Below, piece after piece: positions 1 to 64,000 of a DNA stretch of 64,000 nt (position 1 is the stretch's first letter; each line of letters begins with the position of its first letter). The notes beneath the pieces are model-generated. The model made no database searches and had not been told where the DNA came from. It saw only the letters and a program-made list of their open reading frames with translations. The stretch spans positions 360,807 through 424,806 of the forward strand of contig NZ_JAKIKW010000001.1 in NCBI RefSeq assembly GCF_023283945.1, read 5' to 3'. Origin of the DNA: Shewanella gelidimarina (GTDB taxonomy: Bacteria > Pseudomonadota > Gammaproteobacteria > Enterobacterales > Shewanellaceae). A program made the translations under genes and the position numbers.

Positions 1-353
1 ATTGCTGCCACCGCTATCTTGTTGGACTCGCCATAGCCTTCGTTGAGTGGCTTTGAATATTTCGATATCGTCTGCTGAAATGATATCAAAGTCACTTTCA
101 AAATATTTAAAGCCTTTAAATTCTTATTTTATGCATAAAAAGTAGCTATCGAACTCCTGAGTTGAATAGCTAGTCTATTTTGGCGAACACGTTAGCTACG
201 ATGAATGGCCACTATGGTTTGGATCGGTAGACGCAGATGTTGCAATTATGTAAGGATGATCGGCTTGCAGGGCTGTCTATACGGTTTTACATGATGCTTT
301 CATCGAACCAGACGGAGACCTAGCAAGATATAACAATAATAAAAGGATGTTTC
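1..353. other. Left-edge region without an intact gene
   Basis: No complete gene is visible before nhaC. Two short stretches read like protein. The minus strand of about 1..120 stays open for some 40 codons to the window edge, but an in-frame stop lies just upstream and I see no usable start codon. Plus-strand 172..258 gives a 24-codon protein-like tail ending in TAA. These could be decayed gene fragments or chance, and I assign no function. Confidence 0.3.
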
Positions 354-1856
354 ATGACCCCAGATAACGACTCTAGCTCGTCACTCAATGACGAGTCTAC
401 GCAGCACAAATTACCCTCTCTGCTCGATGCCCTGCTCCCTATTTTTGCGCTAGTGATGATGCTAACCACTGCCGTGTATCTTTTCTCGTCTGATAGTTCC
501 TACGGTGCCAACCAAATCGCACTCATTATGGCGGCCTGTATAGCACTGGTCATTGGCTGGAAAAATGGCTACAGCTGGAGCGAAATGGAGCAGGGGATAG
601 TGCGCAGTATTGGCGTTGCCACAGGCGCGTTGTTGATTCTCTTTACGGTGGGTTCTCTAATTGGTACTTGGATATTGGCAGGTACCGTGCCGACAATGAT
701 TTATTACGGTATGTTAATTCTTAACCCTGAGTACTTCTATGCGGCCAGCTGCCTACTTTGTGCCGTCGTGGCGATCAGTATCGGTAGCTCGTGGACGGTG
801 GCTGGCACGCTGGGTATTGCGCTTGTCGGCGTGGCTTCGGCCATGGGTTTGAGCGTTGAAATTACCGCGGGTGCTATTATTAGTGGCGCCTACTTTGGTG
901 ACAAGATGTCGCCAATGTCTGATACCACTAACCTAGCACCGGCAGTGGCGGGAACGGACATTTTTACCCATATCCGACATATGGTTTGGACGACAACCCC
1001 CAGCATTATTATCGCGCTAATCGGCTTTCTATTACTTGGTTTTAATAGCGAGGCGACAACAAACAGCAGCAATTTTGAAGCGACCTTATCATTAATTCAA
1101 AGTCAGTTTAATCCAGGTTTTCATCTGCTATTACCCTTGCTGGTTGTGCTTTTTGTAGCTTACAAAAAGATGCCAGCGTTTCCAACTGTGATTATAGGCA
1201 CGATTGCGGGGGCAATATGCGCCGCCATCTTCCAGTTTGATAGCGTGGTTGCATTTGCTAATGATGCGACGCTGTTGCCTGTCGTGGCTTTGGTCAAAGG
1301 GATTTGGGTGGCTATGTTTAATGGGTATACCGCCAATACTGGCGATGAAGTGCTAGATAGCTTATTAAGTCGCGGCGGGATGAGCAGCATGATTAATACG
1401 GTGTGGTTAATTCTGTGTGCAATGACGTTCGGCGGCATAATGGAAGTTACTGGGCTGCTTAAACGGATCTTGCAAGGAGTCTTGGGAGGAGTAAAATCCA
1501 GCGGCAGTCTTATTATTACCACTCTGGTCAGCTGTATTGGGGCTAACTTAATTACCGCGGATCAGTTTATCGCCATTGTATTACCAGGCCGTATGTTTAA
1601 ATTGGAATACAGCAAACGCGGTCTGGCACCCGTCAATTTGAGTCGTGCACTTGAAGATTCTGCCACCATCACTAGTCCACTGATCCCCTGGAACACTTGT
1701 GGTGCATATATGGCTGGCACGCTAGGAGTGGCGACCATTGCCTACCTTCCTTATGCTTTCTTTAATTTGGTTTGCCCTTTAATCAGTGCTGCTTACGCGC
1801 ATTATGATTTTAAAATTGAACGTATAGAGCCTGAAACTGCAGAGTCGATTGCCTAA
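354..1856 (+). CDS. nhaC: NhaC-family Na+/H+ antiporter
   Basis: This is a 500-residue inner-membrane protein with about eleven to twelve hydrophobic segments after a short polar N-terminus of about 25 residues. The NhaC family exchanges Na+ for H+ (some members exchange other cations or organic acids). The family hallmark around residues 175-200 is present: a glycine-rich GAIISGAYFGDKMSPMSDTTN stretch with acidic and Thr/Asn residues, and a second similar signature lies near residues 415-445 (DSATITSPLIPWNTCG). An AAGGATG element sits 7-8 bases before the ATG. The gene is monocistronic and convergent with the sulfite-respiration minus arm. Substrate specificity cannot be read from sequence alone. 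Confidence 0.88.
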   Translation: MTPDNDSSSSLNDESTQHKLPSLLDALLPIFALVMMLTTAVYLFSSDSSYGANQIALIMAACIALVIGWKNGYSWSEMEQGIVRSIGVATGALLILFTVGSLIGTWILAGTVPTMIYYGMLILNPEYFYAASCLLCAVVAISIGSSWTVAGTLGIALVGVASAMGLSVEITAGAIISGAYFGDKMSPMSDTTNLAPAVAGTDIFTHIRHMVWTTTPSIIIALIGFLLLGFNSEATTNSSNFEATLSLIQSQFNPGFHLLLPLLVVLFVAYKKMPAFPTVIIGTIAGAICAAIFQFDSVVAFANDATLLPVVALVKGIWVAMFNGYTANTGDEVLDSLLSRGGMSSMINTVWLILCAMTFGGIMEVTGLLKRILQGVLGGVKSSGSLIITTLVSCIGANLITADQFIAIVLPGRMFKLEYSKRGLAPVNLSRALEDSATITSPLIPWNTCGAYMAGTLGVATIAYLPYAFFNLVCPLISAAYAHYDFKIERIEPETAESIA

Positions 1857-1940
1857 ATAATACTAACTCAATCTAAATACAAAGGCCGAGTGTTTTGTTA
1901 ACGTTCAGCCTTGTTTGATCTACTTATTCAGTCAATATCG

Positions 1941-1963
1941 ATGGCTAATTTTCTGTTAGCCAT
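1941..1963. terminator. Possible hairpin terminator between convergent genes
   Basis: Perfect 8-bp inverted repeat (ATGGCTAA/TTAGCCAT) with a 7-base loop, between the 3' ends of nhaC and the TlpA-like gene. It is followed on the plus strand by a modest T-rich stretch. The stem is AT-rich, so termination strength is uncertain. Confidence 0.35.
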
Positions 1964-2033
1964 TGTCTTTGATTATCATCAAAAGAGCTGCCTAATAAAA
2001 AGGTTTTTCACTAGAGCATGGCGAGGGATGTAA

Positions 2034-2657
2034 TTATCGATCTGCGTATTTAGTGATGAGTTTCTCAAGGTAAGGTTGAATATCTTTATCACTCCAGTCG
2101 AGGTAGCCACGCATGAAACCGATGAGGTTCCCCGAGCCATCAAATACATAAGTTGCTGGCACAACGTCGGCTGGCATGACGTTATCGATGTTCATTTCTG
2201 GGTCAAGCCATGTGTGATAGTAACCAAGATCATGACGTGCTAAAAAAGCGGCGACTTTATCGCTTTCTTCATCAATAGAAACCGGCAGTACAACTAAATT
2301 GTTATTGATATTTGCCTGTTTAATGGCTTCCATTTGTGGGATCTCCTTTAAGCAGGGAGCACACCATGTCGCCCATAGACTCATCAGTATCACTTTGCCG
2401 TCGAACTGCTTTAAATTAATGGAGCCGCCTTCGGTATCGACAAAACTAACATTAGGGACTTCTCTTGCTGAACTCATCTCTATAAAGCGTGACATTATCA
2501 TCGGCTTTTCTATCGGCTGCCCCGTGTTGTAAACTTTTTGAGTGGGGAGTGATGCGTGTGCTGGAAAAGCTAGTGTAAAACTAAGTGCTGCGACAGCTAA
2601 GAAAGACGCTATCAACTGCTTAGCATTACAGAGCGGGCGAATTATAAAATTAGTCAT
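2034..2657 (-). CDS. TlpA/DsbE-like periplasmic thioredoxin of the sulfite-reductase haem-ligation module
   Basis: This 207-residue protein has an N-terminal signal peptide or anchor (hydrophobic residues about 14-36, ending AHA) followed by a TlpA/AhpC-TSA thioredoxin fold. The redox motif WCAPC lies at about residues 92-96 in the usual W-A-T-W-C-A-P-C context, and a cis-proline stretch (VVPATYVF) follows. Such proteins reduce apocytochrome CXXCH cysteines, or the CcmH cysteine, in the periplasm before haem attachment. Its start overlaps the end of the CcmH-like gene by 8 bases, making it the third gene of the ccmF-ccmH-tlpA arm divergent from sirA. The order matches the haem-lyase part of the Shewanella sir locus, but I am not sure of the letter assigned there. 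Confidence 0.85.
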   Translation of the reverse strand: MTNFIIRPLCNAKQLIASFLAVAALSFTLAFPAHASLPTQKVYNTGQPIEKPMIMSRFIEMSSAREVPNVSFVDTEGGSINLKQFDGKVILMSLWATWCAPCLKEIPQMEAIKQANINNNLVVLPVSIDEESDKVAAFLARHDLGYYHTWLDPEMNIDNVMPADVVPATYVFDGSGNLIGFMRGYLDWSDKDIQPYLEKLITKYADR

Positions 2658-3138
2658 GGGGAGAGTCCTGCGTAAGTTTTTGAGCCTTCAATGTTGGCTG
2701 CACGAAGAAAAATAGGCCTATTATGGCGAGTAAAACCAAAATTATTGGTATAAACCAGAGTATAAAAGTATGACTACTAAGTGCTGGCATGTAGCGGATC
2801 TTCTCGCCGTAGCGCAGTACCATAAAATCAATAATGGCTACTTTAGATTGCCCTTCGTCCAACATTAAAAATATCTGTCCTTTAAGCTCACTGGCTATTT
2901 TGCTTTGTGAATCAAATAAATTCTGATTCACCGCCATCGGACAGCGTAATTCGCGGGCAATTTGAAAGCCAATATCCCTTTTTTGTTCATGGGTATAATG
3001 TGTCGGTGCTAGAGTATCTTGGGCTGTCGCTGTGACACAAAACAGCAGTAATAATAAAATCAGTACAATAGAGAGTACGTTTTGTGTGAGCTGCTTAAAA
3101 CGGAGTGCGCCATTCATTGTGCCATTATGCCAATTCAT
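2650..3138 (-). CDS. CcmH/NrfF-like haem-lyase subunit with a single motif cysteine
   Basis: The 162-residue product has a signal anchor (about 17-40), a CcmH/NrfF domain and a C-terminal membrane helix (about 125-147). CcmH proteins normally carry an LRCxxC motif that handles the apocytochrome thiols. Here the site reads LRCPMAVNQN at about residues 66-75, so the first cysteine is kept but the second is alanine; the codons were checked on the minus strand (TGT CCG ATG GCG). The rest of the family pattern (NQN, DS, GxS, Y.DFMVLRYG) is intact, so this is not simple decay. It overlaps the CcmF-like gene upstream by 14 bases and the TlpA-like gene downstream by 8, indicating tight co-expression. 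It probably serves SirA maturation. Confidence 0.85.
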   Translation of the reverse strand: MNWHNGTMNGALRFKQLTQNVLSIVLILLLLLFCVTATAQDTLAPTHYTHEQKRDIGFQIARELRCPMAVNQNLFDSQSKIASELKGQIFLMLDEGQSKVAIIDFMVLRYGEKIRYMPALSSHTFILWFIPIILVLLAIIGLFFFVQPTLKAQKLTQDSPHD

Positions 3139-5122
3139 TGGTGTGCTCCCGATACTTTAGTGTTAGCGAAGGCATCGGCACAACACTCTTGCTTGTCGAA
3201 AAGACAATGACAAGCCCGCTAAGCATCATGAATAATGCGCCCAACCATATCCAGCTTACTAACGGTTTGTAACTGATCCTGATGAGGTACTCATTGTCAT
3301 TGAGCCCACGCTTATTCGTCAGTTTTTGCCCCATAGAAATATATAGGTCACCTAAGAAGCCGCTATGTATTCCTGCCGCTGACATCTCCATGCCATTGGT
3401 TTTAAATGTTTGCCTTTGCGGATAGAGGTAAGTCACAAACTGGTTTTGGTTATCCAGTACTCTTATTTGAGCTTGAATGGCGGTGTAGCTGTTACGTTCA
3501 ACGGCTTGTGTCTCATCATAAATAAAGCTGTAGCCAGCCAGAGTCTTACCTTGACCAGGCCCCATACGGAGTAACTCTTCGGACTCAAAGTTAGACACTA
3601 ACGTCACCCCTAGAATTGATATTGCGACGCCAAGATGAGCAAAACACATCGCGTAAAAGCGCAATGATGAAGAGTCTTTGCCAGTGCCTAACTCATAGTC
3701 TTTAAAAGCAATTCTCTGAACTAATGCAAGCCCTGTAGCGCTTATAATCCATAGAGAGGAGAACAAACCGAGTAGAAGCCAAAAACTAAATGTGTCTCTA
3801 GTTACCAAGGTGATAATTAGTGCCATTAACATGCACACAGCCGCTAATATTAGAGGTTTTCGCATCTTGGCGGAATGCTGCCAGTTTTGCAGTGGTGCCA
3901 AGCCCATAAGTAAAAATATAAGCGCAGCAATCGGGATAAAAATACTGTTGAAATAGGGGGCTCCTACCGAGATAGTTTGTCCGGTTATAACCTCGAAAAT
4001 GAGGGGGTAGCAAGTTCCGAGTAGCACCGAAATAGCAGCAATGACCAGTAACATATTACCGAATAGAATTAGACTTTCTTTAGACAGTAACGAAAATGTC
4101 ATTGGTGCCGCCTTTATTGACGTTCGCTGAGCAAACAATGCCATCGCAGAGCCAGAAAATACAATGAGTAGTATCAGTATTGATACGCCACGGGTGGGAT
4201 CTGACGCAAAGGCATGCACCGATTGGACCACACCAGAGCGAACTAAAAAGCTTCCGAGCAGGCTTAAAGAAAAGGCCATAATGGTCAAAAAAATACTACA
4301 AGAACCTAATATTCCTCGTTTTGCGGTGAGTAATATGGAGTGAACCATTGCAGTTGAAACTAACCACGGAATAAACGAGGCATTCTCTACAGGATCCCAA
4401 AACCACCAACCACCCCAGCCAAGTTCGTTATAGGCCCACCATGAGCCAAATGCATTACCTCCGGTTAGAAAGACCCAAGCCAAAATGGCCCATGGTTGAA
4501 GATAGCGAGCATATTGTTGGCTTAACCCACCTGATAGCAATGCTGCAACGGCAGCAGCGAAACAGATAGTTAGCCCAACGTAGCCGAGAAAAAGTAGTGG
4601 TGGATGAATTACCAGCCCTATGTCTTGCAGAATGGGGTTGAGATCTCTGCCTTCAATTGGGATACCGGGTAATAGTCGCGTGAAAGGGCTAGAGGTAAAC
4701 AGTAGAAAAAGACAAAACCCTAATATAAGTAAGGCGGCGACCGCTACAAGCTTTTGATGGAAATATTGATCAGTGACAGGGGCACGATTAATGATGAAAG
4801 TTGCCCAAACGGCAATGGCGACGACCCAAAACAACATTGAGCCTTCATGGGAACCCCACACCGCAGCGACTTTATATAAGGTGGCTAACTGTGTATTCGA
4901 GTTATTAGCAACGTAGGCGACAGAAAAATCATTAACTAAGAAGCAATAAGCAAGAGATAGTATTGACGATATCAGCGTTAAACACATTAGTGTTGTTAAT
5001 GGTTTTGTATAGCTGAGTAAATATTTACTGTTTAGCTTAATACCCACAATCGTTATAAATGATAATGTAAACGATAAAGTAGAAGATACTATAAGCAATG
5101 TTAAGCCTATCTCTGGAATCAT
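3125..5122 (-). CDS. CcmF/NrfE-family cytochrome c haem lyase dedicated to SirA
   Basis: This is a 665-residue polytopic membrane protein with about 13-15 helices, close to CcmF in length. The tryptophan-rich haem-handling WWD region is clear at about residues 225-250 (GSWWAYNELGWGGWWFWDPVENASF in short), and the conserved P-His and loop regions (IHPPLLFLGYVG; SVHAFASDPTRG) are present. CcmF/NrfE catalyses covalent haem attachment to periplasmic cytochromes c. As the first gene of the minus arm divergent from sirA, it most likely acts on SirA, whose CX15CH site would not be expected to suit the housekeeping lyase. Known Shewanella sir loci contain such a specialised lyase component. The 5' flank is a 617-bp shared regulatory region. 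Confidence 0.9.
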   Translation of the reverse strand: MIPEIGLTLLIVSSTLSFTLSFITIVGIKLNSKYLLSYTKPLTTLMCLTLISSILSLAYCFLVNDFSVAYVANNSNTQLATLYKVAAVWGSHEGSMLFWVVAIAVWATFIINRAPVTDQYFHQKLVAVAALLILGFCLFLLFTSSPFTRLLPGIPIEGRDLNPILQDIGLVIHPPLLFLGYVGLTICFAAAVAALLSGGLSQQYARYLQPWAILAWVFLTGGNAFGSWWAYNELGWGGWWFWDPVENASFIPWLVSTAMVHSILLTAKRGILGSCSIFLTIMAFSLSLLGSFLVRSGVVQSVHAFASDPTRGVSILILLIVFSGSAMALFAQRTSIKAAPMTFSLLSKESLILFGNMLLVIAAISVLLGTCYPLIFEVITGQTISVGAPYFNSIFIPIAALIFLLMGLAPLQNWQHSAKMRKPLILAAVCMLMALIITLVTRDTFSFWLLLGLFSSLWIISATGLALVQRIAFKDYELGTGKDSSSLRFYAMCFAHLGVAISILGVTLVSNFESEELLRMGPGQGKTLAGYSFIYDETQAVERNSYTAIQAQIRVLDNQNQFVTYLYPQRQTFKTNGMEMSAAGIHSGFLGDLYISMGQKLTNKRGLNDNEYLIRISYKPLVSWIWLGALFMMLSGLVIVFSTSKSVVPMPSLTLKYREHTNELA

Positions 5123-5739
5123 GATTTTTCCTATGTTTTTAATTAATTCAGAGTAATTTATATAAGAGCGATGTATTAGTTTTACAATATTGAAATATGT
5201 TGAGTTATGTGCTTTAACTACCCAGAGTTAATAATCTATTGCTGCATTAAAAACCAATCGATATTTCTTTTTATAAGACTAATTCAGAATCCATTTGAAT
5301 AATGAGAGATAGTTCAAACTATAATTGACAATGTCCACCTGCTATTATTTTTAATATATAAATGTCGTGTTTGAACTATTTTTAGATCTAAAAATCATGA
5401 GTTTAACACTTAAATAATTAACGTGAGTAAATCGTATGTGGCTGTTGTGGATGAAGTTTTTTATTTTTACATTTACTCACAACTAACGCGTTTTGTTATG
5501 TGCTCTAGCGCATGTTTTTCCTCGGCTTAATCAGGAGAATAGCGGTTGCTCAGTTGTTTAAGTCGTTCGGTGAACGGTTAGGTTTTGTAAAAACACATTT
5601 GAATGTAGGTACCTATATTGGCTGCGGTAAATAACTAAACGGTGATGTTATTTCTTCTTTCGATAAAACCAAATTCTAATGTGATGCGTTAAAGATAAGA
5701 TGAGAATTTAAAAATAAAACTGATAATAAGTAGGAGTGA
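5123..5739. promoter_or_regulatory. Divergent promoter region between the haem-lyase arm and sirA
   Basis: This 617-bp AT-rich stretch carries no gene. It holds two separate perfect 10-bp inverted repeats: TAGTTCAAAC at 5310..5319 with GTTTGAACTA at 5369..5378, and GTGAGTAAAT at 5423..5432 with ATTTACTCAC at 5471..5480. Their spacings (49 and 38 bases between arms) are too long for compact terminators and fit paired regulator half-sites or cruciform elements. I see no strong CRP or FNR consensus. sirA has an AGGAG at 5732..5736. Confidence 0.5.
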
Positions 5740-7776
5740 ATGATGAGACGATGGAAGCACAAGGTAGCATTAAGCGTGCTGTTTTGTTTTGGTGCCATTG
5801 CTAATGTTAATGCCAGTGGTGGTAAATACAACAGCGTACCTGAAATGGGTAAAACAGCGAAAGAAGCTATTGCCAATTACAAAGGTACTGAACGTATTAA
5901 TGGCGTGAAAACGCTACAAGATTATATTGTTCAAGAAGAAGAATTATTCGATTTCTTGTTCGAAAATCATCCTCTATTTAAATATCAAGAGTCAGGTAAC
6001 TTAGTGGGTGATTACCACATAAGTGATCGTGGCGAAGAGTATTTAGATACCGGACACAGCCCTGATTACAGCTCAATTGATGGTAAGCCTCGTGCTGTAC
6101 AGTACCGTTTAGGTGCGAAATCTATTTTGGATTATCCAAACAATTTTGTTGGTCCAGAAAAGTGCGCTGAGTGTCATGCAACTCAATATGAGAAGTGGCA
6201 GCGTTCGCGTCATGCCCAATCAGTTCGTTTTCCTGGTGAACACCCAGAAGTGGATAACGATCTAAAAAAACCAATGTATGGCACTAAAGATACCTCTATC
6301 TTAGCTGACGGTATTACCCCTGACATGATCTACGCCACTATTGGTACACCTCGTACTAAATACGGTTACATTGATGCTTGGTTAGTCCGTGGTACTTACC
6401 ATATCGAAGGCGGCTTGCTGCGCGACGGTACCGGTAAAATGGTTGCTGGTGCTAACCAGTTTTCACGTGGGTGGGCTGAGTGGCTTACCGATGACATGGC
6501 TAAAAAAATCAATGCTGTTATTCCTGAATTCCCAACAACGTTAGAAGAGTTTGGTGGTTCAGGATCGCATCAGAAAGGCATGAGCTCATACGGTGCTAAA
6601 TACCGTAAAGAGATGTTGTTCCAACCTGCAAGTTCATATTGCGAAATTTGTCACTCTTTCAAATTTGATTTCCAAAATCAACAAGAGTTCTTCGATGCCT
6701 TAGGTGATCCTAAGAAACTACAAGAACATACCATCAGTAAGGGTATTGCTTGTGAAGAGTGTCATGGCGCTGGCGGTCATTTAGATGGTGGTACGGGTGG
6801 CATGCAGTCTAACTGTGAACGTTGTCATCAACGCTTCCAGTACAACCCTGCACTTATGGATACACCGGAAGCACAAGAGAAAGGTGAGTATGCCTTTGGT
6901 GTGAAGATGAAGTCTCTTTGTCCATCTTGTGGTACTGAAGGTTCACAAATGTATGGCTCTGCGCATTATGAGAAAGGCATGCGCTGTACTACTTGTCACG
7001 ATCCACATGAAGTGACTGACGGTACGTGGATGTCTGGTATCACCAAGCCAAAGCTAAAGAAAGACTGTAAGGACTGCCACGAAGCACAAACTTTGATTGC
7101 TGAAAATACAGATACTCACAGCAAGCAAACATGTCAAAGCTGTCATATGCCAAACATGGGTAGTTGTGAAAACTTCAAAGCAATGCAGTTCCCTGACCAA
7201 GCGGGCTTCGACGCGGTTCGTAAGTCTCACATGTGGAAAATTGATGTTAACCCAACACGTAAAACTTTGAACCCACCTGAAGGCGAGCCTCGTACTCAAG
7301 GGCCAAAAGCTGGCAAAGGTTGGACGGTTGCTAAGAACGAAGAAGGTCGCTCATATCTCGATTTGATGTGGTCTTGCGCTCGTACCTCAATTTCTGACCA
7401 CGATGTGGTAGATAACAAAGGTTGTCACAGCCAGTTCCAATCAGAGCTTGAAACCGGTCTGCATTATGAAGACCAGATGGAGATCTATGGCGAAGTCATG
7501 AAGATGCAGACTCCCGTCAAAGAGGTTCACGCCAAAGTTGAGCAAGCACTCGAGCGAATCGATCAGCTACTCGAAGTCACCAAGCTATCAACCGAAGATA
7601 AGACACAAGTCCTTATGTTGGCTGAAAAAGCGAAAGAAACTGTTGATCTGATTAAGAAAGATGGTTCTTGGGGTGTACATGGTTTCCGTTATAGCCAGAA
7701 ACGTCTAGATGCAGCGCTGACTTATGTCACTCAAGCGCAAAACATCCTTGACGGAACAGGTTACGCTGCGAAGTAA
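5740..7776 (+). CDS. sirA: Octahaem cytochrome c sulfite reductase (SirA/MccA)
   Basis: This periplasmic terminal reductase performs six-electron reduction of sulfite to sulfide. The 678-residue precursor has a signal peptide (cleavage near residue 26, NVNA-SGG). Seven CXXCH sites start at residues 142, 301, 338, 359, 416, 443 and 465. The eighth is the MccA-type CX15CH from C546 to C562-H563. A CXXC without histidine (C394, C397) and an extra C476 are candidates for the Cu(I) ligands known in MccA. The C-terminal helical bundle (about 590-670) fits pentahaem/octahaem reductase relatives. AGGAG at 5732-5736 is better spaced for the second ATG at 5743 than for 5740, so the true start may be one codon later. 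It is the first gene of the plus arm, and a hairpin follows it. Confidence 0.96.
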
Positions 7777-7793
7777 GCAGCTTAATCGTTAAC

Positions 7794-7833
7794 TATCTCG
7801 GCACCCGAATAAGTCATAAACGGTGTCGAGATA
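7794..7833 (+). other. Intercistronic hairpin downstream of sirA
   Basis: TATCTCGGCACC at 7794..7805 pairs with GGTGTCGAGATA at 7822..7833 (12 bp, one G-U pair, 16-base loop). No U-tract follows, so it is more likely an mRNA-stabilising or processing structure than a full terminator. It may let sirA transcript outnumber the accessory genes. Confidence 0.45.
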
Positions 7834-7847
7834 TAAGAGGGAAGATT

Positions 7848-8276
7848 ATGAAAAGAGTACTTGGTCAAATGCTAGTAACACTGACTTTACTCGTTAGTTC
7901 GGCAAGCTGTATAGCGGGTGGCGGCTCAGAGATGGCCTTAGCTCCGCATTACGAGCACCAACTCAATACCATCACCATGATGGAAGTGGATGGCTTAGTG
8001 GGTAAAGAGGGCGTTTACTTTTTTGATGTCAACACGTTGGAGCTGTGGGCTGAGGGATTTATACCAGGTGCTATTTACTTCAATGTTAAAGATTGGAAAA
8101 CGCTTCTACCCGTAAAAAAAGACACCCAGATGGTGTTCTATTGTGCGAATAGGCTTTGCAATGCGAGTGAAATTGCCGCCAGAGCAGCAATGAAGTTGGG
8201 CTACACCGATGTTAGACAAATGCCAGAAGGGATTTATGGCTGGCGCTTATCAAACCGGGTGACTGAAAAGCCATAG
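7848..8276 (+). CDS. Secreted rhodanese-like protein of the sulfite-reduction operon
   Basis: This 142-residue protein has a signal peptide (hydrophobic about 6-23) and one rhodanese-like domain. The fold shows the entry Y/FFDVN around residue 50, a substrate loop FYCANRLCNAS at about 99-109 with the putative catalytic cysteine C101 and a second cysteine C106, and the terminal G-Y-T-D-V-R-Q-M-P-EG-I-GW pattern. Rhodaneses move sulfane sulfur. In a sulfite locus it could bind sulfur intermediates or help thiol or metal handling, which is inference. It lies 71 bases after sirA with a good AGAGGGA ribosome site. The active loop is not the canonical CRxGxR, so activity is uncertain. Confidence 0.78.
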   Translation: MKRVLGQMLVTLTLLVSSASCIAGGGSEMALAPHYEHQLNTITMMEVDGLVGKEGVYFFDVNTLELWAEGFIPGAIYFNVKDWKTLLPVKKDTQMVFYCANRLCNASEIAARAAMKLGYTDVRQMPEGIYGWRLSNRVTEKP

Positions 8277-8364
8277 TAGATCAATCCAGTGATGAATGAC
8301 TACACAGATGGAACTGCTGTAATCAATTTAATGAATGACGACCTTATTAAAAGAGATGATGAAC

Positions 8365-9156
8365 ATGAAAACATTTGTAAAAACGTCTTTAGCTGTTGTG
8401 ACGGGACTTTCGCTATTTATTTCTGCTAACAGCATGGCAAACACAGACCTGACTAGCGACGTACAGAAAGAGTCATATAGTATCGGCGCCTCAATCGGTA
8501 AATACCTTTCTAGCCAGATTTTCGCTCAAACAGAGTTGGGTGCAGAGGTTAATGTTGAACTGGTTATTGAGGGTGTAGTGGACGCACTTAAGAATAATCC
8601 ACAATTCTCAGATGAAGAGATCCTCACCTATTTAAATCAGCGTTCAGTGCAACTCAATAGTGCTAAAGAGGCGGCTGAAGAACGAATAGCTCAACAAAAT
8701 ATAACTGCCGGTAGCACCTTTCTGGCCAATAACAAAAAGCTGCCCGGCGTCAGTGTGACCGATTCGGGTTTGCAATACGAAGTGATATCAGAGGGTGAAG
8801 GACGTAAACCCGGCCCTGAAGATGTGGTCACTGTGCACTATAAAGGCTACTTGGTTGATGGTACTGAATTCGACAATTCCTATGATCGTGATGAACCTAA
8901 TCGTTTTGCTTTAATGAGTGTCATTGAGGGTTGGCAAGAAGGGATCCCTCTAATGACAGAAGGTTCTACCTACAAGTTTTCAATTCCATCTGAGCTTGCC
9001 TACGGTCAAAAACAGGTCGGTATCATTCCGCCAAGTTCAACGTTGGTGTTTGAAGTTGAACTCGTCAAAGTTGAAGCCCCAGGCGAAAACTCCCACGGTA
9101 TGGGACTTAGCGGCATGGGAATGGGTGGCATGATGGGAATGGACAAAGCGCACTAG
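8365..9156 (+). CDS. FKBP-type peptidyl-prolyl isomerase with Met/His-rich tail (SirB/MccB-like)
   Basis: The protein has a signal peptide, an FKBP N-terminal dimerisation domain (about 30-120) and a C-terminal FKBP catalytic domain with the expected VTVHYKGYLVDGTEFDNSY and AYGQ motifs. Peptidyl-prolyl isomerases are known partners of MccA-type sulfite reductases and should fold the periplasmic enzyme. The last roughly 20 residues are unusual, with repeated Gly-Met pairs, a Met pair and flanking histidines (SHGMGL to MDKAH), resembling a Cu(I)-binding tail. The frame opens at 8335, but GAGATG spacing and the signal peptide favour the ATG at 8365 (8359 is the alternative). It sits between the rhodanese-like and CcmI-like genes. 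Confidence 0.9.
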   Translation: MKTFVKTSLAVVTGLSLFISANSMANTDLTSDVQKESYSIGASIGKYLSSQIFAQTELGAEVNVELVIEGVVDALKNNPQFSDEEILTYLNQRSVQLNSAKEAAEERIAQQNITAGSTFLANNKKLPGVSVTDSGLQYEVISEGEGRKPGPEDVVTVHYKGYLVDGTEFDNSYDRDEPNRFALMSVIEGWQEGIPLMTEGSTYKFSIPSELAYGQKQVGIIPPSSTLVFEVELVKVEAPGENSHGMGLSGMGMGGMMGMDKAH

Positions 9157-9202
9157 TACGTTAAGTGCCTGAGTCGTTATCTAACTAAATTAGAGAGTCA
9201 CT

Positions 9203-9919
9203 ATGAGTAGTCTTGCTGTTGGCATTGGTTGTTGTCTGGTTAGTGTCATTGCGTGTGTTTGGGGCCATCACCTTCAAGCTCGTCATCTCCAACGTTCTGA
9301 TCTAGCGAGCCAAGATATTTTGTCTACTGCTAAAGGAAGAGCAGTAAATGGAGCAGTGCCAACAGTAATCTCTTTAGTGATATTAATTGTACCTCTGGTG
9401 CTTTATAGCCAGTTAGGCCACTTTTCTGAGTGGGATAAAGGAGTAATAGACGACAACATTGATTATCTGATCGCCGCAGATATCAATAAAAATGCACGTA
9501 AAGTCAACGAGCAACCTAACAACGAAATTGCATTGTTAACTTTGGCTCAATCTTATGTCGATGGTGGGCTATATGCCCAGTCTGTTGCGACGCTAAATGA
9601 ACTACTTGCCGTTACTGGTGAGGATGCTCAAACCTTAGGGATGAAAGCGACTGCCATGTACTACCGTGATGGCCGCCAGATGAGCATCGAAACCCGTTTA
9701 GTTTTGGCTAGAGCGTTAGCCCTTGATGAATTTGAATCCCAAGCGCAATTACTGATCGCGACGGATGCTTATCTCAATCAAGAGTATGCCAAAGCGATTG
9801 AACATTGGCAGTTGTTACTCCGTAGCGACAGCCAGAGCTTTAATCGAGCCTCAATTAACAATGCAATTTTAAAAACCGAGCAAAAAATAGCTAATCGTTC
9901 AGTGACTGCATCTGAGTAA
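9203..9919 (+). CDS. CcmI/NrfG-like TPR cytochrome c biogenesis protein
   Basis: This 238-residue membrane protein has two N-terminal helices (about 3-20 and 50-68) joined by a cytoplasmic loop, then a periplasmic TPR domain (about 85-235). That is the layout of CcmI, which holds apocytochromes for haem ligation. The TPR part contains the typical NNEIALLTLAQSYVDGGLYAQSVATL block. Placed between the isomerase and SirC genes, it completes the dedicated maturation set together with the CcmF-, CcmH- and TlpA-like proteins of the minus arm. The assignment comes from architecture and context. Confidence 0.82.
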   Translation: MSSLAVGIGCCLVSVIACVWGHHLQARHLQRSDLASQDILSTAKGRAVNGAVPTVISLVILIVPLVLYSQLGHFSEWDKGVIDDNIDYLIAADINKNARKVNEQPNNEIALLTLAQSYVDGGLYAQSVATLNELLAVTGEDAQTLGMKATAMYYRDGRQMSIETRLVLARALALDEFESQAQLLIATDAYLNQEYAKAIEHWQLLLRSDSQSFNRASINNAILKTEQKIANRSVTASE

Positions 9920-9973
9920 AGTCACACCAATAGAGAATAGGTCGGCAATATAGCTGACTAGATGGAGGATGCT

Positions 9974-10678
9974 GTGAGTGAAAATATAGAGAGACGGAGG
10001 TTCCTTAAATGCTTAGGAGCCAGCTCTTTGATAATAGCGCCCTTAGGGTGCAGTTCAGTCAAAGAAGAGTCAGATGCAAACAAACCTCATTACGTGATGG
10101 TGTTTGATCAAAATAAATGTACTGGGTGCGGTGAATGTAAGGACGCATGTAATGTCGCAAATAATCTCCCTGATGGTAAGTCTCGCATGGTTATGGAGCA
10201 GTTATCAGGTGGTGTTGCGGGTGAAATATGTCCTCATTGCGGCAAAACAGAATGTAATTGCGAACGCAAATATGTGCGTGTTTCTTGTCAGCAATGTAAG
10301 AACGCTCCTTGTGTCACTGTTTGTCCGACGGGTGCAGCCCATAGAGATGAAAAGACTGGCATTGTGACTATGGATGCGTCGAAATGTGCTGGGTGTAAGT
10401 ACTGTATTGGTGCTTGTCCATACGATGCACGTTACATCAATAAAGAAACTGATGTCGCAGATAATTGTGATTTTTGTTTACACAGCAAGTTAGCCATTGG
10501 TGAACTTCCTGCTTGTGTGCAGCAGTGTCGATATGATGCGTTGATTTTCGGTGATGCTAACGATTCTACCTCTTATGTGAGTAAGTTATTAAGAGTGAAA
10601 GATTCGGTGCGGATTAAGCCAGGCTTTGGTACTGAACCAAGTTTGCGTTATATACCAGTTGTAAAGATAGGGGTATAG
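9974..10678 (+). CDS. sirC: SirC: Tat-exported four-cluster ferredoxin electron carrier
   Basis: This periplasmic iron-sulfur protein carries electrons from the quinol oxidase SirD towards SirA. It begins with a twin-arginine signal (ERRRFLK) and has cysteine groups for four [4Fe-4S] clusters: CTGCGECKDAC, the CPHCGKTEC/CQQCKNAPC region, CAGCKYCIGAC and the final CDFC/CVQQC pairing. It is of the NrfC/DmsB/PsrB type. An in-frame ATG exists at 9962, but GGAGG at 9964-9968 is ideally spaced for the GTG at 9974, which I take as the start. It sits two bases before sirD, as expected for an NrfC-NrfD pair. Confidence 0.93.
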   Translation: MSENIERRRFLKCLGASSLIIAPLGCSSVKEESDANKPHYVMVFDQNKCTGCGECKDACNVANNLPDGKSRMVMEQLSGGVAGEICPHCGKTECNCERKYVRVSCQQCKNAPCVTVCPTGAAHRDEKTGIVTMDASKCAGCKYCIGACPYDARYINKETDVADNCDFCLHSKLAIGELPACVQQCRYDALIFGDANDSTSYVSKLLRVKDSVRIKPGFGTEPSLRYIPVVKIGV

Positions 10679-10680
10679 CT

Positions 10681-11628
10681 ATGGATGGAACAATTGATTT
10701 TAGCATGGGGTTATCGGAAGGCGTTGCATGGCCTTGGCCTATTGCCGTTTATCTGTTTTTTGCAGGAATTTCGGGCGGGGCATTAACCTGTGCGATGGTT
10801 ATTCGCTTCTATAAAAATCAGACCGAAAATACACCTTTCTATAAAGCCGCAGCCGTGATCTCGTTTGTGACCATCAGTTTGGGCATGTTGTGTTTGGTCT
10901 TAGACTTAACCAACCCACTGTTCTTCTGGCGAATTTTGGTTTTTTATAACTTTAATTCAGTGATGTCTATAGGTGTTCTTGCGCTATCGGTTTATATCCC
11001 GTTGACGGCAGTCATTTCACTATTGGCATTAGAAGATGAGATCCGCAGCGTACCTGTACTGAAAATATTAGTGCCAATTATTGAAAAGTTGAAAGCTGTG
11101 CGCAAGCCGGCTGAAGTAATAGTGCTTATCCTGGCTTTGTCAGTATGTGCTTATACCGGCTTCCTAATTTCAGCACTTATCCGTTTTCCAATTATAAATA
11201 CATCAGTACTGCCGGCACTATTTATTGCCTCTGGGCTCTCAGCGGGTGCCGCAGCAGCGAAGATGGCGGCAGTGTCGATATTTAAGGGAGATCTACATAG
11301 TTCAGATATGAAGCTGCTTCACGGCGCTGAATGGCCAATTATGTTTGCTGAAATTATGTTTCTTTTCATGATAGCGACATCATTGTTGACAGGTAACGCC
11401 GGTGCCCAAAGTGCCTTTGCTGCTTTTCATTCAGGTGTTTGGGCTAATGTATTTTGGCTTGGTGTTGTTGGCGTCGGCTTTGTTGGGCCGATATTGCTTA
11501 ACTTTGCTACCAGTAAGTCGTTCAGCCATTCAGCGAAAGCCTTCTACGTTTCAGGTCTTTGCTCTGTGAGCGGTATGATGTGCTTACGTTTGTTTATTCT
11601 TTATGCTGGACAGCACTTTGCTATTTAG
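10681..11628 (+). CDS. sirD: SirD: NrfD/PsrC-like membrane menaquinol oxidase subunit
   Basis: This 315-residue integral membrane protein has about eight to nine helices of the NrfD/PolS family. The N-terminal WPWPIAVYLFFAGISGGA segment and the LDLTNPLFFWRILVFYNFNSVMSIGV stretch are typical of the quinol-binding helices. It oxidises menaquinol and passes electrons to SirC. Published work on Shewanella sulfite reduction found it menaquinone-dependent but CymA-independent, which fits this pair. It directly follows sirC with almost no gap. Confidence 0.92.
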   Translation: MDGTIDFSMGLSEGVAWPWPIAVYLFFAGISGGALTCAMVIRFYKNQTENTPFYKAAAVISFVTISLGMLCLVLDLTNPLFFWRILVFYNFNSVMSIGVLALSVYIPLTAVISLLALEDEIRSVPVLKILVPIIEKLKAVRKPAEVIVLILALSVCAYTGFLISALIRFPIINTSVLPALFIASGLSAGAAAAKMAAVSIFKGDLHSSDMKLLHGAEWPIMFAEIMFLFMIATSLLTGNAGAQSAFAAFHSGVWANVFWLGVVGVGFVGPILLNFATSKSFSHSAKAFYVSGLCSVSGMMCLRLFILYAGQHFAI

Positions 11629-11763
11629 CGGTAAAGAAATACGTGTTTGATAGGTGAGTAAGTCTGCGCTTATTGTATTGTCCCTGCAAGGTTACAATCA
11701 ATCGTAGACCGAAAGCTTATTGGATTAATCTGTTCTGCTTTCTTTAAGTTATTGGGGTTTTAA

Positions 11764-12252
11764 ATGAAAAAACTACTAGGCCTACTGCTATTAATGCCGT
11801 TGCTATTTGCCTGTAGTCAACAAGATAGTGAAGTTATGACTATCGCGGCTGTGCCTATTCATGAACATGACCGTTGCCATATGTGTGGCATGATGATCAA
11901 GAAATACCCTGGGCCTAAAGGCCAGGTACACCTAAAAGGACTGCAGGTGACGCCGAAGTTTTGTTCGACTCGAGACATGTTTAATTTTGCACTGCAAAGC
12001 GAAAACCAACGTCAAGTGACTGACCTTTTTGTGCATGATATGGCAAAAACGGATTGGGAATCGCCCGAAGACAGTGCCTTTATTGATGCTAAAACGGCAT
12101 GGTATGTCTATGGCGCGAGTAAAAAAGCGGTAATGGGCCCAGCAGTTGCTAGTTTTGGCACTAAAGAAGGCGCGGTTAAATTTGCTCAGGAGTTAGGCGG
12201 CATAGTGCTGAGTTATGACCAAATAGATACCCAGTTACTTGCAGGTGAGTAA
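11764..12252 (+). CDS. NosL-like copper-binding lipoprotein of the sir locus
   Basis: This 162-residue lipoprotein has signal MKKLLGLLLLMPLLFAC, with the lipobox cysteine at residue 17. The NosL core follows: CHMCGMMIKKYPGPKGQ at about 40-56 carries the Cu(I)-binding Cys/Met motif, and a conserved FCSTRDMFNF segment and an AWYVYGA segment come later. NosL delivers copper for NosZ. No nosZ is seen here, so this paralogue probably supplies the single copper of SirA. A 135-base gap separates it from sirD, leaving room for an internal promoter. Confidence 0.9.
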   Translation: MKKLLGLLLLMPLLFACSQQDSEVMTIAAVPIHEHDRCHMCGMMIKKYPGPKGQVHLKGLQVTPKFCSTRDMFNFALQSENQRQVTDLFVHDMAKTDWESPEDSAFIDAKTAWYVYGASKKAVMGPAVASFGTKEGAVKFAQELGGIVLSYDQIDTQLLAGE

Positions 12253-12272
12253 CCTTTATTAGGCTTATTTCA

Positions 12273-13604
12273 ATGTCAAAAATGGCTCATGTTATCGCCC
12301 TGATTACGACTATTGTAACCGTTGTGCTTAGCAATGCTGTGATGGCAGCAACATGGACAGTTAATAGTAACTCTGAGCTACGTGAGCAGTTACTTAGTGC
12401 TAACGCTGGGGATACCATAATACTGCAAGCTGCTAGTTACACTGGTAATTTCGAGATCACTAAAGCGCTAATGTTGCAAGGGTTAGAGGGGGCTGATATT
12501 GATGCTCTAGGCCATGGCAGTGCGATAAAAGTCAGTGCCAGCGATGTCGCGATAGAAGGTCTCAGCATTCGAAATTGGGGTGCCGATCTGTATGAAAGTG
12601 ATGCCGGTATTTGGATTGCTGAACATACGGGTAAGATCACCATTAACGACAATCGTTTAACGGGTGACGGCTTTGGGATCCGTGCGGACCATAGTCGAGA
12701 GTTGACCATTCGCCATAACCAAATATCAGGTAATCCCCTGCTGCACGTTCTTGATAGAGGTGACGGTATTTATCTCAATCGTGTTAAGCAGGCCGTCATT
12801 GAGTTCAATAAAATCGATCATGTCAGAGATGGCGTCTATATAGAGTCGAGTGAAGGCAGCTTAGTCGCGAACAACCGCTTTTATGAGCAGCAATATGGCA
12901 TTCATTATATGTATAGTGCGCAAGATGAAGCTTACGGTAATGTGAGCGAAAATGTGAGTGGTGGTTACGCGATCATGAGCTCAAAATCGATATATTTACA
13001 TCACAATCGAGCACAAAATGCCACTGAGTATGGCGTGCTATTAAACATCACCAATGGTGCCCGTATTGAGTTCAATGTGCTACGTAATATCCATAATCCC
13101 AATGGGCAGGCTGTCTTAGGTAATCAAGGCCGAGCCATGTTTATTTACGGCGCCTTAGATAATGAGATCCGTGGTAACGAGTTTGCGATGAGTGATATAG
13201 GGATTGCGATGGCCATGGGTGGAGAGAAAAACCGTATTTATGAGAACAACTTTATTAATAACCTTATTCAAGTGAAATACGTCGGCGATGAGCTGCTGCA
13301 GTGGAGCCGTGCGGGGCGCGGTAACTATTGGAGTGGCTATATGGGTTGGGATCATACTCAGGATGGCATTGGCGATCAGAGTTATCAGCCCAATGATTCA
13401 ATGGACAAACTGTTTTGGCGTTATCCTGAAGCCAAATTTTTACTGAACAGCCCCGTTGTTTCTCTTCTGCGTTGGGTCGAGTCGCAACTGACGGTATTCA
13501 CGGCCACAGGCATTAAAGATGATTACCCGCTAATGCAGCCGTTTCCGATCAATCATCCCGTTGAGTCAGAGATGTTCGAAAGTGAGTTTGTCTATGAACA
13601 GTAA
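12273..13604 (+). CDS. NosD-like periplasmic right-handed beta-helix copper-maturation protein
   Basis: This 443-residue secreted protein has a signal peptide (about 1-25, VMA-ATW) and a long parallel beta-helix made of repeated N-x-I/F units (for example RIEFNVLRNI, IYENNFINN), ending in the NosD tail YWSGYMGWDHTQDGIGDQSY. NosD works with NosF and NosY in loading copper or sulfur on NosZ. Here it is taken to serve SirA copper-site assembly. It begins 20 bases after the nosL-like gene and overlaps the ABC ATPase gene by 11 bases. The start may be at 12273 or at the second ATG, three codons later. Confidence 0.9.
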   Translation: MSKMAHVIALITTIVTVVLSNAVMAATWTVNSNSELREQLLSANAGDTIILQAASYTGNFEITKALMLQGLEGADIDALGHGSAIKVSASDVAIEGLSIRNWGADLYESDAGIWIAEHTGKITINDNRLTGDGFGIRADHSRELTIRHNQISGNPLLHVLDRGDGIYLNRVKQAVIEFNKIDHVRDGVYIESSEGSLVANNRFYEQQYGIHYMYSAQDEAYGNVSENVSGGYAIMSSKSIYLHHNRAQNATEYGVLLNITNGARIEFNVLRNIHNPNGQAVLGNQGRAMFIYGALDNEIRGNEFAMSDIGIAMAMGGEKNRIYENNFINNLIQVKYVGDELLQWSRAGRGNYWSGYMGWDHTQDGIGDQSYQPNDSMDKLFWRYPEAKFLLNSPVVSLLRWVESQLTVFTATGIKDDYPLMQPFPINHPVESEMFESEFVYEQ

Positions 13605-14589
13605 TACGAGTCCAACTTATAATATCCCAGTGGTCAACGTTGAACATGTGGGGTTGCGCTTTGGTGATGTAGAGGTATTACATGACATCAATCTGGATGT
13701 GTATCAAGGGCAAACGTTAGCATTGCTCGGCCACAATGGTGCGGGAAAATCGAGCCTGATAAAGTTGATTTTAGGCTTGATTAAGCCCACTACGGGTCAG
13801 TTAACAGTGCAGGGTGGGCGAGCGTCATATCAGCCTGTAAATCTGGGTTATCTGCCAGAAGATGTCAGCTTCTATGACAAGTTAACGGGCTGGGAGGTGC
13901 TTAGCTATTTTGCCGCACTTAAAGGGGTAAAAGCCCCACGGGTTAAGCAACTTATAGCTGAGTTTGAATTGGAATACGCACAGCATCGACCGTTGAAAAC
14001 CTACTCAAAAGGGATGAAGCAACGACTTGGCGTAGCTCAGGCTATTTTGTCACAGCCTGATATTTTATTGCTGGATGAACCCACCGTTGGGCTAGACCCG
14101 CAGGCCTCACAGTTTTTGTATCAAAAGATAGCGTCGCTTAAACAACAGGGCTGTGCAGTGATTGTATGTACTCATGAACTGTCAATCGTAGAGAAGCATC
14201 TCGATAGTGCTCTCCTGCTGGCGGGTGGACGTCGAGTGGCTTCTGGAACGCTCGATGATCTGCGCCATGCAAGTGGCTTAAAGACTCAAATTAAGCTGCC
14301 AAACTTCACCGATAAAGTGCAGGGCGATGGTTATTTACAGTCTTTACGTCATGGACAAGCGTTATTAGTGGCTAGCGATGAACGCAAAGCCGTTATTGAA
14401 TATCTGGTTCAACAAAAGTCTTGTACTGATTTCAGCGTTATCGACCCGAGTTTAGAGGCTATTTATCATCACTTTATGCAGCAGCAACCTTTGAATCCGT
14501 TACCATCTGATATTGCCGTGGCGACTATACCCAGAAAAGGTTGGTTGCAGTCTTTATTTAGCCCTATAGCACGTCAGAGCCAATTATGA
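13594..14589 (+). CDS. NosF-like ABC transporter ATPase of the sir locus
   Basis: This is the cytoplasmic ATPase of the NosFY-type transporter. Walker A is GHNGAGKSS, the Q-loop region follows, the signature is YSKGMKQRLGVAQ, Walker B is ILLLDEPTVGLDP and the H-loop is CTHE. A C-terminal region of about 100 residues follows the ATPase domain, as in NosF. The ATG at 13594 is chosen over an upstream in-frame TTG because the resulting 11-base overlap with the NosD-like gene and the conserved N-terminus are more natural. It overlaps the permease gene by ATGA. Confidence 0.9.
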   Translation: MNSNTSPTYNIPVVNVEHVGLRFGDVEVLHDINLDVYQGQTLALLGHNGAGKSSLIKLILGLIKPTTGQLTVQGGRASYQPVNLGYLPEDVSFYDKLTGWEVLSYFAALKGVKAPRVKQLIAEFELEYAQHRPLKTYSKGMKQRLGVAQAILSQPDILLLDEPTVGLDPQASQFLYQKIASLKQQGCAVIVCTHELSIVEKHLDSALLLAGGRRVASGTLDDLRHASGLKTQIKLPNFTDKVQGDGYLQSLRHGQALLVASDERKAVIEYLVQQKSCTDFSVIDPSLEAIYHHFMQQQPLNPLPSDIAVATIPRKGWLQSLFSPIARQSQL

Positions 14590-15431
14590 ATAGCACACTG
14601 TTAACTTCGCCTATCCTGGTCATTGCTTACAAAGAGCTACGCGATAGTTTGCGTAATCGTTGGATATTATTTATGGGCAGTATATTCATGTTGCTGTCTT
14701 TATCGGTCACGTTTGCGGGGAGAGCAGTCACAGGAGAGTTGGCTTTACCTCCACTGGCCAACTTAATGTCGAGTCTATCGACCACTTCGGTGTTTATTAT
14801 CCCTTTAGCGGCGATTTTGCTCAGTTACGACAGTTTTGTCGGTGAGCAAGAGGCCGGCACATTATTGTTGTTACTGTCATACCCTATCAGCCGTACACAG
14901 ATACTCATAGGTAAGCTATTAGGCCATAGTTTGGTGATGTTCATCACCACCAGTTGCGCTTTTGGCTCGACGGCAGTGCTATTGCTTACTTTTGGTAGCC
15001 AATACTCAGTGGTTGAAGTGGTGAGCGTTTTTGGGCAGTTTATCATCAGCAGTAATTTATTAGCGCTGACTTTTATCTTGCTGGGTTATATCGTTAGCTT
15101 GCGCGCGACAGAGAAAGCTAAGGCGGTCGCTGGGCTATTGTTTGTTTGGTTCATATTGGTATTAATTTATGATCTGCTGCTGCTCACGGTATTGGTCTCC
15201 GATGTGGCGTTTATGGATAAGCAGCTGTTGAATATTTTGATTGCACTGAACCCGACTGATCTTTATCGAGCGATTAACTTAGTGTCTGTTGGTACGGAAA
15301 GTACCGGTGCGGCGTTTTCAATGTTCGGCGATATCGATTGGGGGATGTCGGTGATGTATTCGTTAATGTTGGTCTGGATCTGTGCTCTGGTTGTTATTTC
15401 TCAAAGTATTTTTAGTCGTAAGCCGTTATAA
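14586..15431 (+). CDS. NosY-like ABC transporter permease of the sir locus
   Basis: This 281-residue ABC-2 type permease has six hydrophobic segments and opens with the family pattern of an N-terminal YKELRDSLRNRW motif. It also has the FVGEQEAGTLLLLLSYPISRTQILIGK loop of NosY proteins. It pairs with the preceding ATPase through a 4-base ATGA overlap and is the last gene of the plus arm. An 18-base palindrome (ATAAAGGA/TCCTTTAT) covers its stop codon, but no clear terminator follows. Confidence 0.9.
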   Translation: MNSTLLTSPILVIAYKELRDSLRNRWILFMGSIFMLLSLSVTFAGRAVTGELALPPLANLMSSLSTTSVFIIPLAAILLSYDSFVGEQEAGTLLLLLSYPISRTQILIGKLLGHSLVMFITTSCAFGSTAVLLLTFGSQYSVVEVVSVFGQFIISSNLLALTFILLGYIVSLRATEKAKAVAGLLFVWFILVLIYDLLLLTVLVSDVAFMDKQLLNILIALNPTDLYRAINLVSVGTESTGAAFSMFGDIDWGMSVMYSLMLVWICALVVISQSIFSRKPL

Positions 15432-15661
15432 AGGATTTCCTTTATCTAGTTTAAATGTGGCATGATGGCGCAAAATTAGAGAGTGCTAAACCTGATTGTT
15501 CATAAATGTTTTTCATTTTGTGAATAATGACATACCGCAATTAACTGGAACACTTAATTGAGATTTTTGTCACAATAGCAATTTATTTCTATCACTATAA
15601 TTTGTGGCAATGTGGGGGTTAAATTAGCTCGCTCAAATGACTAAATTTTAAGAGGTTAATC
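15432..15661. promoter_or_regulatory. Leader region of the ToxR-like regulator
   Basis: This 230-bp AT-rich gap contains a perfect inverted repeat, CAATTAA at 15538..15544 and TTAATTG at 15554..15560, which could be an operator. AGAGG at 15651..15655 supports translation from the TTG at 15662. Confidence 0.35.
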
Positions 15662-16966
15662 TTGCTAAAAGTTACTCCATATCTGGAGCTCGACCAGCAG
15701 GCAAAGCAACTGGTGGATCGTGCTAATAATACGATGATCAGCCTGACGTTTTCAGAATCTGCCGTTTTATATCAATTGTTGATTGCTGATAGCGTATGTG
15801 GAAAAGAGGCATTACTCGATGCCGGTTGGCCCGATCGTGTCGTTGCTGCCACTTCTTTAACGCAATGCGTTAGCACCCTGCGTAAAAAACTAGAAGCCTA
15901 TCCAGAAGTACAGCTTAAAACCGTGGCTCGCCGTGGCTATGAGCTATACGTATCTAAGCGGTCGCATATTAAAATGCTGGCAGTGAATGACGCTGAATCG
16001 ATAAAAACAGCGCTTATAGATGTTCCTATGATGGTCAAAATCGGCGGGATTTTAGTGTTGTTGTTATTTATATTGTGGTCTTGGTATACCAGCGACTATC
16101 ACAGTGCGGTTAAGAACAGCAGTTTGTGGAATACGGATAAAAAAGTGGCATTAAATATCGGTGGCACCAAAGAGATTATACCGATGTTTTATCAAAGCAA
16201 TGTTGAGTATTTGCATCCGTCGATGTGGCAAAAGCATTTGGCCCCTGAAAGTAACCATTTAGCCAATTTTGAAGGTTTCGAAGGTTATGTTGCCACTGAT
16301 GGCGATAACTATTCAATGGCGATCTGCCCCAACGTTATTGATGGTGAATGTGCAGGCCATAACTTGATGAACATCACCGCGATTGATCGTAATCCTGCAG
16401 GGCTCGACATCAGCCATTTTTCTGAGCTTGCTGAGCGGCTTGAGAAGCGGATCCGTTATAATAGGATTATTATTCCCCACAATGACAATGACAATGACAA
16501 TGACAATGACAATGAAGTGGGCGACATCACCGAGCACCACTATCATGCTGATGTCTACTTCCCGGTGGCGGGGGAGCTACTGGTGCGCTCAGATCTCAGT
16601 TTGTCATTGATCTATGAAGACGATAATAGCGGGCAATTTTACTCCGCAACTTGTATTACCGATGAAGACTGCCTAACGACGCCGATTAAGTACAAGGTGC
16701 GCGGTACGTTTAAGCAATATGAGCAAAAGATTAATGATTTAACGGTTGATGTGTTTCAAGTCAAAGTGAGTCAAAAAGAGTTTATTAAACCTGAAGTTGT
16801 TAGCCCGTCAGCGATGAATTTTTATCGAGCGATTAGAAAGCACGACATTACCGATGACGTGTTGTATTTTTATCGGGTGCATACCGATGAGAAGAGTGCC
16901 GTGTGGATTTCACCGATATTGGGCAGCATTGTCGCTTGGTATAAGTATGATCAGGTGAGGATCTAA
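15662..16966 (+). CDS. ToxR/CadC-like membrane-bound winged-helix regulator
   Basis: This 434-residue protein has an N-terminal OmpR/PhoB-type winged helix (about 5-100; the LRKKLEAYPEVQLKTVARRGYEL recognition region is diagnostic), one membrane helix (about 123-143) and a periplasmic domain of about 290 residues that I do not recognise. This layout lets it sense periplasmic signals and bind DNA directly. Translation most likely begins at a TTG preceded by AGAGG with 6-base spacing. In the periplasmic part lies a run of alternating Asn-Asp encoded by five perfect AATGAC repeats. Its position after the sir arm makes it a candidate regulator of sulfite respiration, by inference only. Confidence 0.82.
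   Translation: MLKVTPYLELDQQAKQLVDRANNTMISLTFSESAVLYQLLIADSVCGKEALLDAGWPDRVVAATSLTQCVSTLRKKLEAYPEVQLKTVARRGYELYVSKRSHIKMLAVNDAESIKTALIDVPMMVKIGGILVLLLFILWSWYTSDYHSAVKNSSLWNTDKKVALNIGGTKEIIPMFYQSNVEYLHPSMWQKHLAPESNHLANFEGFEGYVATDGDNYSMAICPNVIDGECAGHNLMNITAIDRNPAGLDISHFSELAERLEKRIRYNRIIIPHNDNDNDNDNDNEVGDITEHHYHADVYFPVAGELLVRSDLSLSLIYEDDNSGQFYSATCITDEDCLTTPIKYKVRGTFKQYEQKINDLTVDVFQVKVSQKEFIKPEVVSPSAMNFYRAIRKHDITDDVLYFYRVHTDEKSAVWISPILGSIVAWYKYDQVRI
16481..16514 (+). repeat. In-frame hexanucleotide microsatellite
   Basis: Five perfect copies of AATGAC (16481..16510) and a partial sixth encode (Asn-Asp)n in the periplasmic domain of the ToxR-like regulator. Since the unit is 6 bp, copy changes would alter the linker length without a frameshift. 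Confidence 0.9.
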
Positions 16967-17000
16967 CAACAGCTGTTCTAGTGGAAAAATCTGCAAAAAA

Positions 17001-17032
17001 TAGGGCGCTCAATAATGAATATGAGTGCCCTA
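17001..17032 (-). terminator. Rho-independent terminator, mainly for fre
   Basis: TAGGGCGCTCA pairs with TGAGTGCCCTA (11 bp, one G-U pair). An A-run at about 16995..17000 gives a T-tract on the minus strand, so it best terminates fre. It may also serve the regulator gene on the plus strand. Confidence 0.7.
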
Positions 17033-17078
17033 TTAGTGTTTGATGTGATTTAAACTGAACTCAGATTAATGGGGACAG

Positions 17079-17789
17079 TTATTTAATAAATGCGAATGCA
17101 TCACCGTATAGATGGTCTTCTTCAACCCCCATGCTACGGAACACTTCTCGCGCTGCACCGACCATATCAAACCGACCTGCAATATAGATGTCGTAGCCAT
17201 TAAGGCTAACAAAATCAGTTTTTAGTTGCTCTAACAAGTTAGCTTGTTTGCCGTTCCAGTCGCTAGGAGCCTCTTCAACCACGGGCACAAAGTGCAACCA
17301 AGGGTGTGCATCATGCCACTCACGAGCAATCGATTCATAGTACATCGCATCAATGGTGCGGCAACCCCAATACAGTGTGGTCTCAATCTCTTGTCCGAGT
17401 GCTATCTGATGCTCAACAATACTCTTGATGTAAGAGAATCCAGTCCCACCAGCAATCAGTAAACGTGGGCGCAGACTGTCATGGCGTAAATGAGCATCAC
17501 CACCGGGTATTTCAATCTCAATTGTACTGTTATTCGCTAAGCAGTCTTTAAGGCGTTCAACCACTTGCATTGGATAGCTCTCGCTAACCGCGGCACCAAT
17601 GTGAAGCTCTAAGTGCTGGCTATCTGGCGCTGAAGCGATAGAGAAAGGACGCTTGTCGGTCTCTCCCATCACGACGCAAAGATATTGGCCAGCTTTGAAA
17701 TCAAAGGCGACAGCAGACTTTAAAATAACCTGAAATACCGCATCATTAAACGGTGCGACTTTTTCAATTGTACAACTAATGGTGTTCAT
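17079..17789 (-). CDS. fre: NAD(P)H-flavin reductase
   Basis: This 236-residue cytosolic enzyme reduces free flavins with NAD(P)H. The ferredoxin-reductase fold is clear: the flavin-binding RPFSIASAP at about 52-60, the nucleotide-binding LIAGGTGFSYIKSIVEH at about 110-126, YWGCR near 140, and the C-terminal D-IYIAGRFDMVGAAREVF. Length equals that of E. coli Fre. It lies just downstream of ubiD on the same strand, the classic ubiD-fre order in gammaproteobacteria. Reduced flavin may serve the prenyl-FMN-dependent UbiD system or ferric reduction. Confidence 0.93.
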   Translation of the reverse strand: MNTISCTIEKVAPFNDAVFQVILKSAVAFDFKAGQYLCVVMGETDKRPFSIASAPDSQHLELHIGAAVSESYPMQVVERLKDCLANNSTIEIEIPGGDAHLRHDSLRPRLLIAGGTGFSYIKSIVEHQIALGQEIETTLYWGCRTIDAMYYESIAREWHDAHPWLHFVPVVEEAPSDWNGKQANLLEQLKTDFVSLNGYDIYIAGRFDMVGAAREVFRSMGVEEDHLYGDAFAFIK

Positions 17790-17864
17790 CTTTAATCCTT
17801 GATGAGCCTCTCTTTGGAAGCTTATTCAATATATATTTTGCGTATTGCCTAAGGCTATATCGCG

Positions 17865-19346
17865 TTATAGGGTGGGTGCGTCATCTATTCCTAGATCGCT
17901 CCATATTGCATCTATTTTTTGTTTGACGGCTTCATCCATCACGATAGGAGTACCCCATTCACGATCGGTTTCCCCTGGCCATTTATTGGTTGCATCCATG
18001 CCCATTTTGGAACCGAGTCCAGTCACGGGCGAAGCAAAGTCGAGATAATCGATAGGCGTATTTTCTATCATTACCGTGTCACGCTTGGGATCCATTCGAG
18101 TCGTAATGGCCCAGATCACATCATTCCAATCTCGACAGTTGACGTCTTCGTCGACGACAACAATAAATTTGGTGTACATAAACTGACGTAAGAACGACCA
18201 CGCACCCATCATCACACGCTTGGCATGACCCGGATACTCCTTACGGATAGAGATCACTGCCATACGGTATGAGCAACCTTCTGGTGGCAGGTAGAAGTCG
18301 ATGATCTCTGGGTATTGTTTACGCAAAATAGGCACAAACACTTCATTCAATGCTAGACCTAGCATAGCAGGCTCATCAGGCGGACGGCCGGTGTAGGTGC
18401 TGTGGTATATCGCATCTTTTCGATGGGTCATGTGGGTCACAGTAAAGACAGGGAAAGAGTCTGTCTCATTGTAGTAACCGGTATGGTCACCGTATGGACC
18501 CTCTTCAGCCATCTCATCAGGATCGATATAGCCTTCGAGAATGATTTCGCTGGTGGCGGGCACTTCTAAATCACAAGTGATAGCTTTACACACTTCAGTG
18601 CGCTCACCACGGAGCAATCCCGCAAAGGCATATTCACTCATGGTGTCTGGTACGGGGGTCACGGCTGCTAAAATGGTGACAGGGTCAGCGCCAATGGCCA
18701 CGACAACTGGGTAGCGCTCACCGGGGTATTTCTCTTTGAAATCTTTAAAGTCTAATGCGCCGCCGCGATGATCAAGCCAGCGCATAATCAGTTTGTTTTT
18801 ACCGAGTAATTGCTGACGATAGATCCCCAAGTTTTGGCGTTTTTGGCGTGGACCTTTAGTAATGGTCAGCCCCCAACTCACCAAGGGAGCAACGTCTCCA
18901 GGCCAGCAGTGTTGGACTGGCAGTCGGGTTAGATCAACTTCATCACCGCTTTTGACCACTTGTTGGCAAGGTGGATTACGCACTGTTTTAGGGGGCATGT
19001 TTAAGGCTTGCTTAAACATCGGGATTTTTGCGATCACATCTTTAAAGCCGCGCGGTGGCTCCGGTTCTTTTAGAAACGCGAGTAGTTCACCGACATCTCG
19101 AAGTGCGAGAGGATCTTCTTTACCTAAAGCCATAGCGACTCGTTTCGGCGTACCGAACAAGTTCACGAGCACTGGCATGTCATTGCCGACAGGGTTTTCG
19201 AATAACAGAGCGGGGCCTTTTGAGCGCAAAACGCGATCGGCAATCTCTGTCATTTCCAAATGAGGGTCGACTGGATGACTAATACGCTTAAGCTCACCAT
19301 TACTCTCTAGGTGGTCTATAAAACTGCGTAAATCCTTAAAACTCAT
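17865..19346 (-). CDS. ubiD: UbiD, 4-hydroxy-3-polyprenylbenzoate decarboxylase
   Basis: This 493-residue UbiD decarboxylates the polyprenyl-hydroxybenzoate intermediate of ubiquinone synthesis using prenylated FMN and a divalent metal. The opening [20 protein letters not shown] is typical, and the catalytic region with [11 protein letters not shown] and the Glu/Arg/Glu set ([10 protein letters not shown]) is intact. Length matches E. coli UbiD (497). It is followed by fre after 75 bases, with the upstream region shared with a divergent small secreted protein gene. Confidence 0.96.
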
Positions 19347-19579
19347 AGGGGAATTCTCATCGCTATAAAGTGTGATATGGCGCGCACTATAGCATTATTC
19401 ACGTAGGCGTTAAACGCCTGTTCATCAAAGCTGAGTACGCTAAAGAACCAGTCGTTAGTTATAGGTTGGTTTTAGCATTCGGCACGACTTTAAATGGCAT
19501 TGGTGTAAATCGTATTTGGGCGTAAAATAGGTCAATGCTTTATGTTTTGCTAATGTAATATTAGCGTAGGAGTATGGCG

Positions 19580-20101
19580 ATGAAACAACTTTTTGTTAGA
19601 TTATTTACGGTAATACTGGTGGTGTTGTCGAGTTCCGCTGGGGCTGGCCATGCGGTTGCACAGCAGCATTTACGCTTTGTCGCACCACCGCTATGGGCTG
19701 TGAGTAACGTGAGTGTGGGCGTAGGCTGGGGCAGTGGTTGGAATTCAAATTTCAATGACCCATGGCGCTGGAATGCTGGGGTCTCAAATGGGTGGTATTC
19801 GTACCCATATCGTGGCCGCTATTACCGACCTGGTTGGGGCCATTATGGTTCTCGTTGGGGTTATAATCGTAATCAATATACATCCCCTTATCGTTATCAG
19901 CGGCCAGTTTACCGCCAAGCAGAGCCTAAAGTTATATCGCCTCCAGAACGAGTTACAACCAGTGTTAGCTACGCAACGGGCTTAACGCATTTGCCGGAGA
20001 ATGCCCGAGTGGTGCACAAAGACGGTCACACTGTTTATGAGTGGCAAGGGGTTGAGTACGTGTTTGACTGGAATAGTAAAACCTACAACAAGGTTAATTA
20101 A
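19580..20101 (+). CDS. Small secreted Trp/Tyr/Gly-rich protein, DUF6515-like
   Basis: The precursor is about 173 residues with a signal peptide (KQLFVRLFTVILVVLSSSAGAG). The mature part has a middle section rich in Trp, Tyr, Arg and Gly (RYYRPGWGHYGSRWGYN), then a C-terminal domain with HTVYEWQGVEYVFDWNSKTY that resembles the DUF6515 family. Function is unknown; an envelope location is likely. AGGAG at 19568-19572 is too close to the ATG at 19574 but well spaced for 19580, which is chosen. The gene is single and divergent from ubiD. Confidence 0.7.
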   Translation: MKQLFVRLFTVILVVLSSSAGAGHAVAQQHLRFVAPPLWAVSNVSVGVGWGSGWNSNFNDPWRWNAGVSNGWYSYPYRGRYYRPGWGHYGSRWGYNRNQYTSPYRYQRPVYRQAEPKVISPPERVTTSVSYATGLTHLPENARVVHKDGHTVYEWQGVEYVFDWNSKTYNKVN

Positions 20102-20131
20102 CTTAGTTTGGCGTCTATAGCCGTGTTAACA

Positions 20132-20155
20132 AGGTCGCACATATAAGCGCGACCT
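20132..20155. terminator. Weak hairpin between convergent genes
   Basis: AGGTCGC and GCGACCT form a perfect 7-bp stem with a 10-base loop between two convergent genes. No U-run follows on either side, so it may end transcription only weakly. Confidence 0.3.
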
Positions 20156-20169
20156 CACGCTAATGCCAA

Positions 20170-20682
20170 TCACCAAACCACTTCAGTCATTACATTCTCA
20201 GTTTCACCAATAAGGGTCTTGACCACATTATTGTCAGCATCGAGCAATATCAACCTGGGTATACCTGTGTTGGCAAATTGGTTATAGATACTTCTATCGG
20301 TATCTGCAACGAGGGCAAAGTTGAGCTCATATTCTTGGGCAAACTTATCGAGCGCTGCGTTATTTTCTTCTCGACCAATACCAATAATATCGACATTAGG
20401 GCTCAAATAAATATCTGACGCGGTGAGGTGTTTGATGGTGCGTTGTGAATCATGACACCAAGTGGCGAATAAAATGAGTAACTTATTGTTGCGTGACTTG
20501 CTCAGGTCAATGCTGTTTCCTTGAGTATCAACAAAATGAGTTACAGGCACTTTATCACCGGCTTTCACATAGGTTAAGTATTCTGTTTTGTTTTGCTGAA
20601 CTGCAGCATGTTCGGTATTATTTGCGCAGCCTGTTGTCGTCAATATAAACAAGCTGGTTAGGATCAGTGTTAGGGCTCTCAT
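20170..20682 (-). CDS. Redoxin-family lipoprotein
   Basis: This 170-residue protein has a lipoprotein signal (lipobox TTGC, cysteine at residue 19) and a TlpA/AhpC-TSA thioredoxin fold. The active site reads ATWCHDSQ, so the second cysteine of a CXXC is replaced by serine, leaving a one-cysteine site. A cis-proline TGIPRLILLD stretch is present. It could be a periplasmic peroxidase-like or thiol-binding protein rather than a disulfide reductase. It lies 178 bases downstream of lepB on the same strand. No partner is identified. Confidence 0.75.
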   Translation of the reverse strand: MRALTLILTSLFILTTTGCANNTEHAAVQQNKTEYLTYVKAGDKVPVTHFVDTQGNSIDLSKSRNNKLLILFATWCHDSQRTIKHLTASDIYLSPNVDIIGIGREENNAALDKFAQEYELNFALVADTDRSIYNQFANTGIPRLILLDADNNVVKTLIGETENVMTEVVW

Positions 20683-20860
20683 AGGGCATCCATTCGTCTG
20701 TAAGTCGCCCTAAAGTAACAAAGCCTAACCCATTTGTATAAGCCTTCTTAAAGCTAGTTGTGTGCAGCATTAACAAAGTTGGCTGATAGTGCTTAGAGAC
20801 CTGTTTAGAGACCATCGTGAGCTAGCCTTTGAGAAAAGGACGGGGTCCCTTTACTCAATA

Positions 20861-21529
20861 TTATAGTGAATGGAAGAAACGCTCTGGTCTTGGCAGGTAG
20901 TAATTATCGTAGTTCGCCGAAAATACCACAGTTTGTGAACGGCCAACAATTTCGGCTCTTGGCACAAAACCAATCATTCTTGAATCTGCACTATGTTCGC
21001 GATTATCTCCCAGTACTAAATAATGCCCTTCCGGCACGGTAATGGGGCCAAAACTAGATTGACGCGTAATAATACCTTGCCCCGACATCCCTGCAATTTT
21101 TACCTGATGGCTTAAGCCCAAAAGGTGCTCAACCCGAATGTCTGAATCATTCGGTTCTTGCTCGGACGCGTCGCTATACTGCAGTGCTGCACCATTAATC
21201 GATAACACATTGTCGCGCATTACTATGGTGTCAGAGGGAAGGCCTATTACTCGCTTGACCAATTTTTTGTTACTGGCCTTTGAATCAAAAATAACGATGT
21301 CGCCACGCTGCGGATCGGCAAGCTTGGCAATGGATATATGGGTAAACGGAATACGCAGATCGTAAGCCATTTTATTTACCAACAGACGATCACCTTCGAC
21401 GATGGTTGGTTTCATTGAACCTGTGGGGACACTGTTCCAGTCGGCAACCGCACTTCTGAACACCAGCATTAACGAAATAAACAAAATAAGTGAGCGGTTC
21501 TGTTTCAGTAGTGTTAGAAATCTTCTCAT
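20861..21529 (-). CDS. lepB: Signal peptidase I
   Basis: This 222-residue inner-membrane serine protease cleaves Sec/Tat signal peptides. One N-terminal helix (about 12-30) is followed by box B with the catalytic serine (PTGSMKPTI, about 36-44), box D with the catalytic lysine (NKKLVKRVIGLPSD, about 88-101) and box E (LGDNREHSADSR). It is shorter than the usual gammaproteobacterial LepB (over 300) and has one rather than two membrane helices. It sits apart from lepA/rnc, so it is probably an extra paralogue. Confidence 0.9.
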   Translation of the reverse strand: MRRFLTLLKQNRSLILFISLMLVFRSAVADWNSVPTGSMKPTIVEGDRLLVNKMAYDLRIPFTHISIAKLADPQRGDIVIFDSKASNKKLVKRVIGLPSDTIVMRDNVLSINGAALQYSDASEQEPNDSDIRVEHLLGLSHQVKIAGMSGQGIITRQSSFGPITVPEGHYLVLGDNREHSADSRMIGFVPRAEIVGRSQTVVFSANYDNYYLPRPERFFHSL

Positions 21530-21594
21530 ACAATAGTTCCTTTATTGATTTTGGTAGTTACTTCTCCAATTTGAGACCATGTCACTCTGCAGAA

Positions 21595-21635
21595 ATTCAT
21601 ATTTCAACTAGATATAAAGGTAACCAAATATGAAT
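21595..21635. promoter_or_regulatory. Inverted repeat upstream of lepB
   Basis: ATTCATATTT (21595..21604) and AAATATGAAT (21626..21635) form a perfect 10-bp inverted repeat 66-106 bases upstream of the lepB start. It could be a regulator site; nothing else supports this. Confidence 0.3.
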
Positions 21636-21805
21636 TGCGAGTCTGTAGAGGGTTGCATCGATGATTTTTAAGTGCCAATTTGCTGGATAATACAGCAGGA
21701 AAGCCACTATATTGCAGAAAATGCAGTAAATGGTCTATTTGTTGTCCAGTTGAACAAATAGAGGCTTTACATTTTAACCCGATATCCCTATTATTCACGG
21801 CGTTC

Positions 21806-21896
21806 GGAGAGATGGCAGAGTGGTCGAATGCACCGGTCTTGAAAACCGGCATAGGTTTGTAGCCTATCTAGGGTTCAAATCCCTATCTCTCCGCCA
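21806..21896 (+). tRNA. tRNA-Ser (anticodon UGA)
   Basis: The acceptor stem GGAGAGA/TCTCTCC closes around a D-arm, an anticodon loop CTTGAAA with anticodon TGA, a long variable arm typical of serine tRNA, and a T-arm GGGTTCAAATCCC. CCA is encoded at 21894..21896. The type II layout and the anticodon leave little doubt. Confidence 0.97.
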
Positions 21897-21907
21897 CATT
21901 AAGACGA

Positions 21908-21937
21908 AGCCCTTAGCAGAAATGCTGAGGGCTTTTT
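21908..21937 (+). terminator. Rho-independent terminator of tRNA-Ser
   Basis: AGCCCTTAGCA, a GAAA tetraloop and TGCTGAGGGCT form an 11-bp stem followed by a T-tract. It lies 12 bases after the tRNA. Confidence 0.9.
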
Positions 21938-22043
21938 CGTATGTGAGAATAAAACCCCTAGGGCTCCTCTTGATTAGAGCCTGCTATCTCAGCGCCGTAT
22001 TAAGATGACGCTATTTAATCGCTTTGGTGTAATGCGATAGCTA

Positions 22044-22910
22044 CTACTTCAAAGCAAAATAGATATCGGTAATCAGCTCGTTTTCAGGTACTGCAGGAAA
22101 CAGGTTCATATATTGGAAGAACAACGGAAAATCTCTTAATTGTTCTCCACTTGCAGGTAACCAATCGCGGTAGAACTGATAGATCTTTTCATCCATCTGC
22201 TGATGCGATCCTAAATGTCTGATTTTGGCAAAGCGGCCGCCGGGGATCATTTTGGCGATCACGCCGTAATCATTGGCTTGTAACTCTTGGGTGAGGGAGC
22301 CACAAATATCAAAGTGAAACTGCTCGGCAGGCACAGTATTGGGGTCGTTATACGGCACGCCTATCGATTGGCTGCTGGCCACTGGAGAGTCGGTTGTGGC
22401 TTTGCGCCACTCAATAAACTTTTGCAGTGAGTCGTTGAGTGTTTGCGGCGCGCCGTGGTGCTCCAATACAGCAACTGGTGTCTCGTCTCTATGGGTTAAT
22501 TCTATATTCACAGTATCATTCCTCGTTAGGTTCACTTTCTCATATTCGTCACTCCACAGCTGCCAATTGGGCGTGAGTCTAAATTGAGAGGGGGTTTGTA
22601 TAAATGCCTTTTTAAATGCACGAGAGAAGGATTCTGAGTTTTCAAAGCCAGCATCAAGCGCGATATCCGTTATCCGCTCATTAGCATGAAATACTAATCG
22701 GTATGAGGCTCTTTTAAGCCGCATCATTAAGATGTATCTGCCGACGTTGATCCCGGTAAAAACCTGAAACTGTCGATGAAAATGATATTTTGAAAAATGA
22801 ACCACCTGACTCAACTGCTGCACATTTAGGTTGTCGTCTAAATGCAGCGCAATATAATCGCAAATCGCGACAATTTTGGCTGAATAGTGTTGGCTTGTCT
22901 GCTGGTTCAT
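22044..22910 (-). CDS. AraC-family regulator with GyrI-like effector domain
   Basis: The 288-residue protein has two AraC helix-turn-helix motifs at the N-terminus (about 8-108; LNVQQLSQVVHFSKYHFHRQF and ITDIALDAGFENSESFSRAFKKAFIQTPSQFR) and a GyrI/SbmC-like domain (about 130-288) expected to bind small molecules. This order is that of Rob/SoxS-like multidrug regulators with a C-terminal sensor. It is transcribed alone, and the target is unknown. Confidence 0.88.
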   Translation of the reverse strand: MNQQTSQHYSAKIVAICDYIALHLDDNLNVQQLSQVVHFSKYHFHRQFQVFTGINVGRYILMMRLKRASYRLVFHANERITDIALDAGFENSESFSRAFKKAFIQTPSQFRLTPNWQLWSDEYEKVNLTRNDTVNIELTHRDETPVAVLEHHGAPQTLNDSLQKFIEWRKATTDSPVASSQSIGVPYNDPNTVPAEQFHFDICGSLTQELQANDYGVIAKMIPGGRFAKIRHLGSHQQMDEKIYQFYRDWLPASGEQLRDFPLFFQYMNLFPAVPENELITDIYFALK

Positions 22911-22996
22911 TTCAATCTCTCCTCAAGTGCGAAGCTATTATTACAGTGAGCCACAGACGTTACCTGACCGAAATTGCTGACTAGTTTAATAATTTT

Positions 22997-23440
22997 TTAA
23001 AATCCGCGTCGCTTCCAGAATGCGCCTATTTTGTCACCCTCTTCATTGGGGTGGACTTTAAAGGTTTTCTCGGCAATGACTTTGCCTTTGAGTTCAAGTG
23101 TCATGCGCCATTTGCCGACTTTATTGTGTTCTGGTGCCCAAATGGTATCACCAATATAAAATTTCCAATCATTAGATTTTACGTAGACTTCACCGTCAAA
23201 GGGGGGACGAATATCGCCGTTGGCATCGGGAATGTCGGGATGGTATATGCAGTAGCGTAATACTTGGTTCTTGGCTTTTTTTATCTGCGTGACAAAACCA
23301 AACTCAATGTCGACTTCAGCGGGCACGTGTATCGTTGCTTTAGTCAATTTAGGCAAGTCATCACTGTCTTCGTCCCATTGGGTGAAAATACCGCTACGAA
23401 TGATACTGACATCAGGTTTGAGTTTGGACACGAGTGGCAA
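22997..23440 (-). CDS. DUF3859 family protein
   Basis: This soluble protein of about 140 residues has an immunoglobulin-like beta pattern typical of DUF3859 (SGIFTQWDEDSD near the start, then GEVYVKSNDWKFYIGDTIW and GKWRMTLELKGKVIAEKTF). Function is unknown. The only upstream start in frame is a TTG at 23440 without a good ribosome site. A GTG three codons later is an alternative, so the N-terminus is uncertain. No clear operon partner. Confidence 0.7.
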   Translation of the reverse strand: MPLVSKLKPDVSIIRSGIFTQWDEDSDDLPKLTKATIHVPAEVDIEFGFVTQIKKAKNQVLRYCIYHPDIPDANGDIRPPFDGEVYVKSNDWKFYIGDTIWAPEHNKVGKWRMTLELKGKVIAEKTFKVHPNEEGDKIGAFWKRRGF

Positions 23441-23635
23441 GTCTTCATGTAAGAGTTTAAGAGGTATTAAGGATACTCAAAATAGCGCCAACTTTCATGT
23501 TACGCAGCTAATAGGATTAAACGTGAATATTTCTATACAGTATAAAATGCTGCTCGGGTGGACATTTTTAGCTGGCAAGGTAACCTGAGGTGGACTTATG
23601 TGTCGCACATTAGCATTTTTATAATCATCAATTGA

Positions 23636-23917
23636 ATACCAATTGCATTAAGTATTTGACCAATTCAGAACGCTTCAGGCTTTTCAATTCAAGGCGCATT
23701 GGTGAAAAAAGGGTTATTCCCTTTTAAGCCAATGCAAAGCAGAAGTGGAAAATCTGAAGCGCTCACGTAGTGCGGCCGACGTTTAAAGCAAATGGCAAAG
23801 CCCTTTAAGCTTCGTTGTGGCCTTTGGATATAGAATAACTATTAGCTTCAATCCCTCACCTTGCCTACAGGGTTTTGAATTCCCGCTGAATGGTCAAACT
23901 TTTAATGCAACTGGTAT
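23636..23917. mobile_element. MITE-like palindromic element, family 2
   Basis: This 282-bp non-coding element is bounded by 16-bp inverted ends with 15/16 identity (ATACCAATTGCATTAA at the left and its complement at the right). Inside lies a long hairpin (23671..23761: CGCTTCAG with CTGAAGCG, and GCATTGG with CCAATGC). A related end is found at about 61993..62090 without that hairpin, so the hairpin may be a nested insertion. No transposase is present. It fills most of the gap between the DUF3859 and DsbA-like genes. Confidence 0.7.
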
Positions 23918-23997
23918 AGGATAGTGTGGATGCTATGGATTGAAACTGCATAAGCCGCTTACTTACTTCTCAATTCAATCAGGATGAAGTCAACTTT

Positions 23998-24639
23998 ATG
24001 AATCTTGCTACTCTATTTTACGTTTACGACCCTATGTGCAGCTGGTGTTGGGGTTATAAACCAACATGGTCACTGTTAGAAAACCAACTAAAACAACAAT
24101 TCCCAGACCTCGCTATTGAGTATCGTTTGGGCGGGCTAGCAGCCGATACAGACGAGCCGATGCCGCAAGAGATGCAGGTCTTTTTACAGCAGACATGGCA
24201 ACGTATTTCAGAGCAATTAGGCACTCAATTTAACTTTAATTTTTGGACTGAGTGTCAGCCAAAAAGAGCAACCTATCCGGCGTGTCGTGCAATATTGTTG
24301 GCGCGGGATGCAGGGCTAGAAGCCGAGTTTTATCTTGCGGTGCAGCAGGCGTATTATCTTGAAGCGAAGAATCCTTCAGATAATACAACATTGGTTGATA
24401 TCGCCAGCAAGTTAGCAATGGATGGTGAGGCTTTTGCTACAGCGCTCAATAGTGATTTAACCAAAAGTCGATTGCAGCAAGAGATAAGTCAAACAAGACG
24501 GTTACCCATTCAGGGCTTTCCCTCTTTGGTGCTGGCGCTAAATGGCGACTTAATATTAATTGAGTTGGATTATAAAAATGCACCAACCAGCTTTAACCAA
24601 ATTGCACTGCTGATGAAAGAGGCCAAACTCGAAGTCTAG
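23998..24639 (+). CDS. DsbA-family (FrnE-like) cytoplasmic thiol protein
   Basis: The 213-residue protein lacks a signal peptide and begins directly with the thioredoxin strand. The active site CSWC is at about residues 14-17 in a DPMCSWCWGY context, as in DsbA/2-hydroxychromene-carboxylate isomerase relatives. The cis-proline motif QGFPSLVL lies near residue 180, with a helical insertion between. It probably acts as a cytosolic disulfide isomerase or thiol oxidoreductase; substrates are unknown. It is a single gene downstream of a repeat element. Confidence 0.85.
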   Translation: MNLATLFYVYDPMCSWCWGYKPTWSLLENQLKQQFPDLAIEYRLGGLAADTDEPMPQEMQVFLQQTWQRISEQLGTQFNFNFWTECQPKRATYPACRAILLARDAGLEAEFYLAVQQAYYLEAKNPSDNTTLVDIASKLAMDGEAFATALNSDLTKSRLQQEISQTRRLPIQGFPSLVLALNGDLILIELDYKNAPTSFNQIALLMKEAKLEV

Positions 24640-24648
24640 CGGCTAGGG

Positions 24649-25002
24649 CTACTCTACACAGTTAACGTGGTGCTCATTGTTGACGGTTAAGGCGAGTACT
24701 TTCATATATTGGTTGTGGGTAACATAACCGCAGCGGCCGTTAATTTGTTCACCAGAAGACAGCCGGATGCGATAGATATATTCACCATCCACTTGTTCGG
24801 TGCTGTGGTGAATACGCATGCTTTTAGACGGATCGATATTATCGAATACCAGATTATTGTTGGGGAGACTGACTTCAACGCGGGTCAGTAGTTGCCCGGA
24901 CTGGTTGTTGATCTCAACGCTAGGCATAATGAAAAAATAAGCGTGGTAGCCTATAAATAAACACAGTGCGGTAAATAGGGTGAATATAAGGCAACTTCGC
25001 AT
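24649..25002 (-). CDS. Small membrane-anchored protein of unknown function
   Basis: The product is about 117 residues: one N-terminal helix (about 4-24) followed by a beta-rich domain (SVEINNQSGQLLTRVEVSLPNN). I do not recognise a family. AGGAG lies 6 bases before the ATG at 25002, which is preferred to the adjacent in-frame TTG at 25005. It is convergent with the DsbA-like gene, with only a few bases between stops. Confidence 0.65.
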   Translation of the reverse strand: MRSCLIFTLFTALCLFIGYHAYFFIMPSVEINNQSGQLLTRVEVSLPNNNLVFDNIDPSKSMRIHHSTEQVDGEYIYRIRLSSGEQINGRCGYVTHNQYMKVLALTVNNEHHVNCVE

Positions 25003-25102
25003 CAATACTCCTAAGTGAACGTTGAGTAACGTAAATCAATTTTTATAATTATAGAAAACTATTCCATTATTTTTATTTCACGCCTTAATTCGCGTGTCAC
25101 TA

Positions 25103-25765
25103 TTATCCGCGGTTAATGGTGATATCAGAGATATAGCCATGTTCTGTTGCCGTCAGGGCTTGCTTTAACATCACAGCGGCCTCTTCTGCGCTCATAAAGT
25201 GACTGGTATTAAGGGATTTACCACTGGTATCCCAAAATGGCGTTGCCATTCCTCCAGGATATACCGCAATCAGTTTCATCGGATGGTTCTTTAATTCTAG
25301 TCGAACCGACTCAACTAAACCGCGCACCGCCCATTTTACGGCGCAATAAGTGGACTCTTCTGCCTTAGCCATTTGAGCGGCCGTCGACATCACCATCACT
25401 ACAGTGACAGGCTTATCTTTATAACGTTTTACGGCCTCGCGCAGGAGCATTATTGCCGAGGTGACGTTGTTGCTGATCAAGGCATTTATCGCTGCTGCGG
25501 ATTGATCTTCTAAACGACCAAAATAGCCACTTCCTGCACTGTGGATGATGACTGAGGGTGTTTGTGGCAATGAATCAAATAAGCTGATGACAGAGTGCTC
25601 ATTACTGAGATCGCAGCTGTGAGAGCTTACATTGGCACCCAAGGTTGCCGCGAGAGTGTTTAAGCGTTGTGCATTACGACCGCTGATGCAAACTGCGGAT
25701 TCTTGACTGTATAGTGTCGCCAACGCTGCGCCTAAACCTGAGCTTGCACCTGTGATCAATACCAT
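25103..25765 (-). CDS. Short-chain dehydrogenase/reductase
   Basis: This 220-residue classical SDR has the cofactor motif TGASSGLGAAL at about 5-15, HSAG near 76-79, a serine region (MVMSTAAQ) and the catalytic YCAVK at about 139-143. All catalytic residues are present. The substrate is unknown. It lies 100 bases downstream of the accB-like gene, in the place where accC usually lies, so it may have moved in there. Confidence 0.88.
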   Translation of the reverse strand: MVLITGASSGLGAALATLYSQESAVCISGRNAQRLNTLAATLGANVSSHSCDLSNEHSVISLFDSLPQTPSVIIHSAGSGYFGRLEDQSAAAINALISNNVTSAIMLLREAVKRYKDKPVTVVMVMSTAAQMAKAEESTYCAVKWAVRGLVESVRLELKNHPMKLIAVYPGGMATPFWDTSGKSLNTSHFMSAEEAAVMLKQALTATEHGYISDITINRG

Positions 25766-25865
25766 TGCGGTCTATTTCCTGTAGATTATGTCTATACCCA
25801 ACGACTTGAATTTGCTCGTTGCAGAGGCGTTGCGCCAGCGTAACTTTAGGCGCATTTACGTAGAA

Positions 25866-26324
25866 TTACTCGATTACTAGCAGTGGTTGTTCAAAGTCTA
25901 TTTGCTCACCATCTTCGATTAGTATGGCGGTGATGGTGCCACTTTTATCCGCCGCAATACGATTCATCATCGTCATGGCTTCAATGATACAAACAATGTC
26001 GCCTTGCTTTACCTGTTGCCCCAGAAAGCATAATGGCTTGTCAGTATTTTTATCGGTCAGGTAGAGGGTGCCCACCATGGGTGATAGCAGTTTATGGCTG
26101 TCTAAATCTTCATAGTGTTTGCTCGCGCCAGTATTGGAACTTGGCTCTGCCGTCGGCGCGGCCACACTGCTTGCAGGGACTAGAAATGTTTGTACGCCAG
26201 CTTGTATCGGCAGCGGGCTGTGGCGGCAAATACGTACCGACTCTTCACCTTCTTTGATCTCTAGCTCGGCAATATCTGACTCTTGAACTAACTCAATCAG
26301 CTTTTTTATCTTACGAATATCCAT
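25866..26324 (-). CDS. accB: AccB-like biotin carboxyl carrier homologue lacking the biotinylation lysine
   Basis: The 152-residue protein has the normal AccB layout: an N-terminal helix region (MDIRKIKKLIELVQES), a Pro/Ala/Thr/Ser linker and a biotinyl domain (about 75-152). The biotin site reads IEAMTMMN instead of EAMKMMN. The codon is ACG (Thr), so the lysine that receives biotin is absent. The rest of the domain (SPMVGTLYL, LGQQVKQGD, GEQIDFEQPLLVIE) is conserved. It follows aroQ by 15 bases as in aroQ-accB-accC operons, but accC is missing. It may be a second, altered copy with another role, or a decaying one. Confidence 0.88.
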   Translation of the reverse strand: MDIRKIKKLIELVQESDIAELEIKEGEESVRICRHSPLPIQAGVQTFLVPASSVAAPTAEPSSNTGASKHYEDLDSHKLLSPMVGTLYLTDKNTDKPLCFLGQQVKQGDIVCIIEAMTMMNRIAADKSGTITAILIEDGEQIDFEQPLLVIE

Positions 26325-26339
26325 ATTGGGCCAGTTACC

Positions 26340-26792
26340 TTATTTTTGTTTTGATGCGTTCAACTGAGCGATTGCCGATTGCAGTGCAAATTGATAACCC
26401 TGAGCGCCTAAACCGCAAATAACCCCCACGGCTTTATCGGAGAAATAGGAGTGGTGGCGGAAAGGTTCGCGACTATGAACGTTAGATAGATGCACTTCGA
26501 TGAAGGGGATCGCGACGCCTAAAAGTGCATCGCGCAGCGCAACACTGGTATGGGTAAAAGCCGCAGGATTGATAATGACAAAATCGGCATCGGTATTATG
26601 TATCGCCTCAATTAACAGGTGCTCGGCGTTAGATTGAATATGATCTAACTGCACGTTGGCATCAGCAGCTTGCTGTTTTAGGCCATTAACAATGTGCTCA
26701 AGGGTATGATGTCCATAATGCCCGGGCTCTCTGCGTCCGAGTAAATTCAGATTAGGACCATTGACGAGTAATACTTTGGCTTGGCTGCTCAT
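26340..26792 (-). CDS. aroQ: Type II 3-dehydroquinate dehydratase
   Basis: This 150-residue shikimate-pathway enzyme converts 3-dehydroquinate to 3-dehydroshikimate. The family opening [20 protein letters not shown] carries the active-site Arg and Tyr, [16 protein letters not shown] lies near 78-93, and [17 protein letters not shown] carries the catalytic His. Length is standard. It is followed by the accB-like gene. Since accB is altered and accC absent, this may be a second aroQ in the genome. Confidence 0.93.
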
Positions 26793-26885
26793 GAAAAATC
26801 CCCTTGGATAAACCGTATTAAAGTGCGCTAGTGAGCGATTTAAAATTAATCACTAGGTTGTTGAACTCAAATGAGTGATAGATGT

Positions 26886-27308
26886 TCAATGTTCACTTTT
26901 ATTTTGTCTTAGGGCTTTGGTTGCCCCTTTCTGTTTTTTACTATCAATGCGGCGACGTTGGCTGCCTTTAGTCGGTTTAGTGGCAATTCGCTTTTTTTGT
27001 ACGACAGCGACACTCGCAACTAAAGTGACAAACTGCTCTAGCGCCGTTTGACGGTTAAAGTCCTGACTGCGACTCTGTTGGCATTTGATAATGATCTTGC
27101 CACTTTTCGTGATGCGATGATCGGCTTTAGAGAGCAAACGTGCTTGGTAGAACTCAGGTAAAGATGAGTTCTTAATATCGAAAATTAGCTGCGCTGCAGT
27201 AGATACTTTATTGAGGTGTTGACCACCCGCACCACTGGAGCGTATAAATTGCCATTCAATTTCGCTGTCTTGAATAGAAACCGCGTTGGATATTTTAATT
27301 AATGCCAA
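26886..27308 (-). CDS. arfB: Alternative ribosome-rescue factor ArfB (YaeJ)
   Basis: This 140-residue peptidyl-tRNA hydrolase rescues stalled ribosomes. The catalytic loop SSGAGGQHLNKV with the GGQ motif is at about 24-35. The C-terminal tail is highly basic (KKRIATKPTKGSQRRRIDSKKQ in outline), as needed to enter the empty mRNA channel. Length matches E. coli ArfB. It is monocistronic. Confidence 0.93.
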   Translation of the reverse strand: MALIKISNAVSIQDSEIEWQFIRSSGAGGQHLNKVSTAAQLIFDIKNSSLPEFYQARLLSKADHRITKSGKIIIKCQQSRSQDFNRQTALEQFVTLVASVAVVQKKRIATKPTKGSQRRRIDSKKQKGATKALRQNKSEH

Positions 27309-27500
27309 GGAATAATGCCTACTCTAAAAGGTTCATTTCAAGCCCAAGTTGATGATGCTAAGCTTGATGAAGGTCAATGTTAACAGACTTTAAGCTAAAA
27401 TAAGGGCTTAAGCCGCTTTTCCTTCAATTTTGATTTGCTATCATCAAGCGCTTATTGATACGACTTTCTAAACTAAAGTGTAGCGTTATGGAGCCTATAT

Positions 27501-27860
27501 ATGCTGTGTAAGATCCCAGATATCGCCAAAGGCGTCATTAGCTTATTTGCCAGTGGTCGATTATCCACTGAAGATTACGCTCAAATATTGCAGCCGATGA
27601 TTGAAAAATACCGAGATAACAATGGCAAAGTGTGTTTATACGTTGAAGCAGATGTCTTGCTTGAAGGTTGGCAGCATGAGTCGTTAGCGGGGAGTGGCAA
27701 GGTGCAATTACCCAATTTCGAGGCCTTGGTACTGGTTGGTGGGCCTGACTGGTTTGGTAATGCCGTTAGGTTGCTAGGGCCTTTTATGCAAGGTGAAGTA
27801 GCGTGGTACCCGTTAGAGCAAAAACAACAAGCGATCGATTGGATTGCTGCGCGTACCTAG
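27501..27860 (+). CDS. SpoIIAA-like (STAS-type) protein
   Basis: This 119-residue soluble protein belongs to the SpoIIAA-like/DUF3478 group: G-VISLFASGRLSTEDYAQILQPMIEKY near the start, then VEADVLLEGWQ and the hydrophobic VLVGGPDWFG strand. These STAS-like folds bind lipids or small ligands; the role here is unknown. It stands alone. Confidence 0.82.
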   Translation: MLCKIPDIAKGVISLFASGRLSTEDYAQILQPMIEKYRDNNGKVCLYVEADVLLEGWQHESLAGSGKVQLPNFEALVLVGGPDWFGNAVRLLGPFMQGEVAWYPLEQKQQAIDWIAART

Positions 27861-27946
27861 CGTTTATATCTGCATAGGTATTGGTATACTAGTCCAAGAA
27901 TAAATACTGGGTAGCACTTGCTCTCAGTCTATAAAAAGGATTAAAG

Positions 27947-28123
27947 ATGTCTCTGTCAAAATTATCAGCAACATGTTTGGCGTTAGTGTTGGCCATGGGT
28001 ATGACTGCCTGTGCGCCTGAAGTGGGTAGTGAAGCTTGGTGCCAGCAGATGAGTGATAAACCGTCTGGGGACTGGAGCACTAATGAAGCTACTGATTATG
28101 CGAAACATTGTGTATTTAAATAA
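27947..28123 (+). CDS. DUF3012 family small lipoprotein
   Basis: This short gene encodes 58 residues: a lipoprotein signal with lipobox MTAC (cysteine at residue 22), then the DUF3012 pattern CAPEVGSEAWCQQM with DKPSGDWS and the final YAKHCVFK. AAGGA lies 6-7 bases before the ATG. DUF3012 lipoproteins are common in Shewanella; function is unknown. The three remaining Cys positions suggest a small disulfide-bonded fold. Confidence 0.85.
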   Translation: MSLSKLSATCLALVLAMGMTACAPEVGSEAWCQQMSDKPSGDWSTNEATDYAKHCVFK

Positions 28124-28154
28124 CGCTATCATTCCGCGGCACTAAAATGCGATG

Positions 28155-28207
28155 AAGTTCACTAAGGGCAATATAAAAAGTTGTGTGAAGTGAACTTTAA
28201 GATATTA
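28155..28207. promoter_or_regulatory. Inverted repeat ahead of the metal-resistance leader gene
   Basis: AAGTTCACT (28155..28163) and AGTGAACTT (28199..28207) form a perfect 9-bp inverted repeat 56-108 bases upstream of the Cys/His-rich protein. It is a candidate operator for a metal-responsive regulator not found in this window. Confidence 0.3.
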
Positions 28208-28262
28208 TGCTAGTCTGATTAGCTGTACCGACATATTATTTATTCTACTTAATAGGTGAAAT

Positions 28263-28703
28263 TTGCGTTTTTTTGCTCCTCAAAATCTCTTAAAGATGAC
28301 AACGATGCTTATCGCCATTGTTCTTCTGCAATTTGCAGGTGGCAATTTGGGCGCGCATCAGTTACATCTGGGCGATCATGAAGAGGAGAGTGAATCTCAC
28401 CCGCACATTCAGTTTACCGCCGATGTAACCACATTCGCGCAATGTATTGATGAATGTACCTGCCCGTTAGATATCGAAAATAATAGCGTGCAAAGCACTA
28501 CTGTCCACGAACATACAGTGAGCAAGACCGAATCAAAAAACTTTGATCTGTGTCTCGACTGCCCTTGCCACGGTGGCCACGTAACGGCTATGTCCTTTGT
28601 TTCTATTGTCCCTTCGGTCCCGGTCGAAGACCTGTTGAAAAGCAGTGACAAGCAGTACTTACCTCCCGTTCAATTGCAAGATTACCGCCCTCCTATCGTT
28701 TGA
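28263..28703 (+). CDS. Cys/His-rich periplasmic protein preceding the metal efflux operon
   Basis: This 146-residue protein has an N-terminal hydrophobic segment (about 12-31) and a mature part rich in His, Cys and acidic residues. Examples are HQLHLGDHEEESESHPH, a CIDECTC cluster near residue 60 and CLDCPCHGGH near 100. These look like metal-binding clusters. The likely start is a TTG after AGGTGA; in-frame ATGs lie 10 and 13 codons later. I do not recognise a family. It sits 337 bases ahead of the RND operon on the same strand and probably binds metal in the periplasm, by inference. Confidence 0.62.
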   Translation: MRFFAPQNLLKMTTMLIAIVLLQFAGGNLGAHQLHLGDHEEESESHPHIQFTADVTTFAQCIDECTCPLDIENNSVQSTTVHEHTVSKTESKNFDLCLDCPCHGGHVTAMSFVSIVPSVPVEDLLKSSDKQYLPPVQLQDYRPPIV

Positions 28704-29040
28704 TCTTTATCAGCAAATAAATACACATACTAGAATTTAGAGCATTTAAATTTAGAGCAAACCGTTTAAGGTTTATGCCTTCAATATCATGCTGTTATTC
28801 GTATTTAATTATGCTGAAAATTTCCTTATATTTAGCGTGAACAGTGCCATGCACTTACCCATCAGCCAATTTATTACTCCACTGTGAGTGCTTTATTTAG
28901 GTGCTGTTCATGCTGACTCTTATAAAGATTTACGTCCAAAGTTAAGCACTTTATTTGGCTTGAGATTTCTGCACTCGTTTTAGCATGAGATACAGATCTT
29001 AGTCGAAAATAGGCCTGCTATTGGATGGATAGGATCCGCG
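28704..29040. promoter_or_regulatory. Gap upstream of the RND metal-efflux operon
   Basis: This 337-bp AT-rich region contains no gene. Two near-direct repeats (TGCTTTATTTAGG at about 28889 and GCACTTTATTTGGC at about 28946) may be regulator sites. No terminator is obvious. AGGAT precedes the next start. Confidence 0.3.
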
Positions 29041-30348
29041 ATGAAAAAAACCATAATCGCCAGTCTGCTGCTAGGGTATCTTGCAAATACAGCAATGAGC
29101 TCACAGGCAATTGCAGCAGAAGCAGACTTAATGAGCGCTATTCCGGTATCACAATTGAGTGTATCGAATAGCAATACTGGCCAGTTCAATGACTGGCTAC
29201 CGCAAGTGATGCAGCGCTTTAACGCATTGCCCGAAATTCAAGCGCAAAGTGCCCGACGTCAACAAGCACAATTGAATATCGCTGCCGCAGACAAGGCCGT
29301 ATATAACCCTGAACTAGGTGTTAGCTATCAAAATGCTACCGACGACACTTACACCTTGGATATCAGTCAAACGATTGATTGGAGTGACAAGCGTGGTGCG
29401 GCAACCCGCATGGCGCAACTAGAAAGTGAGATTTTACTTTCTGACATATCACTTGAACGTAACCAAATGTTGGCCGAACGATTACAAGCTCTTGCGAGCC
29501 AAAGCCAAGCCCGTAAGGCGTTACAGTTTCAACAGCAACAATTCAAACTTGCCAAGGCACAATTAGACATAGCCCGCCAGCGTATGGAACTGGGCGACTT
29601 GTCGAGCGTTGAGTTGCAGCTAATGCAGTTGGAAGTGGCAAGCAATGCCGCTGATTACGCCATTGCAGAGCAAGAATCGATTGCTGCCGACGGCGCGGTT
29701 TTAGGTTTGTTTGGTGAAGTTGAATTACCTTTTTCGGACTTCCTCAATACCTTATCGATAGCTGCTGGTAAGCAGGATGTGTCGCCGGATTTACCCGCTT
29801 TGAAGAGTGCCTATCAACAAGTGTTAGTTGCCAAGGTTGCTGCAAAGCAAGCGAAGGCAGATAACGGTGCCGACCCGACCATTAGCCTTAGCGGTGAACG
29901 CGAAGGCACGGAAAATAAAGTGGGTTTTGGTGTCTCTATCCCACTGCAATTTAGAAATAACTACAGTGAAGCTATCGCTTCCGCTAGCCAAGAAATTGCG
30001 ATTGCGGAGCAGACTTATCTGGCAGCAGAGCGGGTCTTGTTACAACAGCAAAAGCAGTTCTCGCTGAGTATTCCGAGGCTTACCCAGCGTTACCAAGACT
30101 GGCGTGAGCTGGTGATTATCACAGGTTCAAAGGCTGCTACATCCTTAGGTCAACAATGGCGAGCCGGTGATATCAATACCAGTGATTACCTACAAAGCCA
30201 AAGGCAAATTAGTAACAGCTATTTAGCTGGATTAACGCTGGAATCAGCACTGTATGAGAATTGGTTGACATGGATGGGAGCCAGCGGACAGCTGGAGCAC
30301 TATCTAAACAACCAACTTCCACAGACAGCATCCGCGACGGCGAGATAA
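29041..30348 (+). CDS. CzcC-like outer-membrane channel of an RND metal-efflux system
   Basis: This 435-residue TolC-family protein has a signal peptide (about 1-27, AIA-AEA). Long coiled-coil segments rich in Ala, Gln and Glu repeat twice, as expected for the periplasmic alpha-barrel (EIQAQSARRQQAQLNIAAADKAVYNPELGVSYQ is the usual opening of the first repeat). It provides the outer-membrane exit duct for the adaptor and pump that follow within 5-12 bases. Confidence 0.88.
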   Translation: MKKTIIASLLLGYLANTAMSSQAIAAEADLMSAIPVSQLSVSNSNTGQFNDWLPQVMQRFNALPEIQAQSARRQQAQLNIAAADKAVYNPELGVSYQNATDDTYTLDISQTIDWSDKRGAATRMAQLESEILLSDISLERNQMLAERLQALASQSQARKALQFQQQQFKLAKAQLDIARQRMELGDLSSVELQLMQLEVASNAADYAIAEQESIAADGAVLGLFGEVELPFSDFLNTLSIAAGKQDVSPDLPALKSAYQQVLVAKVAAKQAKADNGADPTISLSGEREGTENKVGFGVSIPLQFRNNYSEAIASASQEIAIAEQTYLAAERVLLQQQKQFSLSIPRLTQRYQDWRELVIITGSKAATSLGQQWRAGDINTSDYLQSQRQISNSYLAGLTLESALYENWLTWMGASGQLEHYLNNQLPQTASATAR

Positions 30349-30358
30349 GGCTTTGAAT

Positions 30359-31654
30359 ATGAAAACCAATATTATGAAAAACGATAGCATGAATACGGTA
30401 GCAACTATGAAAAAGACACTAAACGAAAGTAGCAAAAAGGGTGCATTTGGACTTAACGCGATTACCCGCGCAATGAGCTTTGGTTTATTTATGGCATTAA
30501 GTAGCGCCTTTCTTATGCCAATTGTCGCCAATGCAGGCGATGGTCATGATCATGCTGAAGAGGCAATTCCAGCCAAAAATGCTGAAGTAGTAGATGATGG
30601 TCACGGTCATGGTGATGAAGAGGCGACTGAAGCGGCTGAAGAGGAGCATGGACTGGACGCGCTCAAGTTGACGGCTGAGCAACGTTCGCTAGCGGGCATC
30701 GAAGTGGTGCAACTCACAGAGCAGAGTTTTAGTTTAGAGGCGGTCGCGACCGCAACATTAGTGGTTGACCGAGATAGAACCGTTACCATCGCGCCGCAAG
30801 TCGATGTGCGTGTGCAAAAGCGTAATGTCGTCCCAGGCCAAGATGTAAAACAAGGCGATGTATTGCTAACGCTCGGCGGCGTAGCGGTTGCACAGGCGCA
30901 GGCGGATTATATTAATGCTGCAGCTGAGTGGAGCCGAGTTAAGCGCATGAGCAAGAGTGCTGTCAGTGCTAGCCGTCGCCTACAAGCGCAAGTTGATGCT
31001 GAGCTGAAACGTGCGACGCTAGAAGCGATGAAGATGACAGCTGAACAAATTAAAGCGTTAGCGTCGAACCCTGACAGTATCGGCAGCTACCAGCTATTAG
31101 CGCCAATCAACGGGCGAGTGCAGCAAGACATAGCCATGCTAGGACAAGTTATTAGCGCCGGCACTGCTTTGATGCAGCTTACCGATGAATCCCACCTGTG
31201 GGTGGAAGCACAACTGACACCCACTCAGGCAGAGAAAGTAAGCATTGGTAGCAATGCGATTGTGAAAGTAGGCGATAAGAGCCTAACGGCAAAAATTATT
31301 GGTCGCTCTCATGAGCTAGACAGTGTAACCCGTACTGAACAGATTTTAGTGAGCTTTGAAAATACTGGTCATGTGTTGCATGCGGGGCAGTTTGCTGAGC
31401 TATACCTTCCGGATGCAGAGCAAGGTGGCGTTATTTTACCTGATGCAGCGCTAACGCGTGGTGGGGATGGTGATTGGCAAGTATTCATCGAAGATGAAGA
31501 TGGTTTTGAAGCGTTAGAAGTGGAAGTCGTTGAACGTCAACGAGGTATGAACCTAGTGCGCGGCTTAGCTGCTGACAGCAAAGTCGTGGTCTCTGGTGCA
31601 TTCTTCCTATCATCGGAACAAGCCAAATCAGGTTTCGATATTCACGCTCACTAA
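30359..31654 (+). CDS. CzcB-like periplasmic adaptor (membrane fusion protein) with His-rich N-terminus
   Basis: This protein of about 431 residues has an N-terminal membrane anchor or signal (about 36-58) followed by a metal-binding-like stretch with repeated Asp-Gly-His (DGHDHAEE and DDGHGHGDEE). Then come the adaptor hairpin and lipoyl domains (VDVRVQKRNVVPGQDVKQGDVLLTLGG; LLAPINGRVQQDIAMLGQVIS) and beta-barrel (VEAQLTPTQAEKV). The ATG at 30359 is favoured over an upstream TTG by an AAGG at 8-base spacing. It links the inner pump to the CzcC-like channel and may sample periplasmic metal through its His segment. Confidence 0.9.
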   Translation: MKTNIMKNDSMNTVATMKKTLNESSKKGAFGLNAITRAMSFGLFMALSSAFLMPIVANAGDGHDHAEEAIPAKNAEVVDDGHGHGDEEATEAAEEEHGLDALKLTAEQRSLAGIEVVQLTEQSFSLEAVATATLVVDRDRTVTIAPQVDVRVQKRNVVPGQDVKQGDVLLTLGGVAVAQAQADYINAAAEWSRVKRMSKSAVSASRRLQAQVDAELKRATLEAMKMTAEQIKALASNPDSIGSYQLLAPINGRVQQDIAMLGQVISAGTALMQLTDESHLWVEAQLTPTQAEKVSIGSNAIVKVGDKSLTAKIIGRSHELDSVTRTEQILVSFENTGHVLHAGQFAELYLPDAEQGGVILPDAALTRGGDGDWQVFIEDEDGFEALEVEVVERQRGMNLVRGLAADSKVVVSGAFFLSSEQAKSGFDIHAH

Positions 31655-31666
31655 AAGGCAGACACT

Positions 31667-34600
31667 ATGTTACAGAAATTAATAGACGCTGCTATTCGCA
31701 ACCGTCTGATGGTCGTGCTTGCCCTTGTCGGGTCAGTGATTGCCAGCGCAGCTATGCTGCCAAACCTAAATTTAGATGCTTTTCCTGATGTGACTAACGT
31801 TCAGGTTACCGTCAATACCGCCGCTGAAGGCCTTGCGGCCGAAGAGGTCGAGAAGCTGATCAGTTACCCGGTTGAATCGGCGATGTATGCCTTACCGGCA
31901 GTGACTGAAGTGCGTTCTCTTTCTCGTACTGGACTGTCAATTGTGACCGTAGTATTTGCAGAAGGCACGGATATCTACTTTGCTCGTCAACAGGTTTTTG
32001 AGCAGCTACAAGCCGCTAGAGAGATGATCCCTGATGGCGTGGGAGTACCTGAAATTGGGCCTAACAGCTCAGGTTTGGGGCAGATCTATCAGTATATCCT
32101 CCGAGCCGATCCCGGTTCGGGCATTGATGCAGCTGAGCTACGTAGTCTTAATGATTACTTAGTCAAACTGATCATGATGCCAGTGGGTGGCGTGACCGAA
32201 GTATTGTCATTTGGTGGTGAAGTTCGCCAATATCAAGTACAAATCGACCCGAATAAAATGCGCAGCTATGGCTTGTCTATGGCGCAAGTCACTAGTGCAC
32301 TAGAGAGCAACAACCGTAACTCAGGGGGTTGGTTTATGGACCAAGGCCAAGAGCAGCTGGTTGTTCGTGGTTATGGTTTACTGCCTGCAGGTGATGCGGG
32401 GCTAAAAGCGATTAAGCAGATCCCATTAACTGAAGTCGCGGGTACTCCGGTACGAGTGAGTGATATTGCTAATGTAGACTTTGGCAGCGAAATACGTGTG
32501 GGTGCCGTCAGCATGACTCGCCGTGACGAAGCGGGTAATAAGCAAGCTTTAGGCGAAGTCGTTGCCGGCGTAGTACTTAAGCGTATGGGCGCAAATACCA
32601 AAGCGACAATTGACGATATTAGTGCGCGTACCGCATTGGTGGAGCAAGCATTACCCGATGGGGTTTCGTTCGAGGTATTTTACGACCAATCTGAGTTGGT
32701 TAACAAAGCGGTTGAAACGGTACGTGATGCATTGCTAATGGCATTTGTGTTTATCGTAGTGATATTAGCGCTATTTTTAGTCAACATTCGCGCTACCATG
32801 CTAGTACTGCTCTCTATTCCAGTCTCTATTGGTTTGGCATTACTGGTGATGTCTTACTTTGGTATGTCGGCAAACTTAATGTCACTCGGTGGCTTAGCGG
32901 TCGCGATTGGTATGTTGGTCGATGGCTCAGTGGTGATGGTTGAGAATATTTTCAAACACCTTACCCAACCAGACCGACTTCACTTAGCAGATGCGCAAGC
33001 ACGTGCATCGGGTGAGGATGATCCGCACCATGCTGGTGAAGATGGTCTTGAGCAGGATGAGCGTAGCGGTATCGCAATGCGGATCACGCTGGCAGCGAAA
33101 GAGGTGTGTAGCCCAATCTTTTTTGCTACTGCGATTATCATAGTGGTATTTGCGCCTTTGTTCGCCCTTGAAGGAGTGGAAGGTAAGTTATTCCAGCCAA
33201 TGGCAATAAGCATTATCTTGGCGATGATTTCGGCCTTGTTAGTGGCCTTGATTGCAGTGCCCGCATTAGCCGTCTATATGTTCAAACGAGGCATCACACT
33301 CAAAGAAAGCGCAGTGCTTAAACCGATTGAATCTGGCTATCGTAAACTGCTTACTGCAACAATGGCTAGCCCTAAAGTGGTTGTTATTACCGCTGTAGTG
33401 ATGTTTGCAATGAGTATGACTTTACTGCCGCGATTAGGTACTGAGTTTGTGCCAGAGCTGGAAGAGGGCACCATTAACTTACGTGTGACTCTCGCACCCA
33501 CAGCCAGTTTAGGCACATCACTTGATGTGGCACCTAAACTTGAGTCCTTGCTGCTCGACTTTCCTGAAGTGGATTATGCCTTAAGTCGTATTGGTGCACC
33601 TGAGTTAGGGGGTGATCCTGAGCCCGTCAGTAATATTGAAATTTACATCGGCCTCAAGCCAATTGAAGAGTGGGAACATGCTGAAACGCGTTTAGAACTG
33701 CAACGTAAAATGGAAGAGAAACTCAGTATCTTCCCTGGTCTGTTGTTTACTTTCTCACAACCGATTGCGACTCGTGTCGACGAGTTACTTTCTGGCGTAA
33801 AAGCCCAGTTGGCGATTAAGATCTTTGGTCCTGACTTAGATGTATTGTCAGAGCGTGGTCAGGCATTAACCGACTTAGTCGCAAAAATTCCTGGCGCAGT
33901 GGATGTATCACTTGAGCAGGTAAGCGGTGAAGCTCAGTTGGTTGTTCGCCCTAAACGGGACTTATTGGCGCGTTACGGGATAAGCGTTGATGAAGTCATG
34001 GGCCTTGTGAGCCAAGGTATTGGTGGCGTAAGTGCTGGACAGATCATTGATGGTAATGCACGTTACGATATTAACGTACGTTTAGCGCCTGACTACCGTA
34101 GTACGCCTGATGCATTGAAAGATCTATTGCTCAGTGGCGTGAGTGGTGCAACCGTACGTCTGGGTGAAGTCGCTGATGTGGTTATTGAGATGGCGCCACC
34201 GAATATCCGTCGTGATGATGTACAGCGCCGCGTAGTGGTGCAAGCTAACGTTGCGGGTCGTGACATGGGTTCAGTGGTTAAAGATATCTACGCGATTGTA
34301 CCGCAAGCTGAATTGCCACCTGGATACACAGTGGTCGTGGGTGGGCAGTATGAAAACCAGCAACGGGCTCAGAAAAAGCTCATGTTGGTGGTCCCTATCT
34401 CGATAGGACTCATTGCACTACTACTTTACTTCTCGTTTGGTTCAATTAAGCAAGTCGCCTTGATTATGGCCAATGTACCGTTAGCATTGATTGGTGGTGT
34501 TGTGGCCTTGTACGTCAGTGGCACTTACCTTTCAGTACCGAGTTCAATAGGCTTTATTACGCTGTTCGGGGTCGCGGTATTAAACGGGGTGGTGTTAGTT

Positions 34601-34930
34601 GATTCGATTAATCAACGTCGAGCCAGTGTCAAATCAGAGTCGAATGAATCGCTTTATGATGCGGTTTATGAAGGCACAGTGGGTCGTTTACGTCCGGTAT
34701 TGATGACGGCATTGACCTCAGCGCTAGGCCTTATCCCTATTTTAATCTCATCGGGTGTCGGCAGCGAAATTCAGCAGCCACTAGCCATAGTGATTATTGG
34801 TGGTCTGTTTAGCTCTACGGCATTGACGCTACTTGTACTTCCAACGCTTTATCGCTGGTTATATCAAGACCGAAAAAATGGCCGTAATGGTGTAGCTAAA
34901 GATTTTGAAGAATTGGATGCAAGTTCATAG
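31667..34930 (+). CDS. CzcA-family heavy-metal RND efflux pump
   Basis: This 1087-residue inner-membrane RND transporter has twelve helices with two large periplasmic loops. The opening NLDAFPDVTNVQVTVNT is typical of the heavy-metal branch. The proton-relay helix reads AIGMLVDGSVVMVENIF at about 412-428. It keeps the DG and E residues but starts with AIG rather than the DFG of classical Zn/Co/Cd CzcA, so the ion is not certain. A cytoplasmic loop at about 435-470 is His/Asp/Glu-rich (DDPHHAGEDG). It exports metal ions using the proton gradient with the two preceding gene products. A hairpin follows it. Confidence 0.92.
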   Translation: MLQKLIDAAIRNRLMVVLALVGSVIASAAMLPNLNLDAFPDVTNVQVTVNTAAEGLAAEEVEKLISYPVESAMYALPAVTEVRSLSRTGLSIVTVVFAEGTDIYFARQQVFEQLQAAREMIPDGVGVPEIGPNSSGLGQIYQYILRADPGSGIDAAELRSLNDYLVKLIMMPVGGVTEVLSFGGEVRQYQVQIDPNKMRSYGLSMAQVTSALESNNRNSGGWFMDQGQEQLVVRGYGLLPAGDAGLKAIKQIPLTEVAGTPVRVSDIANVDFGSEIRVGAVSMTRRDEAGNKQALGEVVAGVVLKRMGANTKATIDDISARTALVEQALPDGVSFEVFYDQSELVNKAVETVRDALLMAFVFIVVILALFLVNIRATMLVLLSIPVSIGLALLVMSYFGMSANLMSLGGLAVAIGMLVDGSVVMVENIFKHLTQPDRLHLADAQARASGEDDPHHAGEDGLEQDERSGIAMRITLAAKEVCSPIFFATAIIIVVFAPLFALEGVEGKLFQPMAISIILAMISALLVALIAVPALAVYMFKRGITLKESAVLKPIESGYRKLLTATMASPKVVVITAVVMFAMSMTLLPRLGTEFVPELEEGTINLRVTLAPTASLGTSLDVAPKLESLLLDFPEVDYALSRIGAPELGGDPEPVSNIEIYIGLKPIEEWEHAETRLELQRKMEEKLSIFPGLLFTFSQPIATRVDELLSGVKAQLAIKIFGPDLDVLSERGQALTDLVAKIPGAVDVSLEQVSGEAQLVVRPKRDLLARYGISVDEVMGLVSQGIGGVSAGQIIDGNARYDINVRLAPDYRSTPDALKDLLLSGVSGATVRLGEVADVVIEMAPPNIRRDDVQRRVVVQANVAGRDMGSVVKDIYAIVPQAELPPGYTVVVGGQYENQQRAQKKLMLVVPISIGLIALLLYFSFGSIKQVALIMANVPLALIGGVVALYVSGTYLSVPSSIGFITLFGVAVLNGVVLVDSINQRRASVKSESNESLYDAVYEGTVGRLRPVLMTALTSALGLIPILISSGVGSEIQQPLAIVIIGGLFSSTALTLLVLPTLYRWLYQDRKNGRNGVAKDFEELDASS

Positions 34931-35014
34931 TATTCATCGTCGATGCAGATAACACGCCTGTCTAGTGACTCATAGGGAGGTGAATAGTTTTGCTTTAACA
35001 AGGATGGTTAAAGG

Positions 35015-35072
35015 AGGTTGAGGTAAGGTCGCGTTGCATTAGTCTGCGGACGCGTTCTCCTCAACCTGTTTT
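35015..35072 (+). terminator. Terminator-like structure after the RND operon
   Basis: AGGTTGAGG (35015..35023) pairs with CCTCAACCT (35059..35067), enclosing a second stem CGCGT/ACGCG, and GTTTT follows. It lies 85 bases after the pump gene and before the diffusion facilitator. Confidence 0.55.
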
Positions 35073-35305
35073 GTGACGGTCTACTAGGCTTTATTCAAGT
35101 TAATAGTCATTAAGCAGCGGTTCTAGATAGAGAGTACTGGAGATCATTACTCTCTATTATCCCGCTGGTTTGCCTAACCTGCTTAATGCTATTGAGTCGA
35201 AATTCTAGTATAGATTTTGGAAGTATAAAGCTAGTTTATTTAGTTCGCGGAGCCGGAATGCTCCGCATTTTTAGAAAGCCAATCAGGCTATCTAAGGAGT
35301 CGTAT

Positions 35306-36187
35306 ATGGCACACGCCCATCCGCATGACTTTGAAAAAAACAGTAAAAAGCTCTATGTCGCCATTATTATCAACATCATACTGACAGCATTTCAGGTGGT
35401 CGGTGGCATTATGGCTGGCAGCCTTTCATTACTCGCTGACGCACTCCATAATTTTAGTGATGCTGGCGCCATTATCATTGCGGTTATCGCGCGTAAAATC
35501 GGTAATAAACCAGCCAATAATAAAATGTCATTTGGTTATAAACGAGCAGAAATCATAGGCACATTGATAAATAGTGTGTCTTTGATTGCCGTTGGTTTGT
35601 ATTTGATTGTGGAGTCATTTGAGCGCTATTTCAATCCGCAACCTGTCGACGGTTGGATAGTGTTCGTGGTGGCTGGCATAGCCCTCATTATCGATATAGC
35701 CACCGCGCTGTTGACGTACTCCTCTGGTGCAAAAGACAACCTGAATATTCGGGCAGCGTTTATTCATAACGTGTCTGATGCCATGGCATCAGTGGCGGTG
35801 ATTATTGCCGGTGTATTGATTATTTATTTCCAATGGTATGTTGTCGACCTTATTACCACCGCCATTATTTCTGTCTATGTTATCTATCACGGTATTATTC
35901 TATTACGTAAGTCGATACTTATTTTGATGGAAGCTGCACCGGAAGATATTGATATTGAAGAGGTAAAACAAGCGATTACTCGGTTGGACTGCATCACCCG
36001 TGTGGAGCATGTGCATATCTGGGAAATAGCAGATAAACGTTACATGTTTACTGCTGATATTGTGGTGAATGAAGTCGGTGAAAAGGTGCAGCAAGCTCTT
36101 GCTTCAGATGCCATTAAACAAGTTAAAACACTATTGAAATCAAAGTTTGAGATTGAGCATTCAACCATTGAACGACACTTTCCATAA
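35306..36187 (+). CDS. Cation diffusion facilitator (ZitB/CzcD-like)
   Basis: This 293-residue CDF transporter has six helices. Helix 2 carries the metal-site LLADALHNFSDAGA (the H/D-xxx-D pattern of Zn transporters) and helix 5 carries FIHNVSDAMAS. The N-terminus starts MAHAHPHDF, a His-rich opening. The cytoplasmic C-terminal domain (about 210-293) has the HVHIWE metal-binding pattern. It exports Zn or similar divalent metal to the periplasm, where the RND system can remove it. AAGGAG before the ATG at 35306 makes this start clear, although the frame is open further upstream. It is downstream of a probable terminator, so it likely has its own promoter. Confidence 0.93.
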   Translation: MAHAHPHDFEKNSKKLYVAIIINIILTAFQVVGGIMAGSLSLLADALHNFSDAGAIIIAVIARKIGNKPANNKMSFGYKRAEIIGTLINSVSLIAVGLYLIVESFERYFNPQPVDGWIVFVVAGIALIIDIATALLTYSSGAKDNLNIRAAFIHNVSDAMASVAVIIAGVLIIYFQWYVVDLITTAIISVYVIYHGIILLRKSILILMEAAPEDIDIEEVKQAITRLDCITRVEHVHIWEIADKRYMFTADIVVNEVGEKVQQALASDAIKQVKTLLKSKFEIEHSTIERHFP

Positions 36188-36877
36188 ACTATTTTGTGAT
36201 GCAATAGTAGGGACTGTCATTAATGAGTCTGACGGTCTCACCTGTAGTTATGCTATCAATCAGCGTAGAAGTTAACTTTTTTACATATAGCCCATTCTGC
36301 CACCTTTGTAACGCAACCCTGCTAAGCCAATGACATTCAGCGTTGAACTCAAGCGGTGCACCAATCGAGTTATCAGCACTTTTACTACAGCATTTCACTA
36401 CCGTATTTTACTGTACTGTCTTTACCCCAAGAGAGTTCTGAGCCAACGGGCAATTTATGCTGTTGAGCGGACAGCCAAATCGTCCCCGAGAGTCATTGGA
36501 TAATAACGTCAACCACTGATGTATATACCCATCCCACTGAATCATGCATCTTTAGGTAGGAAGGGTATATAAGGTTAATGCTGAGATTAATACCGACAAT
36601 ATTTATGTTAGTTAGGGGGGGATCTATCAACAGTGGCTCTTGGGGTTGGTTTCCATGCTTTTAGTCTTTATGACTAGCATGCATTACGCGCTTTTCGCTT
36701 AGCCAATTAAGCATCATCGCTTAAGCCTGATACTCAAGTCATGACTCTTTACCGTAAGGAGTCGAACAAAAACCAAGCTGGAAAGGTCAACAGCCGCTAG
36801 CATTTTAATCTAGCTAAACTACACTTAACTTCACGCTTAGGTAAAGGATTACTGAGCTTACAACAGGGAGGTTACTC
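36188..36877. other. Gene-free region with a truncated repeat element
   Basis: This 690-bp interval holds no convincing gene. A 69-codon minus-strand frame at 36189..36398 has no ribosome site or recognisable domain. The right part (36615..36797) is a shortened copy of repeat family 1. The rest may be decayed mobile DNA. Confidence 0.5.
36615..36797. mobile_element. MITE family 1, internally deleted copy
   Basis: This is a 183-bp copy flanked by TA on both sides (36613..36614 and 36798..36799). The right half matches the copies at 54 kb and 61 kb (the CTTTTCGCTTAGCCA segment, the GAACAAAAACCAAGCT segment and CAACAGCC at the end). About 90 bp of the left half is missing or degenerate. Confidence 0.65.
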
Positions 36878-37927
36878 ATGGTTTTTAAGTATCGCTGGCC
36901 GATTGCTATTATGGTTGTTGCGAGCTTCTGCACATACCTCTATTTGAGCTTTCAAGGTCAGGCTGACTTTAATTCTGGCATGCAGCACCGCGCAGATGTC
37001 ACTGCGGCGGTATTAGACAAACAGCCTCAAGTAACCAGCTTAACCACTTCTATTTCTGCCATCCCAATGAGTCCGTTTAACGCGAGTCAAAAACCTCATA
37101 TAGCACTGGGACTAAAACTTTTTTTAGATCCGCAACTGTCCTCTAACGGTGAGATCAGCTGCGAATCATGCCACCATATTTACGACAATGGAGCGGAAGA
37201 TCTACCGGTATCGATAGGGGTCAATGGTCAAGGTCAGCGTAATTCACCAACTGTGTTCAATATTGGCCTCAATACGCGTTTTTTTTGGGATGGCCGGGCA
37301 AATAGTTTGGTGGAGCAGATTGATGGACCCATCCATAATCCACTGGAGATGGACAGTAACTGGGACGACATTGTGGCACGGTTGTCGACGCAAACAAGGT
37401 ATCGCAGTGCTTTTGCTATGCATTACGACGAGGGGATCACTGAGCAAACCATTAAAGACGCCCTGATCGTTTTTATGCTGCAGCTCAACACCCCTAATGC
37501 GCCCTTTGATCGCTATCTCAATGGTGATAACGCTGCGATATCGCAGGTTGCCATTAATGGTTGGGGGAAGTTCCAGACACTCGGTTGCATCTATTGCCAT
37601 CAAGGGCAAAACATTGGTGGCAATCTGTTTCAAAAATTTGGCAATGTGCAATCGGTAGATACGCTTAATGAGGACTTTGGTCGATACGCGCAAACCCATG
37701 ACGTTAATGACAAACACGTATATCGGGTACCGAGTCTGCGTAATGTGGCGCTTACCGCGCCCTATTTTCATGACGGTAGGGCCAGAAGCATAGAGGAAGC
37801 GGTAGTCGTCATGGCCAAAGTGCAGCTTGGCAAAGATTTAGAAGCGACAACGTTAGTGGAGTTGGTGGCCTTTCTTGACTCACTTACCGCGCCGGAACCA
37901 CCGATCCTTAAGGAGCTAAGCCAATGA
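36878..37927 (+). CDS. Di-haem cytochrome c peroxidase (CcpA/MauG family)
   Basis: This 349-residue protein has an N-terminal membrane anchor or uncleaved signal (about 7-26). Two haem c motifs are present, CESCHH at about 96-101 and CIYCHQ at about 237-242, in the expected peroxidase context (FDPQLS-NG-ISCESCH, FWDGRA, then TLGCIYCHQGQNIGG and PYFHDGRA). It reduces H2O2 in the periplasm or acts as a MauG-type oxidant. The gene overlaps the hybrid kinase gene by ATGA, an unusual coupling. A GGGAGG lies 7 bases before the start. Confidence 0.92.
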   Translation: MVFKYRWPIAIMVVASFCTYLYLSFQGQADFNSGMQHRADVTAAVLDKQPQVTSLTTSISAIPMSPFNASQKPHIALGLKLFLDPQLSSNGEISCESCHHIYDNGAEDLPVSIGVNGQGQRNSPTVFNIGLNTRFFWDGRANSLVEQIDGPIHNPLEMDSNWDDIVARLSTQTRYRSAFAMHYDEGITEQTIKDALIVFMLQLNTPNAPFDRYLNGDNAAISQVAINGWGKFQTLGCIYCHQGQNIGGNLFQKFGNVQSVDTLNEDFGRYAQTHDVNDKHVYRVPSLRNVALTAPYFHDGRARSIEEAVVVMAKVQLGKDLEATTLVELVAFLDSLTAPEPPILKELSQ

Positions 37928-40728
37928 AGTTGTTAAGCTATAAAGCAGTCTCTATTTGGCTGGTAGTATTGGCAACCCTAGTGTTATCGCTTATGGCCAT
38001 GTTGGTGACTAAGGTGCATATCGTGCAGCAATATCAATATGCCTATACCGAATTAAGTCACAGAGTATTAGCGGTTAGAGATGATGTGTTTAAAATCGAA
38101 ATCAGCAATGGTCAAGATTACGATATTATCTCAGATGCACTGGTGAGTGTTGAGCGACAAGTGCAAAGCTTGCAAGCGAGTTTACAGCGAAATAACCTGT
38201 CAGCCATTGTCGCCATATTACTCAGCGATCCGCAGATGGAGCAGCATGCGCGGCAACTATCATCTTCAGTGTCTCTGTTAGTCGTTGACCTAGAGACCAT
38301 ATTGCGACTAAAAATTTCGCAAGAGTACTCAAAGGATACCGTAAAGCTATTGCAACATGATCTGTGGCGAAAAATACCTGATAGCAGCAGTCGGATGTAT
38401 ATGGTTGCAGAGGCTGTTGATTTACCTGTCGAAGGGGCAGTACCTGCGGCATTATTAGCCTCTACTAGTTATCAGAGCTTACGCATTCACCAACAACTGT
38501 TGTTGCAGTTGGAGCAACAAATCGCGACAAAAAATCAGTTAATTCTCAATGCGGAATTGAGAACTAGTATCAGTGAACAGGGCTTTTTCTGGCTATCCGT
38601 TACCGAAAACACCAAGTTAAAGCTGCTATTCACTAGCATGCTATTGGTCATTATTTTGTCGCTTTATTACCGATTGCAATTAAAAGAACAACACCGTAAA
38701 GATCGCGTCATGTTGCAAACACTCACCGATTCAGAGCAAGAAAAAAATCTACTCTCTCTGGTCGCTGAGCATGCACAAGACGGCTTTATTATTACGGATC
38801 ACCAAGGTTATGTGACCTGGGTAAATAAGGGGTTTACCACCATATCAGGCTATGAACAGCAGGATATTTTGGGTAAAAAGCCCGCTGAAGTACTGCAGGG
38901 TAAACAAACGGATAAAGAGCAAATAGATAAAATTAGCCAAGCGATTAAGAGGAGTGAATCCATAGAGGCTGAAATTATTAATTATCATAAAGATGGCAGC
39001 GAATATTGGGTTGATATGACCATCAATCCGGTTAAGGATAGTTCCGGAAAGGTCAGTAATTTTATTGCTGTGGAGCGAGACACTAGCGCACGTAAGCAGA
39101 TGCAAGATGATTTAGCTCAGGCGGTGATCAAAGCTGATGTGTCGAATCGAGCCAAGTCTACTTTCTTGGCAACAATGAGCCATGAATTAAGAACACCACT
39201 CAATGGTATTTTGGGTATGGCACAAATCATTGAGCCAAATTTGGAAAATCCAGAGCACCGCAAGCAGATCCAGATATTGCTTGAGTCTGGTAATCATCTG
39301 ACGTCACTCCTTAATGACATTCTTGATTTTTCTAAAGTGGAACAAGGTAAGTTAGAACTGGAAATCGAAGTGTTTAATTTTATCAGTGTGCTCGAACCTA
39401 TCACCAATACTTATACTCCCATCTGTAATGAGAAAGACATTGAGTTTATCGTTGAAAACGACATTGAGGCAGAGCAATCTTTTAAAGGCGATAAAGCTCG
39501 GATAAGACAAGTGATTTATAATTTGCTGAGCAATGCAGTTAAGTTCACCCAATCTGGCAGTGTGTCATTAAGGCTAAAGCAAGCGAACAATACGGCGGGC
39601 AATCAAGGCGTTGAGATTACGATTCAAGACACTGGCATAGGGATCCGCGATGAACGCTTGGAGTCTATATTCGATCCGTTTACTCAGGCTGAATCTTCAA
39701 CTACGCGTCAGTATGGCGGCACGGGTTTAGGCCTATCGATTGTTAAACAACTTGTTGAGTTGATGAGTGGCAATATTACCATCAGCAGTAAAGTCGGCAG
39801 CGGAACAACTTTTGTATTATTCATCGATGTCGATCGTGCCGCAAGCGTGCAGCCAAGCAACGAAGTCACCGAAGTTGCAGTGAGTAACCTACCTGATAGC
39901 ATCAATATTCTGATTGCTGAAGACAACAAGATAAACGCGTTAGTGGCAAAAACATTCTGCCAGCGGTTAGGCCATAGCGTCGATGTGGCTAAAAATGGTT
40001 TAGAAGCTATCCAAATGGTACAAGAAAATCATTATGATTTAGTGGTGATGGACAACCATATGCCGGAGATGGATGGTATTGAAGCGACTGAAATTATTAG
40101 GCATAAGCTTAAGCTCGATATCCCCATTTTTGCTTGTACCGCTGATGTATTTCAGCAAGCCCATGACAACATGATTAATGCGGGTGCTAATCATGTGTTG
40201 ACTAAACCGCTACAAGAGCAGAGTTTTAGGGATGCGCTCAATCAGCACTCCCAGATCATCTGCAAGATCTATTTATCTCACCAACTGAGTAAGTTGAATA
40301 ATGACGACAACAAAATTGTCGCGCTTGCTCGGCATCGAGAAGAGGAGTTGAACATTACCGAAGCCGATATCGACTTTAAGCAGTTGTTGACCGCTTGCGA
40401 TAATGATAACGCCAAGGTGGAAAATTTACTCAGTTCATTTAAGGCATTTTCCGAGAACTCGATTACTCAATTGATCCAGGCATTTGATAGCGACGATGTG
40501 AAAGAGATCCATATCTTGGCACATGCAATTCAAGATATGGCGAGCAACTTCTATGCAGTGCGCTTAAATAACCTAGCCAAGGAGATTGAAGTGGTTACTG
40601 GAAAGGGCATTATTCCGCAACTTGAGTCATTACAGCAGTTGATTAATTTGCTTGAAGTGAACATGCATCAAAATCAGCGATTTATGTCTAAGGCTGGACG
40701 GATAACTAACGCTGATAAGCTAGCCTAA
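37924..40728 (+). CDS. Hybrid sensor histidine kinase with PAS, receiver and HPt domains
   Basis: This is a 934-residue inner-membrane phosphorelay protein. Two helices (about 9-30 and 237-253) enclose a periplasmic sensor of about 200 residues. Then come PAS (about 279-390, QDGFIITDHQGYVTWVN), a coiled dimerisation domain with phospho-His at about 420 (SHELRTPLNG), an ATPase domain (about 520-640, N box NLLSNAVKFT, G box GTGLGLSIV), a receiver (about 660-780; phospho-Asp in VVMDNHMPEMDG) and a C-terminal HPt-like domain with His near 866. The HPt motif AHAIQDMASNF lacks the usual Lys-Gly after the histidine. No separate response regulator is adjacent. Coupling to the peroxidase gene suggests a peroxide or redox signal, by inference. 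Confidence 0.9.
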   Translation: MKLLSYKAVSIWLVVLATLVLSLMAMLVTKVHIVQQYQYAYTELSHRVLAVRDDVFKIEISNGQDYDIISDALVSVERQVQSLQASLQRNNLSAIVAILLSDPQMEQHARQLSSSVSLLVVDLETILRLKISQEYSKDTVKLLQHDLWRKIPDSSSRMYMVAEAVDLPVEGAVPAALLASTSYQSLRIHQQLLLQLEQQIATKNQLILNAELRTSISEQGFFWLSVTENTKLKLLFTSMLLVIILSLYYRLQLKEQHRKDRVMLQTLTDSEQEKNLLSLVAEHAQDGFIITDHQGYVTWVNKGFTTISGYEQQDILGKKPAEVLQGKQTDKEQIDKISQAIKRSESIEAEIINYHKDGSEYWVDMTINPVKDSSGKVSNFIAVERDTSARKQMQDDLAQAVIKADVSNRAKSTFLATMSHELRTPLNGILGMAQIIEPNLENPEHRKQIQILLESGNHLTSLLNDILDFSKVEQGKLELEIEVFNFISVLEPITNTYTPICNEKDIEFIVENDIEAEQSFKGDKARIRQVIYNLLSNAVKFTQSGSVSLRLKQANNTAGNQGVEITIQDTGIGIRDERLESIFDPFTQAESSTTRQYGGTGLGLSIVKQLVELMSGNITISSKVGSGTTFVLFIDVDRAASVQPSNEVTEVAVSNLPDSINILIAEDNKINALVAKTFCQRLGHSVDVAKNGLEAIQMVQENHYDLVVMDNHMPEMDGIEATEIIRHKLKLDIPIFACTADVFQQAHDNMINAGANHVLTKPLQEQSFRDALNQHSQIICKIYLSHQLSKLNNDDNKIVALARHREEELNITEADIDFKQLLTACDNDNAKVENLLSSFKAFSENSITQLIQAFDSDDVKEIHILAHAIQDMASNFYAVRLNNLAKEIEVVTGKGIIPQLESLQQLINLLEVNMHQNQRFMSKAGRITNADKLA

Positions 40729-40811
40729 CAATTGAAAATGACTCGGAGTATGTCAGTGATGGGTAAAGAGTATTTAATCAACAATGCTTCACAGCAAGTA
40801 CCACACAAATA

Positions 40812-41675
40812 GTGCTGAGTAAACGCTGGCTTAAAGCTTACCTTTTTGGCTGTTTACTGGCTTTTACCTGTAGGGCTAATGTCTTAGCTAACCCATGGGA
40901 AGCGGTTGATGAGCCATCTTTAGGAGAGGTCACAGCTATGGGAAGTTACGCTAATGGCTGTCTTGCTGGCGCAAAGGCACTGCCCTTGTCTGGTGAGGGG
41001 TTTCAGGTTATTCGTACTGCAAGAAATAGATATTATGGCCACCCACAGCTTATCGCCTTTATTACCGACTTAGCTCAATCATTTCAACAATCCCAACAAA
41101 GTGACTTATTGATTGCCGATATGTCTATGCCTCGAGGCGGCAATTTTAGTCACGGTCATTCAAGTCATCAGATCGGGCTCGATGTCGATATATGGCTACA
41201 ATTGGCGGATAAAACCTTAACAGAAACTCAGCGCGAGAGCCCTGAACCGCTGGACTTAGTTGATCAAAAAACGTTTAGTCTCGATAGCCCACATTGGCAG
41301 CCGCAACAGACTCAAATGCTACAGCTAGCTGCTGAAGATGAGCGGGTCGCTCGCATTTTTGTCAGTCCAGTGATTAAGCTGCATCTGTGCGATATGAAGC
41401 TAGCGGATGACACTTGGCTGACGAAGGTGCGGCCTTGGTGGGGGCATACTTACCATATGCATGTCAGGCTACATTGTCCTGCAGATGATGATAGCTGTAT
41501 CGACCAAGCTCCTATTACGAAAGGCAATGGCTGCCAAGAGCTTAACTGGTGGCGACAACAGATGACGCAGACAAAAACCAAAACTAAGCCGAGTAATAAA
41601 AAGCTACCGGCTAAACCGAAAAAGCCAAAAGTAAAACCAAAGCAGTGCAAGCGTTTACTCACAGCGGAGTCTTAA
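40812..41675 (+). CDS. mepA: Penicillin-insensitive murein endopeptidase
   Basis: This 287-residue periplasmic metalloenzyme cleaves D-Ala-meso-DAP cross-links in peptidoglycan. A signal peptide (about 1-27) precedes the LAS-type zinc site: SHGHSSHQIGLDVDIWL at about 115-131 with His and Asp ligands, and HTYHMHVRLHCP at about 215-226 with the second His pair. The C-terminal tail (about 255-287) is very rich in Lys and Pro. The start is a GTG with a poor ribosome site. It is followed by a strong terminator. Confidence 0.93.
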   Translation: MLSKRWLKAYLFGCLLAFTCRANVLANPWEAVDEPSLGEVTAMGSYANGCLAGAKALPLSGEGFQVIRTARNRYYGHPQLIAFITDLAQSFQQSQQSDLLIADMSMPRGGNFSHGHSSHQIGLDVDIWLQLADKTLTETQRESPEPLDLVDQKTFSLDSPHWQPQQTQMLQLAAEDERVARIFVSPVIKLHLCDMKLADDTWLTKVRPWWGHTYHMHVRLHCPADDDSCIDQAPITKGNGCQELNWWRQQMTQTKTKTKPSNKKLPAKPKKPKVKPKQCKRLLTAES

Positions 41676-41687
41676 TTTGTGAGCGCT

Positions 41688-41740
41688 AAAAAAGCCCGCT
41701 GTTTTGTTATTTCAACCGATAACAATACAGCGGGCTTTTT
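41688..41740. terminator. Bidirectional rho-independent terminator
   Basis: AAAAAAGCCCGCTGT on one side and ACAGCGGGCTTTTT on the other, with an additional TGTTAT/ATAACA pairing inside, form a long stem with T-tracts on both strands. It separates mepA from the convergent fusion gene. Confidence 0.93.
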
Positions 41741-41770
41741 GTATTTAGAGTTTTATTTGGACCTTAAGGG

Positions 41771-44056
41771 TTAGGCGCTTAGCGCGTAGCCGCCCTTTAG
41801 ATGAGATACTTGCTCGAATCCTAGTCGGTGCATCGCTTGAGCTGCAATCATTGAACGACTCCCACTGCGACAAACCAATACCCATTGTTCATTTTTATTA
41901 TTTTGGTGCTCTTGCATAAACTGCACTAAACGCGTTAATGGCACGTTCTGACTCGATTGCTGTGAGTGGTTTAGCGCATATTCATGCGGTTCTCGAATAT
42001 CAATAATCTTCACGTTATGGTCTTGTCTCATTGCCGCTTTGAGACTCATCGCGTCATACTCTTTTATCTTAGATTTGTCACCGTTTCCAATGATGGCACC
42101 ACACATGATTTCGGTACCGACTTCGTCATTAAGGTGCGTATCTAACAAGGTTTTTTGTTGCTGAAAATTAAGTTCAGGAAGTGCTTCGTTGAGTACCGCA
42201 TTGAGTAAGTTGTTGCGACTAACCTCAGCCTCTAGGCTAGTGGTAAATTCATTATTGTAATCATGGCTGGCACAAATCAATGTATTGCAGCTAATGCTAT
42301 CTCTGATCAACTTCAAGCTATGAAACAGGGCTCGGCTGCAGCTTGAGTCAAAATTAGTTCTGCCTAGACTACCCATCAATATGGTATCACCGCAAAAAGC
42401 GTATTGTGTTTGCTGAGGCATATTATCCAATGCTAAGGGCGTTGCGCATAACAGTAAACTAATGCTATCGCGAGTGTGGCCGGGAGTCGGTAGCCTGACC
42501 AACTGTTTTGAACCAATGCTAATCGTTTGGTATTGCTGACCTAAGTGTTCAGTGGTTTCTTGAGTTTCTGGCCAACCTAATACATCAGATTGTTGCTTTG
42601 CTAAATAACGTTCAACCAGAAGTTCACGACCAGATTGGTGATCGGCATGGCCATGAGTATCGATGGCGGCGACCAGCGTCAGCTGCTGACATTGCAGCAA
42701 GGTGTCGAGTCTCTGGATCAGCTCTGGCAATGGGTCGATAATTAACGCTTGTTTACTTGATGAGTCGACATAGACCCAAGTGCAACTCGCGCCAGAGCGT
42801 AACTGCAATAAGCCATCTAATGGTGTTTTGTCGGAGATATTACTGCTGTCGTCTAATATCATGCAGCTTTGAGTGAGAGCTTTTGAAGCGGTTTTAATGC
42901 GCAAGCAGGCAGTGTCGACTTCTGTTTGAGTCATCGCAGGCCCAAAGGACATGCGAATAGCAGCTTCACTTTGCCAAGCGGGTAGCCCCATTGCGTCTAG
43001 TACAAAGCTTCTGCTGACTTTAGAGCTGCAGGCGGACCCAGAGCTGACGCGAATGTTGGCAGCATCAAAAAGGTCCATGATCTCTTTGCTGCTAAAACCG
43101 GGCACGGCAAAGTTAATGGTAGTCGCAACGCTATGGCTAAAGCTGTTGTTAAACACAATCTCAGGAAAACACTCAACTAAGGTGTTAGCCATTTGCTGTC
43201 GATAGTGTGTCAGTTGTTCACTTGTTGAAAATGTTGAGTCGTCAGGGCACAGCAACATCTCAAATATAACGTTAAGCGCCGCCATACCAGGCAGGTTTTC
43301 AGTGCCTGAACGTAGACCGCCTTCTTGACCTCCGCCGGCAATAAAAGGCGTAAATGGCGCAGTATCTCGAATATAGACGAAACCAATACCTTTCGGGGCA
43401 TATAACTTATGACCACTGAAGGGAGCGTAATCGATGCTGGTGTTCTTGAGATCTAGCTCGGTTTTACCTAATGCCTGAACGCAATCAACCATCCAAAAAA
43501 TACCCGGGTTGGCGCTGCGAATAGTGTTTTCCAAAGCTGATAGATCTTGAAATACGCCAGTTTCATTATTAACTGCCATGGTGCAAATTATCAGAGCATT
43601 GGGTGCTTCTAGGCTAATAAAGTCATGATCAAGTAAGCCAAACTCATCAACTGGAATCGCTTTTACATCAGCCGCAATCCCTAACACGTCAAGCCAGTGC
43701 TTCAATGATTCCGGTACCGCTTTATGCTCAGTGGCACCATAGAGTACCGAGTAGCTTTGATTTGCTGACATATTACTCTTGGCTGCAATCAGCGCCGATA
43801 GGATTGACGTTTGGATCCCTTCCGTCGCACCACTGGTAAATATGAGTTTTCCCTCTCCCGTTCCAAGCAGCTTTTTTGCTCTTAGGCGAGTTTGTTCCAT
43901 TAAGTTTTTTGCTTTTAACCCAGTGATGTGACTACTGCTTGGGTTGCCAAAAAGAGTTTCCATGGCCGATAACGCGGCGGCAGCAGCTTGAGGCAGCACG
44001 GGAGTCGTGGCATTTGCATCAAGGTAAATTTGGGTCAGTTCAGGGGTGTTATTCAT
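41771..44056 (-). CDS. Three-domain fusion: cysteine desulfurase, persulfide-dioxygenase-like MBL hydrolase and rhodanese
   Basis: This 761-residue protein has three complete catalytic units. Residues about 1-395 form a NifS/IscS-type desulfurase: the PLP lysine is in SGHKLYAPKG (about 212) and the catalytic cysteine in SGSACSS (about 325). Residues about 410-650 form a metallo-beta-lactamase domain like ETHE1 persulfide dioxygenase: THGHADH near 467, then PGHTRDS, FCGDTILMGSLGRTNF and CASHDYN. Residues about 670-761 form a rhodanese with VCRSGSRS (Cys near 728). The set could take sulfur from cysteine, oxidise persulfide to sulfite and shuttle sulfane sulfur. It is cytosolic (no signal). Separate proteins with these domains are common; this order in one chain is uncommon to my knowledge. 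Confidence 0.93.
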   Translation of the reverse strand: MNNTPELTQIYLDANATTPVLPQAAAAALSAMETLFGNPSSSHITGLKAKNLMEQTRLRAKKLLGTGEGKLIFTSGATEGIQTSILSALIAAKSNMSANQSYSVLYGATEHKAVPESLKHWLDVLGIAADVKAIPVDEFGLLDHDFISLEAPNALIICTMAVNNETGVFQDLSALENTIRSANPGIFWMVDCVQALGKTELDLKNTSIDYAPFSGHKLYAPKGIGFVYIRDTAPFTPFIAGGGQEGGLRSGTENLPGMAALNVIFEMLLCPDDSTFSTSEQLTHYRQQMANTLVECFPEIVFNNSFSHSVATTINFAVPGFSSKEIMDLFDAANIRVSSGSACSSKVSRSFVLDAMGLPAWQSEAAIRMSFGPAMTQTEVDTACLRIKTASKALTQSCMILDDSSNISDKTPLDGLLQLRSGASCTWVYVDSSSKQALIIDPLPELIQRLDTLLQCQQLTLVAAIDTHGHADHQSGRELLVERYLAKQQSDVLGWPETQETTEHLGQQYQTISIGSKQLVRLPTPGHTRDSISLLLCATPLALDNMPQQTQYAFCGDTILMGSLGRTNFDSSCSRALFHSLKLIRDSISCNTLICASHDYNNEFTTSLEAEVSRNNLLNAVLNEALPELNFQQQKTLLDTHLNDEVGTEIMCGAIIGNGDKSKIKEYDAMSLKAAMRQDHNVKIIDIREPHEYALNHSQQSSQNVPLTRLVQFMQEHQNNKNEQWVLVCRSGSRSMIAAQAMHRLGFEQVSHLKGGYALSA

Positions 44057-44352
44057 TGTTTTCAGCTCTTTATTGTTTTATCGCCAAATGCCGCTTATAA
44101 CTTTTGGGAATAACTAATATCTTGACGCTATATTAGCAGGTTGGGAATAATGATCAAGATCACATTCTCTCAGTTGTGGTTGCAATAAAGGTGAGGGCGG
44201 AGCGGTGATATAATTAATGGTAACAAGGGCGGTGTGAATCGCTTTAAGCTCAAGCGATGAGTTGAATATAGGCGCTAAAGAGAAGCATCGTGCGGAATAG
44301 ACCATAAAAAAGCGCCGATAAATCGGCGCTTAAATTGCGTTGGTCGCGTGCC

Positions 44353-44886
44353 TTATTTACTCTTGGCTTTAACAGCTTCAATAAGCGCATCCCATTGCGG
44401 GTATTGAACTAAGCTTTTCGATAAGTCCCCCCAAGGTTGCATTGTTTGCTGTTTAAAATCGACGGAGTCGGCTTTCCCAATCTTGAGCTCATATAGATAA
44501 TAAAAGGCCGAGGCGCGGTAATTTGCGGCACAATGGATCAGAATGTTTTTGCCTTTATTGGCATCCATGATGGCAAAAAACTGCTCCACATTGGCGACCG
44601 TAGGCTGCTTCCAGTCTACGTCTATCTGTTGATATTGCATGCCAGTGCTGGTGACCAAACTCGCTTCGTCGTCATGGCCACTAGAATTGCCTTTGGGAAT
44701 GAGGTTGATCACTAACTCAACACCCGATTGCTGCAGTATAGGAAACTCCGCTTTAGTCGGTAGCCCAGATGTGATGATGCTGCCCTGATTAAACTGCACT
44801 GCTTTTAAGTCTTGTAACTGCTGCGGTGCAATTTCTGCAACCGCTATTGAGCTGAGTAAACTGGCGAGTAGAAAAATAAATCTCAT
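44353..44886 (-). CDS. Secreted DUF442/tyrosine-phosphatase-like protein
   Basis: This 177-residue protein has a signal peptide (about 1-17, AVA-EIA) and a phosphatase-like fold of the beta-lactamase-hydrolase-like/DUF442 type (ITSGLPTKAEFPILQQSGVELVINL). The loop reads HCAANYRAS, a C-x4-R pattern rather than the C-x5-R of tyrosine phosphatases. DUF442 domains are often joined to persulfide dioxygenases and rhodaneses, and here the gene lies 296 bases upstream of the fusion carrying both. The substrate is unknown. Confidence 0.8.
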   Translation of the reverse strand: MRFIFLLASLLSSIAVAEIAPQQLQDLKAVQFNQGSIITSGLPTKAEFPILQQSGVELVINLIPKGNSSGHDDEASLVTSTGMQYQQIDVDWKQPTVANVEQFFAIMDANKGKNILIHCAANYRASAFYYLYELKIGKADSVDFKQQTMQPWGDLSKSLVQYPQWDALIEAVKAKSK

Positions 44887-44910
44887 TATGTTGTCCCTGT
44901 TTATGTTGCG

Positions 44911-45372
44911 CTAGATTTTAACTTTGATGACGACCTTTCGAACCTGTTTTGGCATAGCACTGGTTCCAGGCATATGCATATCTTCTGGAAAAAACAATGC
45001 AAACATCCCCGCTTTGAAGGGAATAAAGGCAGCGGCCTCTTTATTAGATTGGTAGTCAAACTCGGCGTAATCGTGCTTAGCAAAATATGGCTTTGAAGGC
45101 GTTTGGTCTGCCAAGGGTAAGTAGCCAAATTCCTCTTCACCGCTGACAACATATTGCACATCAATATACTGCTGGTGGACTTCAAAAGGCTCAACCTCTC
45201 GAGGCTTGGTCTGATAATCATTGACGATAACAAACAGATCTTTGCCTTCAAGCTCGTATGTTCCTACTTCCAGCAGGTTAAAGTCAGTTTCAGCTAGGTG
45301 GGCAAGCGCCTTCGCAATGCGTGGGTTAATGTGACTATACAAATCGCGGTTGGCTAAGGTATCAACAATCAT
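44911..45372 (-). CDS. YhcH/YjgK/YiaL family protein
   Basis: This 154-residue cupin-like protein of the DUF386 family begins MIVDTLANRDLYSHINPRI. The core features EVEPFEVHQQYIDVQYVVSGEE and FFPEDMHMPG provide metal-binding His/Glu positions. Relatives act on sugar acids or anomerise sialic-acid-type sugars. The frame is open to 45492, but the family start and a GAG element favour the ATG at 45372. It lies 24 bases upstream of the phosphatase-like gene on the same strand, so the two may be co-transcribed. Confidence 0.88.
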   Translation of the reverse strand: MIVDTLANRDLYSHINPRIAKALAHLAETDFNLLEVGTYELEGKDLFVIVNDYQTKPREVEPFEVHQQYIDVQYVVSGEEEFGYLPLADQTPSKPYFAKHDYAEFDYQSNKEAAAFIPFKAGMFALFFPEDMHMPGTSAMPKQVRKVVIKVKI

Positions 45373-45577
45373 AATATTCTCGTCTATAAGGTAGCTTTTT
45401 TTCAATAAACAGAAGTTTAGCGTTATCTGCAATTGGGCGATACAAGAGTTCACTTCAAAGGTGATAGTCGTTCCAATAACAGCATAGCCCACTTATTTGT
45501 ATGGCTTAATGAGCGTTGTATTTTCCATAATACATCCTTGTTGCTTCCATATTCGATCGAGTTTACGGTAGTTGAGT

Positions 45578-46675
45578 ATGAAATTAGCAGTTATTAGTAT
45601 TTTAATATTAGGGTTAAATGTGTCTTCTTTACGATTTATTGCAGGTCCTACAGCTTTTAAAACAATCTCCGAAAATGGTTTGAATCCGGCGCTATTTAGC
45701 CAGCTATTAGCGGCATCGGGTGGGCCTAAGTGGATTGGTATTGCGGGGCTAGACAAATACTTGTTTGATGAGTTTTTCAAATCACTCGCGCAACCTTTGC
45801 ATACCTTAGGCGCTTCTTCGGGGGCTTGGCGTTTGGCTTGTTTAGCACAGAATAATCCACTAGCGGCATATCAGCGGTTAGAAGATCTTTATATCGGACA
45901 ACGTTACGATAGCAAACCTACAGCAGCAGAAGTGTCGACCCAAGTAAAAGGGATCCTTGGGGGCTTGCTAGGCAAGCAAGGGGGATCTGAAATTATCTCA
46001 AATGAATTTATCAATAGCCATTATATTGCCTGCCGTGGACGTCATTTGAATCGCGTGACAGGTAAAGCGCCACTGGCAGTGGGACTAGCGGTAGCAGCGG
46101 CGACCAATCTTGTTAGCCGTAAAAGCTTAGCCTGGCATTTTGAACGTTATGTCTTTGGCGTACGGCAGTCCCGGTCACCGTTTTCAAAGCTAACTGACTT
46201 GCCTAGTCAATTTTGTGGTTTATCTAGCGACAATATTCAGCAAGTACTACTCGCCACAGGATCTATCCCTTGGGTGTTAGCCCCGGTCACTGAGATCAAG
46301 GGCGCACCGAATGGCCACTATTATGATGGCGGTATCACCGATTATCACTTCGATATCCCATTGACGGCGCCAACAGGACTCACGCTTTACCCGCATTTCT
46401 TTCCACGAATGTCTCCTGGCTGGTTCGATAAATCGTTACCTTGGCGAGATGCAAAACAGAATTATGACAATGCACTGATCTTGGCGCCAACGGATGCTTA
46501 TTTACAAAGTCTACCTTACGGTAAGCTGCCAGATCGTAATGATTTTACTCATTTTGACACCGATTTAAGGATTCAGTATTGGCGTAAAGCGGCAGCCATG
46601 AGTCAAGTGCTCGCGGACGATTTAGCCGATGTTATCGATAACCAATCTGTGCTTGAAAGACTAGAACCGCTGTAA
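45578..46675 (+). CDS. Patatin-like phospholipase family protein
   Basis: This protein of about 365 residues has an apparent patatin catalytic dyad: a glycine loop ASGGPKW (about 46-52), the nucleophile serine in GASSGAW (about 80-86, GXSXG) and a DGG at about 244-246 (YYDGGITD). The first 20 residues are hydrophobic but may be the fold's first strand. It probably hydrolyses lipid acyl esters; the substrate is unknown. ATG 45578 is preferred to the TTG two codons before. It is divergent from the YhcH-like gene. Confidence 0.72.
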   Translation: MKLAVISILILGLNVSSLRFIAGPTAFKTISENGLNPALFSQLLAASGGPKWIGIAGLDKYLFDEFFKSLAQPLHTLGASSGAWRLACLAQNNPLAAYQRLEDLYIGQRYDSKPTAAEVSTQVKGILGGLLGKQGGSEIISNEFINSHYIACRGRHLNRVTGKAPLAVGLAVAAATNLVSRKSLAWHFERYVFGVRQSRSPFSKLTDLPSQFCGLSSDNIQQVLLATGSIPWVLAPVTEIKGAPNGHYYDGGITDYHFDIPLTAPTGLTLYPHFFPRMSPGWFDKSLPWRDAKQNYDNALILAPTDAYLQSLPYGKLPDRNDFTHFDTDLRIQYWRKAAAMSQVLADDLADVIDNQSVLERLEPL

Positions 46676-46847
46676 AAACATTGATCGCAATGTAATAAAG
46701 TCGCGTATTTACCTGTCTAATAAGTGAGCAGCCTGACTATATTGTCGTTAAACAGCTTTCTGGCTGAAATTTAAGCAGCTGCTACACTTTAGTGTTATCG
46801 AAGATGGTCAAAATGATGGTCTGACCTACCTATTTTTGGAGGTTATT

Positions 46848-47438
46848 ATGCGAACACAAGAGATGGCGTTATTAACGCACGATACCTTGCTGTTACCTGA
46901 GGGAAGGGTAGAGATCCGTGTGGTCGACCCCGCCTATTTGAGCATGATAGCCGAAGTGTTAAAACTGCATTATCCGTTAGTTTTCGGCATGAGTAAGGCT
47001 AATAGTTATCCCCCTTGTTATGAAATGGCGACTCAGTGCGAGATTATTGACTTCAATCAGCTTGATGATGATTCGCTCAGCATTGTTTTACAAGGTAAGC
47101 AAAGAGTACGCATATTGTCTGCCGCTCAGCGTCGAGATGGTGTGTGGATTAGCAGAACATTAGCCTGTAATAATTGGCAACAAGAGCCGATTAATGGCGA
47201 GTTCGAGTTAATTAGTGCCGCTTTAGAGCAGTTTTACCACGTTAACCCTGACCTATTTGGCTTGTATGATAATGATGTGCATCTCGAAGATGCATCATGG
47301 GTTAGTCAGCGCTGGTTAGAGGTGTTACCGCTGTACAATAAAGACAAGTTACGCTTATTGAATCAACCGAATTGTCATCAAACCATGAATTTTGTGCTTG
47401 AGCTGATTAAGTCCCACGCCAATGCTAAAGCGTATTAG
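46848..47438 (+). CDS. Lon-protease N-terminal-domain protein
   Basis: This 196-residue protein consists only of a Lon substrate-binding (LAN/PUA-like) domain without ATPase or protease parts. The family opening is recognisable (MALLTHDTLLLPEGRVEIRVVDPAY), and a FGM motif and helical tail follow. GGAGG at 46838-46842 places the start at the ATG at 46848. Such stand-alone proteins are common in gammaproteobacteria; function is undefined. Confidence 0.85.
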   Translation: MRTQEMALLTHDTLLLPEGRVEIRVVDPAYLSMIAEVLKLHYPLVFGMSKANSYPPCYEMATQCEIIDFNQLDDDSLSIVLQGKQRVRILSAAQRRDGVWISRTLACNNWQQEPINGEFELISAALEQFYHVNPDLFGLYDNDVHLEDASWVSQRWLEVLPLYNKDKLRLLNQPNCHQTMNFVLELIKSHANAKAY

Positions 47439-47532
47439 TCTGAACTGATATCGGTTTTTACCTTTCAGCTGCCCTTTATGAGTGACTTTTTGTTAAAGTA
47501 GCGCTCAGTTTCATGCCATCAGTATTAATCTT

Positions 47533-48450
47533 ATGAACCATTCCGTGCGCGCCGCCCAAGCCTCTTATATCGTTTTGCCTGCAACGGTAATCGATAAGCC
47601 AACAGTATTGAGTTTTTTAGTCAGCCATTTTACAGCCATTGCAGAGGCTGTTTGGGTAGCGCGGATCCAAAGTGGCAAAGTGCATTGGCGAGATGGACAG
47701 TTAGTCACATTGGACAGCGCATTTATTCCACGAGCTCGGGTATATTATTATCGCGAAGTGCAGCAAGAATCGTTGATCCCGTTTGAAGAACAAATACTGC
47801 TGCAAAATGAGCAGATCATCATCGCCTTTAAACCACACTTTTTAGCCGTTAATCCCAGTGGTAACTTTGTTAATGAGTGCCTGGTGAATCGCTTACGGAT
47901 CAAGACCGGTAATGAACAAATTGTTGCCGCCCATCGACTAGACCGCGCGACGGCAGGAGTGATGTTATTGTCTCTCAACGCCAGTACTCGGCATGATTAT
48001 CATCAACTTTTTAAAAATGGCAATATTACTAAAACCTATCAGGCAGTCGCGGTGTTATCCGCTTCGATACAAAAGCTTATTGCAGCGGCTGAGTTAAGCT
48101 TACCGACTCGCTGGACGGTGAAAAATCGATTAGTGAAAGCTGAGCCTAGCTTTATGATGAAAATGGCTGATGGCGAGGCTAATAGCCATTCTGAAATTAG
48201 TTTAGTCGCAGTAAATGGTAATTTGGGGCTGTTTGAACTCACCCCCGTCACAGGCAGAACGCACCAGTTACGGGTGCATATGATGAGTCTGGGAATGCCT
48301 ATTTTGAATGACAGACTTTATCCTGAATTACTCGATAAAGCGGCCGATGATTTTAACAAACCATTAATGCTAGTCGCTAAAAGACTGGCGTTTGTTGACC
48401 CGTTGTCTGCGGAGTCTTTCGACATTAGTTGTGATGGACTGCAGCTGTAA
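47533..48450 (+). CDS. RluA-family pseudouridine synthase
   Basis: This 305-residue enzyme converts uridine to pseudouridine in rRNA or tRNA. The catalytic motif HRLDRATAGVMLL with its Asp is at about 137-149, and the C-terminal GRTHQLRVHMMSLGMPILNDRLYP is typical. An N-terminal S4-like region is weakly conserved (TVLSFLVSHF). The RNA target cannot be told from sequence. It is a single gene. Confidence 0.92.
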   Translation: MNHSVRAAQASYIVLPATVIDKPTVLSFLVSHFTAIAEAVWVARIQSGKVHWRDGQLVTLDSAFIPRARVYYYREVQQESLIPFEEQILLQNEQIIIAFKPHFLAVNPSGNFVNECLVNRLRIKTGNEQIVAAHRLDRATAGVMLLSLNASTRHDYHQLFKNGNITKTYQAVAVLSASIQKLIAAAELSLPTRWTVKNRLVKAEPSFMMKMADGEANSHSEISLVAVNGNLGLFELTPVTGRTHQLRVHMMSLGMPILNDRLYPELLDKAADDFNKPLMLVAKRLAFVDPLSAESFDISCDGLQL

Positions 48451-48460
48451 GGATGGGGTT

Positions 48461-50350
48461 CTAGCGGTGCCTCGGCGGTAAAAACTCAGTTTCGCTCATA
48501 TCGGCATGCAATACCGCAATTTTGGTTGGCGCGCCGTTTTTAGCCAGTTCGACTCTACCTATCCCGCTCTTATTCATTAAGCGTTTGCTGCGTGCGCCAT
48601 TGGGGCGACGGCCACGGATCGACATACGTTTACGCTTAGTGAAAAAGTTGAGTGGTGAAAAATAACCGTATAACCAACCATTGAATTTGTCGAAGTAGGG
48701 CAGTAGTTTCTCTGGGAATTGATTTTTAATACCACTACAGGTGATCTGATAAATCGCCGGTCCCGCATCTCTGAATCGAATACTAATATCGTAGCTAAAC
48801 GAATAGTGAACATCACCTGAGAGGATCACAAATTGCTCGGGCGTTTTACGGTGTTGGAAAATACTCAACAGCGTATTAGCGGTGCCTGGATGTGCCATCC
48901 AGTTTTCGGCATCCACCAGTAATGACGCGCCGCACCACGTCGCCATTTTCTGGACGGTTTCAATGAGCTTGACTCCATACATAGGGGCTGCTGAAACAAT
49001 AATCACATTAGGTTGATTAACCAGTTCAGCTTGAAACTCCATTAACGCTTCCCAATCCATCAGTCCAGACGGTTTACCCAGGTTGGACTCGCTACGCCAG
49101 CGGCGAGTGCGGGTATCTAGCACGATAAGTTTAGGGCTAGTGTCCAAACTGTAATGCCAGTGCTCAACGCTAAGCAGGGTATCGATAAGGGCATCTTGGG
49201 CTGAACTCGTAGGTGATTTAAAGAGGGCGTCCAGTTGTGGTCTAACTTCAGCATCAAACTTGGCCGGCGCATTACCGATTCCCTGAAATAGCGTATAAGC
49301 GATAAGTGCATTACCTATAATACGCTTTGAAAAGGGGTGATTATACGCCGCGAGTTCCCACCTTGCGGTTAAATTCCAATCATCGGTAATATCGTGGTCA
49401 TCGAAAATCATATAGGTTGGTATGTGGGCAAATAAGCGACGCACCTGCTGCAGGCCGCTTTTAAACGCCAGCAAGTGAGTCCATTCTTGTTGCCAGCGTA
49501 AAGTATTGGCTTTGCTTAGGCCGCTGATGTCTTTAGGAATGTCTATCTGCTCCCATAACTCCGGCGACCAACTCAGCAGATAAAGCGCAATCAGTTCGTT
49601 GAGGCTAACTAAGTGATTTTCTGCAATGGAAGAGGTGAAAATAGGGTGGTTGATATACCAACGCTTAATCGCCGTTTTGGCCTTATATTGCGTTTTGGGT
49701 AGCAAGTTAATATGGCGTTGATACATGGCTTCAGGCTGATAACTTATCTGTTCACTGCCCGCGAGACTGCAATCATTAAAGTGCTCTTGGGTTAAGCCCA
49801 ACAGTGAAATCACTTCACCAATCGCATAGAGCATTGGGCCCGCAATATCATCCACATAGACCTGATCGCCACTTAACATTAGCAATGATGGACGCTGTTG
49901 CAGCGTGGCTAATTGCGATATCTGGGTATCGGCGGCAACGAGTGCATCGCCACTATGGTGGTGGGCGTTACGGCATGAACCGTGGAGTAAATTGTCAATT
50001 TGCGGCTTTACGATAAACTCAATATCAGTATTTTTATCGTAGGTAAGCCCCTTTACGTCAGCAAATATGTTGGCTTTGTCACTGCTGCGGAGTTGATAAG
50101 CCAAAGGGGTATCGCTAGGCAGGAGTTCGGGCTGTGATACGCGTATTAAGTACTGAAAAGCATGCTGGCCAAGTTCAATTATATGAACTTCATCGTCTGT
50201 GAGTTCGCGTGCAAAACTGGCGTTGGCTATCGTTAAGGTTAACCTTGATAACCGTTCGCGGCTCACGAACCATAAAGTAAAATGTTGCGGATCACAGTGA
50301 CGTAAACTGGGGCCCGCAATGATGAGTGGCAGCGCATTTTCAGACGACAT
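48461..50350 (-). CDS. PhoD-like alkaline phosphatase family protein
   Basis: This 629-residue protein has a PhoD-type metallophosphatase domain: MLSGDQVYVDDIAG near 155-168, FDDHDITDDW near 317-326 and LSGDVHYSF near 508-516, giving the metal-binding Asp and His residues. No signal peptide is visible (MSSENALPLIIAGPSLRH), unlike exported PhoD enzymes, so it is probably cytoplasmic. The C-terminus is basic (RKRMSIRGRRPNGARSKR region). It probably hydrolyses phosphodiesters or monoesters. It is convergent with the pseudouridine synthase gene. Confidence 0.85.
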   Translation of the reverse strand: MSSENALPLIIAGPSLRHCDPQHFTLWFVSRERLSRLTLTIANASFARELTDDEVHIIELGQHAFQYLIRVSQPELLPSDTPLAYQLRSSDKANIFADVKGLTYDKNTDIEFIVKPQIDNLLHGSCRNAHHHSGDALVAADTQISQLATLQQRPSLLMLSGDQVYVDDIAGPMLYAIGEVISLLGLTQEHFNDCSLAGSEQISYQPEAMYQRHINLLPKTQYKAKTAIKRWYINHPIFTSSIAENHLVSLNELIALYLLSWSPELWEQIDIPKDISGLSKANTLRWQQEWTHLLAFKSGLQQVRRLFAHIPTYMIFDDHDITDDWNLTARWELAAYNHPFSKRIIGNALIAYTLFQGIGNAPAKFDAEVRPQLDALFKSPTSSAQDALIDTLLSVEHWHYSLDTSPKLIVLDTRTRRWRSESNLGKPSGLMDWEALMEFQAELVNQPNVIIVSAAPMYGVKLIETVQKMATWCGASLLVDAENWMAHPGTANTLLSIFQHRKTPEQFVILSGDVHYSFSYDISIRFRDAGPAIYQITCSGIKNQFPEKLLPYFDKFNGWLYGYFSPLNFFTKRKRMSIRGRRPNGARSKRLMNKSGIGRVELAKNGAPTKIAVLHADMSETEFLPPRHR

Positions 50351-50453
50351 TGAATGGTTCTTTAGTAAAAAGTAATCTTGATTAAGAGTAAACCAGTGCT
50401 TAGATGAAGAAAAGCACTTAAGCTAAGCAGCGGCTAATTCGAGGGGGAAAGCG

Positions 50454-51371
50454 ATGGTTAACGTAATGGTAACGGGAGCAACAGGTTTATTGGGACGAGC
50501 GGTGGTGCGTGAGTTACAGCAAAATCCTAATATTCAGGTAATTGCTTGTGGTTTTAGCCGTGCTCAGGTGGATATGCATAAACTGGATTTAACGCAATCT
50601 GCCCGCGTTAAGGTATTTGTCGAAACTCACCGTCCCGATATTATTGTGCATTGCGCTGCAGAGCGTCGCCCCGATGTATCGGAACAAAATCCTGCCGCGG
50701 CACTCGCGCTAAATGCTGAAGCAACACAGTCGCTAGCCGATGCAGCGAGTCAATCTGGTGCGTGGTTACTGTATATTTCGACTGATTATGTATTTGATGG
50801 CACCGCGCCCCCTTATGCAGAAGATGCACTCACCCATCCCGTTAATTTTTATGGTGACTCAAAACGCCAAGGTGAAATGATTATTACTGACGCCAAGCAA
50901 GATTTTGCCATGTTACGTTTGCCGATCCTTTATGGCGAGGTTGAAACGGTGCAAGAGTCTGCGGTGATGGTTTTACTCAATAATCTACTCGATGCTACAG
51001 AGCAATATATTGACGATTGGGCGGTGCGCAGCCCAACATCTACTGCAGATGTTGCTACGGCAATAGCGCAAATGGTGGTGCTTAAAACCTCAGGAGCCAC
51101 GCTCGCGGGAAATTACCATTTTAGTGCTAGCGACACCATGAGCAAGTATCAGATGTTATTGATCATGGGCGAGTTACTCGGACTGGATACTCAACATCTT
51201 AACCCTGTGATGTCGCCCACAGATAGCGCAAAACGGCCCCATGACTGCACATTAAGTTGTGAGAGACTGACCAGTTTGTCGATTCAAACCAAGGTACCGT
51301 TTAAGGCTGGAATCAGACAGGCATTACAACAGTCACCAAGTGCGATGACCATGCTTAAACAAGCAGGTTAA
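50454..51371 (+). CDS. RmlD/MAT2B-like NAD(P)-dependent sugar reductase
   Basis: This 305-residue extended-SDR protein has the nucleotide motif TGATGLLGRAV at about 7-17, HCAAERRPD near 65-73, STDYVFDG near 104-111 and YGDSKRQGE with the catalytic Tyr/Lys near 126-134. It resembles dTDP-4-dehydrorhamnose reductase (RmlD) and eukaryotic MAT2B. No dTDP-rhamnose genes are nearby, so the physiological substrate is open. GAGGGGG precedes the ATG. Confidence 0.88.
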   Translation: MVNVMVTGATGLLGRAVVRELQQNPNIQVIACGFSRAQVDMHKLDLTQSARVKVFVETHRPDIIVHCAAERRPDVSEQNPAAALALNAEATQSLADAASQSGAWLLYISTDYVFDGTAPPYAEDALTHPVNFYGDSKRQGEMIITDAKQDFAMLRLPILYGEVETVQESAVMVLLNNLLDATEQYIDDWAVRSPTSTADVATAIAQMVVLKTSGATLAGNYHFSASDTMSKYQMLLIMGELLGLDTQHLNPVMSPTDSAKRPHDCTLSCERLTSLSIQTKVPFKAGIRQALQQSPSAMTMLKQAG

Positions 51372-51406
51372 CCCTCCCTAATGTGATAAGAAAATAATAG
51401 CGATAG

Positions 51407-52726
51407 ATGATAAATAGACGAATTAGAACGCTTTTTAATAGTAACTTGGGCGTGACGGATCAATTAGCATTACTGCGACTCGGAGGGTTACTCCTTAAGA
51501 TCGGGCTGACTTTTTTTGCCGCCGAAACCTTTGGTCTTTCGCTTAGCAGCCCGGTTTTATATTGGGGCATATGTTTAGAAGCCTTGTATTTGGCGTTTAC
51601 CTTTAGGCTACGTGAACCTATTAGTCGTATCGAGTCAGGGTTATTTATTGTGTTGCTGCTCGATACTGTATTTTGGATCTCTTGGCTGTATTTTACTGGC
51701 GGCGCAACGAATGCGTTTATCTCCTTATTGTTATTACCTATTGCGTTCGCGGCAATCACGCTGCCTAAATGGGCTCCATGGACACTGACGTTATTGTCGA
51801 CAGTCGCCTATAGTCTGATGATTTTTTCTGTGCCGGAAAGCGCAATGAAACACCATGGTATGGACATGAGTTCACACTACCTTGGCATGTGGTTCAATTT
51901 TCTTATCTCATCATTAGTACTGACGACGAGCGTCGCCTACATCGCACAACGAATGCGTAAGCAAGATGTGGAGCTCAGCTTTATGCGGGAGGCTCAATTA
52001 CGGCAAGAAAAGTTATTAGCGTTAGGCACAGCGTCAGCACAGATGGCGCACCAACTTGCGACCCCACTAGCAAGTCTACGTCTGTTAGTTGATGAGGCCG
52101 TAGAGGAAGCGCAAGAACAAGGTAGAAATGATTCACCTGTTTTGTCTGAAATGAATAGTGCCTTACAACGTTGTGAGCAAACATTAAATTCGCTACGTGC
52201 CGCCACAGAATCGATCCGTGAGCAAAAGCAAAGCATCGTCACTGCAAATACGTTACTGCAAACCTTAGAGCAACAGGTTTTATTGTTGATGCCAGAAGTG
52301 CAGCTAGAGCTCACGCTATTTGATATTGAGACGTTGAAACAGCATGGCTCTACCTCGGTGCTTTCTGACGCCAGCCTGCTACCTGCGGTGATGTCTTTAG
52401 TGGAAAATGCAGCGAGCGCAAGCTTGGCTGAAACCGGAGATGAGCGGGTAACCGTCTCTGCAATGATCGCTCCCCAAAGCCAGCGTTTATGTATCTCGGT
52501 GAGGGACTATGGCATTGGAATATCAAAAGCGATGCGAGCTCAGGTGGGGCATCAATTAATTGAGAGTGAACAAGGTATGGGCATGGCATTACTGCTGAGC
52601 CATGCAAGCTTCGAACGCCTGGGTGGTCGCCTGTTATTGGGCAGTACGGCAAGCGGGGGGACCATTGCCGAAGTGAGCTTTCCACTGCAATTGGATATCG
52701 AATCGTCTAATGGTGAATTATCATGA
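51407..52726 (+). CDS. PrrB/RegB-like redox sensor histidine kinase
   Basis: This 439-residue kinase has about five to six membrane helices in the first 180 residues, then the H-box with phospho-His in MAHQLATPLASLRLL (about 209-223) and a HATPase domain (LVENAASAS, DYGIGI, QGMGMALLLS). RegB features are visible: FTGGATNAF at about 100-108 resembles the quinone-binding GGxxNPF motif with Pro replaced by Ala, and a Cys in LQRCEQTL about 50 residues after the His matches the redox-box region. It overlaps the regulator gene by ATGA. It probably senses quinone redox state to adjust respiration. Confidence 0.88.
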   Translation: MINRRIRTLFNSNLGVTDQLALLRLGGLLLKIGLTFFAAETFGLSLSSPVLYWGICLEALYLAFTFRLREPISRIESGLFIVLLLDTVFWISWLYFTGGATNAFISLLLLPIAFAAITLPKWAPWTLTLLSTVAYSLMIFSVPESAMKHHGMDMSSHYLGMWFNFLISSLVLTTSVAYIAQRMRKQDVELSFMREAQLRQEKLLALGTASAQMAHQLATPLASLRLLVDEAVEEAQEQGRNDSPVLSEMNSALQRCEQTLNSLRAATESIREQKQSIVTANTLLQTLEQQVLLLMPEVQLELTLFDIETLKQHGSTSVLSDASLLPAVMSLVENAASASLAETGDERVTVSAMIAPQSQRLCISVRDYGIGISKAMRAQVGHQLIESEQGMGMALLLSHASFERLGGRLLLGSTASGGTIAEVSFPLQLDIESSNGELS

Positions 52727-53259
52727 GCCGCTTGCTGATTATTGAAGATGATCTCGCGCTCGCGGGTTTACTGTGTCGGCGTATGAGCAAACATGGTTTT
52801 GAATGCCTGCAATGCCACAACGCAACGCAAGGGCTATTACTTGCCCGTCAGTTTAGGCCAACGCATGTGCTGCTGGATATGAAGCTTGAGCAGGAAAATG
52901 GACTTAAACTCATCTCGCCACTGCGGCAGTTATTACCTCAAGTGACCATGGTGTTATTGACGGGCTATGCCAGTATTGCAACAGCAGTTGAGGCTATTCG
53001 ACTTGGCGCTGATAATTATCTGGCTAAACCGGTCGGTACCCAAACCCTTTTAAGCGCGCTGTCCATCACTGCCGCAGATACAGCGCTCGAACCTTTGACT
53101 GAGGAGCCGCTCTCAACAAAAAGGTTGGAATGGGAGCATATACAGCAAGTACTTAATGCCAATAAAGGCAATGTATCTGCGACAGCGCGGCAACTGGGTA
53201 TGCATCGACGCACTCTACAACGAAAACTGCTCAAAAAGCCGACGGCTGATCATCGTTAA
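52723..53259 (+). CDS. PrrA/RegA-like response regulator
   Basis: This 178-residue response regulator has a receiver domain (phospho-Asp in HVLLDMKLEQENG at about 50; Lys in YLAKPVG at about 105) and a C-terminal Fis-type helix-turn-helix (NVSATARQLGMHRRTLQRKL, about 152-171). This is the RegA/PrrA/ActR layout, without an AAA domain. It is translated with its kinase through a 4-base overlap. RegA-type proteins control respiration and redox genes, so the terminal oxidase and sulfite systems in the window could be targets, which is not shown. Confidence 0.9.
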   Translation: MSRLLIIEDDLALAGLLCRRMSKHGFECLQCHNATQGLLLARQFRPTHVLLDMKLEQENGLKLISPLRQLLPQVTMVLLTGYASIATAVEAIRLGADNYLAKPVGTQTLLSALSITAADTALEPLTEEPLSTKRLEWEHIQQVLNANKGNVSATARQLGMHRRTLQRKLLKKPTADHR

Positions 53260-53480
53260 CCTCTTTTTGTCATTCCAAATTAATAAAGTATATAAGTAGC
53301 AGTAGATTAGGATTCAGGAGGTACTTTTTTAAGCTGTATATTTAACTGAAAAACCGCTAATAATTGAAGCACTATGCTGAAAGAGAGTTAAATATTGGAC
53401 AAATACATCGCTATGTCGCTATGCTGAATTGAGATAAGCAGCCAAAAAAAATGATAGCTTATTCTGATCCGGAGTAGTCG

Positions 53481-54455
53481 ATGACCTCAAATGCCGTGTT
53501 TAATACTGATACTTTTTTACTAGAAGATCCCAACGATCTTATCTCCCTTGATAAATGGCAAAAAACAGTTAATTTACTGGCTAAACTTTTTGATGCTCCA
53601 GCTGGTTTTCTGGTGCAATACACCCCAAAAGGTTTTCAAGTTACCATTGCCAGTGCACAAGCATCTAACCCCTATCCAGCGGGTGTCATTATTGAGCCCG
53701 AAGTTAATATCTTTTGTCGCCGCATCGTTGAAACTCGTCAAGAGCTATATGTTAATAATGCCATCATTGATAGCTGCTGGGATAACAATCCTGAAGTGCA
53801 TCGCGATGGCTTTAGATCCTATTTAGGCGTGCCCGTGTTTTGGCCAAGCGGTGAATCGTTTGGTACTTTCTGTGTTATGGATTATAAAGAGACGAATTAT
53901 AAAACAACCTACCTTGAGCTTATACGCCACCTTAAAGATATCTTAGAATCAGATCTTTCTTTAATCGGAGGATATGCAGAGATGCAAAAATTGGCGATTA
54001 CCGATCCACTATCAGGTGTCCATAACCGTCGCGGTTTTAATGCTCTTGCGGAGCAACGTATAAAGTTAGCCCACAGAACCAAAACAACACTGGGTCTTTT
54101 ATATTTGGATGTAGATAATTTCAAAGCGATTAATGATCAATATGGCCATGGTATTGGCGATGATGTCATCACCCTTATTGGGCGAGTATTGACGCAATCT
54201 GTACGTCAATCTGACGTTATTGGTCGTATTGGTGGTGATGAATTTGTAGCTTTGGTGATGTTAGATGAAACGGAAGATCTTCAAGCGCTAAAACACAGAG
54301 TCGCAGCAGCATTTTGCTCACATCATCAAATGGTTAAATTACCCGTATTTACCGTATCAATAGGCATAACAGAGGCAAATAGTGCAAGTACTATTAGTGA
54401 TCTGCTCGAGAATGCCGATAGAGACATGCTGCAAAGAAAGCGGCTATTAGCTTAG
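53481..54455 (+). CDS. GAF-GGDEF diguanylate cyclase
   Basis: This 324-residue protein has an N-terminal GAF domain (about 20-165; SYLGVPVFWPSGESFGTFCVMD) and a GGDEF domain (about 170-324). The active site RIGGDEF is intact at about 251-257, and DPLSGVHNRRGF and LDVDNFKAIND are normal, so it should make cyclic di-GMP. No clear RxxD inhibitory site was seen. The C-terminus ends at ADRDMLQRKRLLA. The stop codon TAG uses the TA target and first G of the repeat element that follows, so the tail may have been altered by insertion. Confidence 0.92.
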   Translation: MTSNAVFNTDTFLLEDPNDLISLDKWQKTVNLLAKLFDAPAGFLVQYTPKGFQVTIASAQASNPYPAGVIIEPEVNIFCRRIVETRQELYVNNAIIDSCWDNNPEVHRDGFRSYLGVPVFWPSGESFGTFCVMDYKETNYKTTYLELIRHLKDILESDLSLIGGYAEMQKLAITDPLSGVHNRRGFNALAEQRIKLAHRTKTTLGLLYLDVDNFKAINDQYGHGIGDDVITLIGRVLTQSVRQSDVIGRIGGDEFVALVMLDETEDLQALKHRVAAAFCSHHQMVKLPVFTVSIGITEANSASTISDLLENADRDMLQRKRLLA

Positions 54456-54730
54456 GGGCTGTTGATCTTTCACGGTTGTTTTTGCCGCAGTTTATTGGCT
54501 ATTTTGACAAGGCGGAGGCTATGTCGTTTAGTCATTCTCCACAAACTGCCTACAACACCGTAAAAATAGCCAAGAAGCGCGGCCCTTCGGGTTCGTTTCA
54601 ATACTTTTAGTCTTTTATGGCTAGAATGCGTTACGAGCTTTTCGCTTAGCCAGCTAAGTATCATCACTCAAGCCTTGTACTAAAATCATTAAATTCGAAC
54701 AAAAACTAAGCTCGAAAGATCAACAGCCCC
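54455..54730. mobile_element. MITE family 1, full copy A
   Basis: This 276-bp non-coding element has near-perfect inverted ends (GGGGCTGTTGATCTTTC at left, complement at right) and TA on both sides (54453..54454 and 54731..54732). An inner pair TTGGCTATTTT and AAAATAGCCAA can also fold. TA duplication suggests mobilisation by an IS630/Tc1-type transposase, which is not in the window. Confidence 0.82.
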
Positions 54731-54756
54731 TAGCTGGAGAATTTTAATTTGAGACA

Positions 54757-54792
54757 GAAAAAATCCCCGAGACAGAGGATGTCAGCTCGGGG
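54757..54792 (-). terminator. Terminator of the TonB receptor gene
   Basis: CCCCGAG (54765..54771) pairs with CTCGGGG (54786..54792). On the minus strand the hairpin is followed by a run of T (A-run at 54758..54763). It lies about 55 bases after the receptor stop. Confidence 0.85.
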
Positions 54793-54846
54793 TAAAAGTA
54801 AGTGGAGTGGATGGCCACTCACACGTTACGTTAACAGCGAAGAGGT

Positions 54847-56901
54847 TTAAAAGCGGTACTCGCCGCTCAGCCAAGCATTTAACCCGGTACCAGGCATACG
54901 TTCGCCAGCCGCAATATCGCTCCCCATCACGCGGTTATAGCCCGCTAGATGGTCTTGGTAATCAGTATCAAAAAGATTGTCGACACCTGCTTTTAGTAAC
55001 CAGTTTTCCGCATCATAACCGACTGACAAGTTAACCAAGGCATAACCGGCTGTAGTTTGCTCTAGCTGTGTGTCTGATACTTTGTTCTGCGCCGCAACCG
55101 CACGAGTTTCGATGCGGGCAATCCAGTTATTGACGTTGTAATTAATGCCAAGGTTTAGATTAGCGGGGCTGATACGATAAAGATTGTCGCTAATATCACG
55201 ACGCTCACCACGCACATAACTCGCCACCATATCGGCATTGAAATACTCGTTTAGCTGATAGGTCGCACTCAGGTCCATGCCGTAAAGTTGTGCATCAACA
55301 TTGGAAAACTGCATTGGGTTGTCATCACCCATCATTGCTGCAGCCATGATGACTGCTGGATCTGTAGCAACAACACCTTGAATATAATCATTAATGCGCT
55401 GGAAGAATATCCGTGGGCTCAAGCTGAAGTTATCTGTTTGATAATCGCTGCCGAGTTCGATTTGATAAGCGGTTTCTAAGTCTAGATCAGCTTGGCCAAC
55501 ATAAGTGCGTCCATCAGCAAGCCCGCCAGTTGACTGCATTGGCACCCACAGGTACCGCTGCTGGTAGCTCGCGCTATCTTGTTTACGTGCTAGGCCAACC
55601 ACCCAACTCAGTTTATCGGTTTGCGAATAGCGTCCATTTATTGCCAAATCAACACCGGTTTGAGACTGTGAACGGTCGCTATTATTAAACTGGGTCATTA
55701 ACATCTTGATTGCGGGCATGGTGCCTGCCATCGAATGGTTCACTTCATCGGCGTCCGTTTGGTAGTGCTTGATTCTGGCACCGATTTGCCAGTTCCACTG
55801 GTTAATATCTTGCTGCCATTGGGCAAACGCACTAAAGCTGTTATCGCTAACGCCATTAAAATTATCAACGTTAAACATTGGCTTAGTTGGATCGGTTATG
55901 ACGGAATTATGTTCGCTAAGCTGCGCGTCTAAACCGAATACCCAAGCGTCTTGGGCTAATGAAATCAGTGCATCGTAACTTTGGCTCTCAGCATTGTTAT
56001 ACCGTGCATTCATGCTTGGCATCTTCGTACGTTCGCTAAAGTTATCCATTCCATGTTGGGCGTCGCTGTAGGCAATATGCCAGTTCATGTCCCAGCTATT
56101 GAGATCATGTTGCCCTTCAATTTTAACTCTATCTGTACGGATAAAGTCGATATCCATTGGCAGGGCCGGTGTTCCAGCATTAGTGGTTTCAAGATGTTGA
56201 TATCCAATGGCTATAGACTCATCGTGACCGCTACTGTCCGCTAAATTATAGCGGTACTGTCCGCCGACCATGGTTTTGTCATAAGTAGTGGGGGAAATAG
56301 CTTTATCATCGCCACTTGTCGTATTCTCATTGCCCTTGAGCATATCTGCGTATACCAAGACGGCGTGTTGTTCACTGCCAAAGTTGCCCTTGCCGCCGAT
56401 ATAGCTACGCTCACCATTGTCTTGGTATTGCCCAGCAACCTTACCACTGACTTCATCAAAGCTTGCTTGCGACTCAATGACTTGAATACTGCCACCAATA
56501 GTATTAGTCCCCGCTGATACTGGCGCGATACCGCGTACCATTTCTAGGCGTTCAGTGAGTACCAAACTGGCATAGCTTAACGGCGTATCCATAGCGTTAG
56601 GACCCGCACTCGACAGCGTCATGCCGTTGACTTGGGTGTTAACCCTGTCACCGTATAAACCTCGATACTGCGCAATACCGGTTAATGGACCATTACCATT
56701 AACGGAGGCGCCCGGCAGGTTGCTAAGTAGGCCACTAATGTCCGTTTGAGGTGTGGCAGATTCAGGTACTACAGCACTATAACTGCCTTGATGATGGCCA
56801 GTGACTTCGATAATTTCAAAGCCAGAATCATCGGCAAAGGTCGTTAATGGGAATAAAGCGGAAATAATAGATAAAGAGACTAAAGATAGGGGCAACTTCA
56901 T
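54847..56901 (-). CDS. OprC/NosA-like TonB-dependent outer-membrane receptor, probably copper-related
   Basis: This 684-residue TonB receptor has a signal peptide (about 1-23, TFA-DDS), a plug domain (about 30-160; the TonB-box-like EIIEVTG) and a 22-strand barrel ending in aromatic F. Plug sequence GPNAMDTPLSYAS near 100-112 resembles the copper-binding CxxxM region of OprC, but the cysteine position is glycine while the methionine (104) is kept. An HGM near 281-283 resembles OprC's HxM. Copper or another metal is the likely cargo. A perfect palindrome at 56979..56997 upstream may be its operator. It ends at a strong terminator. Confidence 0.82.
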   Translation of the reverse strand: MKLPLSLVSLSIISALFPLTTFADDSGFEIIEVTGHHQGSYSAVVPESATPQTDISGLLSNLPGASVNGNGPLTGIAQYRGLYGDRVNTQVNGMTLSSAGPNAMDTPLSYASLVLTERLEMVRGIAPVSAGTNTIGGSIQVIESQASFDEVSGKVAGQYQDNGERSYIGGKGNFGSEQHAVLVYADMLKGNENTTSGDDKAISPTTYDKTMVGGQYRYNLADSSGHDESIAIGYQHLETTNAGTPALPMDIDFIRTDRVKIEGQHDLNSWDMNWHIAYSDAQHGMDNFSERTKMPSMNARYNNAESQSYDALISLAQDAWVFGLDAQLSEHNSVITDPTKPMFNVDNFNGVSDNSFSAFAQWQQDINQWNWQIGARIKHYQTDADEVNHSMAGTMPAIKMLMTQFNNSDRSQSQTGVDLAINGRYSQTDKLSWVVGLARKQDSASYQQRYLWVPMQSTGGLADGRTYVGQADLDLETAYQIELGSDYQTDNFSLSPRIFFQRINDYIQGVVATDPAVIMAAAMMGDDNPMQFSNVDAQLYGMDLSATYQLNEYFNADMVASYVRGERRDISDNLYRISPANLNLGINYNVNNWIARIETRAVAAQNKVSDTQLEQTTAGYALVNLSVGYDAENWLLKAGVDNLFDTDYQDHLAGYNRVMGSDIAAGERMPGTGLNAWLSGEYRF

Positions 56902-56978
56902 AATAATATTGTGTTTTTATTTTGTGTGCTGCGAATAGTGTCAGTGTGTATTTAAATTAGCAAAGCAAAATCGAGCAA

Positions 56979-57016
56979 CTGCGACAGCATGTCGCAGGTG
57001 AATTCACTTCAGGTGA
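56979..57016. promoter_or_regulatory. Palindromic operator-like cluster upstream of the TonB receptor
   Basis: CTGCGACA-GCA-TGTCGCAG (56979..56997) is a perfect 8-bp palindrome with a 3-base centre. It is directly followed by GTGAATTCAC (56998..57007) and a repeated CAGGTGA (56995..57001, 57010..57016). The cluster lies 78-115 bases upstream of the receptor start. Confidence 0.5.
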
Positions 57017-57159
57017 GCTACGCGCATGAATATGCTGGTTTAGTCATCCTATAATTTATTCAAGCAAGGTTGCGGAAAATGATTATGAAGGAGAGTTAAT
57101 TTGTGACCTCGCCAAAGTGCCGTCATAATCAGTGTTAATTTGAAAACCTAAGATTGGAA

Positions 57160-57384
57160 ATGACAGTGTTACATTTACGTTTATTTAGTCTAACGCTTAT
57201 ATTCTCATTATTAAGCCTAGCTTCAGTCGTTGCTTATCACTACATAGGCGTTTATGTCGATAAGGAGGGTATGCTCGTTGAGACATTTTGGCTTATTCCT
57301 AGCGCTTGGTTTTGTTTGGCTATTGCACTTGGTTCTGGCGTTTCCTTATTCATTAAAAAAGTTAATGCAACGACTAAAGCATGA
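57160..57384 (+). CDS. Small DUF3955-like membrane protein
   Basis: This protein of about 74 residues has two membrane helices (about 8-27 and 45-64) linked by a short loop with VDKEGMLVETFWLIP, which resembles DUF3955. Function is unknown. The start could be the ATG at 57160 or the TTG at 57154; neither has a strong ribosome site. It lies between the TonB receptor and the LysR gene. Confidence 0.6.
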   Translation: MTVLHLRLFSLTLIFSLLSLASVVAYHYIGVYVDKEGMLVETFWLIPSAWFCLAIALGSGVSLFIKKVNATTKA

Positions 57385-57401
57385 GCGATAGGTATTTTTA
57401 T

Positions 57402-58316
57402 TTAAGTCGGCAAGGGATATTGCAGTGTAAATTGTTGTGATTTTTGTTTTAAAAAGTCGATAACCGTTCTCACTTTGTGGCTGGGGTAATCGGTTTGCAG
57501 GTAAACCAACTGCAATGGAATACGTTCTGCTATTTGATCGGCAAACAGTAATACCAACTTTCCCTGGTGAACCTCTTTGGCGACATCAAACCAACTCTTA
57601 TAAGCAATGCCTTCTCCGGCGAGTGCCCAGTCCTTTATCACCGCGCCATCATTACAAATCTTACTGCCAGTGACATCAACCTCATACTGTTTTTCTTTGT
57701 GGCTAAAACGCCATTTATGCCAAGGTTCTCCACCTCTATTGAGCAGGAGTATTTGGTGATGGCCAAGATCTTTTGGATGAGTAGGGCTGCCATGACGCTG
57801 GATATAGGCTGGAGATGCCACTGCCACTCTCGGCATCATCGCCAGCTGTCGGCGCATTAGATTTGAATCTTCTAGCTGACCGTAGCGTAGGGCTAGCTGC
57901 ACATTATTGGCGATAATATCTGTCATCTGATCGCCAAAAAATAGTGTCAATTTCAATTCAGGCGCTGTTTGCGCAAATTCATCTAGCCATGCTCGAACAA
58001 TATTACGGCCAAGATCAGACGGCAAAGCGATACGAAGTTCACCTTTAAGCTCACCGCGATTATCGGCGAGTGCATTGCTAGCATTATCTAAAATGGCCAG
58101 CGCTTGACGACCGGACTCAATAAAAAGATGACCCTCTTCAGTGAGTGTCATCTGCCGAGTTGAGCGGGCAAATAACAAGCAATCGAGTTTTTTCTCCAGT
58201 CGTTGTAGGGCTGCACTGGCTGCAGCCGGGGTCATGCCTAGTTCGCGTCCAGCAGCTGAAACACTCTGTAAGTCGGCAATACGGATAGCGAGTTGAAGAT
58301 CATTGAGATGATACAT
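57402..58316 (-). CDS. LysR-family transcriptional regulator
   Basis: This 304-residue regulator has an N-terminal winged helix (LQLAIRIADLQSVSAAGRELGMTPAAASAALQRLEKKL in outline, about 6-44) and a substrate-binding domain (about 90-300). It resembles the type often found beside oxidoreductase operons. It is divergent, with a 102-bp gap, from the VOC-OYE-SnoaL-deacetylase genes and probably controls them in response to a small ligand. Confidence 0.92.
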   Translation of the reverse strand: MYHLNDLQLAIRIADLQSVSAAGRELGMTPAAASAALQRLEKKLDCLLFARSTRQMTLTEEGHLFIESGRQALAILDNASNALADNRGELKGELRIALPSDLGRNIVRAWLDEFAQTAPELKLTLFFGDQMTDIIANNVQLALRYGQLEDSNLMRRQLAMMPRVAVASPAYIQRHGSPTHPKDLGHHQILLLNRGGEPWHKWRFSHKEKQYEVDVTGSKICNDGAVIKDWALAGEGIAYKSWFDVAKEVHQGKLVLLFADQIAERIPLQLVYLQTDYPSHKVRTVIDFLKQKSQQFTLQYPLPT

Positions 58317-58418
58317 ATCAAATATTTTTTGAAAATGATTCTAATAATAGCCTAATTATCAAAATAAGTTAATGGGTATAGAGTGCTTAATATCATTTGA
58401 ACAGTGAGATAACTAATA

Positions 58419-58820
58419 ATGGCAATCACATTTAACCATCTCAACTTACTTGCCTCAGCAGGAAATGAAGCGACCTATTTATTGACTGATGTTTTGGGAT
58501 TAAAGAATGGTAATCGGCCTAATTTTCCTTTTAAGGGATCATGGTTATATCAAGGTGACCAGGCATTAATCCATATTATTGAGTCAGATACGCAACAGTG
58601 CGGTATCGGCCATATCGCTTTTGATACCGATATGAGCTTAGAGACCTTAACTCAAAAGTTGCAGCAAAATGCCACCAGATACAATGTTCGGCAGGTACCC
58701 GATAGCAATGTAATACAAGTTTTTGTCCGTGCCGGAGAGGTGATATTTGAATTGATCACCTTAGATACATCAAGTCAGCAGAATTTCGACGTTTTTAACC
58801 AACACCAGGAGCTATTATGA
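58419..58820 (+). CDS. VOC/glyoxalase-like protein
   Basis: This 133-residue protein has a vicinal-oxygen-chelate fold (FNHLNLLA at the start; IGHIAFDTDMS in the middle; EVIFELIT near the end), with His and Glu at the usual metal positions. The reaction is unknown; relatives are glyoxalases, dioxygenases and resistance proteins. It is the first gene of the operon and overlaps the next by ATGA. Confidence 0.82.
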   Translation: MAITFNHLNLLASAGNEATYLLTDVLGLKNGNRPNFPFKGSWLYQGDQALIHIIESDTQQCGIGHIAFDTDMSLETLTQKLQQNATRYNVRQVPDSNVIQVFVRAGEVIFELITLDTSSQQNFDVFNQHQELL

Positions 58821-59923
58821 GCCTTTTTACCCCGTACCATAAATCGCATTTATCGTTAAGTAATCGTATGGTGATGGCGCCTATGACTCGTTCTAGAACC
58901 ACTCAGCCAGGTAATATACCCAACGAGATGATGGCCACTTACTATGGGCAGCGTGCATTAACAGGTTTGATTATTAGTGAAGCCACTCAGATCTCAGATG
59001 ATAGTCAAGGTTACTCGTTCACCCCAGGTGTTTACACTGATGAGCAAGTCGCTGGCTGGCAAAAAGTAACGGCTGCAGTACATCAAGTGGGAGGCCATAT
59101 ATTTAATCAACTTTGGCATGTTGGCCGAGTCTCTCATCCGGTTTTTCAACGAGGTGAAGCGCCAATAGCACCTTCAGCAATCAAACCAACAGATACGCAA
59201 GTTTGGATTGTAGATGAAGCTCACCCCGACGGGCAGATGGTCGATTGTCCAACCCCTAGAGAGATGGACCAAGCGGATATTGATCGGGTGGTGGCTGATT
59301 TTGCTCAAGCAGCTAAAAATTCGATTGATGCCGGTTTTGATGGCGTTGAGATCCACGGTGGCAATGGTTATCTGATAGACCAGTTTTTACGGACCAATTC
59401 CAACCATAGAACCGATGCGTATGGCGGCTCACCCTTAAAGCGTATTCAGTTTTTACTGGATATTGTTAACGCCGTCAGTGCAAAGATTGGCTCTGACAAA
59501 GTGGGTGTTAGATTGGCACCGTTTGTCACCTTTAAAGATATGGCTTGTCCCGAAATTGTAGAGACAATTTTATTGGCAGCAGAGTATTTAGGCCAGCAGG
59601 GGATTGCTTATGTACATCTTTCTGAAGCTGATTGGGACGATGCGCCGCAGATCCCTGAGAGCTTTCGTATCAAGTTAAGACAAGTGTTCAATGGCACCAT
59701 TATTGTGGCGGGTCGCTATGATGTTGAACGTGCCAGCGCTGTGATTGAAAAAGGTTACGCTGACCTTGTCGCTTTTGGTCGTTCGTTTATTGCCAATCCA
59801 GATCTGCCTTATCGTTTACAACATCAACTGCCTTTGGCTGACTTTGATAAAGGGCCTTTATTCGGCGGTGGAGCGGCGGGTTATATTGATTATCCTGTGT
59901 ATGCTGATTTTGAAAGGATATAA
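58817..59923 (+). CDS. nemA: Old-yellow-enzyme family alkene reductase (NemA-like)
   Basis: This 368-residue FMN-dependent NADPH reductase of unsaturated carbonyls or nitro compounds has the OYE landmarks: MVMAPMTRSR near 18-27, the FNQLWHVGRVSHP region, IHGGNGYLIDQFLRTNSNHRTDAYGG with the catalytic His/Asn pair near 179-182, and the C-terminal GRSFIANPDLPYRL FMN site. Length matches NemA. It is translationally coupled to the VOC gene. Confidence 0.93.
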   Translation: MSLFTPYHKSHLSLSNRMVMAPMTRSRTTQPGNIPNEMMATYYGQRALTGLIISEATQISDDSQGYSFTPGVYTDEQVAGWQKVTAAVHQVGGHIFNQLWHVGRVSHPVFQRGEAPIAPSAIKPTDTQVWIVDEAHPDGQMVDCPTPREMDQADIDRVVADFAQAAKNSIDAGFDGVEIHGGNGYLIDQFLRTNSNHRTDAYGGSPLKRIQFLLDIVNAVSAKIGSDKVGVRLAPFVTFKDMACPEIVETILLAAEYLGQQGIAYVHLSEADWDDAPQIPESFRIKLRQVFNGTIIVAGRYDVERASAVIEKGYADLVAFGRSFIANPDLPYRLQHQLPLADFDKGPLFGGGAAGYIDYPVYADFERI

Positions 59924-59926
59924 ATT

Positions 59927-60460
59927 ATGGTTTTGGCTAAGTGGATTATGGCTAAAGCCATACAGCATAAAATAGCTGGGCTATGGGGGCTATTTGCCTT
60001 ACTACTCTATGTCCCTGTTGCTGTGAGCGCGGCAACGGTTATTCAAGATGAGAGTGAAAATGCACCCGCAGTTGAAGCTGCCGCTAAAGCCTATGCGCAA
60101 TTTTGGAATACGGGTGATGAGAAGTTCGCCAGCATTGCACTCTCACCTCATTTTATTGATCGCACCTTACCCGAAGGTCGGCAGCAAGGGATTGCTGGGG
60201 TATTGGAAGCATCAAAAAGCTTTCGACAAGCAGTCCCCGATTTAACCGCGGAGGTTGAGCAGCTATTAGTCGTAAAAGATCGTGCCGTGGTTCGCTTGAG
60301 ATTTAAAGGACATTTCAGTGGTCAGTTTGGTCAACATCAAGGTAAAGGTCAGCCAATTAATTTTGCCGCAGTGGATATATACCGAGTGCAAGATGGTTTG
60401 ATTACGGACAATTGGCATTTAGAAGACTACAACAGTCTGTTTACTCAAATGGAGTTTTAA
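59927..60460 (+). CDS. Exported SnoaL-like/ester-cyclase fold protein
   Basis: This 177-residue protein has an N-terminal hydrophobic signal (about 15-35, VSA-ATV) and a SnoaL/NTF2-like domain (AAAKAYAQFWNTGD, FIDRTLPEG, GHFSGQFG, VDIYRVQDGLITDNWHLED). Many relatives are small-molecule isomerases or binding proteins. It lies 3 bases after the OYE gene; an AAGGA precedes the start. The role in the operon is unknown. Confidence 0.82.
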   Translation: MVLAKWIMAKAIQHKIAGLWGLFALLLYVPVAVSAATVIQDESENAPAVEAAAKAYAQFWNTGDEKFASIALSPHFIDRTLPEGRQQGIAGVLEASKSFRQAVPDLTAEVEQLLVVKDRAVVRLRFKGHFSGQFGQHQGKGQPINFAAVDIYRVQDGLITDNWHLEDYNSLFTQMEF

Positions 60461-60470
60461 GGGGCGTAAG

Positions 60471-61442
60471 ATGAATGAACGTAGACGTTTTTTAGTTGCA
60501 GGTAGCGCCATAGCTGTGGGGTTATCTGTTAGCGGAGCAAGCAAAGCAGTCATTCCTAGTTTAGCTTTTTCTGATGCAAAAGATAGTGGCGGTTCTGCAA
60601 ATCAATATTGGCCTAAAGGCGAGCGTTTGGTCATCTCTATTTCAATGCAATTTGAGGCGGGGGCGCAACCGTTAGATGCCGAAGGGCCTTTTCCACCCAT
60701 GGCTGAAGGTTTTCAAGACACAATTACGCCTTCTTGGTATGCCTATGGTATGAAAGAAGGGATTCCTCGTTTACTTAGGTTATGGAAAAAACATGACATT
60801 AAGATAACATCACATATGGTAGGGCTCGCTGCTGAACGTCATCCGCAACTGGCTAAACAAGTTGCGGATGAAGGACATGAAATTTCGGGGCATGGACAGA
60901 CGTGGTCTCCTCAGTTCAATATGTCTCCAGCAGAAGAGCGGGCATCCTATGAGGAAAGTGTTGATACCCTGAAGCGGATCACAGGTCAACGACCGCTTGG
61001 ATTTAATGCTTTTTGGATGCGCCATAGTCCGCAAACCTTAGAAATTTTGCAAGATCTTGGGTTTATCTATCATATTGATGACTTATCGCGTGATGAACCT
61101 TCAGTTACACCTGTCAATAATAAACCATTTGCAGTGGTTCCTTATACTTTGAGGAACAATGATATCGGTCGATTTGGTGGTAATACTGCGATGACAGCAG
61201 CCGCTTTTTTACAGGAGCTAAAAGATGAGTTTGATGTGCTGTATCAAGAGGGAGATCAGAGAAGGCGCATGATGGCAATCAGTGTACATGATCGTATTGG
61301 TGGTACACCGGGATTGGTTAATGCATTGGATAAATTTATTCATTACGCGAAAGGTCACGCTAATGTTGGTTTTATGCGTAAAGATGCCATCGCACAATGG
61401 GCGCTTAAGCAAACTGATACCCCGATGAATGAGCCTAGATGA
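60471..61442 (+). CDS. Tat-exported polysaccharide-deacetylase family protein (PuuE-like)
   Basis: This 323-residue protein starts with a twin-arginine signal (NERRRFLVAG) and contains a NodB-like TIM barrel of the PuuE allantoinase/deacetylase type. Features are ISISMQFEAGAQP, KITSHMVGLAAERHP, GHEISGHGQTWSP and FNAFWMRHSPQTLEIL. The usual TFDDG metal motif is not evident, as in PuuE relatives. It may hydrolyse an amide or N-acyl group outside the cytoplasm. It is the last gene of the operon, followed by a repeat element. Confidence 0.85.
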   Translation: MNERRRFLVAGSAIAVGLSVSGASKAVIPSLAFSDAKDSGGSANQYWPKGERLVISISMQFEAGAQPLDAEGPFPPMAEGFQDTITPSWYAYGMKEGIPRLLRLWKKHDIKITSHMVGLAAERHPQLAKQVADEGHEISGHGQTWSPQFNMSPAEERASYEESVDTLKRITGQRPLGFNAFWMRHSPQTLEILQDLGFIYHIDDLSRDEPSVTPVNNKPFAVVPYTLRNNDIGRFGGNTAMTAAAFLQELKDEFDVLYQEGDQRRRMMAISVHDRIGGTPGLVNALDKFIHYAKGHANVGFMRKDAIAQWALKQTDTPMNEPR

Positions 61443-61477
61443 TGTATAAATATTTGGCTTAATAATTAGGAATTCTA

Positions 61478-61740
61478 GAGGCTGTTGATCTTTCATGGTT
61501 GTTTTTGCCGCAGTTTATTGGCTATTTTGACAAGGCGGAGGCTATGTCGTTTAGTTATTCTCCACAAATAGCCTACAACACCGTAAAAATAGCCAAGAAG
61601 CGCGGGCCTTCGGGTTCGTTTCAATATTTCTATTACTGCGTTACAAGCTTTTCGCTTAGCCAGCTAAGCAGCATCGCTCAAGCCTTGTACTAAAATCATT
61701 GAATTCGAACAAAAACCAAGCTCCAAAGATCAACAACCCC
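61478..61740. mobile_element. MITE family 1, copy B
   Basis: This 263-bp copy is flanked by TA (61476..61477 and 61741..61742). It is nearly identical to copy A over most of its length (GCCGCAGTTTATTGGCTATT and GCGCGGGCCTTCGGGTTCG segments), with a small internal deletion after the TTCAATA motif. The ends are GAGGCTGTTGATCTTTC and the complement of GGGGTTGTTGATCTTTG. Confidence 0.82.
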
Positions 61741-62089
61741 TAGTGACAAAATAACAGCGGTATTGACGATCATCATACCGCTGTTGTTGAGAGGACGACG
61801 ATATAATGAGTTTTGATTGTGTCGTTTTTCTATTTCTTATTGTCTAATCAAATTGATGTTTTCATTGCCCGTCCTCGGTAATTGCTCCTGCATTATTCTA
61901 CCTTCGTCCATCCGTGGACTCGTACCTCCTCACTTGATCTCCATGAAGGAAGGCAATAGCATATTTTGTATGGAACCAAATAGACCATTTAGTCGTATAT
62001 CTAAAGCCCACAACGAAGCTTAAAGGATTTTGCCATTTGCTTTAAACGTCGGCCGCTCTGAATTGGTCAAATACTTAGTGCAATTGGTA
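61741..62089. other. Gap with a strong hairpin and a degenerate repeat
   Basis: No gene is seen. AACAGCGGTAT (61753..61763) and ATACCGCTGTT (61775..61785) form a perfect 11-bp hairpin without a clear T-run. The right part (about 61993..62090) is one end of repeat family 2. A 68-codon frame at 61817 has no ribosome site and is not credited. Confidence 0.5.
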
Positions 62090-62090
62090 T
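61993..62090. mobile_element. MITE family 2, partial copy
   Basis: Read on the minus strand, this starts with ATACCAATTGCACTAAG, very close to the 23.6-kb element, and continues with the shared GCGGCCGACGTTTAAAGCAAATGGC segment. It lacks the inner hairpin, and no matching second end is seen. Its terminus coincides with the alternative oxidase stop codon. Confidence 0.65.
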
Positions 62091-62725
62091 TAAAGCTGAT
62101 GTGCAGGTAGATCGTGGCTTTCATACGCATCGGCAAATAAATGGTTTTGATCGCGATGTTTAGCTTCATCGTCGCGGATTTTTACAATCACATCTCGCAA
62201 CATGGCATCTAACGGTAACTGATAATAGTCGATGGCAATTTTTGGTGCAGCTAGGTTCTCTACTTCTCCGGCATCAATTTTATTTAGGTATTCGCTGTAG
62301 CTTTTACAGGCTTCTTCTTCAAAATAACCCACCACCCGATGGGCAATTTTAGAAGAAAGTACATATATCAAACCATACACCATAATAAAAGCCCCTTGGG
62401 CGAGCAACACTAACACTCGCTCAATCCAACTAGGTTTGGCAATATTTAAGAATATCATCAGATGCATGCGTTCGTTCTCTGCCTCATCAAGTAATTCACG
62501 GATCCAGCCTTCATCATCTTTCATCCGGCGTAAGGCTTTTAGATGATTAAACATGCCCGCTACCATCCCTGGTACAGCGGCAATGGTTTCTAAAATCACG
62601 GCACGTTTCGCGTATTTTTTGCCATAGAATATATTTAACAAAAATTTGAGGCATTGGGTGATTTTATAGGCCACATGTTCCGACAGTTTGGAAGCGGTTT
62701 TGTGTTTCAATTCAAAATCTGACAT
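62090..62725 (-). CDS. Alternative oxidase (AOX)
   Basis: This 211-residue di-iron membrane-associated ubiquinol oxidase reduces O2 to water without proton pumping. The four diagnostic motifs are present: LETIAAVPGMVAGM (about 45-58), NERMHL (about 85-90), FEEEA (about 134-138) and DEAKHRDQNH (about 187-196), giving the Glu/His iron ligands. The length is that of bacterial AOX. In Vibrio fischeri a related enzyme works under nitric oxide stress. I see no clear NsrR box upstream. Its TAA stop touches the end of a repeat element. Confidence 0.95.
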   Translation of the reverse strand: MSDFELKHKTASKLSEHVAYKITQCLKFLLNIFYGKKYAKRAVILETIAAVPGMVAGMFNHLKALRRMKDDEGWIRELLDEAENERMHLMIFLNIAKPSWIERVLVLLAQGAFIMVYGLIYVLSSKIAHRVVGYFEEEACKSYSEYLNKIDAGEVENLAAPKIAIDYYQLPLDAMLRDVIVKIRDDEAKHRDQNHLFADAYESHDLPAHQL

Positions 62726-62906
62726 AGGTGAGTTTTCCTGTGTTTAAGTGGCAGTGATCTCAATCTGATGATTAATAAACCAATGGATTTGTTGGCGAAT
62801 ATCTAATTAACAGATTGCCATCACTACCCTGTTGTATGACTACATTATCTTTAGCTATTTAGTCTGGTAGCGGTTGCAGTCCCTAGAGGCGGTACAAGAG
62901 ATAGGA

Positions 62907-63680
62907 CTAGTAATCGCCTGCAGTTATTTTTTCACCTTCCCCAAGGGTATAAAGCAGGTTCTTTAATAGGCTAGAGGCGCCAAAACGGTAGTGCATGCAA
63001 TCAGCCCATTCAGCACCAAACATACTATCAACCATATCTAAGTACTTTTTGGCTTCTTCAGTGGTCTGTACGCCACCAGATGCCTTGAAGCCAACTGTTT
63101 TTTCAACGCCCATCTGCTTGATAACCGACAATATAATTTCAGCAGCTTCAAGGGTGGCGTTAACGGGCACTTTACCTGTGGACGTTTTGATGATGTCAGC
63201 TCCAGCCCTAATTGAAATCTCAGATGCCTTTTTGATTAACGCAGCAGTTTTCAGCTCACCAGATTCGATAATGACTTTTAACAGAGTGTCACCGCAAACC
63301 GCTTTGCATTGCTTAACAAGTTCAAAGCCGACATCTTCATTGCCGGCCATCAGAGCACGGTATGGGAATACGACGTCTACATCATCTGCGCCGTACATGA
63401 TAGCGGCTCTCGTTTCAGCAACGGCAATCTCGATATCGTCATTGCCGTGAGGGAAGTTAGTGACGGTGACAATCCGAATGTCGGGCGTACCTTGTAGATG
63501 CAGTTGTTTTTTGGCAACAGGAATAAAACGTGGATAGATACATATTGCTGCCGTATTACCGACAGTCGTTTTAGCACTCTTACACAGCTCGATGATTGTT
63601 TCATCTGTGTCATTGTCGTTTAACTTCGTCAGATCCATTAAGTTAAGTGCACGTAGCGCGGCTGTTTTTAAATTACTCAT
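62907..63680 (-). CDS. deoC: Deoxyribose-phosphate aldolase
   Basis: This 257-residue class I aldolase splits 2-deoxyribose-5-phosphate into glyceraldehyde-3-phosphate and acetaldehyde in deoxynucleoside breakdown. The VTNFPHGN region (about 92-99), [10 protein letters not shown], the Schiff-base lysine in IKTSTGKV (about 165-172) and GFKASGGV (about 198-205) are intact. Length is within two residues of E. coli DeoC. The usual deoABD genes are not seen downstream; the neighbour is the alternative oxidase gene. The start has a good GGAAAT context. Confidence 0.96.
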
Positions 63681-63854
63681 GGTTATTTCCTGTTGAGTTG
63701 TTGCTTATCGAATGTCTAATGCTTGGTGTTTTATTTGTCGCTATGCCGTTAAATGCTTATCTGAACGTTGGTGTCAGATTGATATGCGACCCAAGGCTGG
63801 AAGTGATCTTTGGTTCAAAATGAAAGTGAGGCGATTATAGGAACAGACTGCAAA

Positions 63855-63895
63855 CTATAATAGATACAGAAATGGCTCTTTTATCTATAACAGAT
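63855..63895 (+). promoter_or_regulatory. Direct repeat upstream of the GntR/MocR-type gene
   Basis: CTATAATAGAT (63855..63865) and CTATAACAGAT (63885..63895) are direct repeats with one mismatch, set 30 bases apart (about three helical turns). MocR-type regulators commonly bind direct repeats upstream of their own or a divergent gene. Confidence 0.45.
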
Positions 63896-63947
63896 TAGAT
63901 ATTAGCTGCTATTGTGCTGAGAGCTGGGTATAGAAGGAGTCGTTTCG

Positions 63948-64000
63948 TTGGCAAAATATGAAAATTTGGTAGAGCAAATTCGTCGTCAAATTCAAAATGG
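63948..64000 (+). CDS. GntR/MocR-type regulator, N-terminal fragment (runs off the window)
   Basis: Only the first 17 codons are inside the window. They read MAKYENLVEQIRRQIQNG, the usual first helix of a GntR winged helix (Y-x-x-L-x-x-Q-I-R-x-x-I-x-x-G), as also found in MocR proteins with an aminotransferase domain. The start is a TTG preceded by AAGGAG at 8-base spacing. It is divergent from deoC. Whether it is a short GntR or a full MocR cannot be seen. Confidence 0.6.
   Translation, partial: MAKYENLVEQIRRQIQN

Follow-up and report, generated by a model that had tools for sequence, protein, structure and literature searches.

A desulfurase, persulfide-dioxygenase-type and rhodanese fusion protein of Shewanella and its relatives: a candidate one-chain route from cysteine to sulfite

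The locus described here raises the question of what purpose would be served by joining a cysteine desulfurase, a persulfide-dioxygenase-like domain and a rhodanese in one polypeptide. In the analysed 64,000-nucleotide stretch of Shewanella gelidimarina DNA (hereafter, the window), positions 41771–44056 are filled exactly by one ATG-started open reading frame on the minus strand, with 761 codons and the stop; the plus-strand reading of this interval is full of stops. Based on Pfam, the domains follow in the order Aminotran_5 (residues 10–381, 182.7 bits), Lactamase_B (residues 424–532) and Rhodanese (residues 673–757, 49.2 bits). The Lactamase_B match is weak, at 27.2 bits, yet lies above the cut-off of 22.7. 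A sequence-only reading had proposed, with no strand given, a triple-domain protein of 761 residues at this place, and the reading frame, the Pfam domains and the widespread homologues all agree with it. Among the 25 of 30 NCBIfam matches listed, no model reached its cut-off (NifS 257 of 530.75, DndA 209 of 480, IscS 197 of 643.2 and SufS 98 of 475.1 bits), and among the 60 of 77 PDB matches listed there was no solved chain covering both halves of the protein. The AlphaFold model had a mean pLDDT of 85.8 for the full chain and 83.8 for the C-terminal half. In comparison with the close relative L002, dN/dS values of 0.064, 0.029 and 0.047 were obtained for the three domains, in a pair whose dS is already 0.8–1.7; dS was saturated for most other pairs, which left few usable comparisons.

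Residues 9–392 (42881–44032, minus strand) were assigned to a type I (NifS/IscS-like) cysteine desulfurase domain based on Pfam, NCBIfam, solved relatives and the 1ecx fold. The N-terminal half was closest to NifS-like 1ecx among the solved chains listed, with a TM-score of 0.91 over the target, and the 50 Foldseek matches listed were all NifS/IscS/Nfs1-type desulfurases or selenocysteine lyases. The protein has both the PLP lysine and the catalytic cysteine in a long loop that mark type I enzymes, namely K217 (SGHKLY; 43406–43408, minus strand) and C343 (SSGSACSS loop; 43028–43030, minus strand), the latter being the persulfide-forming residue. H111, K217 and C343 are invariant in the active-site alignment of 111 distinct proteins from 127 loci. 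C343 is also found in 124/124 members of a second set, made up of 120 homologues of a planctomycete member and 4 of the window protein.

As judged from sequence, the weak Lactamase_B match is a predicted persulfide-dioxygenase-type domain of the metallo-beta-lactamase (MBL) fold, which spans residues 413–625 (42182–42820, minus strand) according to solved relatives, our profile and Foldseek. Its site residues are H468, H470, H527, D557 and H598. H468 (42653–42655), H527 (42476–42478) and D557 (42386–42388, all on the minus strand) align with the 2-His-1-Asp iron triad of ETHE1, MxPDO and BpPRF and are predicted Fe ligands, their AcPDO equivalents H57, H113 and D130 being described as such in the available text of PMC6060420. 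The triad is complete in 109/111 distinct proteins and in 124/124 of the second set. In L121 and L122 the metal site is lost, while the desulfurase residues and the rhodanese cysteine are kept, which suggests that oxidation is dispensable in these two proteins. The window member carries the full HxHxDH motif. D472 and H473 of this motif, which in glyoxalase II belong to the site of the second metal, are altered, one or the other, in 7 of the 109 triad-keeping members (in L116, D472 alone). The seven fall in few clades; the loss of these residues with the triad kept fits a one-metal oxygenase.

Similarity searches place the middle domain near the dioxygenases. BpPRF was the best solved relative of residues 422–757 among the matches listed (E 3.8e-21) and reached 128 bits with a 30-sequence profile; by sequence, the domain is nearest BpPRF, MxPDO and ETHE1, with glyoxalase II more distant. 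In the Foldseek search with the predicted C-terminal half, BpPRF came first, dioxygenase-type entries took ranks 1–22 and glyoxalase II appeared from rank 23, on a count that includes 3tp9, 3r2u, 2gcu and 4efz, whose rows bear generic titles. Of these, 3tp9, 3r2u and 4efz are presumably of the dioxygenase type, 3r2u being, we assume, CstB. The same type is given for 2gcu in the available text of PMC6060420. It should be noted that an Ala variant of AcPDO at D141 is described there as inactive. The equivalent position holds Asn in 96/111 proteins, including the window protein, and Asp in 11/111, a point that counts against the conversion of cysteine to sulfite proposed below; in the second set it holds Asp in 119/124. 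R566, the equivalent of R139, which like D141 is an essential second-sphere residue in AcPDO, is present in 106/111.

The rhodanese domain occupies residues 665–760 (41777–42064, minus strand), based on Pfam and alignment to the BpPRF rhodanese. Its catalytic cysteine, C729 (CRSGSR; 41870–41872, minus strand), lies in the context CRSGSRS in the window protein and is present in 110/111 proteins, the sole gap being L099, which is cut by a contig end. Thus all three active sites look intact at the sequence level, as the earlier reading had held, with the desulfurase, dioxygenase and rhodanese residues in place. Further near-invariant cysteines are C158, C398 and C425 (110/111 each) and C652 (109/111), the last of which aligns with a cysteine of BpPRF.

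The protein was read as 125 distinct sequences of 604–842 aa from 160 loci, which belong to Shewanella, Colwellia, Pseudoalteromonas and their kin and to Planctomycetota; the database check of order and distribution proposed earlier thus came out in favour of a real family in two phyla, with further names from Verrucomicrobiota. The fusion is neither chance nor an assembly accident, since full-length homologues are listed and the 160 loci provide 125 distinct sequences. The best 120 homologues listed for the window protein (744–792 aa) bear the names of Shewanella, Colwellia, Pseudoalteromonas, Paraglaciecola and relatives, are mostly annotated as 'aminotransferase class V-fold PLP-dependent enzyme', and by our reading carry the Aminotran_5 label in 120/120, Rhodanese in 119/120 and Lactamase_B in part. 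The search with the planctomycete member listed 120 homologues of 669–898 aa, some of which are named after Mariniblastus, Fuerstiella and two Verrucomicrobia. The relatives therefore bear three phylum names, Verrucomicrobiota being known from protein names alone. Matches at E ≤ 0.001 numbered at least 3995 for the window protein and at least 3276 for the planctomycete member, figures that should not be read as numbers of fusion proteins, since ordinary desulfurases may be among them.

In all groups sampled, the family has a patchy distribution. The fusion was found in 12/24 Shewanella genomes (14/29 in the order draw), in 42/394 genomes and 13/115 genera of the order draw, and in 1/369 genomes of the class-wide draw, this one being the window's own. 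For planctomycetes, the phylum draw gave 1/294 (the genome of the query itself), the order draw 4/296, the family draw 8/199 and the genus of G1247 12/28. As to its history, true two-domain relatives exist under the name 'sulfur dioxygenase' and similar ones (24–29% identity). Separate C-terminal halves were considered and rejected: of nine metagenomic proteins read, six that resembled such halves, and P0145 as a seventh, proved to be cut-off pieces of the fusion. On both grounds, the simplest history that we infer is the joining of a PRF-like dioxygenase-rhodanese to a NifS-like desulfurase. On a tree built with FastTree only, in which L122, L121, L125 and other long branches were flagged, adjacency of a TauE/SafE gene requires at least 6 changes, that of a DecR-like gene 2 and the SUF context 2. 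The second SUF change arises because L185, whose neighbours were not fetched, was scored 0 for SUF.

The gene neighbourhoods of the relatives bear on the function. A gene for a TauE/SafE sulfite exporter adjoins 12/125 distinct members (15 loci) in three arrangements and two phyla, with a spacing of 26–467 bases from the fusion in 15/15 matching loci. It lies upstream on the same strand at 26–31 bases in two planctomycetes, downstream at 87–94 bases in the Paraglaciecola and Colwellia type, and divergently in Pseudoalteromonas (229–258 bases) and G666 (467 bases). Pfam confirmed TauE in 10/10 proteins submitted out of the 12; L083 and L109 were assigned with our own profile. The first version of this profile is biased towards adjacent genes, having been made from them; an enlarged profile (E 0.01) gave no TauE elsewhere in the flanks. 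There were 1–8 TauE matches per genome in 16 genomes, from which we estimate an expectation of about 0.2 adjacent cases for 125 members. The 12 observed cases are clustered by clade, and adjacent TauE is absent in 113/125 members, at least 1000 bases being visible on both sides in 116/125.

In addition, a regulator 45–50% identical to E. coli DecR/CyuR and 34–37% identical to Lrp adjoins 4/125 members. Three of these belong to a single gammaproteobacterial clade; the fourth is from the planctomycete G1209, where a CstB-like gene (MBL and rhodanese, 470 aa) follows the fusion. An Lrp-family gene beyond TauE in L193 was rejected as DecR-like (29% identity to DecR, 35% to Lrp).

Neither a TauE nor a DecR-like gene adjoins the window gene, an observation that speaks against the cysteine-to-sulfite proposal, and the best DecR match in the window's genome is 37% identical. 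The four neighbour clusters that include the window copy gave no partner gene kept beyond its genus: three are Shewanella-only, and the fourth, made up of sensor-kinase pieces, is shared with Pseudoalteromonas. The upstream neighbour (44353–44886) is DUF442/Blh-N-like (45.7 bits to NF040641), and such a gene is adjacent on the same strand in 16/111 clustered loci, all Shewanella. It was rejected as a partner, since its N-terminus looks by eye like a signal peptide, and it is probably located in a different compartment from the triple-domain protein for this reason. A separate MBL-rhodanese match is present in the window's genome (G000, C39).

Upstream of the fusion gene, the sequence TGTGATCTTGATCA (44151–44164, minus strand) resembles a CRP site and is regarded as a putative conserved CRP-like operator. 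TGTGATCTTGATCA occurs once in the 64-kb window, with 0 expected; its exact 14 bases lie upstream of 20/111 distinct members, all Shewanella by our own reading, and its last 13 bases are identical in 10/10 Shewanella upstream regions aligned. Sites with at least 8 of the 10 CRP consensus letters were found in 33/111 upstream regions, against a mean of 12.9 and a highest value of 18 in shuffles. A -10 element, TAATAT (44130–44135, minus strand), was predicted from the alignment and is kept among close Shewanella relatives; by hand count, the CRP-like site is centred about 33 bases upstream of the start predicted from this element. A palindrome, GAAATAATTTC, is present with at most 1 mismatch upstream of 9/111 members of the Psychrobium and Colwellia type. 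It was rejected as a CyuR operator, as it differs by eye from the CyuR motif published in the available part of PMC11408624; with up to 3 mismatches, GAAATAATTTC is absent from the upstream region of E. coli cyuP.

A different setting was found in one planctomycete clade. In eight genomes (G1247, G1233, G1259, G1165, G1217, G1270, G1271 and G1268) the fusion is located in a SUF operon, after sufD. All eight loci contain sufB, sufD, Rieske and SufT-like genes, with the fusion placed between sufB–sufD and the Rieske/SufT-like genes; in 7/8, sufB is preceded by sufC and a regulator, whereas the contig of the eighth, G1271 (L190), breaks off within sufB. In L189 and L190, sufD and the fusion are separated by a divergent gene. 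In L136, SufC, SufB and SufD scored above the NCBIfam cut-off. The count of eight leaves out G1272 of the same genus, and three more genomes of this genus have the fusion with no SUF genes in view (L141, L142 and L191), the contig of L141 starting just before the fusion.

Based on the above results, we suggest with moderate confidence that the 761-aa chain is a self-contained O2-using enzyme of cysteine catabolism, which would yield alanine and sulfite from L-cysteine with no release of H2S. The proposal is based on architecture, conservation and gene neighbourhood. PLP on K217 would take the sulfur off L-cysteine, forming a persulfide on C343 and leaving alanine. The persulfide would then pass from C343 to the rhodanese C729, as concluded for the Pseudorhodoferax desulfurase-rhodanese fusion, in which the second cysteine relays the persulfide of the first according to the available text of PMC8931425. 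C729 could give the persulfide to a small thiol, our guess being glutathione in Shewanella and perhaps another thiol in planctomycetes. The Fe(II) site formed by H468, H527 and D557 would oxidise the thiol persulfide with O2 to sulfite, and the thiol would be freed. Finally, sulfite may be assimilated after reduction or undergo export, for which some relatives would use the TauE/SafE protein encoded next door.

The adjacent TauE/SafE genes speak for sulfite as the product; a comparable pairing is described for the bigR operon, which encodes both the dioxygenase Blh and a sulfite transporter related to TauE (PMC5823870, available text). The DecR-like neighbours speak for cysteine as signal and substrate, CyuR being presented in the accessible text of PMC9040844 as a cysteine-activated activator of cysteine degradation. 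These neighbours, together with the precedents, make a cysteine-to-sulfite enzyme the best account. The earlier idea that cysteine sulfur is led to sulfite has thus gained support from sequence and from conservation of the Fe site, and above all from the exporter and cysteine-regulator genes beside relatives. Points on the other side are the 113/125 members with no TauE next to them, the clustering of the 12 cases, the Lrp-family gene of L193, the loss of the Fe site in L121 and L122 and the separate MBL-rhodanese match in the window's genome.

The main reason for doubt is the SUF context, which suggests Fe-S assembly in the eight planctomycete genomes. The protein could accordingly supply sulfur for the assembly of Fe-S or other cofactors, its desulfurase and rhodanese passing persulfide to scaffold proteins and its dioxygenase serving only as a safety valve that burns surplus persulfide when acceptors are short. 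As a general account we consider this unlikely: all eight cases belong to one clade and are probably one event, G1247, the one genome examined, has a separate SufS elsewhere (L173, 556 bits, cut-off 475), SUF queries gave only one weak SufC match, of the ABC-ATPase kind, in the gammaproteobacterial loci retrieved, and the TauE and DecR-like neighbours are left unexplained. The cysteine-to-sulfite and Fe-S assembly roles may both be true, in different lineages. It is improbable that the protein is mainly a sulfide or thiosulfate detoxifier of the PRF/CstB kind, fed with external sulfane sulfur through the rhodanese and with a desulfurase that only tops up the persulfide. The PRF-like order and fold of the C-terminal half and the CstB-like gene in G1209 would agree with such a role. 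However, the members that lost the Fe site retain their desulfurase, and 123 of the 149 near-invariant columns of the 111-protein alignment lie in the desulfurase domain, a count biased by the two rows without a metal site.

Two further explanations concern the chemistry of single domains. A middle domain that acts as a dinuclear-Zn hydrolase of the glyoxalase II kind, with no part in sulfur oxidation, appears very improbable: the window member does have the full HxHxDH motif and a GloB score of 64.9 bits (NCBIfam cut-off 200.8), but D472 or H473 is changed in the 7 triad-keeping members mentioned above, and both sequence and fold are nearer to the dioxygenases. Selenocysteine or selenide as the substrate in place of cysteine is hardly credible; selenocysteine lyases have the same fold and reach good scores when the PDB is searched with the profile, but the SclA match is only 31.6 bits against a cut-off of 525.

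Cysteine dioxygenase (CDO) provides an O2-dependent path from cysteine towards sulfite; it belongs to a different enzyme family and acts on free cysteine. CDO_I was found in 4/46 Shewanella genomes, so that another O2 route to sulfite is plausible in this genus. The idea that the fusion replaces CDO was not supported, CDO_I being present in 3/22 genomes with the fusion and 1/24 without it, figures that justify no claim of anticorrelation. On a wider scale, we tentatively propose, at slightly less than even confidence, a CDO-independent pathway in which one protein converts L-cysteine to sulfite and alanine with reactive sulfur bound throughout. It would occur in marine Pseudomonadota, Planctomycetota and Verrucomicrobiota under the generic label 'aminotransferase class V', with sulfite export adjoining in several lineages, and it would be built into SUF in one planctomycete clade, where Fe-S assembly and O2-dependent persulfide disposal would share one enzyme. 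If this is true, many marine heterotrophs possess an unrecognised aerobic route from cysteine sulfur to sulfite without free H2S, and genome-based prediction of sulfur flux, sulfide release and cysteine tolerance changes. The protein would also offer a single-chain model for persulfide channelling, with three active sites and a built-in relay, for which the natural members without the oxygenase site could serve as controls.

The triple fusion and its genomic setting appear to be new, while two-domain fusions of desulfurase with rhodanese and of dioxygenase with rhodanese are known. This is in line with the sequence-only reading, which had called MBL-rhodanese fusions known and the triple not well described: two-part relatives are found in the literature, and no account of the desulfurase-dioxygenase-rhodanese triple was found in a search that most subscription journals lie outside. 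That reading had left unmentioned the characterised desulfurase-rhodanese fusion, the three phylum names among the relatives and the SUF setting of some of them. The type III dioxygenase-rhodanese CstB shares MBL and rhodanese with the window protein, but is less similar (76 bits versus 128 for BpPRF) and is without a desulfurase. Blh of the bigR operon (DUF442-ETHE1) likewise joins a sulfurtransferase and a dioxygenase in one chain, but, as described in the available text of PMC5823870, it has DUF442 in place of a rhodanese, the order differs and a desulfurase is lacking; the Blh model NF040641 gave the window protein 26.1 bits against a cut-off of 625, in the MBL part only. CD-Rhd of Pseudorhodoferax (Selles et al. 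2022, PMC8931425) combines desulfurase and rhodanese in one chain of 54 kDa, for which the available text reports assays of H2S and transpersulfidation and no sulfite step; its available main text contains neither 'lactamase' nor 'persulfide dioxygenase'. No dioxygenase domain is reported there, whereas the window protein has one between the two. BpPRF/PpPDO (PDB 5ve3–5ve5) has the MBL-rhodanese order, with one rhodanese and its cysteine, and the C-terminal half matches it best in both sequence and fold, at 24–26% identity in Foldseek alignments. The relative placing of the two domains differs from that in the predicted window protein (rmsd of about 16 Å over both, TM of about 0.5), which may be a model error. 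Unlike BpPRF/PpPDO, which is without a desulfurase, and unlike dioxygenase-rhodanese fusions with no further domains, the window family carries an N-terminal desulfurase.

Within one planctomycete clade (loci L136-L140, L189, L190 and L194), the fusion gene was found after sufD in the SUF operon for Fe-S assembly, in the order regulator-sufC-sufB-sufD-fusion-Rieske-SufT-like. The position after sufD is a frequent place of sufS. In the planctomycete locus L142, a DecR-like regulator is encoded upstream of the fusion, and a CstB-like metallo-beta-lactamase-rhodanese protein of 470 aa (5591-7003, minus strand) directly downstream.

In two loci from the same order as the window organism, L121 (genome G765) and L122 (G774), the protein retains its desulfurase and rhodanese cysteines, but its metallo-beta-lactamase part has degenerated or been lost. 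These proteins are natural reversions towards a desulfurase-rhodanese. A fusion with 64% identity to the window protein (P0069) carries a Flavobacteriales MAG name, which is probably a binning error.

The window's own genome (G000) contains a separate second metallo-beta-lactamase-rhodanese match (C39:7143-8096), sharing 27% identity with fusion residues 417-751. Inspection of the window by eye also revealed a large hybrid sensor kinase-like ORF of 934 aa (37924-40728, plus strand), preceded by a di-haem cytochrome-like gene (36878-37927).

Upstream of the fusion, a palindrome GAAATAATTTC (at most one mismatch) is conserved in L027, L029, L030 and part of the Colwellia loci. The upstream neighbour in the window (44353-44886, minus strand), adjoining the fusion solely in Shewanella loci, encodes a dual-specificity-phosphatase-like protein of 177 aa, whose N-terminus, judged by eye, is likely a signal peptide. 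With a score of 45.7 bits, it resembles the DUF442 sulfurtransferase domain of Blh, the bigR-operon DUF442-ETHE1 dioxygenase.
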